From Sinorhizobium fredii (GTDB lineage Bacteria > Pseudomonadota > Alphaproteobacteria > Rhizobiales > Rhizobiaceae): a stretch of DNA of 64,000 nucleotides. The notes beneath the pieces were generated by a model, which ran no database searches, had not been told where the DNA came from, and worked only from the letters and a program-made list of their open reading frames with translations. How positions within the stretch are numbered: the first letter of the stretch is position 1; every line of letters begins with the position of its first letter. The stretch spans positions 1,446,501 to 1,510,500 of the forward strand of contig NZ_CP024307.1 of NCBI RefSeq assembly GCF_002944405.1, written 5' to 3'. The position numbers and the translations under genes are program-made. Of the stretch, positions 1-64,000 are shown one piece after another.

Positions 1-62
1 TCAAGACGGCCCATGTCATCGAACAGGCCGCCGGCCGCTTCACGCCGGCAAAGTGGTGGTAA
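1..62 (+). CDS. gatA: 3' end of probable glutamyl-tRNA(Gln) amidotransferase subunit A
   Basis: The window opens inside a rightward reading frame that ends in KFxx-type residues: the last 19 codons read KTAHVIEQAAGRFTPAKWW before a TAA at 60-62. A tail ending in xKWW after an amphipathic stretch fits the C-terminus of rhizobial GatA, and gatB follows about 1.3 kb downstream on the same strand. GatA is the amidase subunit of GatCAB, which makes Gln-tRNA and Asn-tRNA by transamidation. The assignment rests on a short tail and on context, so it is only probable. Confidence 0.5.
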   Translation, partial: KTAHVIEQAAGRFTPAKWW

Positions 63-138
63 CTGGCGCCAGCTTCCGCCGGCAATAGTCAAGCGGCGCC
101 GGAAATGATGTAATGCAGGCGGGAAGGGGCTCTGCCGC

Positions 139-612
139 ATGATCGTCATCCGTCACGCTCGCCAGAACGAGACCGGTCTCCTTGCGGCGATCGGGATCAG
201 GGCTTGGGCAAAGGCGATTGCGGGACTGGCCGATGCCGCAGCAATGCGCGTGGCAGCTGAGCGCGCCTTTGTCGATTTCCTCGCGAAGCACTGGCTTTCC
301 GTTCTCCTGATCGAGGAAGAGAACCGTATCTGCGGCTGGGCCGCCCGCGAGGATCTCGACAGCACGATCTCCGATCTCTGGATCGACCCCGGCGCGCAGG
401 GAAGGAGTCTCGGCAAAGCGCTGCTGGCCGACATGGAGCAGCGCATGGTGGCTGAAGGATTTGATGTCGCAAACGCCAGGACGCATGCGCAGAACGCGTC
501 CGCGGTCGCCTTCTTCCAAAGCGCTGGCTACCGGGTAAAGTGGCTGTCGACCGCCTATTCGCAGAAGCTCGACCGCGACATGGAATTCATCGGTCTCTCC
601 AAGCAATTATAG
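139..612 (+). CDS. GNAT-family N-acetyltransferase
   Basis: This 157-residue protein is a compact single-domain GCN5-related acetyltransferase. The acetyl-CoA site is visible around residues 88-100 as DPGAQGRSLGKALL, which matches the Q/RxxGxG/A motif, and the C-terminal NASAVAFFQSAGY is the usual motif B (N..A..FY...GF). It starts at the ATG at 139, preceded by AAGGGG. It lies between the gatA end and gatB. The substrate cannot be read from sequence; family members acetylate small amines, antibiotics or protein N-termini. Confidence 0.85.
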   Translation: MIVIRHARQNETGLLAAIGIRAWAKAIAGLADAAAMRVAAERAFVDFLAKHWLSVLLIEEENRICGWAAREDLDSTISDLWIDPGAQGRSLGKALLADMEQRMVAEGFDVANARTHAQNASAVAFFQSAGYRVKWLSTAYSQKLDRDMEFIGLSKQL

Positions 613-672
613 GCGACGGCAGGAGCCAAACCGGACATGACTGTCATCTCCGGTTTGCAACCGGATGGTTAC

Positions 673-785
673 ATGCCTACAGCGCCTCGCGTCTTATCAG
701 ACGCGCAAAGGCGCTGTAGCACTTTGGATTGCTGCACGTCTTTGTCCTTAAACCGAGGTCGATTTTGAGGACACAGCAGTAGGGG
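673..785. repeat. RIME-like rhizobial intergenic mosaic element, copy 1
   Basis: This intergenic block has two consecutive palindromes. The first is CGCGTCT-TATC-AGACGCG inside arms that read ACAGCGC and GCGCTGT. The second is a longer imperfect stem around AAACCGAGGTCGATTT. The same arrangement and much of the sequence recur at 10355-10456. Two-palindrome elements of about 108 bp are known in rhizobia as RIME1; I assign this by architecture, not by a database match. It could fold in RNA from either strand. Confidence 0.75.
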
Positions 786-1040
786 TCACCGGTTGTCGAG
801 TTCGGAGCGGACCAAATAGAGCCCGCGTTCGGTAATGCGATAGGGCCTTCCGCACGACGACTTGATCGCCCTCTTGCGTTTCAGCTTGCGAAAGAGCTCG
901 AGGCTGACGCCGGGATAGACCCAGCCGTCGCGTGTGAAGCAGCGGATCTCGGCGATCGTCTTGCCTTCCCGCCTGATTTCAATGCGGCCGCCCTGGGCCA
1001 AATGGTGAAGAATGCGCTGTTCGGCGCGCGAAATGTCCAT
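786..1040 (-). CDS. YjhX-family (UPF0386) small protein
   Basis: This 84-residue protein begins MDISRAEQRILHHLAQGGRI and has the core FRKLKRKRAIKSSCGRPYRITERG, both characteristic of the YjhX/UPF0386 family. The fold is predicted to be a small winged-helix-like domain, with an N-terminal helix, a beta hairpin around the Arg/Glu-rich segment at 22-32, and a basic second half. E. coli YjhX has been described as the toxin half of the YjhX/YjhQ pair, where YjhQ is an acetyltransferase. No YjhQ is directly adjacent on this strand, although GNAT genes lie on both sides. Family assignment is confident; toxicity is not shown. Confidence 0.8.
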   Translation of the reverse strand: MDISRAEQRILHHLAQGGRIEIRREGKTIAEIRCFTRDGWVYPGVSLELFRKLKRKRAIKSSCGRPYRITERGLYLVRSELDNR

Positions 1041-1377
1041 GTCTTGAGTGTTCCGGAATGGCGTTCTTCAGAACGCAGGAAAACGGTCCGCCGATCGTGA
1101 GATGGGTGGGGTTCGCGTTTCCGGCCCGTGCGCGCAGTTCGTGATGAATGCGGGCAGGGCCCTTACCGGGACTCAGACTGAAGGAACATAAAGACTCCGT
1201 TCGGACAGGTATCTTCTAAAAGACGACCGCAATAACGTCAAGGTTGCAAGGACCGGCGGCGTTGAGATCAGTGCGGGCGGGTGCGCTTGGCCGTAGCGCG
1301 CCTCACAAGCCTTGCACCGCTGAACCAATTGCTCTACCGAGAAACGTCAAAATTCAGGCTTCAAAGAAGAGCATGAG
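1041..1377. other. intergenic region between YjhX-like gene and gatB
   Basis: This 337 bp gap separates the leftward YjhX-like gene from rightward gatB, so promoters for both should lie here. I see no protein-like frame. The part at 1290-1345 loosely resembles the complement of a tRNA 5' half, but no T-arm or acceptor stem follows. No convincing -35/-10 pair stands out. Confidence 0.5.
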
Positions 1378-2880
1378 ATGAGCATCGTCGACGTCCGCAC
1401 TCCCGATCCGAAACGCTTCATCCCCGGCGCCACCGGCGACTGGGAGGTCATCATCGGCATGGAGGTTCATGCTCAGGTGCTGAGCAATTCGAAGCTGTTC
1501 TCCGGAGCGTCGACCGAGTTCGGAAGCGCGCCCAATGCCAATGTCTCGCTCGTCGATGCGGCCATGCCCGGCATGCTGCCGGTGATCAACGAGGAATGCG
1601 TCAAGCAGGCCGTACGCACCGGACTTGGGCTGAAAGCCAAGATCAACCACCGCTCGATCTTCGACCGGAAGAACTATTTCTATCCGGACCTGCCGCAGGG
1701 CTACCAGATCTCGCAGTACAAGGATCCGATCGTCGGCGAAGGCAAGATCACGATTTCGATCGGTCCGGACCGCCAAGGCCAGTTCGAGGATGTCGAGATC
1801 GGCATCGAGCGCTTGCACCTGGAACAGGATGCCGGAAAGTCGATGCACGACCAGCATCCCTCCATGTCCTATGTCGATCTCAACCGCTCCGGCGTGGCGC
1901 TGATGGAGATCGTCTCGAAGCCGGACCTGCGCTCGTCGGACGAGGCCAAGGCCTATCTCACCAAGCTGCGCTCGATCGTGCGCTATCTCGGCACCTGTGA
2001 CGGCAACATGGACGAGGGCTCCATGCGCGCCGATGTCAACGTCTCGGTGCGCCGCCCGGGCGAGGCGTTCGGCACGCGCTGCGAGATCAAGAACGTCAAC
2101 TCCATCCGCTTCGTCGGCCAGGCGATCGAGTACGAGGCCCGTCGCCAGATCGCGATTCTCGAGGATGGCGGCACGATCGACCAGGAGACGCGGCTCTTCG
2201 ACCCGAACAAGGGCGAGACCCGCTCAATGCGCTCCAAGGAGGATGCGCACGATTACCGCTATTTCCCCGATCCGGATCTGTTGCCGCTCGAGTTCGACGA
2301 TGCCTTTGTGGAGGCGCTCGAGGCCGATCTGCCGGAGCTGCCGGACGACAAGAAGGAACGTTTCGTACGCGACCTCGGGCTGTCGGTCTATGATGCCTCG
2401 GTTCTCGTCTCGGAAAAGGCGATCGCCGACTACTTCGAGGCAGTGGCCGAAGGGCGCGACGGCAAGATTGCCGCCAACTGGGTGATCAACGACCTGTTGG
2501 GCGCCTTGAACAAAGCCGGCAAAGCCATTGAAGAGACTCCGGTTTCGCCGGCCCAGCTCGGCGGCATCATCGATCTCATCAAGGCGCGGACGATCTCCGG
2601 CAAGCTCGCCAAGGATCTCTTCGAGATTCTCTGGAACGAGGGTGGCGACCCGGCCGAAATCGTCGAGAGCCGCGGCATGAAGCAGGTTACCGACACCGGC
2701 GCCATCGAGAAGGCGGTTGATGAAATCATCGCCGCCAACCCGGACCAGGTGGAGAAGGCCAAGGCGAAGCCGTCGCTGGCCGGCTGGTTCGTCGGCCAGG
2801 TGATGAAGGCGACCGGCGGCAAGGCCAACCCGCAGGCCGTGCAGGCTCTCGTCAAGTCCAAGCTCGGCATCGAAGAGTGA
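1378..2880 (+). CDS. gatB: aspartyl/glutamyl-tRNA amidotransferase subunit B
   Basis: GatB is the kinase-transferase subunit of GatCAB. It phosphorylates the side chain of mischarged Glu-tRNA(Gln) or Asp-tRNA(Asn) and accepts ammonia channelled from GatA. The 500-residue length is normal. Family hallmarks are [13 protein letters not shown] near residue 21, [16 protein letters not shown] near 98, a Glu-rich cradle motif [13 protein letters not shown] near 142, and a C-terminal YqeY-like helical tail ending [17 protein letters not shown]. It overlaps the start of the next acetyltransferase gene and is probably cotranscribed with it. Confidence 0.97.
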
Positions 2881-3380
2881 CGATGTTCTTCGTCCGCACG
2901 GCGAGCGAGCGCGACCTCGAGAAGGTGCGCGCTCTGCTTGTCGAGACTTGGCATGCGACCTATGACAGCCTCTATGGCGTCGACAAGGTTAACGAACTGA
3001 CGGCCAAGTGGCACTCGCTTGATGCCCTGAGGGCTCGGCTGCGACACAAGAATGGGGAATTCGTCGTTGCGGACAATGGCAAGGAGATCGCCGGCATGGG
3101 CTTCGCGGCGATGTCGGAGACGCTTGCAAAGACCGCCATTCTTCATCAGCTCTACGTCCTGCCGAAATACCAGCGGCAGGGCATCGGCGGCGACATGTTC
3201 GCCGAACTCGAAACCTGTTTTCCGGATGCCGAGCGCATGCGGCTGGAGGTCGAGCCGGAGAACCTGAAGGCGCTCGCCTTTTATCGGGCGCATGGCTTCT
3301 CGGACGTCGGAAAGACGGCCAACTGCGGAGAGGACGACTCCGGTGTGCCAGCGCTGGTTCTTGAGAAGCGCCTTTCCTGA
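2877..3380 (+). CDS. GNAT-family N-acetyltransferase coupled to gatB
   Basis: This single GNAT domain of about 165 residues has the acetyl-CoA loop [13 protein letters not shown] and motif [16 protein letters not shown]. The frame can begin at GTG 2877, overlapping the gatB stop, or at ATG 2883, which gives [16 protein letters not shown] report the longer form because overlap with gatB suggests translational coupling, but the ATG is equally plausible. The N-terminal [12 protein letters not shown] segment is common in GNATs of this subgroup. The substrate is unknown. Confidence 0.85.
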
Positions 3381-3480
3381 TCTGCCGGGTGCCCGGCGCT
3401 CCACATGCGCTGTCACAACGCTGTCGCCTCACCATGTTTGATGCGCCATCTGAACATCTGCATGTCGGGGTAGCACGGTC

Positions 3481-3939
3481 ATGGAATCAGAGATTCGCAA
3501 AGCTGAACGCGAAGACCTGCCGGCGATCATTGCCCTGTTTGCAAATGACACCCTTGGCGGTCACGGCGACACGATCGACGCCGAAGCCTTTGCCGATTAT
3601 CTGGCCGCTTTCGAGCGGATCAAGGCCTCGACGCACCAGGCGCTCTACGTCGCCTGCGTCGGTGGCGAGGTCGTCGGGACTTTCCAGACGGCACTCTCGA
3701 TATCGCTTCCCGGGCGCGGCAGTTCCAGCCTGGTGATCGAGGCCGTGCAGACCAGGGAAGATATGCGCGGCCGTGGTATCGGTGAACGGATGGTCCGCCA
3801 CGCCATTGCCGAGGCGCGGGAAAAGGGTGCCGCGAAAGTGCGGCTGACGTCCAACGCGTCGCGAGTCGACGCCCATCGCTTCTATGAACGCCTTGGTTTC
3901 GAGCGCAGCCATTTCGGCTTCAATATGCCGGTGAAATGA
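3481..3939 (+). CDS. GNAT-family N-acetyltransferase
   Basis: A third separate GNAT protein, 152 residues. The acetyl-CoA binding motif is RGRGIGERMVRHAI near residue 97 and the C-terminal motif B is NASRVDAHRFYERLGFERSHFGF. The ending resembles aminoalkylphosphonic- or diamine-type acetyltransferases, but that is too weak to name a substrate. It starts at the ATG 3481 about 100 bp after the previous gene, so readthrough from gatB is possible. Confidence 0.85.
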   Translation: MESEIRKAEREDLPAIIALFANDTLGGHGDTIDAEAFADYLAAFERIKASTHQALYVACVGGEVVGTFQTALSISLPGRGSSSLVIEAVQTREDMRGRGIGERMVRHAIAEAREKGAAKVRLTSNASRVDAHRFYERLGFERSHFGFNMPVK

Positions 3940-4062
3940 CCGCCGGGCCGGTGGAATCACTGGACAAGGCCACTGGACAAGGCATGAGTGGCACGGCATA
4001 AGCGGGGACGCGATTTGGATATCCGGCCGCCCCTTCGATCGGCCGGCAAGGGACGAATGCCT

Positions 4063-4458
4063 ATGAAGCTCCTGCTGCAGATTTTCACCTGGTGGAACGG
4101 ACAGACGATCGGTACGCGCTTCCATACCTGGCGGCATGGCCAGCGTGTCGGTGAAGACGAGTTCGGCAATGTCTACTATCAGGGCGGCACGGATTCCGAG
4201 GGCCGCACGCGGCGCTGGGTGATCTATAACGGCCCGGCCGAGGCCTCTGCCATTCCTCCAGGCTGGCACGGCTGGATGCATCATCGCACCGACATTTCGC
4301 CCGCCGACGAAAAATACGCCGCACGCGAATGGCAGCAGCCGCACCGCCCGAACCCGACCGGCACGCCCAACGCCTATCGGCCGAAGGGTTCGCTCGCCAA
4401 TGCAGGCCTGCGCCCGCGCGTGACCGGCGACTACGACGCCTGGACACCGCGCTCCTAG
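4063..4458 (+). CDS. NDUFA12-like NADH:ubiquinone oxidoreductase accessory subunit (B17.2 family)
   Basis: The protein reads MKLLLQIFTWWNGQTIGTRF, then GEDEFGNVYYQGG and RRWVIYNGPAEASAIPPGWHGWMHH, which is the core of the B17.2/NDUFA12 family. This is one of the few supernumerary complex I subunits already present in alphaproteobacteria, where it binds the peripheral arm. The start at 4063 follows family N-termini; ATG 4057 is in frame and adds two residues, and AAGGGA at 4049-4054 could serve either. The length of 131 residues is normal. The Pro-rich tail PNPTGTPNAYRPKG is typical. Confidence 0.92.
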   Translation: MKLLLQIFTWWNGQTIGTRFHTWRHGQRVGEDEFGNVYYQGGTDSEGRTRRWVIYNGPAEASAIPPGWHGWMHHRTDISPADEKYAAREWQQPHRPNPTGTPNAYRPKGSLANAGLRPRVTGDYDAWTPRS

Positions 4459-4577
4459 TCGCAATCGGGCCGCCGCCCCGATCTCGACTCTCGAGCATTG
4501 ATCACGGCGCAGCCACATTTTCGGTTTAGCGCCTGAGGGCTATCCAGGAAAAACAGTATCGCAGGGGATTGGCGGGA

Positions 4578-5030
4578 ATGGCAGGTTTCTGTCTGCGGAA
4601 TTTGATCGGCCGGACGGCCCGAAGCATCGGCCTTGCATTTCTTCTGGCCCTGCCGTTGATTTCCGCCGTCGAGCCGGCGCGCGCCGCGCGCCTCTCGAAC
4701 GCCGTCGCGGTCTTTTCCGGCATCGACAAGATCACCGGCCGCATCACCACCTTCGACGTCTATATCGGCGAGACGGTGCAGTTTGGCGCTCTGCAGGTGA
4801 CCCCGCATGTCTGCTACAGCCGCGACGAGACGGAGGCACCGAAGACCACCACTTTCGTAGATGTCGACGAGATCACGCTCGACCGAAAGATCCGCCGCAT
4901 CTTCACCGGCTGGATGTTTGCCGACAGCCCGGGCCTCAACGCCGTCGAGCACCCCGTCTATGACGTGTGGCTCCAGTCCTGCAAGCCAAACTCCGACGTT
5001 CCTCCGCCGGATACAGCGGCGAAGCAGTAG
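4578..5030 (+). CDS. DUF2155 exported protein
   Basis: A protein of 150 residues with a signal peptide (hydrophobic segment SIGLAFLLALPLISA, cleavage probably after ARAA) followed by one DUF2155 domain: RLSNAVAVFSGIDKITGRIT, TFDVYIGETVQFGALQV, RRIFTGWMFADSPGLNAVEHPVYDVWLQSC. The upstream TTG at 4569 is in frame, but the ATG 4578 with GGCGGGA just before it is better. The domain is alphaproteobacterial and usually lies beside the complex I accessory gene, as here. It may act in the periplasm near respiratory complexes, but no function is established by sequence. Confidence 0.88.
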   Translation: MAGFCLRNLIGRTARSIGLAFLLALPLISAVEPARAARLSNAVAVFSGIDKITGRITTFDVYIGETVQFGALQVTPHVCYSRDETEAPKTTTFVDVDEITLDRKIRRIFTGWMFADSPGLNAVEHPVYDVWLQSCKPNSDVPPPDTAAKQ

Positions 5031-5100
5031 GGCGCCCTTCTACCCAAATGCATGCTGAGGGCGTCGGTTTGCCTGAAAGACGCCTGCTCCGCCGTGTTGA

Positions 5101-5715
5101 CTAAAATTCGAGATTCGGCGAGGCGATAGCCCGGGCGAGCAGCAGGTCATATTCGGCCTTCGGCACGTCCACAGCGCCGAAGGATTTCAAATGGTCGGTG
5201 GTAAACTGGGTGTCGAGCAGCTGGAAGTGCTTTGCGCGAAGCCTCTCGACAAGATGGACAAGGCAGATTTTCGAAGCGTCGGTGCGTAGCGAGAACATGC
5301 TCTCGCCGAAGAAGGCCGCCCCGAGCGAGACACCGTAGAGGCCGCCAACGAGCCTGTCGCCCTCCCAGGCTTCGACGCTATGGGCGTAGCCCATGCGGTG
5401 CAATGCCGCGTAGAGGGAACGGATCTTGTCGTTGATCCACGTGGTCGGCCGACCCGGCGCGGGCTGCGCGCATCCCTCGACGACCGATTCGAAAGCCGTA
5501 TCGAAGCGGATATCGAAGGGCCGCTTGCGGATTCGCTTGGCGAGACTGTGAGAGATGTGAAACCGATCCAGCGGGATGACGCCGCGAATCTCCGGCTCGA
5601 CCCAGAAGAGCTCCGGATCGTCTGCCGAATCGGCCATTGGAAACAGGCCGATGGAATAGGCGCGCAACAACATGTCCGGGGTGATTTCCGGTTGTTTGCT
5701 GCGCGGTCCTTTCAA
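5101..5715 (-). CDS. aat: leucyl/phenylalanyl-tRNA-protein transferase
   Basis: Aat transfers Leu or Phe from aminoacyl-tRNA to proteins with N-terminal Arg or Lys, marking them for ClpS-ClpAP degradation (N-end rule). Family motifs present are [27 protein letters not shown] near the N-terminus, PTTWINDKI, and the catalytic core [31 protein letters not shown] followed by [16 protein letters not shown]. The 204-residue length is typical of rhizobia. It lies 9 bp after accC on the same strand and is probably the last gene of the aroQ-accBC group. Confidence 0.96.
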
Positions 5716-5724
5716 TCTCGTACC

Positions 5725-7068
<1,344 letters not shown>

Positions 7069-7080
7069 CGCCAACGCGCC

Positions 7081-7557
7081 TTATTCGATCACGATCAGGG
7101 GTTCGCCAAATTCGACGGGGGCGGCATCCTGCACGAGAATTTCCGTCACCTTGCCCGAGCGCGGCGCCGGAATCTGGTTCATCGTCTTCATCGCCTCGAT
7201 GATCAGGATCGTCTGGCCTTCCTTGACGGTCGCGCCGACTTCGATGAACGGGCGGGCGCCGGGAGCGGGAGCGAGATAGGCCGTGCCGACCATTGGCGCG
7301 GTTACCGCATTCTTGGCATTGTGGCCGCCTTCTGCTGCGACGGGCGCAGCCATCGACGCGGGTGCAGCGGCAACGGCCGCCGGGAGCTGATAGCTGGGCA
7401 TTGCCGCCATGGGCATGGCGACAGGCGTGCCGTTTCGCGAGACGCGGATGCGCAGATCGTCCTGTTCCACTTCGATCTCGGTCAGGTCGGTATCCTTGAG
7501 GATATTGGCGAGATCGCGGATCAGCGCCTGATCGATACCGGGTTTCTTGTCAGCCAT
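7081..7557 (-). CDS. accB: acetyl-CoA carboxylase, biotin carboxyl carrier protein
   Basis: AccB carries biotin between AccC and the carboxyltransferase. The biotinylated lysine is Lys124 within EAMKTM, in a C-terminal biotinyl/lipoyl fold (about residues 85-158) that contains the thumb segment APAPGARPFIEVG. The N-terminus is joined by a mobile Ala/Pro/Met-rich linker (about residues 46-78). The 158-residue length is normal. The ATG at 7557 follows GAGGCTC; a longer in-frame extension overlaps aroQ and has no protein-like features. Confidence 0.97.
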   Translation of the reverse strand: MADKKPGIDQALIRDLANILKDTDLTEIEVEQDDLRIRVSRNGTPVAMPMAAMPSYQLPAAVAAAPASMAAPVAAEGGHNAKNAVTAPMVGTAYLAPAPGARPFIEVGATVKEGQTILIIEAMKTMNQIPAPRSGKVTEILVQDAAPVEFGEPLIVIE

Positions 7558-7580
7558 GGGATATGAGCCTCGTGTACTTC

Positions 7581-8027
7581 TTATTTCGACGTGTTTGTCA
7601 GGTTCTTTAGCGCATGCAGCGCCAGAATGTAACTCTGCGCGCCGAAGCCGCAGATCACGCCCTTGACGGCCGGCGCAATCATCGACTTGTGGCGGAATTC
7701 CTCGCGCGCATGAATGTTGGAAAGATGCAATTCGACGACGGGGACGGTGATGGCACGAATGGCATCGTGCATGGCAATCGACGTGTGCCCGTAGGCGGCC
7801 GGATTGATGGCGACGCCGGCGGCCTTTTCGCCGGCCTCGTGCAGCCAGTCGACCAGCACGCCTTCGATGTTGGATTGGCGGAAATCGACGTCGAAGCCCA
7901 GGAGCTTCCCCTCCGCTTTGCACATCGCCTCGATATCGGCCAGGGTCTGGCCGCCGTAGATGCCTGGTTCGCGCTTGCCGAGGGCATTCAGGTTTGGGCC
8001 GTTCAGCACAAAAATCGTCGAGGGCAT
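7581..8027 (-). CDS. aroQ: type II 3-dehydroquinate dehydratase
   Basis: AroQ dehydrates 3-dehydroquinate to 3-dehydroshikimate in aromatic amino acid synthesis. The 148-residue size is that of the dodecameric type II enzyme. Catalytic features are visible: NGPNLNALGKREP with Tyr24 in PGIYG, Asn75 and His81 in INPAAYGHTS, and His101 in ELHLSNIHAREEFR. It is first in the leftward group aroQ-accB-accC-aat, 23 bp before accB. That linkage is common in alphaproteobacteria. Confidence 0.97.
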   Translation of the reverse strand: MPSTIFVLNGPNLNALGKREPGIYGGQTLADIEAMCKAEGKLLGFDVDFRQSNIEGVLVDWLHEAGEKAAGVAINPAAYGHTSIAMHDAIRAITVPVVELHLSNIHAREEFRHKSMIAPAVKGVICGFGAQSYILALHALKNLTNTSK

Positions 8028-8059
8028 AAGGGATTCCGGTCCGATGATGGGAGGGTTAC

Positions 8060-8088
8060 CTATAGACCGATGGTTCGGCGAGGGAAAG
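8060..8088 (-). promoter_or_regulatory. candidate promoter of aroQ-accB-accC-aat
   Basis: On the minus strand a CTTTCC box (8083-8088) is followed after exactly 17 bases by CTATAG (8060-8065), close to the rhizobial housekeeping consensus CTTGAC-N17-CTATAT. It is about 33 bp upstream of the aroQ start. It partly overlaps the upstream terminator stem, consistent with a boundary between two transcription units. Confidence 0.45.
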
Positions 8089-8109
8089 CCCCCCGGTCTC
8101 CCGGGGGAT
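8083..8109 (-). terminator. terminator of the DsbA-like gene
   Basis: The inverted repeat CCCCCGG (8090-8096) / CCGGGGG (8101-8107) with a 4-base loop lies downstream of the leftward thiol protein gene and is followed on that strand by GCTTTCCC. The T-run is short, so termination efficiency is uncertain. Confidence 0.5.
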
Positions 8110-8171
8110 TTGTCCACAAGTCATAGGCGGATGGGAAAGGCTGAACGACGTGACGCGTTCCGCTTCGGCTG

Positions 8172-8939
8172 TCAGCAGGTGGTCTTGCCGCACTCGCGCA
8201 TGTTGGCGACCTTCCCGGTGATTTCGGCGGCGCCGACGGCGCCGTAAACCGCCTCGTTGCCGATGACGTAGGAGGGGGTGCCGGTGATGCCGAGATCGTT
8301 GGCGAGCATGTAGGCTTCGCGCACCGCGGCGTCATTCGGATCGTCTTCCATTTTGTCGCGCAATTGCTCTTCGGTAACGCCGAGCTTGGCGGCAACGGCG
8401 ATCGCCGTTTCCTCCGTCGCCCGCTCCTCGGCGCCGAGCAGGGCGCGGTGGAAGTCGCCGTATTTCTCCGGCGCGATCGAGCGGAAGGCGGCGCTGACCT
8501 TGTGCGCGGCAAGCGAGTCGGGGCCGAGAATCGGGAGTTCCTTCAAGACAAAACGGACATTCTTGTCGTTGGCGATGATCTCGTCCATGTCCGACAGCGC
8601 CCGTTTGCAGTAGCCGCAATTATAGTCGAAGAATTCGACGATGGTGATGTCGCCCTTGGGGTTACCGAGCGTAACGTCGTAGGCGGAATTAAAGATCGCC
8701 TTTTCGTTCTTGGCGATCGCCGCTTGCGAAGCTTCCTGCTGCTTGGCGCGCTGCTTGGCGGACAGGGCTTCCTGCACTTCCAGCATGATTTCCGGATTGG
8801 CGATGAGATATTCCTTGATGAAGGCGCCGATCTCTTCCTTCTGCTTTGCATCGAGCGCCGCCGCGGATTGGGGCAGGGCAATGCCGGCTGCAAGCGCGAT
8901 CAGCGCTCCGGCGGCAATCATCTTCTTCCTGAGCGTCAT
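8172..8939 (-). CDS. periplasmic DsbA/ScsC-like thiol-disulfide oxidoreductase
   Basis: A 255-residue exported protein. Residues 1-28 form a signal peptide (MTLRKKMIAAGALIALAAG, cleavage after AAA). Residues 30-75 form a Glu/Lys-rich helical N-terminal region of the ScsC type (IKEYLIANPEIMLEVQEAL), which in relatives mediates trimerisation. The thioredoxin fold has the active site CGYC at residues 108-111 and the cis-proline loop GITGTPSYVIG. The product should oxidise or isomerise disulfides in the periplasm. Two adjacent ATGs (8942 and 8939) are possible; 8939 has the better spacing from GAGGGA. Confidence 0.9.
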   Translation of the reverse strand: MTLRKKMIAAGALIALAAGIALPQSAAALDAKQKEEIGAFIKEYLIANPEIMLEVQEALSAKQRAKQQEASQAAIAKNEKAIFNSAYDVTLGNPKGDITIVEFFDYNCGYCKRALSDMDEIIANDKNVRFVLKELPILGPDSLAAHKVSAAFRSIAPEKYGDFHRALLGAEERATEETAIAVAAKLGVTEEQLRDKMEDDPNDAAVREAYMLANDLGITGTPSYVIGNEAVYGAVGAAEITGKVANMRECGKTTC

Positions 8940-9176
8940 CATTCCCTCGTTGTCTTCTCGTACCTGTCTGTCGCCCATTTCGCACTGCCGCGTCAACGCA
9001 TCTTCATAGACAACGACGATAGCGAGCCTGCCGTCGAAAGCGAGCATAGGGTGCGCGGGCGCGAAACGAAACGGCAAAATCTGCCGAATTGCGGCGCTCC
9101 CATACTTGTGAAGCGTGCAGCGATCGGGCAAAGGGCGGGCGTCCAGTCAACTTGCGAGGGTCAGCCATTGGCACAG

Positions 9177-10325
9177 ATGTCGAAACGCAGCGCCGTCGAA
9201 CCGTTCCATGCCATGGATGTATTGGCGGAAGCGACGCGTCGCCGCGATGCCGGCCATCCCGTCATCTCGATGGCGGTCGGCCAGCCGGCCCATCCCGCCC
9301 CAAAGGCCGCGCTGGAGGCGGCGCGGCGGGCGCTGGAGCACGGCCGCCTCGGCTATACCGACGCCCTCGGGACCCTCTCGCTGAAGCGGGCAATCGCCGC
9401 CCACTATCAGAGCCGCCACGGCATCGCGCTTGATCCGCAGCGGGTTGCGATCACCACCGGCTCCTCCGCGGGCTTCAATCTGGCCTTCCTGGCTCTCTTC
9501 GATCCGGGCGATTGCGTCGCCATCGCGCGGCCCGGGTATCCTGCCTACCGCAATATCATGGCCGCGCTCGGCCTGAGCGTGGTCGAGATCGAAGCCAACG
9601 CCGATACAGGGTTTACGCTCACGCCCGAAAGCCTGGAGCGGGCGGCGGCGCAGGCCGGCAAGCCTCTGAAGGGGGTGCTTCTTGCCAGCCCTGCAAACCC
9701 GACCGGCACAGTCACGGGAAGGGAGCGTCTCAAGGCGCTCGCCGACTATTGCCGCGCCCGATCGATCGCTTTCATCTCCGACGAGATCTATCACGGGCTG
9801 ACCTTTGCCGGCGAGGAGACCTCGGTCCTCGAGATCGCCGACGATGCGGTCGTCATCAATTCGTTTTCGAAATATTATTGTATGACCGGCTGGCGCATCG
9901 GCTGGATGGTGCTGCCGGAGGCTCAGGTGCGTGTCTTCGAGCGCATTGCCCAGAGCCTCTATATTTCGCCGCCGGAGCTCTCCCAGGTTGCCGCGGAGGC
10001 CGCCCTCGGCGCGCATGAGGAATTGGATGGTTACAAGCGGGCCTATGCCGCCAATCGCGACCTCCTGCTGACGCGTTTGCCGGAGATGGGCTTTTCGATC
10101 GCTTCACCGATGGACGGCGCCTTCTATGCCTATGTCGACGTCAGCCGCTTCACCAACGACAGCATGGCCTTCGCCCGTCGCATGCTCGCCGAGATCAATG
10201 TCGCCGCCACGCCCGGCTTCGATTTCGATCCGCTCGAAGGGCATCGCAGCATGCGTTTTTCCTATGCCGGCGCGCCCGCCGAAATGGCCGAAGCGATGGA
10301 CCGCATTGCGCATTGGTTGAAATAA
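9177..10325 (+). CDS. class I/II pyridoxal-phosphate aminotransferase
   Basis: The 382-residue fold-type I aminotransferase has the PLP lysine at Lys232 in NSFSKYYCMTGWRIG, the substrate/PLP motif SPANPTGTV near residue 171, SDEIYHGLTF near 201, and the C-terminal Arg in SMRFSYAG. It resembles the aspartate/aromatic/alanine aminotransferase subgroup I; the amino acid used is not evident. ATG 9177 is reported. An in-frame TTG at 9168 lies 7 bp after GCGAGGG and may be the true start, adding three residues. Confidence 0.92.
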   Translation: MSKRSAVEPFHAMDVLAEATRRRDAGHPVISMAVGQPAHPAPKAALEAARRALEHGRLGYTDALGTLSLKRAIAAHYQSRHGIALDPQRVAITTGSSAGFNLAFLALFDPGDCVAIARPGYPAYRNIMAALGLSVVEIEANADTGFTLTPESLERAAAQAGKPLKGVLLASPANPTGTVTGRERLKALADYCRARSIAFISDEIYHGLTFAGEETSVLEIADDAVVINSFSKYYCMTGWRIGWMVLPEAQVRVFERIAQSLYISPPELSQVAAEAALGAHEELDGYKRAYAANRDLLLTRLPEMGFSIASPMDGAFYAYVDVSRFTNDSMAFARRMLAEINVAATPGFDFDPLEGHRSMRFSYAGAPAEMAEAMDRIAHWLK

Positions 10326-10354
10326 CCGCCTTCGGGTCGGGCGCGTCGACCGCT

Positions 10355-10456
10355 ACTACAGCGCCGCGCGTCTTATCAGACGCGCAAAGGTCCCTGTAGC
10401 ACTTTGAATTACTGCATGCCTCCCTAAATCGAGGTCGATTTAAGGAGGCATGTAGT
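10355..10456. repeat. RIME-like rhizobial intergenic mosaic element, copy 2
   Basis: This is the second copy of the element at 673-785. It has the same first palindrome CGCGTCT-TATC-AGACGCG, then CTGTAGCACTTTGAATTACTG, then a second stem formed by CTGCATGCCTCC and GGAGGCATGTAG around AAATCGAGGTCGATTT. The second stem is better conserved here than in copy 1. It lies between the aminotransferase and the rne terminator, in converging intergenic space. Confidence 0.78.
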
Positions 10457-10458
10457 AA

Positions 10459-10492
10459 CAAAAAAGACCCGGAATGTTCCGGGCCTTTTGCT
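10459..10492 (-). terminator. rho-independent terminator of rne
   Basis: CCCGGAA (10468-10474) and TTCCGGG (10477-10483) form a tight GC stem followed on the minus strand by a run of T's (AAAAAA at 10460-10465 on the plus strand). It lies just after the rne stop. Since TTTTG also follows on the plus strand it may work for the converging aminotransferase gene too. Confidence 0.8.
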
Positions 10493-10510
10493 TGGTAAGC
10501 CTATGCTTTC

Positions 10511-13267
10511 TCAGAAGAAGCCGCGGCGCTGCCACCAGCCGCCTTTTTTCGGCTTGGCTGCCTCTTCTTCGCTGCTGTCGGCCTTGGCCACATTCGATGT
10601 GACCACGGGCTCGGAAGCAATCGTCGTCCGTGCGGGCTTGCCGGCCTCCAGGTCTGCAACCGCTTCCTCGACTTGAGCAGGACCGGTTTCATCCGGCTGC
10701 GCTTCGACAGCCTGTTCGGCCGCCGTGTCGGCATTTTCCGCCGGTGCCTCGGCGGCCACGGCTTTCTTGCGGCTGCGCTTCGGTTTCGCCGGCTTGGCTT
10801 CGGCAGCGGGAGTCTCGGCCTTGACAGACGCCGCATTCACGACCTGTTCGACGGCCGCGGCGGCAGCTGCATCGGCGTCGTTGGCGTCCGCTGCCTCTTC
10901 GGCATCGGCCGGCTCGTCATCGGACTCTGCAGCAAGAGCGGCCTCACCTTCGGCTTCTGGCCGGTTGCGGCGGCCGCCCCGCTTGCCGCGACGGCGACGC
11001 TTGCGCTTCTGATCCCCGTCTGCCGTCAAGGCATCCTGGACCTCGCCTTCGTCCTCGGACTCGTCGCCTTCGTCAGCCGCGCCATCAAGCGCGTCTCCGG
11101 CTTCCGCCGCGACCGATTCCGGTCCGTGGCCGGCACCCTTGCCGCGCCGCCGGCGACGGCGCTTGCGCTTGCGGCCGCCCTGGTCGTCGGAGGCCTGCGC
11201 CTTCGGCTGTCCCGGACGCTCGGCCGCGGTCTCTTCCGCTTCCTCCTCGTCCAGATCCTCCTCGATGACGATGTCTTCTTCTTCTTCTTCTTCTTCCGGC
11301 TCCGGCTCGAAATGCAGAAGCTGCTCGATCTTCACCGGATTCTCGACCGGATCGCCTCTGTCGATCGCGAAGTGCTGGGCGCCGACATGCGCGTCCGCCT
11401 CGATGATGATCGAGACGCCGAAGCGCCGCTCATAGTCGGTGATCGTGCCGCGCTTCTGATTGAGAAGGTAGAGCGCGATTTCCGGGATCGTGCGGACCGC
11501 GATGTCGTGCGTGGTGTTCTTTAGCAGATGTTCCTCGATACCGCGCAGCACATGCAGCGCGACGGAAGACTGCGAGCGAACGTGGCCCGTGCCGTTGCAA
11601 TGCGGGCAGGACTGCATCGTGCTTTCGAGCACCGAGGCGCGGATGCGCTGGCGCGACATTTCAAGCAGGCCGAAATGCGAGATGCGGCCGACCTGGATGC
11701 GCGCCCGGTCGTTCTTCAGGCAGTCCTTAAGCTTCTTCTCGACGGCGCGGTTGTTGCGCTTTTCTTCCATGTCGATGAAGTCGATGACCACCAGGCCGGC
11801 AAGGTCGCGAAGACGCAGTTGGCGCGCGACTTCCTCGGCCGCCTCCAGGTTGGTCTGCAGCGCGGTATCCTCGATCGAATGCTCGCGGGTCGAGCGACCG
11901 GAGTTCACGTCGATCGAGACAAGCGCCTCGGTCTGGTTGATGATGATATAGCCGCCCGACTTCAGCGTCACCTGCGGCTGCAGCATGCGGTCGAGCTGGG
12001 CTTCGATGCCGGAACGCGAGAAGATCGGATGCACGTCGCGATAGGGCTGCACGACCTTCGCGTGGCTCGGCATCAGCATCTTCATGAAGCTCTTGGCTTC
12101 CTTGTAGCCCTCTTCGCCGGAGACGATGATCTCGCTGATATCCTTGTTGTAGAGGTCGCGGATCGAACGCTTGATCAGGCTGCCTTCCTCATAGACGAGG
12201 CAGGGGGCGGTGGAGTTCAAGGTCAGCGTGCGGACGTTCTCCCACAGCCGCATCAGATATTCGAAGTCGCGTTTGACCTCGACCTTGGTGCGGTTGGCGC
12301 CAGCGGTGCGCAGGATCACGCCCATGCCCTGCGGCACGTCGAGACCGCGGGCGATTTCCTTGAGGCGCTTGCGGTCCTGCAAGTTGGTGATCTTGCGGGA
12401 GATGCCGCCGCCGCGCGCCGTGTTCGGCATCAGCACCGAATAGCGGCCCGCGAGCGAAAGATAGGTGGTGAGCGCCGCGCCCTTGTTGCCGCGTTCTTCC
12501 TTCGCGACCTGGACGAGCAGGATCTGCCGGCGCTTGATCACTTCCTGGATGCGGTACTGCTTTCGCGGCTTGCGGACCTGCCGGTCCGGAACCTCTTCCA
12601 TCGCATCTTCTGCGCCGACAGACTCGATGATTTCCTTCTCGCCGTCATGGCCGTCGTCATCGTCGTCATCATCGTCGCGGCGGCGGCGCGCATCGACGTC
12701 CTCGGAGATCGAGTCGACGTCGACCATCGCGGCCATTTCGCCGCTGCTGCCCTCATCACTCGCCTCGGCGTCGCCCTGCGCCTCTTCCTTTTGTTCGCTG
12801 GCCTTGGCTTTCGCCCGGCGCGTGCGCTTCGGCTTGGCCTTCGGCTTCTCCGCCTCTGCCTTGACTTCCGTTTCCGGTTCGGCCGCGGCGGCTTCTTCAG
12901 CCGGAGCCTCGTCCCTTGTCGGCGCGACGGTTTGCTCGTCTGCGGTCTCGACCGGCTCGACGTCGTCCTCGCGGCGGGCCTCTTCGGCTTCCGCCTTCAA
13001 CAGCGCCTGACGGTCGGCGAGGGGGATCTGATAGTAGTCGGGGTGAATTTCGGCGAAGGCCAGGAAGCCGTGGCGATTGCCGCCATAATCGACGAAGGCC
13101 GCCTGCAGCGACGGCTCCACTCTGGTCACCTTGGCCAGATAGATATTGCCGCGGATTTGCTTCTTATGTTCCGATTCGAAATCGAATTCTTCTATGCGGT
13201 TCCCGCGAACGACAACGACGCGCGTCTCCTCTGAGTGAGACGCATCGATAAGCATTTTCTCTGCCAT
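10511..13267 (-). CDS. rne: ribonuclease E
   Basis: RNase E is the endonuclease and scaffold of the RNA degradosome. The 918 residues contain an S1 RNA-binding domain beginning near residue 36 (QIRGNIYLAKVTRVEPSLQAAFVDYGGNRHGFL) that is split by a long acidic/Ala/Lys-rich insertion (about residues 95-235, with a run of Asp residues). The DNase I-like catalytic core has SIDVNSGRST and LVVIDFIDME, and the Zn-link is CPHC at 554-557. The C-terminal third is disordered, alternating Glu/Asp runs with Lys/Arg clusters, and is the likely RNA/partner-binding scaffold. The size is usual for alphaproteobacteria. Confidence 0.97.
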   Translation of the reverse strand: MAEKMLIDASHSEETRVVVVRGNRIEEFDFESEHKKQIRGNIYLAKVTRVEPSLQAAFVDYGGNRHGFLAFAEIHPDYYQIPLADRQALLKAEAEEARREDDVEPVETADEQTVAPTRDEAPAEEAAAAEPETEVKAEAEKPKAKPKRTRRAKAKASEQKEEAQGDAEASDEGSSGEMAAMVDVDSISEDVDARRRRDDDDDDDDGHDGEKEIIESVGAEDAMEEVPDRQVRKPRKQYRIQEVIKRRQILLVQVAKEERGNKGAALTTYLSLAGRYSVLMPNTARGGGISRKITNLQDRKRLKEIARGLDVPQGMGVILRTAGANRTKVEVKRDFEYLMRLWENVRTLTLNSTAPCLVYEEGSLIKRSIRDLYNKDISEIIVSGEEGYKEAKSFMKMLMPSHAKVVQPYRDVHPIFSRSGIEAQLDRMLQPQVTLKSGGYIIINQTEALVSIDVNSGRSTREHSIEDTALQTNLEAAEEVARQLRLRDLAGLVVIDFIDMEEKRNNRAVEKKLKDCLKNDRARIQVGRISHFGLLEMSRQRIRASVLESTMQSCPHCNGTGHVRSQSSVALHVLRGIEEHLLKNTTHDIAVRTIPEIALYLLNQKRGTITDYERRFGVSIIIEADAHVGAQHFAIDRGDPVENPVKIEQLLHFEPEPEEEEEEEDIVIEEDLDEEEAEETAAERPGQPKAQASDDQGGRKRKRRRRRRGKGAGHGPESVAAEAGDALDGAADEGDESEDEGEVQDALTADGDQKRKRRRRGKRGGRRNRPEAEGEAALAAESDDEPADAEEAADANDADAAAAAAVEQVVNAASVKAETPAAEAKPAKPKRSRKKAVAAEAPAENADTAAEQAVEAQPDETGPAQVEEAVADLEAGKPARTTIASEPVVTSNVAKADSSEEEAAKPKKGGWWQRRGFF

Positions 13268-13919
13268 CTAAGCTCTGCTCCTCGGCGCAGGGCAACGGCA
13301 GACAGAGGCACTTCGCTTGGAAGGCTGTCGAACTCGTCGGAAGCTGCGCCGGATGTGAAAGGTCCTGTTTGGCGCAGGTGATGGTGCAGCAGCCAGACGG
13401 CAGCCGGAACGATCTCGTCCCGGGGCCTCTTTACTCCTGACCGATGCTGCTGAGTCACATCAAAGACCAAACAAGAATGCCAATGTCCTGGACCTCGAGG
13501 GGAGGTCCGATGAATACGCCCGCTTGCGGGCAGTCGGTGAAAATCACCATCAAGAACTCCGGCCACCGCCGGAAACTGCGATCCAGTGTACGAGAGGAAA
13601 TGCAGCGACGGCGGATGAACACCTGCGGCCGCGGAAGCATGATACGGTTGCAACCGGCTGTTCCGGCTCGATCACTTCCCTGGCGCCAAGCTTCTCGAAG
13701 CTCCGGCTGCCCGGCCGACGATTCTATCCCGTCAACACTTTCTCCTTGTGACGCTTTTATGGTTTCTATGTCACATTGGCAAGGGAAAAGCCTTTGCCGC
13801 CACAATATTGATCGATTCGCTTGCCCGGGTGAAATCTTGTGTTCAGGAACCATTGCATCGGTTTCGAACCGGTCCGCATTCGTCACCTTGGGTGGCGCCG
13901 CGGCAAGGTTTGGTTAACC
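13268..13919. other. rne/amiC divergent intergenic region with long rne leader
   Basis: The 652 bp between rne (leftward) and amiC (rightward) hold no convincing gene. A good leftward promoter at 13755-13783 would give rne an untranslated leader of about 480 bases. RNase E of E. coli is autoregulated through cleavage of its own long leader, so the same may apply here. Several short frames across this stretch lack ribosome sites and family features. Confidence 0.6.
13755..13783 (-). promoter_or_regulatory. candidate rne promoter
   Basis: On the minus strand CTTGCC (13778-13783) is separated by 17 bases from ATAAAA (13755-13760), near the rhizobial sigma70 consensus. Transcription would begin near 13748. 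Confidence 0.4.
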
Positions 13920-15263
13920 ATGAGGGTTCATTGGTGGACAGTGACGGTGGCGGTTCCTGAGGCCCTGAGCCGGATTTCGAATGACGATGGGGGAGCCCGG
14001 GTGAAGCGTTCCGCAACAGAGCGGCATTTGCCGCATTCAAAGAGGCTGTCGCGTCGCGTCGCACCCGTGTTTGCCGTCCTCTTTGCGGCGATGTCCATCC
14101 TGTTGCCCGCTGTTGCCGGTGCGGCCGATGATGCCGCCCCCTTGCTGGCTTACGGGGCGCGGGTAGCCGGCGACGACGCGCGGACGCGGATCGTGATCGA
14201 ATTCGATCGCAATCCCGAATTCTCCATTCACTACGTCGCAAATCCGGTTCGCGTCATCGTCGACCTGCCGGAGACATCCTTCGGCCTGAAGCCGGAGAGC
14301 CTCGAGCCACGCGGTCTCTTCGATGCCATCCGCTATGGCGGAATGGGGGCAGGGGCTTCGCGGCTGGTGCTCTCCGCCAAAGGGCCGACCGAGGTCACCC
14401 ACGCGGAAGTGAAGCCGGAGGAAGACGGCAAGGGCTTCCGCCTGATCATCGATGCCGAGAAGATCGACAAGGCCCGCTTCGACAAGCTCCTCGGCGACCA
14501 GCAATGGACGGGAACGGCGCGCACCGCCAAGACCGACCGTCCCGCCCCCGCGCCGGCGAAAGCTCCGGGCGCCTTCGTGGTTGCCGTCGATGCCGGGCAC
14601 GGCGGCATCGACACCGGCGCCATCGGCAGCGTCACCAAGACGGAGGAGAAGCACGTTACGCTCGCCTTTGCGCGCGATCTTGTGGCGACGCTCAACCGCG
14701 AGCCCGGCATAGAGGCCTTTCTGACGCGGGCCGGCGACGAGTTTCTGTCCTTGCCGCAGCGTGTCCAGATGGCCCGGCAGAGGAGTGCCAACCTGTTCAT
14801 ATCCGTCCACGCCGACACGCTGAGGCAGAAGGATATCCGCGGCGCCACGGTCTATACCATCTCAGACAAGGCCTCCGACCACCTCGCGGCCGACCTGGCG
14901 GCCCGCGAAAACCTTTCCGACGAGATCGCCGGCATTCCGCTCGAAAGCGAGCCGGCGGAGGTCGCGGACATCCTGATCGATCTCACCCGCCGCGAAACCC
15001 AGGCATTTTCAGTCAACTTGGCGCGCAGCGTCGTCTCATCCTTCGAAGGGCAGATCAAGCTGATCAACAATCCCCACCGCCATGCCGGCTTCCGCGTCCT
15101 GCAGGCGCCGGACGTCCCGTCGATCCTGCTCGAACTCGGCTTCCTGTCGAACAAGGAGGACGAGAAGCAATTGCTCGATCCGGCATGGCGCAAGAAAGTG
15201 TCGGAGCTGCTGGCCGTCGCCGTCGGGCGCTATCGCCAGACGGCGGTTGCGAACGGCGGGTGA
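13920..15263 (+). CDS. amiC: N-acetylmuramoyl-L-alanine amidase (AmiC-type, AMIN + Amidase_3)
   Basis: A periplasmic amidase that cleaves stem peptides from glycan strands at division. Residues 38-60 contain the export signal (APVFAVLFAAMSILLPAVAGAAD). An AMIN targeting domain follows (TRIVIEFDRNPEFSIHY...). The Amidase_3 catalytic domain has zinc ligands in VAVDAGHGG (His227), TEEKHVTLAFA and FISVHADT, plus the catalytic Glu in LLELGFLSN. The ATG 13920 gives 447 residues; GTG 14001, preceded by GGGGGAG, gives a shorter N-terminus with a cleaner signal peptide and may be correct. Confidence 0.93.
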   Translation: MRVHWWTVTVAVPEALSRISNDDGGARVKRSATERHLPHSKRLSRRVAPVFAVLFAAMSILLPAVAGAADDAAPLLAYGARVAGDDARTRIVIEFDRNPEFSIHYVANPVRVIVDLPETSFGLKPESLEPRGLFDAIRYGGMGAGASRLVLSAKGPTEVTHAEVKPEEDGKGFRLIIDAEKIDKARFDKLLGDQQWTGTARTAKTDRPAPAPAKAPGAFVVAVDAGHGGIDTGAIGSVTKTEEKHVTLAFARDLVATLNREPGIEAFLTRAGDEFLSLPQRVQMARQRSANLFISVHADTLRQKDIRGATVYTISDKASDHLAADLAARENLSDEIAGIPLESEPAEVADILIDLTRRETQAFSVNLARSVVSSFEGQIKLINNPHRHAGFRVLQAPDVPSILLELGFLSNKEDEKQLLDPAWRKKVSELLAVAVGRYRQTAVANGG

Positions 15264-15589
15264 AGCCTTCCGAAGGCAGCGACGGGAGGGATGTGATTTG
15301 TGTCGCCGGCGTAACAGCGATATGCTTTTCAGCGAGATGCGCACGGTATAAACGACCACCAGCCCTATTTTACTCACAATCCAGGCCTTTGGGGGAAGGG
15401 CATCCCAATTTGTTGGGAAACGATGTTGAAGCTTGAGTTTCCTCGCCATATGAGGGAACCCGCGAAGCGTGTAGCTGTCGTGCCGGCCGATTTCCGACGA
15501 AAGCGGTTGGCGCGGCCGCTTGGCTTGCGACAGTGGGTCCTTCGAATGGCGACCCGGCGATGGGACAATAAGGTACCGGTATCTGGCTG
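15264..15589. other. amiC-mrcA intergenic region
   Basis: A 326 bp gap. It holds a possible promoter (15325-15352) and a small TCCCAA/TTGGGA hairpin at 15403-15418. No gene-like frame is seen. Confidence 0.5.
15325..15352 (+). promoter_or_regulatory. candidate mrcA promoter
   Basis: CTTTTC (15325-15330) is followed after 16 bases by TATAAA (15347-15352). The -10 is good, the -35 weak. It would give mrcA a leader of about 230 bases. Confidence 0.3.
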
Positions 15590-18043
15590 ATGATCAGACT
15601 GATAGGATATTTTTTCGGCATTGGTGCGTTTTTGCTGCTCGGGGTCGCCGCAGCCGTCGCGATCTATCTCGGCGCGATCACCAAGGATCTGCCCGACTAT
15701 GAGGTGCTCGCCAAGTACGCGCCGCCGGTCACGACCCGCTTTCACGCCGGAAACGGTGCGCTGATTGCCGAATATGCGCGCGAGCGCCGCCTCTATCTGC
15801 CGATCCAGGCGATACCGGATCGCGTCAAGGCAGCCTTCATCTCCGCCGAGGACAAGAACTTCTACAAGCATCCGGGCGTGGACATCACCGGCTTGGCGCG
15901 CGCCATTGCCGTCAACATCCAGAACTTCGGCTCGGGCCGCCGCCCGGTCGGAGCCTCGACGATCACTCAGCAGGTGGCGAAGAACTTCCTGCTGACCGCC
16001 GACCAGACGATCGACCGCAAGATCAAGGAGGCGATCCTCTCCTTCCGCATCGAGCAGGCCTACACCAAGGATCGCATTCTCGAACTTTATCTGAACGAGA
16101 TCTTCTTCGGCCTGAATTCCTACGGCGTCGCCGGCGCGTCGCTCACCTATTTCGACAAGTCGGTCACGGAACTGACCGTCGCCGAGGCCGCCTATCTTGC
16201 TGCGCTGCCGAAGGGACCGGCCAACTATCACCCGTTCCGCAAGACCGAGGCGGCGATCGAGCGCCGCAACTGGGTGATCGATCGCATGGTCGAGAACGGC
16301 TATGTGACCAAGGCAGACGGCGAGGAGGCGAAGAAGCAGGAGCTCGGCGTGACGCCGCGCCGTGGCGGTGCCCATCTTTTCGCTTCGGACTACTTCGCCG
16401 AAGAGGTGCGCCGGCAGATCATTCAGAAATATGGCGACAATGCTCTTTACGAGGGCGGGCTGTCGGTTCGCACGTCGCTCGATCCGCATCTGCAGATCAT
16501 CGCGCGCAAGGCGCTGCAGGACGGGCTCTTGGGCTATGACGAGCGCCGCGGCTTTCACGGGCCGGTCAAGACGATCGAGATCGGCGGCGACTGGGGGGAG
16601 CCTCTGAGCAAGATCCCGACATTGAACGACATGCCGGAATGGAAACTCGCCGTCGTGCTCGCCGTCGACAGCGAAGGGGCCGAGATCGGCATCCAGCCGG
16701 ACAAGGAAGCCTCGGGGAAGATCGTCGCCGAACGGGTCACCGGGCACATTTCCGCAGAGAACATGCAATGGGCCTACCGCGCCGCAGGCGGCCAGCGCAA
16801 GGCGGCAAAGTCCCCGGAGGGCGTCGTCGGTCCAGGCGATGTCGTCTATGTCGAGCCGCTCGAGCAAAAAGGCGAGTATCGCCTTCGCCAGCCGCCCAAG
16901 GTGCAGGGCGGGCTGGTCGCGATGGATCCGCATACCGGCCGCGTTCTGGCGATGGTCGGCGGCTTCTCCTATGGCCAGTCGGAGTTCAACCGCGCCACCC
17001 AGGCGATGCGCCAGCCCGGTTCCTCCTTCAAGCCCTTCGTCTATGCGGCAGCTCTCGACAGCGGCTACACGCCCGCCTCGGTCATTCTCGATGCGCCGAT
17101 CGAAATCGTCGCCGGCGGCCAGGTCTGGCGCCCGGAAAACTACGGCGGCGGCTCTGCCGGTCCATCGACGCTGCGCCTCGGCATCGAAAAGTCGCGCAAT
17201 CTCATGACGGTGCGGCTTGCCAACGACATGGGCATGAACCTCGTCGCCGAATATGCCGAGCGCTTCGGCATCTACGACAAGATGCCGCCGCTGCTTTCCA
17301 TGTCGCTCGGCTCCGGCGAGACGACCGTGCTGCGCATGGTGTCGGCCTATGCGGTCATCGCCAATGGCGGCAAGCAGATCAAGCCGTCGCTGATCGACCG
17401 CATCCAGGACCGCTACGGCAAGACGATCTTCCGTCACGAGGACCGCACCTGCGACAACTGCAACGCCGACAATTGGACCGAGCAGGAAGAGCCCGTGTTG
17501 ACCGACAACCGCCTGCAGGTGCTCGATCCGATGACGTCCTACCAGATCACTTCGATGATGGAGGGCGTCATCACCCGGGGTACGGCGGCGGGCAAGATCA
17601 AGCTGGACCGTCCGGTCGCCGGCAAGACCGGCACGACCAACGACGAGAAGGATGCCTGGTTCGTCGGCTATACGCCCGACCTCGTCGCCGGCCTCTATCT
17701 GGGCTTCGACGATCCGGCGCCGCTGGGTCGCGGCGCGACGGGCGGCAGTCTGTCGGCACCGATCTTCAACGCCTTCATGCAGGAGGCGGTCAAGGGGACG
17801 CAGCCGGGCAAGTTCGTGGTTCCGGAGGGCATGAACCTCATCCCGGTCAACCGCAAGACCGGCATGGCGGCGGTCGAAGGCGAGCCGGACACGATCATCG
17901 AAGCCTTCAAGCCGGGCACCGGTCCGGCCGAAACCTTCTCGGTCATCGGCGACCTCGACGAATATGCGCCGCCGGAGGAGATCCTGAAGAACTCCCCGCA
18001 GGCCAACCAGGCCGTGACCTCCGGCTCCAACGGCCTCTTCTGA
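15590..18043 (+). CDS. mrcA: penicillin-binding protein 1A
   Basis: A bifunctional class A PBP of 817 residues. An N-terminal membrane anchor (LIGYFFGIGAFLLLGVAAAVAIYLG) is followed by a GT51 glycosyltransferase domain with EDKNFYKHPG (Glu87 catalytic), GASTITQQVAKNFLL and KEAILSFRIEQ. After a linker/OB-like region comes the transpeptidase domain with S478SFK481, SRN and K679TG. It polymerises and crosslinks peptidoglycan during elongation. The order rne-amiC-mrcA-prfB is conserved in rhizobia. The start at ATG 15590 has only a weak ribosome site. Confidence 0.97.
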   Translation: MIRLIGYFFGIGAFLLLGVAAAVAIYLGAITKDLPDYEVLAKYAPPVTTRFHAGNGALIAEYARERRLYLPIQAIPDRVKAAFISAEDKNFYKHPGVDITGLARAIAVNIQNFGSGRRPVGASTITQQVAKNFLLTADQTIDRKIKEAILSFRIEQAYTKDRILELYLNEIFFGLNSYGVAGASLTYFDKSVTELTVAEAAYLAALPKGPANYHPFRKTEAAIERRNWVIDRMVENGYVTKADGEEAKKQELGVTPRRGGAHLFASDYFAEEVRRQIIQKYGDNALYEGGLSVRTSLDPHLQIIARKALQDGLLGYDERRGFHGPVKTIEIGGDWGEPLSKIPTLNDMPEWKLAVVLAVDSEGAEIGIQPDKEASGKIVAERVTGHISAENMQWAYRAAGGQRKAAKSPEGVVGPGDVVYVEPLEQKGEYRLRQPPKVQGGLVAMDPHTGRVLAMVGGFSYGQSEFNRATQAMRQPGSSFKPFVYAAALDSGYTPASVILDAPIEIVAGGQVWRPENYGGGSAGPSTLRLGIEKSRNLMTVRLANDMGMNLVAEYAERFGIYDKMPPLLSMSLGSGETTVLRMVSAYAVIANGGKQIKPSLIDRIQDRYGKTIFRHEDRTCDNCNADNWTEQEEPVLTDNRLQVLDPMTSYQITSMMEGVITRGTAAGKIKLDRPVAGKTGTTNDEKDAWFVGYTPDLVAGLYLGFDDPAPLGRGATGGSLSAPIFNAFMQEAVKGTQPGKFVVPEGMNLIPVNRKTGMAAVEGEPDTIIEAFKPGTGPAETFSVIGDLDEYAPPEEILKNSPQANQAVTSGSNGLF

Positions 18044-18141
18044 GCCTTGCCCTCGATCCGGATGCCCGTCGCCTTTACATCGGCGGCGGGCGTCGCTATT
18101 TGACCCTCACATTTTTCGAAGCCACACCAAGAAGCGGGACC

Positions 18142-19273
18142 ATGCGCAGCGAAATCGAGAACATCGTCGACGAAATCAAGCAGGCCATAAGCCTGCTGAG
18201 GAGGCATCTTTGACTGGGAGCAGGCGATAAGACGACTGGACTGGTTGAACAACAAGGCGGAAGATCCGTCGCTCTGGAACGATGCCGCCGAGGCGCAGAA
18301 GCTGATGCGCGAGCGCCAGCAGCTCGACGACAGCATTACCGGCCTGCGCCGTTTCGAGCAGCAGCTGAGCGACAATATCGAGCTGATCGAACTCGGCGAA
18401 GAGGAGGGCGATTCGGCCATCGTCAGCGAGGCCGAGGACGCACTCCGTCAGCTGCGCAACGAGACTGCGAAGAAGCAGGTCGAGGCCATGCTTTCGGGCG
18501 AGGCGGACCAGAACGACACCTATCTCGAAGTCCATTCGGGCGCCGGCGGCACCGAAAGTCAGGACTGGGCCAACATGCTGCTGCGCATGTATTCGCGCTG
18601 GGCCGAGCGGCAAGGTTACAAGGTGGAACTCTTGGAAATCCAGGACGGCGAAGAGGCCGGCATCAAGTCGGCGACGCTCCTCGTCAAGGGCCACAACGCC
18701 TATGGCTGGCTGAAGACCGAATCGGGTGTCCATCGGCTCGTCCGCATCTCGCCCTATGACAGCAATGCGCGCCGTCACACCTCGTTTTCGTCCATCTGGG
18801 TCTATCCGGTCGTCGACGATTCGATCCAGATCGACATCAACGAAAGCGATTGCCGCATCGACACCTACCGTTCGTCGGGCGCCGGCGGCCAGCACGTCAA
18901 CACGACCGACTCGGCCGTGCGCATCACGCATATGCCGAGCGGCATCGTCGTGCAGTGCCAACAGGAGCGTTCGCAGCACAAGAACCGCGCCAAGGCCTGG
19001 GACATGCTGCGCGCCCGGCTCTATGAAGCCGAGCTCAAGAAGCGCGAGGAAGCGGCCAATGCCGAAGCCGCTTCAAAGACCGATATCGGCTGGGGTCACC
19101 AGATCCGCTCCTATGTCCTGCAGCCCTATCAGCTGGTGAAGGACCTGCGGACGGGCGTCGAAAGCACGAGCCCCGGCGACGTGCTCGACGGCGAGCTCAA
19201 CGAGTTTATGGAGGCCGCACTTGCCCACCGCGTCAGCGGCGGTGCGGACGCGGTCGTCGAGGATTTGGGCTGA
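18142..19273 (+). CDS. prfB: peptide chain release factor 2, with programmed +1 frameshift
   Basis: RF2 terminates translation at UGA and UAA. The gene is read in two frames: codons 1-23 from ATG 18142 end at an in-frame TGA (18211-18213), and the remaining 353 codons continue from GAC at 18212. The recoding signal is intact: AGGAGG (18199-18204), three bases, then CTT TGA C. The joined protein has about 376 residues, with the GGQ peptide-release loop in SGAGGQHVN and [21 protein letters not shown] at the codon-recognition site, where SPY replaces the textbook SPF. Levels of RF2 should set frameshift efficiency. Confidence 0.97.
18199..18214 (+). promoter_or_regulatory. prfB +1 programmed frameshift site
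   Basis: An internal Shine-Dalgarno AGGAGG lies three bases before the slippery CTT codon and the in-frame TGA followed by C. A slow UGA termination allows CTT-tRNA to slip by one base and read GAC. This is the standard bacterial prfB autoregulatory signal. Confidence 0.95.
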
Positions 19274-19296
19274 ACGCGCAGAACAGGAACTGCGAC

Positions 19297-19330
19297 AAAC
19301 GGCCGGGTGCTCCCCGGCCGTATTCTTTTG
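19297..19330 (+). terminator. prfB terminator
   Basis: ACGGCCGGG (19299-19307) pairs with CCCGGCCGT (19313-19321), extended by outer CGACAA/TTGTCG arms, and is followed by ATTCTTTT. It separates prfB from the converging leftward gene and could serve both. Confidence 0.7.
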
Positions 19331-19336
19331 TCGGCG

Positions 19337-19819
19337 TCAGTTGGTCGCGCGCTCGATCTTGATGTCCCCGACTTCGTCTATCAGCACCGTCCACGATTCC
19401 GGTTCGGTGGCGGAAGGGTCGGTCTTCAGATAGACGGTCGCGAACATTCCCGGCTGCCGCGTGATGCCCGTCGAGGTCTCGGGTCGAATGTCGGTGACAA
19501 AGGACTTCATCGCCGTGAACTCCTCGAGCTCGGCGGACGAGACGACTTCCGGGCCGGCCGGCGTCGAGGCGATCTGCTGGAGATGGATGCGCGCGGTGCC
19601 GTCACTCTGCCGCACGGCAATCAGCTTGTAGTAGCCACGCTGCGCGGCCCGTTGCGCAACGCCTTCTGGATCGCCGGCCGGCGCTACGCCGGCACCATCC
19701 TCCCAATAGCCGGTGCTTGTGACGAAAGTGACGTTCGAGGGGAGGATGCCGCCGTCCTGCGCCCGCAGAGCGCCCGCGGACAACAGGAAGCAAAGCGCGA
19801 TCACAAGGGGGTTGCGCAT
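19337..19819 (-). CDS. exported hypothetical protein
   Basis: A 160-residue protein with a clear signal peptide (MRNPLVIALCFLLSAGALRAQ, cleavage after RAQ) and a mature part of about 140 residues. No lipobox or catalytic motif is visible. Segments such as TFVTSTGYWED, GYYKLIAVRQSDGTARIHLQQI and SWTVLIDEVGDIKIER suggest a beta-rich periplasmic domain. I do not recognise the family. The upstream extension is rejected because the signal peptide begins exactly at the ATG at 19819. It ends near the start of the nadK gene region on the same strand. Confidence 0.7.
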   Translation of the reverse strand: MRNPLVIALCFLLSAGALRAQDGGILPSNVTFVTSTGYWEDGAGVAPAGDPEGVAQRAAQRGYYKLIAVRQSDGTARIHLQQIASTPAGPEVVSSAELEEFTAMKSFVTDIRPETSTGITRQPGMFATVYLKTDPSATEPESWTVLIDEVGDIKIERATN

Positions 19820-19893
19820 CCTCAAGATTCCTTCGTGCGCGGCGCGGAACAATAACCGCTGACCGCAGAATACCATGACGTTCCGCTTGTGAT

Positions 19894-20664
19894 TCAATTG
19901 GAGAACTGCTCGGCCAGGATGCGGTCGGACCAGGAATGATCCGGATCGGACAGGATGCGGGCCGTCAGCTTCTCCGATTCGGCGATCGTGACCCGAACGA
20001 CCGACTTGACCTCCTGGTGATCCGCGACGGCGTTGACCGGCCGCTTCTCGGCCTCGAGAATCTCGATCTGGACGGTAACGCGGTTGGGAAGCAGCGCGCC
20101 GCGCCAGCGCCGCGGCCGGAAGGGACTGACCGGGGTCAAGGCGAGAAGCGGGGCCTCGAGCGGCAGGATCGGCCCGTGGGCGGACAGGTTATACGCAGTC
20201 GATCCCGCCGGTGTTGCGAGCAGCAGCCCGTCGCAGGTCAGTTCATCGAGCCGCACCTTGCCGTCGACGAGGACCTTGAGCTTTGCCGCCTGATAGGACT
20301 GGCGGAAGAGATAGACCTCGTTGATCGCCAGCGCGGTGAATTCGTTGCCGTTGGCGTCGAGGGTCCGCATTTCCAAGGGGTGGAAGGCGTTGTCGACGGC
20401 GCTGGCGATGCGTTCGCGCAGATCATCGGTGCTGTAGCGGTTCATCAGGAAGCCGACCGAGCCGCGATTCATGCCGTAGACGCGCTTGCCGGTATTCATC
20501 GTCTTGTGCAGCGTGTGCAGCATGAAACCATCGCCGCCGAGCGCGACGATCACGTCCGCCTCCTCCGGGTCGTGGTCGCCGTAAATCTCCTTGAGTTCCT
20601 TTGCCGCCTTCTGCGCTTCTTCGGCCGTCGAGGCGATGAAGGCGAGTGTGCTGAACTGGGTCAT
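19894..20664 (-). CDS. nadK: NAD kinase
   Basis: NadK phosphorylates NAD to NADP with ATP or polyphosphate. The 256 residues include the signature ALGGDGFML with Gly43-Gly44-Asp45-Gly46 and RVYGMNRGSVGFLMN. The second conserved block is LTCDGLLLATPAGSTAYNLSAHGPILPL, followed by a beta-sandwich C-terminal domain. It starts at the ATG at 20664. The size and absence of extensions match rhizobial enzymes. Confidence 0.96.
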   Translation of the reverse strand: MTQFSTLAFIASTAEEAQKAAKELKEIYGDHDPEEADVIVALGGDGFMLHTLHKTMNTGKRVYGMNRGSVGFLMNRYSTDDLRERIASAVDNAFHPLEMRTLDANGNEFTALAINEVYLFRQSYQAAKLKVLVDGKVRLDELTCDGLLLATPAGSTAYNLSAHGPILPLEAPLLALTPVSPFRPRRWRGALLPNRVTVQIEILEAEKRPVNAVADHQEVKSVVRVTIAESEKLTARILSDPDHSWSDRILAEQFSN

Positions 20665-20820
20665 GCATTCAGTCCGTTTGTCGTTGCGCCCGGCGCGGCG
20701 ATCGACGCCATGCCTGTTTTTCTGGCACGACCATGCGGCGAGTGCACCCGAAATTTTGAGGGGAGCCGCATTTTTGCTTTACACAAGAAAGGAATATGGT
20801 AACTCCCGTGATCGAAAAGT

Positions 20821-20896
20821 GCCCTTATAGCTCAGTTGGTAGAGCGGCTGATTTGTAATCAGTAGGTCGGGAGTTCGAGTCTCTCTGGGGGCACCA
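20821..20896 (+). tRNA. tRNA-Thr (anticodon TGT)
   Basis: All four arms fold. The acceptor GCCCTTA pairs with TGGGGGC (with G-U pairs), the D-arm is AGCTCAGTTGGTAGAGC, the anticodon loop is TTTGTAA and the T-loop is TTCGAGT. The 3' CCA is encoded at 20894-20896. It stands alone here, but in enterobacteria a Thr tRNA precedes the Tyr-Gly-tufB unit, whose other members lie downstream in this window. Confidence 0.97.
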
Positions 20897-20955
20897 TTTT
20901 TGAAGCTTTTCGAAGCTACCACACCTCCCCACACTGATCGGCGACTCAAATTTCC

Positions 20956-21897
20956 TCAAATATCGAAGGACTGCGCCGGTCTCGGGTCGATCTCGCGGCA
21001 ACGCTGCATCGCCTTGATCAGGTTCTCTGCCAGATAGTCGATCAGCGCGCGCGTCGCCGGCAGCACGCCCTGGCGGGACGGAAAGACGAGATGGACCACG
21101 ACGTTGCCGGAGCCCCACTCAGGCAGGACGGGGACGAGAACGCCGGTTCGGAAGGCGCGCTCGCAGATGTGGTCCGGCAAAAGCGCGATCCCCATTCCTT
21201 CGATCGCGGCGCGTTCGAGGATGACGAAATCGCTGCAGCCGATCACCGGTCGGTGGGCGATCTCGATCGATCCGCCGTTCGCGTGATAGAGGCGCCACAC
21301 GTCGCTTGCGTGTTGCTCGTTCATGGAAAGCGTCGGCATTTCGGCAAGATTGGTGGTGGTGACTTCTCCGATTCGCGCAAGAAGCGTCGGGCTGGCGGCC
21401 AGCCGCGAGCGGACCTCGCCGAACTTGCGCACGATCAGGTGGCTGTCCGTATCGAGCTGGTCGCGCGCGCGAAGCGCCACGTCGAAACGCTCCTCGATGA
21501 GATCGAGACGTCGATTCGTGGCGGTGATGAGCAGTCGGACGCCCGGGTAGCGCCGATGGAAGCCCGGCAGAATGTCGGCCAGCATCGGTGCGAAGCCGAG
21601 GGGGCAGCCAAGCCGCACAACGCCCGTCGGCTCGCCGCGCACGGCGGCGACCTCGGCTTCCGCGGCCGCTACGCCGTCGAGCAGCCCCTGGGCGTGTTCA
21701 TAGAAAACGCGGCCGATTTCCGTCACGCGCAGCTTGCGCGTCGAGCGCTCGAGAAGCCGCACGCCCAGTTGATCTTCCAGCCGCGCCACATGCTTGCTGA
21801 GCTTGGATTTGGGAATGTTCAAATAACGCGCGGCGGCGCTGAAGCCGTTGTTCTTCACGACGGCGGCGAAGAGGGCGATATCGTTCAGGTCCTGCAT
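20956..21897 (-). CDS. LysR-family transcriptional regulator
   Basis: A 313-residue LysR regulator. The N-terminal winged helix (residues 1-60) has FAAVVKNNGFSAAARYLNIPKSKLSKHVARLE, and the C-terminal part is a periplasmic-binding-protein-like effector domain beginning near residue 90 with VVRLGCPLGFAPML. The ATG at 21897 follows GGAGG with good spacing; a GTG 12 bp upstream is the alternative. It is divergent from the azoreductase gene with about 200 bp between, suggesting that it controls that gene, possibly in response to quinones or electrophiles. Confidence 0.92.
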   Translation of the reverse strand: MQDLNDIALFAAVVKNNGFSAAARYLNIPKSKLSKHVARLEDQLGVRLLERSTRKLRVTEIGRVFYEHAQGLLDGVAAAEAEVAAVRGEPTGVVRLGCPLGFAPMLADILPGFHRRYPGVRLLITATNRRLDLIEERFDVALRARDQLDTDSHLIVRKFGEVRSRLAASPTLLARIGEVTTTNLAEMPTLSMNEQHASDVWRLYHANGGSIEIAHRPVIGCSDFVILERAAIEGMGIALLPDHICERAFRTGVLVPVLPEWGSGNVVVHLVFPSRQGVLPATRALIDYLAENLIKAMQRCREIDPRPAQSFDI

Positions 21898-22100
21898 GCT
21901 AGCCTCCACCAGAGCGGGCGTCGCGCGCGCATCCGCTCTGGGAATCCAATGTAATCGTTCCGACGGAGTCTGATTTTCCCGCGCCGGAACGCTCCGATTG
22001 TTTCCCTCAGGAAACGGAATGTCAATTATTCGCCGTCTTATCCAGCGATTGTTTTCAAATCATATGTTGTGCACCGCAACTAAAAACAAAGGTGCCTCCC

Positions 22101-22721
22101 ATGAACGTCCTTCATATCGACTCCGGCATTCTCGGAGAACATTCGGTTTCCCGTCGTCTGACGGCGGCGATCGTCTCGCAGATCAAGGCAGACCGGCCCG
22201 ACGCGAAAGTCACCTATCGCGATCTCGTCTCCGAGCGCCTCCAGCATCTGACCGGCGCACAGATCATGGCGCCTGCCGACCTCGGTGAAGTCGATCCGGC
22301 GCTCGCCTCCGATATTCGGACTGGCCGCCAGATGCTCGACGAATTCCTTGCCGCTGACACGATCGTCGTCGGTGCGCCGATGTACAACTTCTCGATCCCG
22401 AGCCAGCTGAAGGCCTGGATCGACCGCCTGGCCGTCGCTGGCAAGACATTCCGTTACACCGAGGCGGGCCCGGAGGGTCTCGCCAAGGGCAAGAAGGTGA
22501 TTGTCGCCTCCACGCGCGGCGGACACTATTCTGCCGGCCCGGCTTCGGCGATGGATCACCAGGAAAGCTATCTGCGGACCGTTTTCGGCTTCTTCGGCAT
22601 CACCGACGTTGAGTTCGTCCGCGCCGAGGGCCTGAACCTCGGTGCCGACCAGAAGCAGTTCGCCATTGCCGAAGCTGAAAAGACCATCGCGGAAGGCAAC
22701 GTTCTGCGCCTGGCGAGCTAA
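22101..22721 (+). CDS. azoR: FMN-dependent NADH-azoreductase / quinone reductase
   Basis: A flavodoxin-like fold of 206 residues with the AzoR signatures: MNVLHIDSGILGEHSVSRRLT (FMN phosphate loop), the conserved VVGAPMYNFSIPSQLKAWIDR and a FGFFGITDVEFVRAEG segment. Family members use NADH to reduce quinones and azo compounds by two electrons. The ATG 22101 follows a weak ribosome site (GGTGCC). Its divergent LysR neighbour is the likely regulator. Confidence 0.94.
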   Translation: MNVLHIDSGILGEHSVSRRLTAAIVSQIKADRPDAKVTYRDLVSERLQHLTGAQIMAPADLGEVDPALASDIRTGRQMLDEFLAADTIVVGAPMYNFSIPSQLKAWIDRLAVAGKTFRYTEAGPEGLAKGKKVIVASTRGGHYSAGPASAMDHQESYLRTVFGFFGITDVEFVRAEGLNLGADQKQFAIAEAEKTIAEGNVLRLAS

Positions 22722-22741
22722 GATTGAATTCGGCCGGCGCC

Positions 22742-22796
22742 GGAGTGAGATGAGGAAAACTGTTCGTGGTTTTTCGCCCGCATCCCGCTCACCAAA
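22742..22796. repeat. small palindromic rhizobial intergenic repeat
   Basis: GTGAGATGAGG...GCATCCCGCTCAC with an internal GAAAACTG and GGTTTTTCGCC forms an imperfect hairpin. The CGCCCGCATCCCGCT arm is a sequence I recall as recurrent in rhizobial intergenic regions. It occurs once in this window, so classification as a dispersed repeat is from general knowledge and is not internally tested. Confidence 0.4.
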
Positions 22797-22814
22797 AGTG
22801 CCGGTCTGTTGCGG

Positions 22815-22856
22815 AAGAATGCCGGTCGCGCAAGCGGCCGGCATTCTTCGTTTCTG
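22815..22856 (+). terminator. azoR terminator
   Basis: GAAGAATGCCGG pairs with CCGGCATTCTTC around a GC-rich loop of about 11 bases and is followed by GTTTCTG. The 12-bp stem is strong although the T-run is short. Confidence 0.6.
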
Positions 22857-22886
22857 ATCGGGCCGGATTTGCGGTATTCTAGCGAG

Positions 22887-23162
22887 ATGAGAAGCCTGGT
22901 CGTTCTGCAGGTTCTGGCCCTGTCGCTGGCGGCTGCCGCCATGGTCGCCGAGAGTGCGGCTGCGTCGCCGCCGGACCGGCGCTGTACCTGTCGCAATCGC
23001 GACGGGACGAAATACGAACTCGGCCAGATGACATGCATCCGGGTCGGCGGCATCTCCTACATGGCGCGCTGCGAAATGAACCTCAACGTCACGACCTGGA
23101 AGAAGGTGCGTGACGGCTGTCCGACGGCGCACATGACCTTAAGCGCCGTGCCGGTGCTTTGA
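22887..23162 (+). CDS. small exported Cys-containing hypothetical protein
   Basis: A 91-residue protein with a signal peptide (MRSLVVLQVLALSLAAAAMVAESAAA) and a mature part of about 65 residues with four cysteines (CTC, MTC, RC, DGC). The motif RRCTCRNRDGTKYELGQMTC suggests a disulfide-stabilised periplasmic fold, perhaps a substrate of the DsbA-like protein. The start is set by the signal peptide; an in-frame upstream ATG would place 26 residues before it. No family function is recognised. Confidence 0.65.
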   Translation: MRSLVVLQVLALSLAAAAMVAESAAASPPDRRCTCRNRDGTKYELGQMTCIRVGGISYMARCEMNLNVTTWKKVRDGCPTAHMTLSAVPVL

Positions 23163-23177
23163 CCGGCATCGGCCGTC

Positions 23178-24053
23178 TCAAGCCTTGAGGTGCTGCCTTG
23201 CTGCATACATCGCGATCGCCGCGGCGTTCGAGACATTGAGCGACTTGATGGCGCCGGGCATATCGAGTCGGGCCAGCGCCGCAACGGTCTGCCGCGTCTT
23301 CTGCCGCAGCCCCTTGCCTTCCGATCCAACCACCAGGGCGATCTTCTCGCCAGAGAAGGTATCCTCCAGCGGTTGCGGACCCTCCGAATCAAGACCGATC
23401 GTCTGGAAGCCCAGATTGTGCAGTTCTTCAATCGTATCGGCGAGATTGGTTATCTGGATATAGGGAATGAGTTCCAGCGCCCCGGAGGCCGATTTTGCGA
23501 GCACGCCTGATTCGGTCGGGCTATGGCGCATGGTGGTGATCAGCGCGCCGGCTTCGAACGCCACCGCCGAGCGCATGATGGCGCCGACATTGTGCGGATC
23601 GGTCACCTGGTCGAGCAGGAGGATCAACGAACATTCGCTGAGCGCCTCGAGCTTGCGGTGCGGCAGCGGCCGCGTCTCCAGCATGACGCCCTGGTGGATG
23701 GCATCCGGCCCGAGGACCCGATCGAGATCCTGCGGCGTTACGATTTCGACTGGGAAGGGGAGTGACGAAGGCTCGCCGAGTTCCAGCCTCGCCGCCGCAT
23801 TCTGCGTCACGCTGAGGCGGATGACCGTGCGCTCCGGATTGTCGAGGGCGGCGCGGACCGTGTGCAGCCCATAGAGAAGCACCTGCTCTGGCGCCAGCGC
23901 CGGCGGCTTCCAGTCGGCCGGCATCTTCCGGCGCTTGTCCGGGCGGGGTGTCGGAATCTCGCCGCGCTCGCGGCGGGCGTCGCGATGCGCGCGCCGCAGA
24001 GTGGCGTAGTGGCTGTCCTTGGCGCTCTTGTCGCCGCTCTTGTCCTTGCTCAT
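23178..24053 (-). CDS. rlmB: 23S rRNA (guanosine-2'-O-)-methyltransferase, TrmH/SpoU family
   Basis: This 291-residue SPOUT methyltransferase has an N-terminal basic tail (about residues 1-50), an L30e-like substrate-binding domain beginning LLYGLHTVRAALDN, and the C-terminal SpoU knot. The knot motifs are LLLDQVTDPHNVGAIMRSAVAFEAGALI, KIALVVGSEGKGL and LNVSNAAAIAMYAAR. RlmB modifies G2251 of 23S rRNA in E. coli. The upstream in-frame extension is untranslated-looking, so ATG 24053 (MSKDKSGDKS) is taken as the start. Confidence 0.93.
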   Translation of the reverse strand: MSKDKSGDKSAKDSHYATLRRAHRDARRERGEIPTPRPDKRRKMPADWKPPALAPEQVLLYGLHTVRAALDNPERTVIRLSVTQNAAARLELGEPSSLPFPVEIVTPQDLDRVLGPDAIHQGVMLETRPLPHRKLEALSECSLILLLDQVTDPHNVGAIMRSAVAFEAGALITTMRHSPTESGVLAKSASGALELIPYIQITNLADTIEELHNLGFQTIGLDSEGPQPLEDTFSGEKIALVVGSEGKGLRQKTRQTVAALARLDMPGAIKSLNVSNAAAIAMYAARQHLKA

Positions 24054-24153
24054 GCGCGTCTTATAGTGAGGTTCGTTCGGTCTTGGAAATGGTTTCGGAT
24101 AGTGCGGCCGCCGGTGTCTGTGGAGAATTTCTGAAATTTTCCGTTTCGCTCTG

Positions 24154-24182
24154 TTGACAGGAGGAATGCGGGCGGCCATATA
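24154..24182 (+). promoter_or_regulatory. tRNA-Tyr/tRNA-Gly promoter
   Basis: TTGACA (24154-24159) is a perfect -35. Exactly 17 bases later comes CATATA (24177-24182), close to the rhizobial -10. Transcription would start near 24189, about 80 bases before tRNA-Tyr, leaving a leader for processing. Confidence 0.7.
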
Positions 24183-24268
24183 CCCGGCGCAGATCGAAAG
24201 GCGGCACGAAACGGCGCCGCTTCTTCCACGATCTCAAAAGCTTGGTCGATTGATCCCGACAGAATAAT

Positions 24269-24353
24269 GGAGGGATGCCCGAGTGGTTAAAGGGGACGGA
24301 CTGTAAATCCGTTGGCTCAGCCTACGTTGGTTCAAATCCAACTCCCTCCACCA
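24269..24353 (+). tRNA. tRNA-Tyr (anticodon GTA)
   Basis: An 85-base class II tRNA with a long variable arm (GGCTCAGCC plus flanks). The acceptor GGAGGGA pairs with TCCCTCC, the anticodon loop is CTGTAAA, the T-loop is TTCAAAT and the CCA end is encoded. It is 23 bp upstream of tRNA-Gly and shares its promoter. Confidence 0.98.
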
Positions 24354-24376
24354 TTCTGCTTCAGGATCGAAGGCCC

Positions 24377-24450
24377 GCGGGTATAGCTCAATGGTAGAGC
24401 AGCAGCCTTCCAAGCTGAATACGCGGGTTCGATTCCCGCTACCCGCTCCA
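24377..24450 (+). tRNA. tRNA-Gly (anticodon TCC)
   Basis: A 74-base tRNA with acceptor GCGGGTA/TACCCGC, anticodon loop CTTCCAA, T-loop TTCGATT and encoded CCA. It follows tRNA-Tyr in the order known from E. coli, where tufB lies shortly downstream. Here the fucose gene cluster intervenes. Confidence 0.98.
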
Positions 24451-24564
24451 GCCTCTTTGCCGCCTCAGAAGCAGTGACTAGCCTCCGCGTAACGAACTGC
24501 CGCTGAGCCGACGATAAATTCATCTTCGGCGAGCCAATGAAGTGAGCTACAAGTTGGTTGGCTC

Positions 24565-25356
24565 TCAGTGCAGGCTTAGGGCTTCTGTCAGGGTAAGCAA
24601 CCGTGCCAATGCTTCATCAAGCTTCTGTGCTCGTTTGTCGTCAACGTGCTCGATGAATGCACATGTGACGACCGATGTTGCATCCCCATGTGGGCCGAGG
24701 ATCGGAGCGCTTATATCAGTTACGCCAACAAGTTGGCCGGAAGCGCCAATGCGGTAACCCTGTCGACGGACCGCGTCGATTTCATCGCCCGTTGCCCCCT
24801 GCAACAGCTTAGGCGAAGCCACCCCCCACTGTTTGAGTGTTTCGTCCAAGCGTTCGGGGGCTTGGAATGCAATCAACGTTATGCCCGAACCCGTCGTAAA
24901 AAGTTCGAGCTGACTGCCAACCCTGGCGCGAAACTCCCAATGAGACGTGGGGCTTGCCTGAGCGACGATGAGACCGGTTCCGAACTCCGGGATCACGAGA
25001 TGGCAGGATTGGTCCGTTTGGCGCGCAAAGTCGTCCATCAAAGGCTGCGCACTGGCGACCAGTCGTCGATATGGAGGGTATCGATTGGCTAGAAGGAACA
25101 TCTTCATGGACAGGGAGTAGCGGTCGCCACCCTCCGACCGGGCTACGTACCCCCTCGCGACCAGACGCTCAAGCATGCGAAAGATCTGCGATGGGCTCAG
25201 TCCCATTTCCCGCACGATCTCGGTCCGGGTCATGCCGCCGCTTTGATTGGCCAATATCTCGAGGATATCCAAGCCCTTGTCGAGCGCGGGTGCGCGGTAT
25301 TTCTCGTCCTGATCCAATCCTTCCGCCAATACGGGTTTTTGCGGTTTCGTTGCCAT
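24565..25356 (-). CDS. IclR-family transcriptional regulator of the L-fucose cluster
   Basis: The 263-residue protein has an N-terminal winged helix (about residues 20-80: ALDKGLDILEILANQSGGMTRTEIVREMGLSPSQIFRMLERLVARGYV) and a C-terminal IclR effector domain. The effector-domain part includes FTTGSGITLIAFQAPE and GYRIGASGQLVGVTDISAPILGPHGDATSVVTCAF. IclR proteins usually repress the adjacent operon and release it on binding a pathway metabolite. It diverges from the KDF dehydrogenase gene with an 8-bp inverted repeat between them. The ligand is unknown; L-fucose or 2-keto-3-deoxy-L-fuconate is plausible. Confidence 0.92.
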   Translation of the reverse strand: MATKPQKPVLAEGLDQDEKYRAPALDKGLDILEILANQSGGMTRTEIVREMGLSPSQIFRMLERLVARGYVARSEGGDRYSLSMKMFLLANRYPPYRRLVASAQPLMDDFARQTDQSCHLVIPEFGTGLIVAQASPTSHWEFRARVGSQLELFTTGSGITLIAFQAPERLDETLKQWGVASPKLLQGATGDEIDAVRRQGYRIGASGQLVGVTDISAPILGPHGDATSVVTCAFIEHVDDKRAQKLDEALARLLTLTEALSLH

Positions 25357-25427
25357 TCACGCCCTCCAGACCCGGACTCATAGCGATGTCTACAAAAAAA
25401 GAATATCGGCATCGACTTGTCAAAGCC

Positions 25428-25460
25428 GTTCGTATGTGAAACATTATTTTATATACGAAC
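25428..25460. promoter_or_regulatory. candidate IclR operator between the divergent genes
   Basis: GTTCGTAT (25428-25435) and ATACGAAC (25453-25460) are a perfect 8-bp inverted repeat with a 17-bp AT-rich spacer. They lie 20-50 bp upstream of the first operon gene and just after a CTTGTC/TTGTCA -35-like box (25416-25422) that also reads TTGACA on the other strand. Position and symmetry fit a repressor site covering the operon promoter. The exact -10 cannot be fixed. Confidence 0.6.
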
Positions 25461-25480
25461 TTTGGCGCACGGGGGGAATT

Positions 25481-26218
25481 ATGCGTCTGAAGGACAAGAC
25501 CATTCTCGTCACGGCAGGCGGTCAGGGCATAGGCAGGGCAAGTGTTCTCGCATGCCGTGACGAAGGCGCGCGGGTGATTGCAACCGATATCAACGGGGCG
25601 GCACTCGAAGGGCTGGACGGGGTCGAGACATTGCTGCTGGACGTCACTGACCGGCAGGCTGTCGAAGCCGTTGCGGCGCAAGTAGGTCCTGTCGATGGCC
25701 TCTTCAATTGCGCCGGGGTCGTGCACAACGGAACGCTTCTCGATATCGCCGACGATGACTGGGCCTTTGCCTTCGATCTGAACGTCACGGCGATGATGCG
25801 TCTTACGCGTGCTTGCCTGCCCGGGATGCTCGATCGGGCGGCCAACACCGGAACCGCTTCGATCCTGAATATGGCCTCGATGGCTTCCTCGATAAAGGGT
25901 TTTGCCAATCGGACAGCCTATGGTGCCAGCAAGGCGGCGGTCATCGGTCTGACCAAGGCGATTGCCGCGGATTTCGTCAAGCAAGGCATTCGTTGCAATG
26001 CCATCTGCCCGGGCACGGTCGACACGCCCTCGCTGCGCGGACGTATCGCTTCAGCTGCCGATCCGGAGCAGGCCGAGAAAGACTTTATCGCGCGCCAGCC
26101 CATGGGCCGCCTGGCGACGGTCGATGACGTCGTCCCCTTGGTTGTTTTCCTGCTGTCCGATGAAAGCCGGTTCGTTTCAGGACAGGCCATGCTGGTGGAC
26201 GGCGGCGTGACCATCTAA
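25481..26218 (+). CDS. 2-keto-3-deoxy-L-fuconate dehydrogenase (SDR family)
   Basis: A 245-residue classical short-chain dehydrogenase. The NAD site is TAGGQGIGRA at 11-20 followed by Asp in VIATDING, the active site is MASMASSI...YGASK, and the tail is SRFVSGQAMLVDGGVTI. It is closest in pattern to the KDF dehydrogenase/BDH2-like group, which oxidises 2-keto-3-deoxy-L-fuconate to the 2,4-diketo acid with NAD+. That fits the downstream fuconate dehydratase. It starts at ATG 25481 after GGGGGGA and is the first gene of the operon. Confidence 0.85.
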   Translation: MRLKDKTILVTAGGQGIGRASVLACRDEGARVIATDINGAALEGLDGVETLLLDVTDRQAVEAVAAQVGPVDGLFNCAGVVHNGTLLDIADDDWAFAFDLNVTAMMRLTRACLPGMLDRAANTGTASILNMASMASSIKGFANRTAYGASKAAVIGLTKAIAADFVKQGIRCNAICPGTVDTPSLRGRIASAADPEQAEKDFIARQPMGRLATVDDVVPLVVFLLSDESRFVSGQAMLVDGGVTI

Positions 26219-26239
26219 GCGCGCGGGAGGAGCGGCGTC

Positions 26240-27763
26240 ATGAGCGAGCTGGTGCGGATGGAGGGGATCGACAAGAGTTTCCCGGGCGTACACGCGTTAA
26301 AATCCGTCGATTTCGAACTTCGGCCCGCCGAGGTCCACGCGCTGATGGGCGAGAACGGCGCGGGTAAGTCGACATTGATGAAGGTGCTGTCCGGTATCTA
26401 TCAACCAGACAGCGGTCGCGTGCTCGTGGACGCCCAGGAAGTGTCCATTCGAACTCCCAAGACGGCACAGGATCTCGGCATCGGCATCATTCATCAGGAA
26501 CTGGCGTTGATGCACGACCTCACCGTCGCCCAGAACATCTGGATCGGCCGGGAGCCGCGCCTTTCCTTGGGACGGCTTGACGAGGCGAAGCTGAATGCGG
26601 ATACCGCCGCCATCTTCGCCGGCATGAACATCCGCATGGATCCGCGCACGCCGGTCGCGGGCCTCACCATCGCCCGCCAGCAGATGGTAGAGATCGCAAA
26701 GGCGCTGAGCTATCGGTCGCGCGTTTTGATTATGGACGAGCCGACGGCCGCGCTCAACGATGCGGAGATCAGCGAACTCTTCACCATCATCCGCCGCCTC
26801 AAGGACGAGGGCGTCGGCATCATATACATCAGTCACAAGATGGACGAGATCAAACGCATCTCCGACCGTGTGACCGTGATGCGCGACGGTGCCCGTGTCG
26901 GCACGGTCCAGGCTGAGGAAACGCCGATCTCCAAGATCATCTCGATGATGGTCGGGCGCGAACTGAAGGACGAGACGGTCGTCATCCCCGATCTCTCCGC
27001 CGCAGAAACGGCGCTGGAGGTGCGCGGCATCCGGCGCGGCAAGGAGCTGAAGGATATCAGCTTTGACCTGAAGAAGGGCGAGATCCTCGGCTTTGCCGGG
27101 CTGATGGGCGCCGGGCGAACCGAGCTTGCCCGAGCCATTTTTGGCGCCGAGCCGATCGAAGCGGGCGAGATTTTCGTGCAGGGTAAGCCGGTTCGGATCA
27201 CCAGTCCCGCCGACGCGGTGCGCGCCGGCATCGGCTATCTCTCGGAAGATCGCAAGCATTTCGGTCTCGCGCTCGGCATGGATGTACGCGCCAACATCGC
27301 CATGGCGAGCCTGCCGCGTTATGCCGACGCCATCGGCCGGATCGACGAGCCGGCGCTTGGGTCCATCGCCGCGGAGTACATCGCCAAGCTGAACATCCGT
27401 ACGCCGGGCGACCGGCAGGAGGTGCGGCTCTTGTCGGGTGGCAACCAGCAGAAGGTAGTCATCGCCAAATGGCTGTTGCGGGATTGCGATGTGCTGATCT
27501 TCGACGAGCCGACCCGCGGCATCGACGTCGGCGCCAAGGCCGAAATCTATCGTCTTCTCAACGAGCTGGCCAGCGCCGGCAAGGCGATCATCGTTATTTC
27601 CAGCGAGCTGCCGGAAGTGCTGCGCCTTTCCCATCGTATCGCCGTCATGTGTGAGGGACGCTTGACAGGCATCCTGCCGGGCGGTGCGGAGCAGGAGAAG
27701 ATCATGGAATTGGCAACACAACGGCAAGACCGCAGCATGAGGGGACGCTCTAATCATGGGTGA
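26240..27763 (+). CDS. sugar ABC transporter ATP-binding protein (RbsA type), probable L-fucose uptake
   Basis: A 507-residue tandem ATPase of the CUT2 (ribose/galactose) class. The first half has Walker [10 protein letters not shown] at residues 37-45 and Walker [12 protein letters not shown], but its signature is degenerate (LTIARQQ). The second half has a degenerate Walker A (GLMGAGRTE), an intact LSGGNQQK signature from residue 398 and [13 protein letters not shown]. That asymmetry is normal for RbsA-type proteins. The gene overlaps the permease start by 8 bp. The substrate is inferred from the catabolic genes around it. Confidence 0.93.
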
Positions 27764-28733
27764 AAAGGCAAGCGGGCGCGGCAGCGCCCAACAGAAACTC
27801 CTGGCCTTTGCCAGCCTGATCGTTCTGGTCATCGGCTTCTCCTTGGCGAGCCCGAATTTCTTCCAGGTGTCCAACATCATGGCCATCCTGCAGGCGACCT
27901 CCGTCAATGGCGTGCTGGCGGTCGGTGTGACGCTGATCATCATTACCGGCGGCATCGACCTGTCGATCGGTACGCTAATGACCTTCTGCGCCGTCATGAC
28001 CGGCGTAGTGCTGACCTGGGGCGGCCTGCCGCTGCCGCTCGGCGTGCTGGCGGCGGTCGGCACGGGGGCGGCCTGCGGGCTGGTGTCCGGCAGCCTGGTG
28101 GCGCGTATGCGCATTCCGCCCTTCATCGCCACGCTCGGCATGATGCTGGTGTTGAAGGGCCTGTCGCTGATCGTTACCGGCACCAAGCCGATCTATTTCA
28201 ACGATACGCCCGGCTTCACCACCATCGCGCAGGGCTCGCTGATCGGCGAGGTGATCCCGGCCTTCCCGGTGCCGAACGGTGTCTTAATGCTTTTCATCGT
28301 GGCCGGTGCCGCCGCCTGGATGCTGGGGCGCACCGTGCTCGGCCGCTACACTTTCGCGCTCGGTTCGAACGAAGAGGCGGTGCGGCTGTCCGGCGTCAAC
28401 ACCGATTTCTGGAAGATCGCGATCTACACGCTCTCGGGCGCCGTCTGCGGCATTGCCGGCCTTCTCATTGCCAGCCGCCTGAATTCCGCCCAGCCGGCGC
28501 TCGGCCTCGGCTACGAGCTGGAAGCCATTGCGGCGGTGGTGATCGGCGGCACCAGCCTGTCGGGCGGGCGCGGCACGATCGTGGGCACGCTGATCGGCGC
28601 ACTGATCATGTCGGTGCTCACCAACGGCTTGCGCGTCCTGTCGGTCGCGCCGGAATGGCAGACGGTCGTGACCGGCGTGATCATCATCGTCGCCGTTTAT
28701 GCAGACCAGATGCGCCGGCGCGAGCGGAAATAG
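27756..28733 (+). CDS. sugar ABC transporter permease (RbsC type)
   Basis: A 325-residue CUT2 permease with about eight to ten hydrophobic segments. It carries the family motifs [13 protein letters not shown] near residue 66, GNPxxx-type loop [15 protein letters not shown], and the ATPase-contact region [41 protein letters not shown]. The start overlaps the ATPase gene, implying coupled translation. One permease gene implies a homodimer in the membrane. Confidence 0.93.
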
Positions 28734-28800
28734 CCGGCAACGAGGCCGCTGATTTCCCACGGTCGAAAATTTCATGCAGTAGTGAACACAAGGAGGAAAC

Positions 28801-29745
28801 ATGTTCACGAGACGGACTCTACTGAGTGCAGTTGCAGCAATTTCGCTGCTCGGTGCAGCGACAGGGGCAAGCGCACAGGACAAGCTCTATGTGCCGCTTA
28901 TTTCCAAGGGCTTCCAACACCAGTTCTGGCAGGCCGTTAAGGCTGGCGCCGACCAGGCGGGAGCCGAATTCGGCGTCGAGGTAACGTTCGAGGGGCCGGA
29001 CAACGAAAGCCAGGTTGACAAGCAGATCGACATGCTGGCAGCCGCCCTCGCCAAGAAGCCGGCGGCCATCGGCTTCGCCGCCCTCGACAGCCAGGCGGCA
29101 ATTCCGCTGCTGAAGCAGGCGAAGGAGGCCAACATTCCGGTCATCGCCTTCGATTCCGGCGTTGACAGCGATATCCCCGTTGCGACGGCATCGACTAACA
29201 ACGTCGCCGCAGCGGCGCTCGCAGCCGACACGCTCGCCGAACTGATCGGCGATGCCGGCAAAGTCGCCGTTGTCGCCCACGACCAGACCTCGCGCACCGG
29301 TGTTGATCGTCGCGACGGCTTTGTCAACCGGATGAAGGAAGCGCATCCTAACATCGAGATCGTTGCGATCGAGTACGGCGGCGGCGACCATTTGAAATCG
29401 ACGGAGATCACCAAGGCGATCCTGACAGCCAATCCCGATATCAAGGGCATCTTCGGCACGAACGAGGGCTCGGCGGTCGGCGTGGTCAACGGCGTGAAGG
29501 AATCCGGCGCCAAGATCGTGATCATCGGCTACGATTCCGGCAAGGCGCAGAAGGATGCAATCCGCGAGGGCTTGATGGCAGGCGCGATCACTCAGAACCC
29601 GGTGGGTATCGGCTACGAGACGGTCAAGGCCGCCGTCGCTGCTTCCAAGGGTGAGAAGGTCGAGAAGAACATCGATACCGGCTTCTACTGGTATGACAAG
29701 ACCAATATCGACGACCCGGAAATCTCCGCAGTCCTCTACGATTGA
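28801..29745 (+). CDS. sugar ABC transporter substrate-binding protein (RbsB type)
   Basis: A 314-residue periplasmic type I binding protein with a signal peptide (MFTRRTLLSAVAAISLLGAATGASAQ). The mature part has the RbsB-like start LYVPLISKGFQHQFWQAVKAGADQAG, a hinge segment PVIAFDSGVDSD and GIFGTNEGSAVGVVNGV. The ribosome site AGGAGG is strong and a hairpin follows the stop, consistent with the excess of binding protein such systems need. Probable ligand is L-fucose, by context only. Confidence 0.92.
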   Translation: MFTRRTLLSAVAAISLLGAATGASAQDKLYVPLISKGFQHQFWQAVKAGADQAGAEFGVEVTFEGPDNESQVDKQIDMLAAALAKKPAAIGFAALDSQAAIPLLKQAKEANIPVIAFDSGVDSDIPVATASTNNVAAAALAADTLAELIGDAGKVAVVAHDQTSRTGVDRRDGFVNRMKEAHPNIEIVAIEYGGGDHLKSTEITKAILTANPDIKGIFGTNEGSAVGVVNGVKESGAKIVIIGYDSGKAQKDAIREGLMAGAITQNPVGIGYETVKAAVAASKGEKVEKNIDTGFYWYDKTNIDDPEISAVLYD

Positions 29746-29758
29746 TCACACCATCCAA

Positions 29759-29780
29759 CCCGGAGACCAAACTCTCCGGG
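29759..29780 (+). terminator. intercistronic hairpin after the sugar-binding protein gene
   Basis: CCCGGAGA (29759-29766) and TCTCCGGG (29773-29780) form a perfect 8-bp stem with a 6-base loop, 14 bp after the binding-protein stop. Only TCCTCT follows, so it is probably a partial terminator or a 3'-end stabiliser that raises binding-protein mRNA over the distal enzyme genes. Confidence 0.6.
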
Positions 29781-29800
29781 TCCTCTATCGAGACGGCAAA

Positions 29801-30643
29801 ATGAAACTTCTTCGCTATGGCCCCGTCGGGCGGGAAAAGCCCGGTCTCCTCGACCACGATGGTCGTATCCGTGATATCTCCGGGTATGCAGCCGACATTG
29901 CTGGCGACGTGTTGTTGCCGGAGAACCTCAGCCGACTAGCGGCACTCGATGTCTCCAGCTTGCCCCTGGTCGAAGGGAATCCCCGAATCGGGCCCTGCGT
30001 CGGCCGCGTCGGCAAGTTCATCTGCATCGGCCTCAACTATGCCGACCACGCCGCCGAAACCGGCGCCGAGATCCCCAAGGAGCCGGTGGTCTTCAACAAA
30101 TGGACCAGCGCTATCTGCGGCCCGAACGACGACGTCGAAATCCCGCGCGGCTCGGTCAAGACCGACTGGGAAGTGGAACTCGGCATCGTTATCGGCAAGG
30201 GTGGCCGCTATATCGAGGAGGCGGATGCGCTGTCGCATGTTGCCGGCTATTGCGTCGTCAACGACGTATCCGAGCGCGAATGGCAGATCGAGCGCGGCGG
30301 CACCTGGGACAAGGGCAAGGGCTGCGACACGTTCGGCCCGATCGGCCCCTGGCTGGTGACGCCGGACGAAGTCCCCGATGTCGGCAATCTGAAAATGTGG
30401 CTGGAGGTCGACGGCCATCGCTACCAGAACGGCTCGACCGCGACGATGATATTCGGCGTGGCCCATATCATCAGCTATCTCACACGCTTCCTATCCCTGC
30501 AGCCCGGCGACGTGATTTCCAGCGGGACGCCGCCCGGCGTCGGGCTCGGTCAGATTCCCCCTGTCTTCCTGAAGGGCGGCGAGACGATTCGGCTCGGCAT
30601 CGAAGGACTAGGCGAGCAAACGCAGAAGGTTATCAAGACATGA
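29801..30643 (+). CDS. FAH-family 2,4-diketo-3-deoxy-L-fuconate hydrolase
   Basis: The 280-residue protein has the fumarylacetoacetate hydrolase fold: IGLNYADHAAETGAEIPKEPVVFNKW, the metal-binding TDWEVELGIVIGKGG, NDVSEREWQ, KGCDTFGPIGPWLVTPDEV and SSGTPPGVGLG. In the non-phosphorylative L-fucose route an FAH-family enzyme cleaves 2,4-diketo-3-deoxy-L-fuconate to pyruvate and L-lactate. Its position directly before the fuconate dehydratase gene (ATGA overlap) supports that reading. Ureidoglycolate lyase-like or acylpyruvase activity is the alternative. Confidence 0.85.
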   Translation: MKLLRYGPVGREKPGLLDHDGRIRDISGYAADIAGDVLLPENLSRLAALDVSSLPLVEGNPRIGPCVGRVGKFICIGLNYADHAAETGAEIPKEPVVFNKWTSAICGPNDDVEIPRGSVKTDWEVELGIVIGKGGRYIEEADALSHVAGYCVVNDVSEREWQIERGGTWDKGKGCDTFGPIGPWLVTPDEVPDVGNLKMWLEVDGHRYQNGSTATMIFGVAHIISYLTRFLSLQPGDVISSGTPPGVGLGQIPPVFLKGGETIRLGIEGLGEQTQKVIKT

Positions 30644-31914
30644 AGATTACTGGTCTTCGCACCGTCGACGTGCGCTTCCCGACAAGCCAGCACCTGGATG
30701 GGTCTGACGCGATGAACCCCGATCCAGACTATTCTGCCGCGTATGTGGTCCTGGAGACGGACGGTCCGCACGAAGGCCACGGTCTCACCTTTACTATCGG
30801 CCGCGGCAACGAGATTTGCGTGGCGGCCATCGAAGCACTGCGTCCGCTGGTCGTTGGCCTCGACATGAACTGGATCGCGCAGGACATGGGGCGCTTTTGG
30901 CGGCATGTAACGTCCGATAGCCAGCTTCGCTGGATTGGCCCCGACAAGGGAGCCATCCATCTCGCAACGGGCGCGGTCGTGAATGCGGCCTGGGACCTTT
31001 GGGCGAAAATCGAGGGCAAGCCGGTCTGGCGGCTGGTTGCGGATATGTCGCCTGAGGAGCTCGTTCGCTGCATCGATTTCCGTTACCTCACCGATTGCAT
31101 TACGCCGGAATGGGCGCTCAGCTTCCTGACGGAGCAGGCTCGGGAAAAGCAAGAGCGCACCGCCATCCTGAAGGCGGAGGGCTATCCCTGTTATACGACT
31201 TCAGCCGGTTGGCTCGGTTATGACGACGCCAAGCTGCGCCGCCTGTGCCGTGAGGCGGTTGATGCGGGCTTCCGCCACGTCAAGATGAAGGTCGGCCGCG
31301 ATATCGAGGACGACATTCGCCGCCTTACCATCGCGCGCGACGAGGTCGGGCCGGACGTCAATCTGATGATCGACGCCAATCAGGTCTGGGAAGTCGACCA
31401 GGCGATTGACTGGGTGAAGAAGCTTGCCTTCGTTAACCCTTGGTTCATCGAAGAACCGACAAGCCCTGATGATGTGGAGGGCCATCGCATGATACGGGAG
31501 GGCGTTTCCCCCGTGCAGGTTGCGACCGGCGAGATGTGCCAGAACCGCATCCTGTTCAAGCAGTTCATCATGCGGGGCGCTATCGATGTGGTGCAGATCG
31601 ACAGTTGCCGTCTGGGCGGGCTGAACGAAGTCCTGGCCGTGATGCTGATGGCAGCCAAATACGGCCTGAAGGTTTGCCCCCATGCGGGTGGCGTCGGCCT
31701 TTGCGAGTATGTGCAGCACATGTCCATGATCGATTACCTCTGCATCGCCGGAACACGGGAGGGACGGGTGATCGAGTTTGTCGATCATCTTCACGAGCAC
31801 TTCATCAATCCATGTGTCGTCCGCGGCGCTGCCTACATGCCGCCGCAGGCCCCCGGTTTCTCGATCGAGATGAAGCCGGAGAGTCTCGAAAACTACCGTT
31901 TCAGAGGCGCATGA
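30640..31914 (+). CDS. fucD: L-fuconate dehydratase
   Basis: The 424-residue enolase-superfamily enzyme starts TVDVRFPTSQHLDGSDAMNP and contains SQLRWIGPDKGAIH, both hallmarks of fuconate dehydratase. Catalytic residues are in place: base Lys217 in KMK, metal ligands Asp245 (IDANQ), Glu271 (IEEPTSPDD) and Glu298 (TGEMCQN), and the second acid/base His348 in HAGGVGLCE. It dehydrates L-fuconate to 2-keto-3-deoxy-L-fuconate. The start overlaps the previous stop as ATGA, and its own stop overlaps the next start. Confidence 0.94.
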   Translation: MKITGLRTVDVRFPTSQHLDGSDAMNPDPDYSAAYVVLETDGPHEGHGLTFTIGRGNEICVAAIEALRPLVVGLDMNWIAQDMGRFWRHVTSDSQLRWIGPDKGAIHLATGAVVNAAWDLWAKIEGKPVWRLVADMSPEELVRCIDFRYLTDCITPEWALSFLTEQAREKQERTAILKAEGYPCYTTSAGWLGYDDAKLRRLCREAVDAGFRHVKMKVGRDIEDDIRRLTIARDEVGPDVNLMIDANQVWEVDQAIDWVKKLAFVNPWFIEEPTSPDDVEGHRMIREGVSPVQVATGEMCQNRILFKQFIMRGAIDVVQIDSCRLGGLNEVLAVMLMAAKYGLKVCPHAGGVGLCEYVQHMSMIDYLCIAGTREGRVIEFVDHLHEHFINPCVVRGAAYMPPQAPGFSIEMKPESLENYRFRGA

Positions 31915-32702
31915 TGGATCTCCATCTGCAAGGCAAGGTCGTCGTGGTAACCGGTGGCGGCTCGGGTATCGGTGCCGGTATAACGGAGGTTCTTTCTGAG
32001 GAAGGCGCGCGGCCGGTCATTGTCGCCCGGCGGTCGCCTGATCCGGATTGGCTTAGCCGGACCGGTGCAGATTTTGTGCAGGCAGAACTCTCCAATGATG
32101 ATGCCTGCCGGTCTGCGATCGAGACCGTGCGGTCTCGACACGGTACTGTCTACGGCCTCGTCAACAATGCCGGCGCGAATGATGGGGTCGGCATTGACCG
32201 GGGCCCGGCTGCCTTTCGCGAAAGCCTGAACCAAAATCTCGTCCATTACTATACGATGGTCCACGCGCTCAGGGACGATCTGCGGGCAACGCACGGCGCC
32301 ATTGTCAACATCAGTTCCAAGACAGCCTTGACCGGTCAGGGCGGCACCTCGGCCTACGTTGCCGCCAAAGCCGCCCAACTCGGGCTTACCCGCGAATGGG
32401 CTGTCGAATTTCTGCCTGACCAGGTCCGCGTAAATGCCATCGTCGTCGCGGAGGTAATGACACCGCTCTACAGGCGCTGGCTGGATACCTTGCCTGACGG
32501 CGAAGCAACACTCCAACAAATCGTACGCCGCATTCCGTTGGGCCACCGCATGACGACGGCACGCGAAATCGCCGACACTTGTGCGTTCCTGTTGTCGAGC
32601 CGCGCCAGCCATATGACGGGGCAGTGGCTGTTCCCCGATGGCGGCTACACCCATCTTGACCGCGCCATTGGCGGGACTTTCGAAAAAGCTCCCGATCAGT
32701 GA
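31914..32702 (+). CDS. L-fucose dehydrogenase (SDR family)
   Basis: A 262-residue short-chain dehydrogenase with TGGGSGIG at 13-20, NNAGANDGVGID, the active site NISSKTAL...YVAAK and the tail TGQWLFPDGGYTHLDRAI. The segments NDGVGID, ALTGQGGTSAY and the THLDRA ending match the L-fucose dehydrogenase group known from Burkholderia and Xanthomonas. It oxidises L-fucose to L-fucono-lactone with NAD(P)+. Either of two overlapping ATGs (31911, 31914) can start it. It is the last gene of the operon; no strong terminator follows. Confidence 0.87.
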   Translation: MDLHLQGKVVVVTGGGSGIGAGITEVLSEEGARPVIVARRSPDPDWLSRTGADFVQAELSNDDACRSAIETVRSRHGTVYGLVNNAGANDGVGIDRGPAAFRESLNQNLVHYYTMVHALRDDLRATHGAIVNISSKTALTGQGGTSAYVAAKAAQLGLTREWAVEFLPDQVRVNAIVVAEVMTPLYRRWLDTLPDGEATLQQIVRRIPLGHRMTTAREIADTCAFLLSSRASHMTGQWLFPDGGYTHLDRAIGGTFEKAPDQ

Positions 32703-33129
32703 ACTGGCTTGTGGCCACGCGGGTTGCAGGTGTCACAATTTCCACGATTAATCGCCGGGACGGCGGACGACGAGTCACCTGCAGGCGCAATACCTCCTTC
32801 GAGAGTTGATCTTCTGCCGAGCGCGCTGCGCGACCTGAGCGAGGTCGACATGTCGGTCACCGTCGTGGGCCAGAAACTTGGTCGCATTGGACGTAAGTGT
32901 GCCACTTGAGAAAAGCATCACATAGCGTTGATTTATCGGGCTTTTTCGATTTGGGAAGTTTATCCGGTCTCGCGCGGCGCGTCTTCTTTCCGATGTTTAG
33001 AAGAGGCCGGGACCTTGCCGTCCGGGCGGACGCAATTAAGTCTTGCGCAAATGCCGCGAAACCCTTAAACGGCTGCACAAACCGGCCTCGCCGGCTGATC
33101 CATCGTATTTGACCACAGGAAGCGTACCC
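32703..33129. other. intergenic region between the fucose operon and tufB
   Basis: The 427 bp contain no recognised gene. The longest frame (32709-32909, 66 codons) lacks a ribosome site and family features. The tufB promoter must lie here; a CTTGCC box with a weak -10 (TAAGTC) 17 bases later sits in the 33014-33042 region, but it is not convincing. The left part may be scar sequence from the insertion that brought in the fucose genes. Confidence 0.5.
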
Positions 33130-34305
<1,176 letters not shown>

Positions 34306-34350
34306 CGATCGGAAAGGCGATGCCGTAAGCTGCCGACGGCGGCAAGGAAG

Positions 34351-34380
34351 GTGCAAATGGTGCGCAAGCGCGATTTGCAC
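34351..34380 (+). repeat. palindrome in tuf tail repeat, copy 1
   Basis: GTGCAAAT and ATTTGCAC form an 8-bp stem around a GC-rich core GGTGCGCAAGCGCG that can extend it. The same hairpin is at 34460-34489. Confidence 0.8.
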
Positions 34381-34459
34381 GCGGCGCCGGCATCGTCGCC
34401 TCCATCGTCGAGTAACGGTCGGAAAGGCGATGCCGTGAGCTGCCGAGGCAGCAAGGAAG

Positions 34460-34489
34460 GTGCAAATGGCGCGCAAGCGCGATTTGCAC
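34460..34489 (+). repeat. palindrome in tuf tail repeat, copy 2
   Basis: Second copy of the GTGCAAAT/ATTTGCAC hairpin. Here the core reads GGCGCGCAAGCGCG, a T-to-C change that restores CGCG/CGCG pairing relative to copy 1. Confidence 0.8.
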
Positions 34490-34533
34490 GCGGCGCCGGC
34501 ATCGTCGAGTAATTCGGGCTTTTGCCGGTTTTC

Positions 34534-34568
34534 AAGGACCCCGCGGGCAACCGCGGGGTCCTTTGTTT
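34534..34568 (+). terminator. tufB terminator
   Basis: AAGGACCCCGCGG (34534-34546) pairs with CCGCGGGGTCCTT (34551-34563) around a GCAA-type loop and is followed by TTTGTTT. It is a strong rho-independent terminator placed after the tail repeats, so the repeats are transcribed as 3' UTR. Confidence 0.88.
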
Positions 34569-34650
34569 CTGCTGTTCGCCGCCGTCGCAACTTGAATGTG
34601 TCTCGCCGGAGTGGCAGGCTCCTGCGTCGTCAGAGGCGGAGGAGCAGATC

Positions 34651-35580
34651 GTGAAGAAGCGGATTCTCTTTACCGGTGGCGCCGGTAAGGCCGGCCGGCA
34701 TGCCGTGCCCTATCTCGTCGAAGCCGGCTATGAAGTGCACAATGTCGACCTTGTTCCGCTCGACAGCCCCGGCGTCACCAACCTGATCGCCGACATCACC
34801 GACAGCGGCCAGATGTTCAACGCGCTGTCGATGCATCGGGATTTTCCCGACATGGAACAGGCCAGGGGGGAACAGAGCCGCGCGGATCAGGGCAGGGGGC
34901 CGCAACCCTTCGATGCCGTGGTCCACTTCGCGGCCATTCCACGCATCCTCATCAAGCCGGACAACGAGACCTTCCGGGTCAATGTGATGGGCACCTACAA
35001 CGTCATCGAGGCGGCGGTGAAGCTCGGCATCCGCAAGATCATCGTCGCGTCGAGCGAGACCACCTACGGGGTCTGCTTTGCCGAGGGGCATCGCGACTTC
35101 CACAGCTTTCCGCTGGAGGAGGACTACGACGTCGATCCGATGGATTCCTACGGGCTCTCCAAAGTGGTAAACGAAAAGACCGCCCGCGCCTTTGCGGAGC
35201 GGTCCGGCTTCGATATCTATGCACTGCGCATCGGCAACGTGATCGAGCCGCACGAATACGAACGCTTTCCCCACTTTTTCGCGCATCCGGAGATCCGCAA
35301 GCGGATTGCCTGGAGCTATATCGATGCGCGCGACCTGGGGCAGATCGTCAAGCTTTGCATCGAAAAGGACGGGCTCGGCTTCGCGGTCTTCAACGCCTGC
35401 AACGACACCGTGTCGGCCAACACGCCGACCCGCGAGCTCGCCAGGCAGTTCTATCCGAACGTGCCCTTCACCAGAGAGATCGGCGAGTTCGAGGGGCTTC
35501 TGTCGAACCGAAAGATCCGCGAGGTCCTCGGCTTCAAGGAGGAGCATGATTGGCGGAAATATGTGCAGCCTGGCACGTAG
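34651..35580 (+). CDS. NAD-dependent epimerase/dehydratase family protein
   Basis: A 309-residue extended short-chain dehydrogenase. The N-terminal Rossmann motif is FTGGAGKAGRHAV, followed by Asp in VHNVDLV, the active site ASSETTYGV and SYGLSKVVNEK (YxxxK), and a C-terminal substrate domain. It starts at GTG 34651 after GGAGGAG; the upstream ATG lies in the tuf terminator region. A hydrophilic insert (EQARGEQSRADQGRG, near residue 70) interrupts the fold. The nucleotide-sugar or uronate substrate is unknown. It sits between tufB and tRNA-Trp. Confidence 0.85.
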   Translation: MKKRILFTGGAGKAGRHAVPYLVEAGYEVHNVDLVPLDSPGVTNLIADITDSGQMFNALSMHRDFPDMEQARGEQSRADQGRGPQPFDAVVHFAAIPRILIKPDNETFRVNVMGTYNVIEAAVKLGIRKIIVASSETTYGVCFAEGHRDFHSFPLEEDYDVDPMDSYGLSKVVNEKTARAFAERSGFDIYALRIGNVIEPHEYERFPHFFAHPEIRKRIAWSYIDARDLGQIVKLCIEKDGLGFAVFNACNDTVSANTPTRELARQFYPNVPFTREIGEFEGLLSNRKIREVLGFKEEHDWRKYVQPGT

Positions 35581-35654
35581 CGGCTGCGCGCTGGGGTAGC
35601 CTACGGCCATGAGAAACTTTTCTTGGCACTTTTTGCTCTTTTGTTGCAAATGCG

Positions 35655-35683
35655 CTTGAAAGCATCCGGCAAACTGAATAAGA
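35655..35683 (+). promoter_or_regulatory. candidate tRNA-Trp promoter
   Basis: CTTGAA (35655-35660), 17 bases, then ATAAGA (35678-35683). This lies about 50 bp upstream of the tRNA. Confidence 0.45.
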
Positions 35684-35730
35684 AGCCGCAGTCTCGAGGA
35701 TGCAGCCGGTCACGGTTGTGTGTCTCGTCT

Positions 35731-35806
<76 letters not shown>

Positions 35807-35884
35807 TTTTCCCTCCTTCTTGCCCTGTTGTTTGACTTCGGCCAGAATGTGCGGGACGGGCGGCGCGGCCGTTCATATATTCAC

Positions 35885-35930
35885 AAAAAAGACCGATCGG
35901 CTCTTGTGGTTTTTGGAATCGGTCTTTATG
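35885..35930 (+). terminator. hairpin between tRNA-Trp and secE, overlapping a candidate secE promoter
   Basis: AAAGACCGAT (35888-35897) and ATCGGTCTTT (35918-35927) form a 10-bp stem with a 20-base loop, ending in TTTATG. Within it CTTGTG (35903-35908) and TTATGT (35926-35931), 17 bases apart, resemble a promoter. The element may end the tRNA transcript and start the secE-nusG one. Confidence 0.45.
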
Positions 35931-36003
35931 TAGGGTCCAAACAGACACGCGGTGCGTGGGGCTGACACATCGGCTTTACGCGCCGTAATGGCGTGAGCAT
36001 TTT

Positions 36004-36204
36004 ATGGCATCCAAAACGAATCCGTTCACGTTTCTGCAGCAAGTACGCTCCGAAACGTCAAAAGTGACTTGGCCTTCGCGGCGCGAGACGACGATCTCGA
36101 CGCTGATGGTCTTCGTCATGGTCTCTTTTGCCGCCGCCTTCTTCTTTGGTGCGGACCAGTTGATGGGTTGGCTGATGAGCCTGATCCTCAACGTTGGCGC
36201 TTGA
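36004..36204 (+). CDS. secE: preprotein translocase subunit SecE
   Basis: The short (66-residue) single-span form of SecE found outside enterobacteria. A cytoplasmic amphipathic helix (FLQQVRSETSKVTWPSRRETTIST) carries the conserved WPSRxET motif, followed by one transmembrane segment (LMVFVMVSFAAAFFFGADQLMGWLM). It clamps SecY in the SecYEG channel. It is followed by nusG after 17 bp. Confidence 0.96.
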   Translation: MASKTNPFTFLQQVRSETSKVTWPSRRETTISTLMVFVMVSFAAAFFFGADQLMGWLMSLILNVGA

Positions 36205-36221
36205 TTTGGGTGGAGGGTTAG

Positions 36222-36752
36222 ATGGCTGCGCGCTGGTACATCGTTCACGCCTATTCAAATTTCGAGAAGAAGGTCGCCGAATCGATCGAGGAGAAGGCGA
36301 GGCAGAAGGGTCTCTCGCATCTGTTTGAGAAGATTCTCGTTCCGACCGAGAAAGTCGTTGAGGTCCGTCGCGGCCGCAAGGTCGATTCCGAGCGGAAGTT
36401 CTTCCCGGGCTACGTTCTCGTGCGGGCGAATTTGACGGACGAGGCTTACCACCTCATCAAGAACACGCCGAAGGTCACCGGTTTTCTTGGCACCGACAGC
36501 AAGCCGGTGCCGATCCCGGACCATGAGGCGGATCGGATCCTCGGTCAGGTCCAGGATGGCGTCGAGCGTCCGAAGCCTTCGGTCTCGTTTGAAATCGGCG
36601 AGCAGGTCCGCGTGTCGGATGGGCCATTCGCCTCCTTCAACGGCATCGTGCAGGATGTCGACGAGGAGCGCTCGCGCCTGAAGGTCGAGGTGTCGATCTT
36701 CGGCCGCGCCACGCCGGTCGAGCTGGAATACGGCCAGGTCGAGAAGGTCTGA
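36222..36752 (+). CDS. nusG: transcription termination/antitermination protein NusG
   Basis: The 176-residue protein has an NGN domain that binds RNA polymerase (RWYIVHAYSNFEKKVAESI..., FFPGYVLVRANLTDEAYHLIKNTPKVTGFLG) and a C-terminal KOW domain (FEIGEQVRVSDGPFASFNGIVQDVDEERSRLKVEVSIFGRATPVEL). The latter contacts Rho or S10. It is cotranscribed with secE. Confidence 0.98.
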   Translation: MAARWYIVHAYSNFEKKVAESIEEKARQKGLSHLFEKILVPTEKVVEVRRGRKVDSERKFFPGYVLVRANLTDEAYHLIKNTPKVTGFLGTDSKPVPIPDHEADRILGQVQDGVERPKPSVSFEIGEQVRVSDGPFASFNGIVQDVDEERSRLKVEVSIFGRATPVELEYGQVEKV

Positions 36753-36968
36753 AAGAACGCAAGCTTATGAGAATGGGCAGGCTGACATGTCGGCCTGCTC
36801 CGGCGGAGTGATCCGCATGCGCGTGGGAGGGAGCCGGTCTTAGCCAGACCGGTCTATCCGCACCACGCAACCGCAGCCGCCGGTCAACCGACCGGCAAGG
36901 AGCCGGGCAACCGGCTGAACAGTTCCCGCTTCCGGTTTGCCGGGTGGGGCAAAGAGAGGCAGAGAGAA
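36753..36968 (+). promoter_or_regulatory. rplK leader with several hairpins (possible L1 control region)
   Basis: The 216 bases before rplK contain GCAGGC/GCCTGC near 36778, CCGGTCT (36834-36840)/AGACCGG (36846-36852), and further GCCGG/CCGGC stems up to about 36925. In E. coli L1 represses rplKA by binding the rplK leader, so a structured leader is expected. The L1 site itself is not pinned down. Confidence 0.4.
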
Positions 36969-37397
36969 ATGGCTAAGAAAGTTGCAGGCCAGCTCAAGCT
37001 GCAGGTCAAGGCCGGCTCGGCGAACCCGTCGCCGCCGATCGGTCCTGCGCTTGGTCAGCGCGGCATTAACATCATGGAATTCTGCAAGGCGTTCAACGCC
37101 GCCACGCAGGAAATGGAAAAGGGTATGCCGATTCCGGTCGTCATCACCTATTACCAGGACAAGTCCTTCACCTTCGTCATGAAGCAGCCGCCGGTCAGCT
37201 ACTTCCTGAAGCGCGAAGCGAAGATCCAGTCCGGTTCGAAGACCCCGGGTAAGGCGAAGGCCGGCTCGATCTCGAAGGCTCAGATCCGCACGATCGCCGA
37301 GGCCAAGATGAAGGACCTCAACGCGGCCGATATCGAAGGCGCAATGGCAATGGTCGAGGGCTCCGCCCGCTCCATGGGCCTGGAAGTGACGGGCTAA
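36969..37397 (+). CDS. rplK: 50S ribosomal protein L11
   Basis: A 142-residue L11 with the N-terminal thiostrepton-region domain ([34 protein letters not shown]) and the RNA-binding C-terminal domain ending [14 protein letters not shown]. The Pro pair of the PPIGPALGQ loop, where thiostrepton-class drugs act, is intact. Four bases separate it from rplA. Confidence 0.98.
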
Positions 37398-37401
37398 GAC
37401 C

Positions 37402-38100
37402 ATGGCGAAGATTGCAAAGCGTGTACAGAAGTCCCGCGAGGGCATTGATCCGGCGAAGGTCTACGGCCTCACCGAAGCCGTGACGCTCGTCAAGGAGCGT
37501 GCGACCGCCAAGTTCGACGAGACGATCGAAGTGGCGATGAACCTCGGCGTCGACCCTCGCCATGCCGACCAGATGGTCCGCGGCGTCGTCAACCTGCCGA
37601 ACGGCACCGGCCGCTCGGTTCGTGTCGCCGTGTTCGCACGTGGTGCGAAGGCCGAGGAGGCCAAGGCTGCCGGCGCCGACATCGTCGGCGCGGAAGACCT
37701 CGTCGAAATCGTTCAGGGCGGCAAGATCGACTTCGATCGCTGCATCGCGACCCCCGACATGATGCCGCTCGTCGGCCGTCTCGGCAAGGTTCTCGGTCCG
37801 CGCGGCATGATGCCGAACCCGAAGGTCGGAACCGTCACCATGGACGTCGCTGCGGCCGTCAAGGCTTCGAAGGGCGGCGCCGTCGAGTTCCGCGTCGAAA
37901 AGGCTGGTATCGTTCACGCCGGCGTCGGCAAGGCATCCTTCGATGCCAAGGCGCTGGAAGAGAACATCCGCGCCTTCGCAGACGCGGTGATCAAGGCGAA
38001 GCCGACCGGCGCGAAGGGTAACTACGTCAAGCGCGTGGCGATCTCCTCGACGATGGGTCCCGGCCTCAAGATCGATCCGGCAACGCTCAGCGTCGCCTAA
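37402..38100 (+). CDS. rplA: 50S ribosomal protein L1
   Basis: A 232-residue two-domain L1 with [24 protein letters not shown] and the signature [14 protein letters not shown]. It forms the L1 stalk and is the presumed translational repressor of its own operon. The downstream spacer is unusually rich in hairpins. Confidence 0.98.
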
Positions 38101-38430
38101 CGGAATCACGGGCTTCGGCCCGAAACCGAATTTCCGGCCTTTCGGGGCCGGAAATATCCGGGCTTCCGGCCCGGAATTCCTGTCCGAGATTGCGGGTGGT
38201 TCTACCTTAATCACCATTGCCCGCATGAGACGGGTAAGATCTGGATTTCAAGTGACGCCGCAGGCGTCGAAATTCGGTTCGAACCTCGCTTGCCTTGTGT
38301 CAGACCCGGCTATCCGGGAACGCCAAGGGACAGGATCCTTAAGCGTTGCTTGGGATCGAGCATGATCCCGGGTGACAAAGGCAAACCCGGCAGGGCTGCG
38401 ATGAGCAACCCTGTCAACTGGAGACAGACA
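38101..38430 (+). promoter_or_regulatory. rplA-rplJ spacer with L10 leader RNA
   Basis: This 330-base spacer has two parts. At 38109-38174 there are three adjacent GC stems (CGGGC/GCCCG, TTTCCGGCC/GGCCGGAAA, CCGGGC/GCCCGG). At about 38320-38420 a nested structure matches the architecture of the L10 leader: GACAGG (38329-38334) with CCTGTC (38410-38415), GTTGCT (38345-38350) with AGCAAC (38404-38409), and internal stems GGGATC/GATCCC and GGGT/ACCC. CAGGG at 38391 can compete for the CCCTG strand. Binding of L10-(L7/L12)4 would repress rplJL. Confidence 0.7.
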
Positions 38431-38949
38431 GTGGAAAGAGCGGAAAAACGCGAATTCGTCACGGAGCTGAACGAAGTCTTCAAGGCTTCCGGTTCGGTTG
38501 TCGTGGCCCACTATGCTGGTGTCACAGTTGCGCAGATGAACGACTTCCGTTCGAAGATGCGCGCTGCTGGCGGCACCGTCAAAGTCGCGAAAAACCGCCT
38601 GGCCAAGATCGCTCTTCAGGGCACGGAGTCTGAAGGGATGACCAATCTCTTCAAGGGACAGACGCTGATCGCTTACAGCGCCGATCCCGTAACGGCTCCG
38701 AAGGTCGTCATGGATTTCGCCAAGACCAACGACAAGCTCGTTGTCCTGGGCGGCGCCATGGGGACAACCACGCTCAACCCGGAAGCAGTCAAGTCGCTCG
38801 CGACCCTGCCTTCGCTGGACGAGCTGCGCGCGAAGCTGCTGGGCCTTCTCAATGCCCCGGCAACCCGCGTCGCGACGGTTGTCGCAGCACCGGCAAGCCA
38901 GCTTGCCCGCGTGTTCTCGGCCTATGCCAAGAAGGACGAAGCCGCCTGA
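38431..38949 (+). CDS. rplJ: 50S ribosomal protein L10
   Basis: L10 (172 residues) anchors L7/L12 dimers on the ribosome stalk. The N-terminal RNA-binding domain reads [36 protein letters not shown], and the C-terminal helix ([21 protein letters not shown]) binds L7/L12. It begins at GTG 38431 after CTGGAGAC, immediately after the L10 leader; an in-frame extension from 38290 overlaps that leader and is rejected. Confidence 0.97.
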
Positions 38950-39007
38950 GGCGGAATTTCGCTGTTGTAATCAAAACCAGTTCGAACCGAACAAAAGGAA
39001 AAGTAAA

Positions 39008-39391
<384 letters not shown>

Positions 39392-39405
39392 TTCGACGAC
39401 ATGCG

Positions 39406-39446
39406 AAGGGAGGGGGCCCTTTGGGCCGCCTCTCTTTGACCGTTTT
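39406..39446 (+). terminator. attenuator hairpin after rplL
   Basis: AAGGGAGGGGGCCC pairs with GGGCCGCCTCTCTTT (one mismatch) and is followed by GACCGTTTTT. A partial terminator here would explain lower rpoBC expression relative to the ribosomal protein genes, as in E. coli. Confidence 0.55.
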
Positions 39447-39454
39447 TGGAACAT

Positions 39455-39492
39455 ATTACCCAAAAGCCTGTCGAAAACGGCTTTTGGGTAAT
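39455..39492 (+). repeat. 14-bp perfect inverted repeat between rplL and rpoB
   Basis: ATTACCCAAAAGCC (39455-39468) and GGCTTTTGGGTAAT (39479-39492) form a long uninterrupted stem with a 10-base loop and no following T-run. The E. coli rplL-rpoB spacer carries an RNase III cleavage hairpin at the corresponding place, so an RNase III site is a reasonable reading. Confidence 0.65.
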
Positions 39493-39656
39493 GGGTTCTT
39501 CAAGAGGATGGTCGCGATTGAAGGACAGCACAGCAATCCGTGCTGGCGTCTTTCGAAAGCTTGACGAGATTGAACGACTCATTTGATCGACGGGATCGAC
39601 TGGCCATCGGTTCCCGTCCGTTGCAGGCCCGGATGCAAGATTGACAAGGAGCGACG

Positions 39657-43799
<4,143 letters not shown>

Positions 43800-43983
43800 G
43801 TGATATCCGGTGCGTGCCGCAAAGCGGCGCGCACCGTTTCCGCCGCCGGGCGCTCGCTTGCCCGCGGCAGGAACAGGGCCGCACCCGATGCGGTTTTAGC
43901 TGTTTATGGGGCAGGGGCCGGCGCCCGGGATTTGCCGGCACCCTCGCCAAGCTCAGGGCGTAAAGCCCGCAAAGGAGACAGGC

Positions 43984-48189
<4,206 letters not shown>

Positions 48190-48197
48190 TCGGAAAG

Positions 48198-48224
48198 GAG
48201 AGGGTGCGTGCCACCCTCTCTCTT
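48198..48224 (+). terminator. rpoC proximal terminator hairpin
   Basis: GAGAGGGTG (48198-48206) pairs with CACCCTCTC (48212-48220), then TCTT. It lies 9 bp after the rpoC stop. Confidence 0.6.
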
Positions 48225-48234
48225 CCCCAAATTC

Positions 48235-48268
48235 AAAGCCGCCCGGACCAGGTCCCGGGCGGCTTTCT
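48235..48268. terminator. bidirectional terminator between rpoC and the converging gene
   Basis: AAAGCCGCCCGG (48235-48246) pairs with CCGGGCGGCTTT (48255-48266) around a short loop. A/T runs flank both sides, so it can stop both rpoC and the leftward hypothetical gene. Confidence 0.75.
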
Positions 48269-48291
48269 CGTCTCACCTCGTCGGAATTCGG

Positions 48292-48588
48292 TCAGCCGAA
48301 GCGGATGATCGACACCTCGCCCTCGAGCGCGCCCTGGTAGGCGGACGCATGCGGCTCCTCGTCGGGAATGTCGGTAAGCGTGCCGATCTGATCGAGATCC
48401 GCCTGGAAGAATCCTTCCTCCGCAAGCGCATTCAGCGCTTCCCGCACGGCGGTGTCGTCATCCGGCGCCCGGAGCATCACGTGAATTTCCACGCCCGCTT
48501 CGTCGCGATCGTTCTCGTAGGCGCGGCCGATGATGACGAAGACCAGCGGCTCTTCGGGTGAATTGTCGTTGTCGGGCATGATGGGCAT
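48292..48588 (-). CDS. conserved hypothetical protein
   Basis: A 98-residue acidic protein (MPIMPDNDNSPEEPLVFVIIGRAYEN...ALEGEVSIIRFG). It has no signal peptide or membrane segment. The pattern of two beta strands (LVFVIIGRAYEN, VEIHVMLRAPDD) around a helix (TAVREALNALAEEGF) suggests a small ferredoxin-like domain. I do not recognise a function. It sits alone between rpoC and rpsL, transcribed against both, and shows good coding structure with an ATG after GAGGACC. Confidence 0.7.
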   Translation of the reverse strand: MPIMPDNDNSPEEPLVFVIIGRAYENDRDEAGVEIHVMLRAPDDDTAVREALNALAEEGFFQADLDQIGTLTDIPDEEPHASAYQGALEGEVSIIRFG

Positions 48589-49165
48589 CGGAAGGTCCTC
48601 GTTCGGATTGCGGGTAACCTTAACCCGGTTTCCCCGCCCCGCGAAAGAAATAGGAGAGAGCCTTCTTCTTGAGAAGCCGAATTTCGCCGGGCTGCAAGAC
48701 GTCTGGAGAATCGGGCTGACTCACGGTTCGTGGAAACGCCGATTGGTGTTACCGATTCTTTAACGACAGAGACCAAGGCGATGTTCAATGCGCCACGGAC
48801 CTGCCCGGGAAGCGGGATGCGCGCCGCAAAGCCTTGTTTTTCAGGCATATCAGGGCTGCAAGAGCGAGAATATTTGTTAATTGCCCTTGACGGATCGACC
48901 TGAAATCAGTACACCCCGCCGCATCAGAGCCCATGTGAGGCTGGCTGGTTCGGAACGTCGCGTTCTGGAGTTCGCCTCAAACAAGGTTCAAACGCACGCT
49001 GAAGACACAATGCTGCACGCAAGACGCGCGAGATAGCGCGTCCTCTGCTTTTGTCGGGGCCATCTGCGAAAAGGCGGATCGGCCCTCGTTTTGCGCATTT
49101 CATAGGCGTTCGGTACCGATCCGCCCGAGAGGGTAACGAGACAAGTTTTTGCAAGGGATGGTTAC
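48589..49165. other. long intergenic region upstream of rpsL
   Basis: The 577 bp contain no supported gene. The right half carries a promoter-like site (48886-48914) and a stable-looking hairpin region near 49050-49090 (GTCGGGGCC...GGCCCTCG). A leader of about 245 bases before rpsL follows from that promoter. Confidence 0.5.
48886..48914 (+). promoter_or_regulatory. candidate str operon (rpsL) promoter
   Basis: CTTGAC (48886-48891) is a perfect rhizobial -35. Seventeen bases later is GTACAC (48909-48914), a poor -10. Confidence 0.35.
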
Positions 49166-49537
49166 ATGCCTACCGTAAACCAGCTGATCCGCAAGCCGCG
49201 TCAGGCACAGGTAAAGCGCAACAAGGTTCCTGCTCTGCAGGAAAACCCGCAGAAGCGCGGCGTTTGCACCCGCGTCTACACGACGACCCCGAAGAAGCCG
49301 AACTCGGCTCTGCGTAAGGTTGCAAAGATCCGCCTGACGAACGGCTTCGAGGTGATCGGCTACATTCCCGGGGAAGGCCACAATCTTCAGGAGCACTCCG
49401 TGGTTATGATCCGCGGCGGCCGCGTGAAGGACCTTCCGGGTGTTCGTTACCACATCATCCGCGGCGTTCTCGATACGCAGGGTGTGAAGAACCGCAAGCA
49501 GCGTCGTTCGAAGTACGGCGCCAAGCGTCCGAAATAA
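49166..49537 (+). CDS. rpsL: 30S ribosomal protein S12
   Basis: The 123-residue decoding-centre protein begins [12 protein letters not shown] after Met. The streptomycin-critical lysines are wild type: the first in [12 protein letters not shown] and the second in [13 protein letters not shown]. It heads the str operon rpsL-rpsG-fusA-tufA. ATG 49166 follows AAGGGATGG. Confidence 0.99.
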
Positions 49538-49582
49538 CATCGCAACCGGCGCCATTTCGCTGGTCACCAGATAAAAAGTTGA

Positions 49583-50065
<483 letters not shown>

Positions 50066-50094
50066 CGGCAACACGTCTCGAAAGGCAGTCACCC

Positions 50095-52194
<2,100 letters not shown>

Positions 52195-52265
52195 CCGCAA
52201 TACGCCCGCGCTGAAACAGAATGAAAAGATTTCCCCTCTAAGGGACAAGAAACGGAGAGCCGAAA

Positions 52266-53441
<1,176 letters not shown>

Positions 53442-53446
53442 CGACA

Positions 53447-53501
53447 AAACGGCTTGAGCCGTTTCGGCAGGGACATGGTCGCCCGTGTCCCTGCGATTTT
53501 T
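53447..53501 (+). terminator. str operon terminator after tufA
   Basis: Two hairpins in series. AAACGGC/GCCGTTT (53447-53464) is followed by GCAGGGACA (53467-53475) / TGTCCCTGC (53486-53494), then GATTTTT. The second is a typical rho-independent terminator separating tufA from rpsJ. Confidence 0.8.
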
Positions 53502-53587
53502 GAAAGAAGCGGCTAAGCGAACGAATTCAGAAGTTTGAGTGTGTGCCGTCGAAAGGCACACGGGAAACACGAGCAAGGACAAGTCGA

Positions 53588-53896
53588 ATGAACGGCCAGA
53601 ATATCCGCATCCGCCTCAAGGCGTTTGATCACCGGATCCTCGATGCCTCCACGCGCGAAATCGTGTCGACGGCCAAGCGCACCGGTGCGAGTGTGCGCGG
53701 GCCCGTGCCGCTTCCGACCCGGATTGAGAAATTCACGGTCAACCGGTCGCCGCACGTCGACAAGAAGAGCCGCGAACAGTTCGAGATGCGCACGCACAAG
53801 CGTCTTCTCGATATCGTTGATCCGACCCCGCAGACGGTTGATGCGCTGATGAAGCTCGATCTGGCCGCCGGCGTCGACGTCGAGATCAAGCTTTAA
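53588..53896 (+). CDS. rpsJ: 30S ribosomal protein S10
   Basis: A 102-residue S10 (NusE): [57 protein letters not shown]. It also joins NusB/NusG antitermination complexes. First gene of the S10 operon; ATG 53588 follows AAGGACAAGTCG. An in-frame upstream extension is not used. Confidence 0.98.
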
Positions 53897-54019
53897 GAAT
53901 CCCGGCGCAAGCCGAAATAACAAGGAAGGTACGTGGAGTTTCTCCAACGGCTTCCAGGAACAGGAAACCGGAAGGTGCGGATGCACCGGACGGGAACCCT
54001 TAACAAGAGGCGTGAACCG

Positions 54020-54706
54020 ATGCGTTCAGGTGTGATTGCACAGAAAGTGGGAATGACCCGCGTCTACAACGACGCCGGCGAGCATATCCCGGTAACAGTT
54101 TTGCGGCTGGAGAACTGCCAGGTAGTGGCCCACCGCACCGAAGAAAAGAACGGCTATACCGCAGTTCAGCTGGGTGCCGGCCGTTCCAAGGTGAAGAACA
54201 CGACGAAGGCTCTGCGCGGCCATTTCGCCGCTGCGAGCGTCGAGCCGAAGGCGAAGCTCGTCGAATTCCGCGTCACCGCTGACAACCTGATCGACATTGG
54301 CGCCGAACTGACGGCCGGCCATTTCGTCGCTGGGCAGCTGGTCGACGTCACCGGTACCACGATCGGTAAGGGTTTCGCCGGCGCCATCAAGCGTCATAAC
54401 TTCGGCGGTCTGCGCGCCACGCACGGTGTATCGGTATCGCACCGCTCGCATGGTTCGACCGGTTCCAACCAGGATCCGGGCCGCGTCTGGAAGGGCAAGC
54501 GCATGGCTGGTCACATGGGCCAGACGCGCGTCACCACGCAGAACCTCGAAGTCGTATCGACCGACGAAGATCGCGGCCTGATCCTGGTCAAGGGCGCCGT
54601 CCCCGGCTCCAAGGGCGCATGGATCGTCGTTCGCGACGCAATCAAGTCGGGCACTCCGGAAGGCGCACCGCGCCCGGCCGCTGTGCGCGCCGCAGAACAG
54701 AAGTAA
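54020..54706 (+). CDS. rplC: 50S ribosomal protein L3
   Basis: A 228-residue L3. The N-terminal barrel reads [28 protein letters not shown], and the extension [50 protein letters not shown] reaches the peptidyl transferase centre. The start is ATG 54020, 123 bp after rpsJ; the tail ([16 protein letters not shown]) is slightly longer than in E. coli. Confidence 0.98.
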
Positions 54707-54718
54707 GGGAGCCGAATA

Positions 54719-55339
54719 ATGGATCTCACCGTCAAAACCCTCGAGGGCAAGGACGCGGGAAAGGTTTCCCTTTCTGACGCCATTTTCGGCCTCGAACCCC
54801 GTGAAGACATCATCGCCCGCGTCGTCCGCTGGCAGCTCGCCAAGCGCCAGCAGGGCACGCACAAGGCCAAGGGCCGCGCCGAAGTCGCGCGCACCGGCGC
54901 CAAGATGTACAAGCAGAAGGGTACGGGCCGCGCCCGCCACCACTCCGCACGTGCTCCGCAGTTCCGCGGCGGTGGCAAGGCTCACGGCCCGGTCGTGCGC
55001 AGCCATGAGCACGACCTGCCGAAGAAGGTCCGGGCGCTCGGCCTGCGCCACGCGCTGTCGGCCAAGCTCAAGGCAGAAGAGATCATCGTCCTCGACGATC
55101 TCGTCGCCAACGAAGCAAAGACGAAGGCGCTCGCCGGCGCATTCGCCTCGCTTGGCCTGACCAACGCTCTGATCATCGGCGGCGCCGAGATCGAGAACAA
55201 CTTCAAGCTCGCAGCCCAGAACATCCCGAATGTGGACGTTCTGCCGGTCCAGGGCATCAACGTTTACGACATTCTGCGCCGTGGCAAGCTGGTGCTTTCC
55301 AAGGCTGCTGTGGAAGCTCTGGAGGAGCGGTTCAAATGA
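54719..55339 (+). CDS. rplD: 50S ribosomal protein L4
   Basis: A 206-residue L4 with the exit-tunnel loop [34 protein letters not shown] and a Rossmann-like globular part. In enterobacteria L4 represses the S10 operon by attenuation and translation. Its stop overlaps the rplW start by four bases (ATGA). Confidence 0.98.
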
Positions 55340-55629
55340 CGGATCTTCGCCACTACGACGTGATCGTGTCTCCCTCGATCACCGAAAAGTCGACGCTGGT
55401 TTCCGAACAGAACCAGGTCGTCTTCAACGTCGCCAAGGGCGCTTCGAAGCCTGAGATCAAGGCTGCAGTCGAAGCCCTGTTCGGCGTCAAGGTCACGGCC
55501 GTCAACACGCTCGTCCGCAAGGGTAAGCTGAAGCGCTTCCGCGGTTTCGCCGGAAAGCAGAAGGACGTCAAGAAGGCGATCATCACGCTCGCCGAAGGTC
55601 AGTCCATCGACGTCTCGACCGGTCTCTAA
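55336..55629 (+). CDS. rplW: 50S ribosomal protein L23
   Basis: A 97-residue L23 ([52 protein letters not shown]). It lies at the tunnel exit and docks trigger factor, SRP and SecY. Translationally coupled to rplD. Confidence 0.98.
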
Positions 55630-55672
55630 CGGATAGGCCCATTAGGGTAAAAACCCAAAAGGGAACAAGAAA

Positions 55673-56509
55673 ATGGCATTGAAAAGTTTCAATCCGACGA
55701 CGCCGAGCCAGCGCCAGCTGGTCATCGTGGACCGCGCCGGCCTCTACAAGGGCAAGCCGGTCAAGGCGCTGACCGAGGGCCTGTCCTCCAAGGGCGGTCG
55801 CAACAACCTGGGCCGCATCACCGTCCGCTTCCAGGGCGGCGGTCACAAGCGGTCCTACCGCCTTGTCGACTTTAAGCGTCGCAAGTTCGACGTCGAGGGC
55901 ACGGTCGAGCGTCTGGAATACGACCCGAACCGCACCGCCTTCATCGCGCTCGTCAACTACGCCGACGGCGAACAGGCCTATATCCTGGCGCCGCAGCGTC
56001 TTGCCGCCGGCGACAAGGTCATCGCTTCGGACAAGGCTGTCGACGTCAAGCCCGGCAACACCATGCCGCTGCAGTTCATTCCGGTCGGCTCCATCATCCA
56101 CAATGTGGAAATGAAGCCGGGCAAGGGCGGTCAGATCGCCCGCTCCGCCGGAACCTACGCGCAGCTCGTCGGCCGCGACCAGGGCATGGCGATCCTTCGC
56201 CTGAACTCGGGCGAACAGCGCCTGGTGCACGGCTCTTGCCTTGCATCGATCGGTGCTGTATCGAACCCCGATCACGGCAACATCAATGACGGTAAGGCTG
56301 GCCGTTCGCGTTGGCGCGGCAAGCGCCCGCACGTACGCGGCGTCGTCATGAACCCGGTTGACCACCCGCACGGCGGTGGTGAAGGCCGTACCTCGGGTGG
56401 CCGTCACCCGGTTACCCCGTGGGGCAAGCCCACGAAGGGCAAGCGTACGCGCTCCAACAAGTCGACCGACAAGTTCATCATGCGCTCGCGGCACCAGAAG
56501 AAGAAGTAA
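55673..56509 (+). CDS. rplB: 50S ribosomal protein L2
   Basis: A 278-residue L2 with an OB and SH3-like core and the conserved C-terminal [41 protein letters not shown], containing the His at the peptidyl transferase region. ATG 55673 follows AAGGGAACAAGAAA. Confidence 0.99.
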
Positions 56510-56524
56510 GAGAGGAAGTCTCGA

Positions 56525-56803
56525 ATGACTCGTTCAGTATGGAAAGGTCCGTTCGTTGACGGCTATCTTCTCAAGAAGGCTGAGAAGGTCCGCGAAGGCG
56601 GTCGTAACGAAGTGATCAAGATTTGGAGCCGCCGCTCCACGATCCTTCCGCAGTTTGTCGGCCTTACCTTCGGCGTCTACAACGGCAGCAAGCACGTCCC
56701 GGTCAGCGTCAACGAAGACATGGTCGGACACAAGTTTGGTGAATTCTCTCCGACCCGGACCTACTACGGTCATGGTGCGGACAAGAAGGCAAAGAGGAAG
56801 TAA
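56525..56803 (+). CDS. rpsS: 30S ribosomal protein S19
   Basis: A 92-residue S19 ([67 protein letters not shown]). It contacts S13 in the 30S head. Two bases separate its stop from the rplV start. Confidence 0.99.
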
Positions 56804-56805
56804 CA

Positions 56806-57194
56806 ATGGGCAAGGCAAAAGCCGAACGCCGGCTGAAGGATAATGAGGCGCAGGCCATTGCGCGCACGATCCGCGTCAGCCCCCAGAAGCTCAACCTCGT
56901 TGCCGCGCTGATCCGCGGCAAGAAGGTCGACCGCGCTCTGGCCGAACTCGAATTCTCCCGCAAGCGCATCGCAGGCACCGTCAAGAAGACGCTTGAATCC
57001 GCGATCGCGAATGCCGAGAACAACCACGACCTCGACGTTGATTCGCTCATCGTCGCGGAAGCTTACGTTGGCAAGTCGATCGTGATGAAGCGCTTCCACG
57101 CCCGTGGTCGCGGTCGTGCATCGCGCGTCGAAAAGCCGTTCTCGCACTTGACGATCGTTGTTCGTGAAGTGGAAGCCAAAGGGGAGGCCGCATA

Positions 57195-57195
<1 letters not shown>
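56806..57195 (+). CDS. rplV: 50S ribosomal protein L22
   Basis: A 129-residue L22 whose beta-hairpin ([27 protein letters not shown]) lines the exit tunnel near the macrolide site. No insertions or deletions typical of resistance are seen. Overlaps the rpsC start by one base. Confidence 0.98.
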
Positions 57196-57908
<713 letters not shown>

Positions 57909-57946
57909 CATTCGCGCGTGGCAGCCAATATCGGAGAAGTAAAAAA

Positions 57947-58360
57947 ATGTTGCAGCCAAAGCGTACGAAGTATCGCAAGCAGTTCAAGGGCCGCATCAAG
58001 GGCGTAGCCAAGGGCGGTTCTGATCTTGCCTTCGGCGAATTCGGCCTCAAGGCTCAGGAGCCGAACCGCGTCAATGCGCGCGAGATCGAAGCGGCCCGCC
58101 GCGCGATCACCCGCCACATGAAGCGCGCCGGCCGGGTCTGGATCCGCGTGTTCCCGGACGTGCCGGTCACCGCCAAGCCGACCGAAGTCCGCATGGGTAA
58201 GGGTAAGGGTTCGGTTGAATACTGGGCATGCAAGGTCAAGCCCGGCCGTATGATGTTCGAGATCGATGGTGTCAACGAAGAACTCGCCCGTGAGGCACTT
58301 CGTCTTGGCGCTGCCAAGCTCTCTGTCAAGACGCGCTTCGTGCAGCGTATCGCAGAGTAA
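57947..58360 (+). CDS. rplP: 50S ribosomal protein L16
   Basis: A 137-residue L16 ([42 protein letters not shown], the conserved Arg loop and [28 protein letters not shown]). It stabilises the A-site tRNA elbow. Followed after 12 bp by rpmC. Confidence 0.99.
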
Positions 58361-58372
58361 GGAGTGAAGCTC

Positions 58373-58573
58373 ATGAAAGCCGCAGATGTTCGCGCTCTGA
58401 GCGCCGATCAGCTCAAGGAAGAGCTCGCCAAGCTGAAGAAGGAGCAGTTCAACCTGCGCTTCCAGAAGGCTACCGGCCAGCTCGAGAAGTCTTCGCGTAT
58501 TGACGAAGTCCGCAAGGACATCGCACGCATCAAAACCATTGCCCGCCAGAAGGCGGCAGAAGCCAAGGCCTAA
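58373..58573 (+). CDS. rpmC: 50S ribosomal protein L29
   Basis: A 66-residue two-helix protein ([38 protein letters not shown]). ATG 58373 follows AAGGAGTGAAGCTC; a GTG at 58364 is in frame but sits inside the ribosome site. L29 borders the tunnel exit with L23. Confidence 0.98.
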
Positions 58574-58585
58574 GGACCACAAAAA

Positions 58586-58822
58586 ATGCCGAAACGCATT
58601 CTGCAGGGCACCGTCGTCAGCGACAAGAACGACAAGACCGTCGTCGTCAGGGTCGAGCGCCGCTTTGCGCACCCGATCCTCCAGAAGACCGTTCGTCGTT
58701 CCAAGAAGTACAAGGCTCACGACGAGAACAACCAGTACAAGGTCGGTGACGTCGTTTCCATCGAGGAATGCGCGCCGATTTCGAAGGACAAGCGCTGGAC
58801 GGTCGTCTCCGCCCAGGCTTGA
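58586..58822 (+). CDS. rpsQ: 30S ribosomal protein S17
   Basis: A 78-residue OB-fold protein ([47 protein letters not shown], ending [17 protein letters not shown]). It nucleates 30S assembly and is the last gene of the S10 operon. Confidence 0.98.
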
Positions 58823-58848
58823 TTTCTGCAGGTTTTGCCCGTCAGACC

Positions 58849-58877
58849 CTTGCGTCCCAGGCAAATATCTGTATGAA
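58849..58877 (+). promoter_or_regulatory. candidate spc operon promoter
   Basis: CTTGCG (58849-58854), 17 bases, then TATGAA (58872-58877), between rpsQ and rplN. Its transcript would pass the hairpin at 58897-58918 before reaching rplN. Confidence 0.3.
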
Positions 58878-58894
58878 GCACGCAATTGAAGCAG

Positions 58895-58926
58895 AGGAAC
58901 GCTCGAGTTCGGGCGTTCTTTTGCTT
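58895..58926 (+). terminator. terminator/attenuator between S10 and spc operons
   Basis: GAACGC (58897-58902) pairs with GCGTTC (58913-58918) and TTTTGCTTT follows. It marks the S10/spc boundary inside the 178-bp rpsQ-rplN spacer, the largest internal gap of this block until rplO. Confidence 0.65.
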
Positions 58927-59000
58927 TGAGATAAGCACAATAAGCCGGGCGAGGGGGTTTCGACCCAACCGGCCTGGTAACAACAAGAAGGCGACCTGAC

Positions 59001-59369
59001 ATGATTCAGATGCAAACAAACCTCGAGGTGGCGGATAATTCCGGCGCACGTCGTGTCATGTGCATCAAGGTGCTGGGCGGCTCCAAGCGCAAATACGCGT
59101 CGATCGGCGACATCATCGTCGTTTCGATCAAGGAAGCCATTCCGCGCGGCCGCGTGAAGAAGGGTGATGTCATGAAGGCAGTTGTCGTTCGCACCGCGAA
59201 GGACATCCGCCGTCCGGATGGCAGCGTCATCCGCTTCGACACCAACGCAGCCGTTCTTATCGATAACAAGAAAGAGCCGATCGGCACCCGTATCTTCGGA
59301 CCGGTTCCGCGCGAACTTCGCGCCAAGAACCACATGAAGATCATCTCGCTGGCTCCGGAAGTACTCTAA
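59001..59369 (+). CDS. rplN: 50S ribosomal protein L14
   Basis: A 122-residue barrel protein ([46 protein letters not shown], ending [24 protein letters not shown]). First gene of the spc group. It forms the intersubunit bridge B8. Confidence 0.99.
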
Positions 59370-59383
59370 GGGAGCGTTGAGAG

Positions 59384-59695
59384 ATGCAAAAGATTCGCAA
59401 AGGCGACAAGGTCGTCGTACTCACCGGTAAGGACAAGGGCCGTTCCGGCGAAGTCATCCAGGTCATGCCGAAGGAAGACAAGGCTGTCGTGCGTGGCGTC
59501 AATATGGTGAAGCGTCACCAGCGCCAGACCCAGAGCCAGGAAGCCGGCATCATCAACAAGGAAGCCCCGATCCACCTTTCGAACATCGCGGTCGCCGATC
59601 CGAAGGACGGCAAGCCGACCCGCGTCGGTTTCAAGATCGATGGTGACAAGAAGGTCCGCGTGGCCAAGCGTTCGGGAGAAGTGATCGATGGCTAA
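59384..59695 (+). CDS. rplX: 50S ribosomal protein L24
   Basis: A 103-residue KOW protein ([43 protein letters not shown]). It starts 50S assembly. The last eight bases overlap the rplE start, so the two are probably translationally coupled. Confidence 0.98.
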
Positions 59696-60245
59696 GACCG
59701 CTTATGAGCCGCGGCTCAAGAAGGAATATGTGGAGCGCATCCGCAAGGCGATGCAGGAGAAGTTCTCCTACGCCAACGAAATGCAGATCCCGCGTCTCGA
59801 CAAGATCGTCATCAACATGGGTGTTGGCGAAGCGACCGGCGATTCCAAGAAGCCGTCCGTTGCTGCTGCCGACCTCGCTGCGATTGCCGGCCAGAAGCCG
59901 GTGATCACCCGCGCTCGCAACTCCATCGCTGGCTTCAAGCTGCGCGAAGGCATGCCGATTGGTGCCAAGGTTACCCTGCGCGGCGTTCGGATGTATGAGT
60001 TCCTGGATCGTCTCGTGAACATCGCTCTTCCGCGTGTTCGCGACTTCCGCGGTCTCAATCCGAAGTCCTTCGATGGTCGTGGCAACTTCGCCATGGGCGT
60101 CAAGGAGCACATTGTGTTCCCTGAGATCAACTACGACAAGGTTGATCAGATGTGGGGCATGGACATCATCGTTTGCACGACGGCAACTAACGACGACGAA
60201 GCGCGCGCTCTGCTTGCAGAGTTCAACTTCCCGTTCCGTCAGTAA
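59688..60245 (+). CDS. rplE: 50S ribosomal protein L5
   Basis: A 185-residue 5S-rRNA-binding protein ([42 protein letters not shown], ending FNFPFRQ). It contacts the P-site tRNA. Confidence 0.99.
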
Positions 60246-60279
60246 TCCGTAACGACAAGCGTAAAGAAGGATAACTGTT

Positions 60280-60585
60280 ATGGCGAAAACGAGCGCAGTT
60301 GAAAAGAACAAGCGCCGCCGCAAACTGGTTGCCGGACAAGCCGCGAAGCGTGCGGCCCTCAAGGCAATCATCATGAACCAGTCTTTGTCGATCGAAGAGC
60401 GGTTCAAGGCCACCCTCAAGCTGGCAGAACTGCCCCGGGATGGGTCGAAGACCCGCATCCGCAACCGTTGCGAAGTGACCGGCCGTCCGCGCGCCTACTA
60501 TCGCAAGCTTCGCATGTCGCGTATCGCGCTTCGCGAACTGGGCAATCTCGGCAAGGTGCCGGGCATCGTCAAGTCGAGCTGGTAA
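60280..60585 (+). CDS. rpsN: 30S ribosomal protein S14
   Basis: The 101-residue zinc-free form of S14 (the CxxC pairs of the short form are absent): [42 protein letters not shown] single copy here. It follows rplE after 34 bp. Confidence 0.98.
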
Positions 60586-60597
60586 GGAGACGGGTAC

Positions 60598-60996
60598 ATG
60601 GCAATGACTGATCCTTTGGGCGATATGCTCACCCGTATCCGCAACGGCGCCGCTCGCCGCAAGTCGAGCGTGTCCACGCCGGCTTCCAAGCTTCGCGCGC
60701 GCGTTCTGGATGTCCTTCAGGCCGAAGGCTATATCCGCGGATATTCTGAAGTCGAGTTTGGCAACGGCAAGGCCGAGCTGAACATCGAACTGAAATACTA
60801 CGAAGGCGCCTCCGTGATCCGTGAGATCTCGCGCGTCTCCAAGCCGGGCCGCCGGGTTTATGTCTCGGTCAAGTCCATTCCGCAGGTCGCGAACGGCCTC
60901 GGCATCACCATCCTTTCGACACCGAAGGGCGTGATGGCCGATCACCAGGCACGCGAACAGAATGTTGGTGGCGAGATTCTTTGCTCGGTCTTCTAA
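60598..60996 (+). CDS. rpsH: 30S ribosomal protein S8
   Basis: A 132-residue S8 ([23 protein letters not shown], ending [27 protein letters not shown]). In E. coli S8 represses the spc operon by binding near the rplE start; that role is presumed here. The ATG at 60598 is followed by a second in-frame ATG two codons later. Confidence 0.98.
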
Positions 60997-61036
60997 GACC
61001 GGGCAGGATCTCCATAGCGAACAGACAGGTATAACA

Positions 61037-61570
61037 ATGTCTCGTATCGGTAAGAAGCCCGTTCAGGTTCCGGCAGGCGTCACGGCTAACGTCGATGGCC
61101 AGAAGGTAACGGCAAAGGGCCCGAAGGGCGAACTGTTCTTCGTCGCAAACGACGAAGTTTCGGTGAAGCTCGAAAACAATGCGGTTGTCGTTCAGCCGCT
61201 CAATGAAACCAAGGATGCTCGTGCAAAGTGGGGCATGTCCCGCACGATGATCGAGAACATCTTCAAGGGCGTAAAGGACGGTTACGAGCGCAAGCTCGAA
61301 ATCAACGGCGTTGGCTACCGCGCGTCGATGCAGGGCAGGAACCTGCAGCTGGCGCTCGGCTTCAGCCATGACGTCGTCTACCAGGCGCCGGAAGGCATCA
61401 CGATCGCTGTGCCGAAGCCGACGGAAATCGTCGTTTCGGGCATCAACAAGCAGCAGGTCGGCCAGGTAGCCGCGGAAATCCGCGAATACCGCGGCCCCGA
61501 GCCCTACAAGGGCAAGGGTGTCAAGTATGCCGAAGAGCGGATCGTCCGCAAAGAAGGCAAGAAGAAGTAA
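61037..61570 (+). CDS. rplF: 50S ribosomal protein L6
   Basis: A 177-residue L6 with two repeated domains ([33 protein letters not shown], ending [26 protein letters not shown]). ATG 61037 follows ACAGGTATAACA, a weak ribosome site; the upstream in-frame codons overlap rpsH and are excluded. Confidence 0.98.
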
Positions 61571-61582
61571 GGATCACGCGAA

Positions 61583-61945
61583 ATGGCTAGCAGGAAAGAT
61601 ACTCTTGTGCGTCGCGCCAGCCGCGTGCGCCGTCAAATCAAGGCGGTCGCCAATGGCCGCCCGCGCCTGTCGGTTCATCGCTCGTCGAAGAACATCTATG
61701 CGCAGATCATCGATGACGTTGCCGGCAAGACGCTTGCCGCTGCCTCGACCCTCGAGGCAGATCTCAAGTCGTCATTGAAGACCGGCGCCGACACGGCGGC
61801 AGCTGCAGCCGTCGGCAAGCTCCTTGCCGAACGCGCTTCCAAGGCAGGCGTCAAGGACGTTGTCTTTGATCGCGGCGCCTTCATCTACCACGGCCGCGTC
61901 AAGGCGCTGGCCGAGGCAGCTCGCGAAGGCGGCCTGAACTTCTAA
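61583..61945 (+). CDS. rplR: 50S ribosomal protein L18
   Basis: A 120-residue 5S-rRNA-binding protein ([41 protein letters not shown], ending [29 protein letters not shown]). With L5 and L25 or CTC it holds the 5S RNP. Confidence 0.98.
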
Positions 61946-62070
61946 GGTTCGCCGCCCGGGCAGAGATGTCCGGGCGGATCCGCCTCGCAATTACCCGGTC
62001 GCTTCGGCTCGTCCGAGGCGACTTTCGTCAATCTGCCGATTGCACCCGGAAAAGAAAAAGGAAGAGGACA

Positions 62071-62640
62071 ATGGCACAAGAAAGAAGAGGTTCTCGCGAA
62101 GATCGCCAGAACCGCGAAGAGCGCGACAGCGAATTTGTCGATAAGCTCGTCGCAATCAACCGCGTCGCCAAGGTGGTGAAGGGCGGTCGTCGTTTCGGTT
62201 TCGCCGCTCTCGTCGTCGTTGGCGACCAGAAGGGCCGCGTCGGCTTCGGCCATGGCAAGGCACGCGAAGTGCCGGAGGCCATCCGCAAGGCGACGGAAGC
62301 CGCCAAGCGCGACCTGATCTTCGTACCGCTGCGCGGCGGCCGCACGCTGCATCACGACGTTAACGGCCGCCACGGCGCCGGCAAGGTGCTGCTGCGCTCG
62401 GCCAAGCCCGGTACCGGTATCATAGCCGGTGGCCCGATGCGCGCCGTCTTCGAAACGCTCGGCGTTCACGACGTCGTTGCCAAGTCGACCGGTTCGTCGA
62501 ACCCCTACAACATGGTTCGCGCCACCTTCGACGCGCTCAAGAACCAGATGCACCCGAAGGACATCGCGGCACAGCGCGGCATGAAGTACGCCGCGCTCCA
62601 GGCCCGTCGCGTTGCCGCCGGCGCTGCTTCCGAAGAATAA
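62071..62640 (+). CDS. rpsE: 30S ribosomal protein S5
   Basis: A 189-residue S5 with the dsRBD-like N-domain ([49 protein letters not shown]). The spectinomycin loop has the wild-type pattern VVKGGRR. It starts at ATG 62071 ([10 protein letters not shown]), 125 bp after rplR. Confidence 0.98.
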
Positions 62641-62652
62641 GGGAGCTGACAG

Positions 62653-62856
62653 ATGGCTAAGAAAGAAGTTGCCAAGAAGACGGTTACCGTCGAGCAGATT
62701 GGTAGCCCCATCCGCCGTCCCGCCGTACAGCGTCAGACGCTCATCGGTCTGGGCCTCAACAAGATGCACCGGGTTCGCACGCTGGAGGACACTCCGGCCG
62801 TTCGCGGCATGATCCGGGCCGTCCAGCACCTCGTTCGCGTCGTCGACGAGAAGTGA
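62653..62856 (+). CDS. rpmD: 50S ribosomal protein L30
   Basis: A 67-residue L30 ([47 protein letters not shown]). Close spacing on both sides puts it in the spc operon. Confidence 0.98.
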
Positions 62857-62869
62857 GGGGGATCGAGAT

Positions 62870-63343
62870 ATGAAACTGAATGAAATCAAAGACAACGAAG
62901 GCGCAACCAAGAGCCGCAAGCGTCTTGGCCGCGGTATCGGCTCCGGTTCCGGCAAGACCGCCGGCCGCGGCGTGAAGGGCCAGAAGGCCCGTTCCGGCGT
63001 GGCGATCAACGGCTTCGAAGGCGGTCAGATGCCCATCTACCGCCGTCTGCCGAAGCGCGGCTTCAACAACATCTTCGCTTCGGAGTTTGTTGTCGTGTCG
63101 CTCGGCCGTATCCAGACGGCAATCGATGCCAAAAAGCTCGACGCCTCGAAGATCGTCGATGCGGCTGCCCTGAAGGCGGCCGGCGTCATCCGTCGCGAGA
63201 AGGATGGCGTTCGTGTCCTCGCCGACGGCGAGCTGAAGGCGAAGATTTCGCTCGAAGTCGCAGGCGCTTCCAAGCCGGCCGTCGAGAAGATCGAAAAGGC
63301 CGGCGGCTCGGTGAAGCTGCTGGCAGCCGCCGCTGCGGAATAA
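62870..63343 (+). CDS. rplO: 50S ribosomal protein L15
   Basis: A 157-residue L15 with the flexible Gly/Arg-rich N-terminus ([28 protein letters not shown]) and [17 protein letters not shown]. It is the last gene before the terminator preceding secY. Confidence 0.99.
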
Positions 63344-63354
63344 TATGACTGATG

Positions 63355-63388
63355 AACCGCCCGGGGTGCTTCACGCCGGGCGGTTTTG
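63355..63388 (+). terminator. terminator between rplO and secY
   Basis: AACCGCCCGG (63355-63364) pairs with CCGGGCGGTT (63376-63385) around an 11-base loop, followed by TTGC. The 238-bp rplO-secY spacer with this hairpin implies separate or attenuated expression of secY. Confidence 0.75.
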
Positions 63389-63581
63389 CTCCCATATGTG
63401 AGCCTCACGTCCGAGGGCGGCGAATCACTTGCCGCGAAAGGGACACAACGGAAACCACGGTGAGGCATCCGATTGCAGCGACAATCGCCTCGCGCCCGGT
63501 TTTCATCGACGAAGACTTACTCTTGCCGGAACTGACCGGGTTTCTCCCGCTGTTTCCGAGACTTGGTACGCGGAGAATTGC

Positions 63582-64000
63582 ATGGCTTCTGCAGCGGAAC
63601 AGCTCGCCTCGAACCTGAATTTTTCGACTTTCGCGAAGGCGGAAGATCTGAAGAAACGGCTCTGGTTCACCCTCGGTGCGCTTCTGGTTTACCGTCTTGG
63701 CACCTATATCCCGCTGCCCGGCCTCAACCCGGCCGCGTTCGCCCAGGCCTTCCAGGGCCAGGCCGGCGGCATCCTCGGCCTCTTCAACATGTTCTCGGGC
63801 GGTGCAGTGGAGCGCATGGCGATCTTCGCGCTCGGCATCATGCCCTATATCTCCGCTTCGATCATCGTGCAGCTGATGACCTCGGTCGTCCCGGCGCTCG
63901 AACAGTTGAAGAAGGAAGGCGAGCAGGGCCGCAAGGTCATCAACCAGTATACCCGCTACGGCACGGTGCTGCTCGGCGCCTTGCAGGCCTACGGCATTGC
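63582..64000 (+). CDS. secY: preprotein translocase subunit SecY (5' part, cut by window end)
   Basis: The first 139 codons of SecY: MASAAEQLASNLNFSTFAKAEDLKKRLWFTLGALLVYRLGTYIPLPGLNP, covering the first transmembrane segment (LWFTLGALLVYRLGTYIPLPG) and the plug region (FNMFSGGAVERMAIFALGIMPYISASIIVQLMT). The frame stays open to the window end. It forms the protein-conducting channel with SecE and SecG. Confidence 0.97.
   Translation, partial: MASAAEQLASNLNFSTFAKAEDLKKRLWFTLGALLVYRLGTYIPLPGLNPAAFAQAFQGQAGGILGLFNMFSGGAVERMAIFALGIMPYISASIIVQLMTSVVPALEQLKKEGEQGRKVINQYTRYGTVLLGALQAYGI

Follow-up and report, generated by a model that had tools for sequence, protein, structure and literature searches.

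A block of catabolic genes sits between a tRNA gene and tuf in the root-nodule bacterium Sinorhizobium fredii, which raises the question of what the block does, how it came to that site and whether it forms a whole pathway. The window, that is, the entire stretch of 64,000 nucleotides analysed here, corresponds to C1:1446501-1510500 of a genome of 6.56 Mb in four contigs. The reading that we favour, and consider very probable, is that a horizontally distributed operon for the non-phosphorylating catabolism of L-fucose was inserted at this position and lost its lactonase gene, the gap being filled by a resident lactonase or by spontaneous hydrolysis of the lactone. The operon itself is of an already known kind.

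Gene content and predicted route

Eight adjacent genes occupy positions 24565-32702, with the IclR gene on the minus strand and the other seven on the plus strand, flanked by tRNA-Gly, the second member of a tRNA-Tyr/tRNA-Gly pair (24269-24450), and by tuf (33130-34305); this layout agrees with that given in the first-pass annotation. The features of the region are the following.

24269-24353 and 24377-24450, plus strand: tRNA-Tyr and tRNA-Gly, left neighbours of the insertion (ARAGORN, Rfam)
24481..32898: inserted segment of ~8.4 kb, with borders accurate to within a few bases (BLAST against the empty site L151 of genome G021)
24565..25356, minus strand: IclR-family regulator, divergent (Pfam PF09339 and PF01614)
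25428..25460, plus strand: possible IclR operator, with dyads TTCGTATGTGAA (25429) and TTTATATACGAA (25448) and outer arms GTTCGTAT/ATACGAAC
25481..26218, plus strand: SDR, predicted L-2-keto-3-deoxyfuconate (KDF) 4-dehydrogenase, FucF-like (PDB matches to H. huttiense L-KDFDH)
26219..26239, plus strand: 21-bp junction, the position of the lactonase gene in relatives
26240..27763, plus strand: CUT2-type ABC transporter ATPase
27756..28733, plus strand: ABC transporter permease (PF02653)
28801..29745, plus strand: sugar-binding protein (PF13407)
29801..30643, plus strand: FAH-family hydrolase, predicted 2,4-diketo-3-deoxy-L-fuconate hydrolase, FucG-like (best PDB match 8gsr)
30640..31914, plus strand: predicted L-fuconate dehydratase (FucD/FucC), enolase superfamily (2hne match, residues)
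31911..32702, plus strand: SDR, predicted L-fucose 1-dehydrogenase, FucA-like (NF052481)
33130..34305, plus strand: tuf, right neighbour of the insertion

The overlaps at 27756/27763, 30640/30643 and 31911/31914 fit a reading of the seven plus-strand genes as one operon, beside which the divergent IclR-family gene would stand as the probable regulator. The candidate operator lies in the best-aligned block of the gap between the IclR and KDF dehydrogenase genes in nine clusters; as its strict 12-base dyad pattern occurs twice in the window, is absent from the S. alkalisoli operon (L117) and is found in one place in that of S. sojae (L118), it can only be put forward as a possible binding site. 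Promoter and terminator scans yielded no more than shuffled sequence, and the Rfam scan showed no RNA besides tRNA-Tyr and tRNA-Gly. A second copy of tuf is present in the window at 52266.

Family models and solved relatives back the functions assigned to the genes at first reading, as well as the proposed L-fucose route. The predicted L-fucose dehydrogenase (FDH) scores 397.7 bits against the NF052481 model, whose cut-off is 300. In the case of the dehydratase, the nearest PDB entry is 4ip4, which carries no specific function name, and the closest match among entries with a stated enzyme function is 2hne, an L-fuconate dehydratase, with an E value of 1.5e-167 over residues 3-421. Lys217, Asp245, Glu271, Glu298 and His348, which we take to be the catalytic residues, are present in stretches aligned with 2hne, and the fuconate-type start region pointed out earlier holds as well, DGSDAMNPDPDYSAAYV being common to both proteins. 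The best PDB matches of the KDF dehydrogenase are the H. huttiense L-KDFDH structures, and its alignment with 8y4j, counted by hand, retains equivalents of all six of Ser137, Tyr151, Lys155, Arg148, Arg192 and Arg214, the Ser-Tyr-Lys set and three arginine ligands of L-KDFDH being named in PMC11199699. The FAH protein is best matched, over residues 2-277, by 8gsr, an L-2,4-diketo-3-deoxyrhamnonate hydrolase, and scores 418.7 bits against NF053535, under the curated cut-off of 500. According to PMC11199699, FucG and LRA6 have one substrate in common and the fucose and rhamnose routes share an intermediate; together with the sub-cut-off score, this means that the FAH protein alone cannot separate fucose from rhamnose. 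A second FAH homologue (66%) is found at C4:1324244, beside which no other pathway gene was recognised by eye; an 18-kb query from contig C4 is 99.3% identical, across 78% of its length, to a plasmid of Sinorhizobium sp. CCBAU 05631.

Judged by these gene families and residues, the block is well identified as a non-phosphorylating L-fucose operon with predicted activities and substrate. The ABC transporter would bring in L-fucose, FDH would convert it to L-fuconolactone, a lactonase would yield L-fuconate, FucD would dehydrate this to KDF, the KDF dehydrogenase would produce 2,4-diketo-3-deoxyfuconate and the FAH enzyme would split the latter into pyruvate and L-lactate. Such a pathway is known as route 3 (FucA, B, C, F, G), with Herbaspirillum huttiense, Xanthomonas campestris and Acidovorax as examples (PMC11199699). 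As in route 3, homologues of the dehydrogenase, dehydratase, KDF dehydrogenase and hydrolase are found here in one cluster, which differs in having no lactonase (FucB) and no recognised mutarotase (FucM). One RhaM-type mutarotase gene is located elsewhere in the genome, at C1:673363.

Relatives of the window transporter occur in three Herbaspirillum loci, with 65-72% identity (ATPase 65%) and a gene order different from that of the window operon. In H. seropedicae, according to PMC11378808, the same transporter type lies beside an L-fucose dehydrogenase and an L-fuconate dehydratase in the HSERO_RS05250 cluster, and an ATPase whose gene lies close to fucose genes matters specifically when L-fucose is used; the 65-72% identity refers to proteins of its genus-mates and not to those of H. 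seropedicae itself. This likeness gives indirect support to the window transporter as a possible importer of L-fucose.

L-Galactose and D-arabinose share the relevant stereochemistry and could also be substrates. An operon dedicated to one or several such related sugars (L-galactose, D-arabinose, or L-fucose among several), with L-fucose as a secondary substrate, is the alternative that survives best, and we consider it unlikely. The binding of D-KDP by L-KDFDH as an additional substrate, noted in PMC11199699, speaks for it, as does the apparent redundancy of a second fucose system in a genome whose resident locus, described below, already has an orthologue of a high-affinity L-fucose binder; against it stand the score of FDH above the cut-off of an L-fucose dehydrogenase model and the position of L-fuconate dehydratase as the closest function-named PDB match of the dehydratase.

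Probable insertion between tRNA-Gly and tuf

The claim that the block was inserted is supported by empty sites, a patchy distribution and differing chromosomal addresses. The tRNA-Tyr/tRNA-Gly stretch is matched in 32 of 33 genus genomes, 31 of them at full length and S. sojae (G020) in pieces only, with none in G019. In 27 of 30 genus loci (G030 being outside this set), tuf starts 242-264 bp beyond tRNA-Gly, the exceptions being G006, G010 and the genome of the window, where the distance is 8,679 bp. At the cleanest empty site, that of G021, BLAST homology extends up to 24480 and is picked up again at 32899. An insertion of ~8.4 kb at tRNA-Gly/tuf is thus well supported by sequence comparison, and the block would have entered at a point ~30 bp after tRNA-Gly and upstream of tuf. 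The surroundings, described at first as purely housekeeping, are less uniform than that: tuf is followed by an NAD-dependent epimerase-like gene (34651-35580), and the tRNA-Gly of relatives carries integrated elements. Third-position GC is 0.63-0.70 at the ends of the cluster and 0.75-0.88 in its middle genes (0.87 in tuf, 0.77 in rlmB), and the lower values at the ends give weak support for a foreign origin.

The operon was probably acquired horizontally, as suggested by its distribution. A window-type dehydratase, at an identity of at least 90%, is present in three of the 33 genus genomes (this one, S. alkalisoli and S. sojae), 19 others carry a version of 71-75% and 11 have no close match, one of which, G030, is only 70% complete. 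None of the 33 has both types, a pattern that we do not take as mutual exclusion, since chance alone would give ~1.7 genomes carrying both and the difference is not significant. The three operon-bearing Sinorhizobium genomes represent two chromosomal addresses: in S. alkalisoli and S. sojae the operon occupies a position at 1.88-1.90 Mb that is distant from the tRNA, with a common flank on the FDH side and different flanks on the IclR side. In the genome of the window, the FDH-side flank corresponds to a position at 2.25 Mb and the IclR-side flank is matched only weakly; there is no second close dehydratase. In a sample of 394 Rhizobiaceae genomes, 177 have a strong full-length dehydratase match and eight, this one included, a match of at least 85%; in eight related Rhizobiaceae stretches (L191-L198, 82-89%) tuf is never present. 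The presence of the same cluster at this spot in all Rhizobiaceae, which the first-pass annotation had named as an argument against recent insertion, is thus not what these genomes show.

A tree built from 102 dehydratases puts the window protein into a starred clade of ten, whose other members come from Pannonibacter, Paracoccaceae, Shinella, S. alkalisoli and S. sojae; the 19 other Sinorhizobium proteins branch apart from it. On this FucD tree alone, the window protein is closer to Paracoccaceae, and those of S. alkalisoli and S. sojae are closer to Shinella (supports 87 and 84). When 16 chosen clusters are concatenated, the resulting tree has no inner resolution (43/60) and does not settle the source of the inserted DNA; as it does not resolve the split in the FucD tree, the operon may have been acquired once or twice. 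The concatenated tree joins the window with Shinella, S. alkalisoli and S. sojae to the exclusion of the other clusters, weakly (83/85), which would fit an operon ancestral in the genus and lost from most of its species instead of inserted. Since the three genomes carry the operon at two chromosomal addresses and the empty sites in 27 of 30 loci hardly vary in length (242-264 bp), we find this second alternative quite improbable.

The third, slightly less probable still, is that the segment is what remains of an integrative element with tRNA-Gly as attachment site, as might be thought from the 47-bp 3' end of tRNA-Gly repeated 15, 42 and 55 kb apart in G006, G010 and S. sojae (G020) and from a PHROG integrase-family ORF (with no Pfam match) adjoining the tRNA in G006 and G010; we rejected such integration here since the insertion lies ~30 bp beyond the tRNA, its edges show no repeat, the genome has no second copy of the 47-bp end and the eight genes include no integrase (the scan covered these eight, with which the other ORFs of at least 90 aa in the block overlap). 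The two insertion edges share no 6-base word, and the one 5-base word in common is off the borders. No mobility gene or repeat that could explain the movement of the block was found. That the operon was gained here and its lactonase gene lost is an inference. A literature search for horizontal fucose catabolism in Sinorhizobium found nothing; since subscription papers were mostly outside reach, absence from print is not claimed.

The missing lactonase and the resident fucose locus

The operon had been described as complete-looking, which is wrong, as family-model scans detect no L-fucono-1,5-lactonase among the eight cluster genes, though the clusters of close relatives have one. A lactonase gene lies between the KDF dehydrogenase and the ATPase in Shinella (L008), Pannonibacter (L010), Phycocomes (L011) and Paracoccus (L013), and also in Aminobacter (L030 and L034) and Variovorax (L015), and of 80 related loci, some of which end at contig edges, 51 contain an amidohydrolase resembling the cluster lactonases (at an identity of at least 35% in 45 cases). 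The Rhizobiaceae genome G138 has, in L191, the full nine-gene order including the lactonase, where the seven operon genes in common are 83-96% and IclR is 68% identical to those of the window; a lactonase-like gene occurs somewhere in seven of the eight stretches L191-L198. The gap between the KDF dehydrogenase and the ATPase measures 21 bp in the window, in S. alkalisoli and in S. sojae, with similar junctions, suggesting that the lactonase gene of the operon was lost in one deletion.

Where could the activity come from? Our search covered lactonases of the amidohydrolase type, as opposed to families such as SMP-30. The genome has four amidohydrolase (PF04909) matches, of which a single one, at C1:23027-23842, is also a match to the lactonase of Shinella (45% identity). 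Its gene (C1:23018-23851) is 1.45 Mb away from the window operon, inside a second, resident fucose locus that the first reading had missed. The resident lactonase is present at no less than 78% in 25 of 33 genus genomes, among them all three Sinorhizobium genomes bearing the window-type operon. It scores 207.6 against NF052480, under the cut-off of 400, as is also true of the Shinella and Pannonibacter cluster lactonases, and the lactonase of a Comamonadaceae locus (L023) passes; its substrate is therefore not fixed by the model. This candidate could possibly supply the missing step in trans, and spontaneous hydrolysis of the lactone might do so as well.

The resident locus (C1:15-24 kb) adjoins phaZ and a PRA isomerase (trpF) gene and contains genes for a galactarate/altronate-dehydratase-type enzyme, an aldo/keto reductase, a sugar ABC transporter, a Zn-type dehydrogenase and the lactonase. 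The gene beside it matches PHB depolymerase, and its product starts with the residues encoded by a primer for phaZ (SMc02770) (PMC2867953); the S. meliloti chromosome has phaZ at about 24 kb (PMC12542648). S. meliloti SMc02774 has its orthologue in the resident binding protein (C1:18339-19325; 329 aa), which all 33 genus genomes carry at an identity of at least 92%. For SMc02774, PMC3454389 gives a core from Q33 to N329 with Lys10, Arg148, Asn199 and Gln245 and an L-fucose Kd of 3.6 nM in S. meliloti; the resident protein shares these core ends (Q33 and N329) and has K, R, N and Q in positions 10, 148, 199 and 245 of the core.

The window operon resembles the SMc02774 locus (PMC3454389) in having a CUT2 transporter. 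The counterpart of that locus here is the resident one, with its aldo/keto reductase and galactarate/altronate-dehydratase-type enzyme instead of the enzymes of the window operon. The window binding protein is 36% identical to the SMc02774-type resident protein, with the four ligand-contact positions conserved. We rejected applying the published SMc02774 data to the window protein, as the residues given in PMC3454389 all fit the resident one; since the orthologue sits in the resident locus, the published affinity is not direct evidence for the window transporter, whose annotation should not lean on SMc02774.

Implications for fucose catabolism in Sinorhizobium

A broader proposal, which we advance tentatively and hold to be somewhat doubtful, is that the travelling operon shed its lactonase because its recipients (all three Sinorhizobium carriers) have a resident one, giving a hybrid pathway of foreign and native parts, and that three interchangeable fuconate-dehydratase states (the window type, the 71-75% type and neither) replace one another across the genus. 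If the favoured reading is true, a catabolic cassette would have settled just upstream of a translation gene with no mobility genes of its own, and a single pathway would be completed by parts encoded at two loci.

Opposite gaps and a second fucose locus

The operon of Shinella pollutisoli (L008), a close relative of that in the window, retains the lactonase, and at 9735-10001 of this locus the FAH hydrolase is missing between the binding protein and the dehydratase. The gaps of the two operons are thus opposite, the window operon having the hydrolase and no lactonase gene. Two further loci of interest lie in the genome to which the window belongs (G000):

G000:C1:15000-33000, resident fucose locus beside phaZ (L130)
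G000:C4:1324244-1325071, second FAH hydrolase homologue (L184), 66% identity

The enzyme set of the resident locus differs from that of the window operon, comprising a galactarate/altronate-dehydratase-type protein, an aldo/keto reductase and a Zn-type dehydrogenase. The resident-type lactonase is absent from eight genomes of the genus (G003, G004, G012, G013, G014, G018, G022 and G023), where the best matches reach only 29-40%, and all eight carry the dehydratase type showing 71-75% identity to that of the window. The second FAH homologue stands apart from other recognised pathway genes; at a threshold of 1e-60, at least one FAH match was found in each of the 33 genus genomes.

The tRNA-Gly to tuf region in relatives

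Between tuf and tRNA-Trp lies the following gene:

window 34651-35580, epimerase-like gene

It is likewise found 3' of tuf in G021 (94%), the genome with the cleanest empty site, and in S. sojae (89%).

In three genomes the 47 bp at the 3' end of tRNA-Gly are duplicated, with copies 15 kb apart in G006 (L188, G006:C161), 42 kb apart in G010 (L189/L190, G010:C53) and 55 kb apart in S. sojae (G020:C1), where each edge stretch, 985000-1004000 (L185) and 1040000-1055000 (L186), holds one copy. ARAGORN found neither tRNA-Tyr nor tRNA-Gly in these two stretches; the pair may be located between them, or may have been replaced. In G006 and G010, an ORF next to the tRNA matches the integrase family in PHROG, at E-values between about 5e-11 and 8e-11, a Pfam search of this integrase-like ORF giving no match, and G006 additionally contains a DNA-ejection-type ORF. 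Given these repeats, the integrase-family ORFs and the DNA-ejection-type ORF, this tRNA-Gly appears to be a hot spot for integration.
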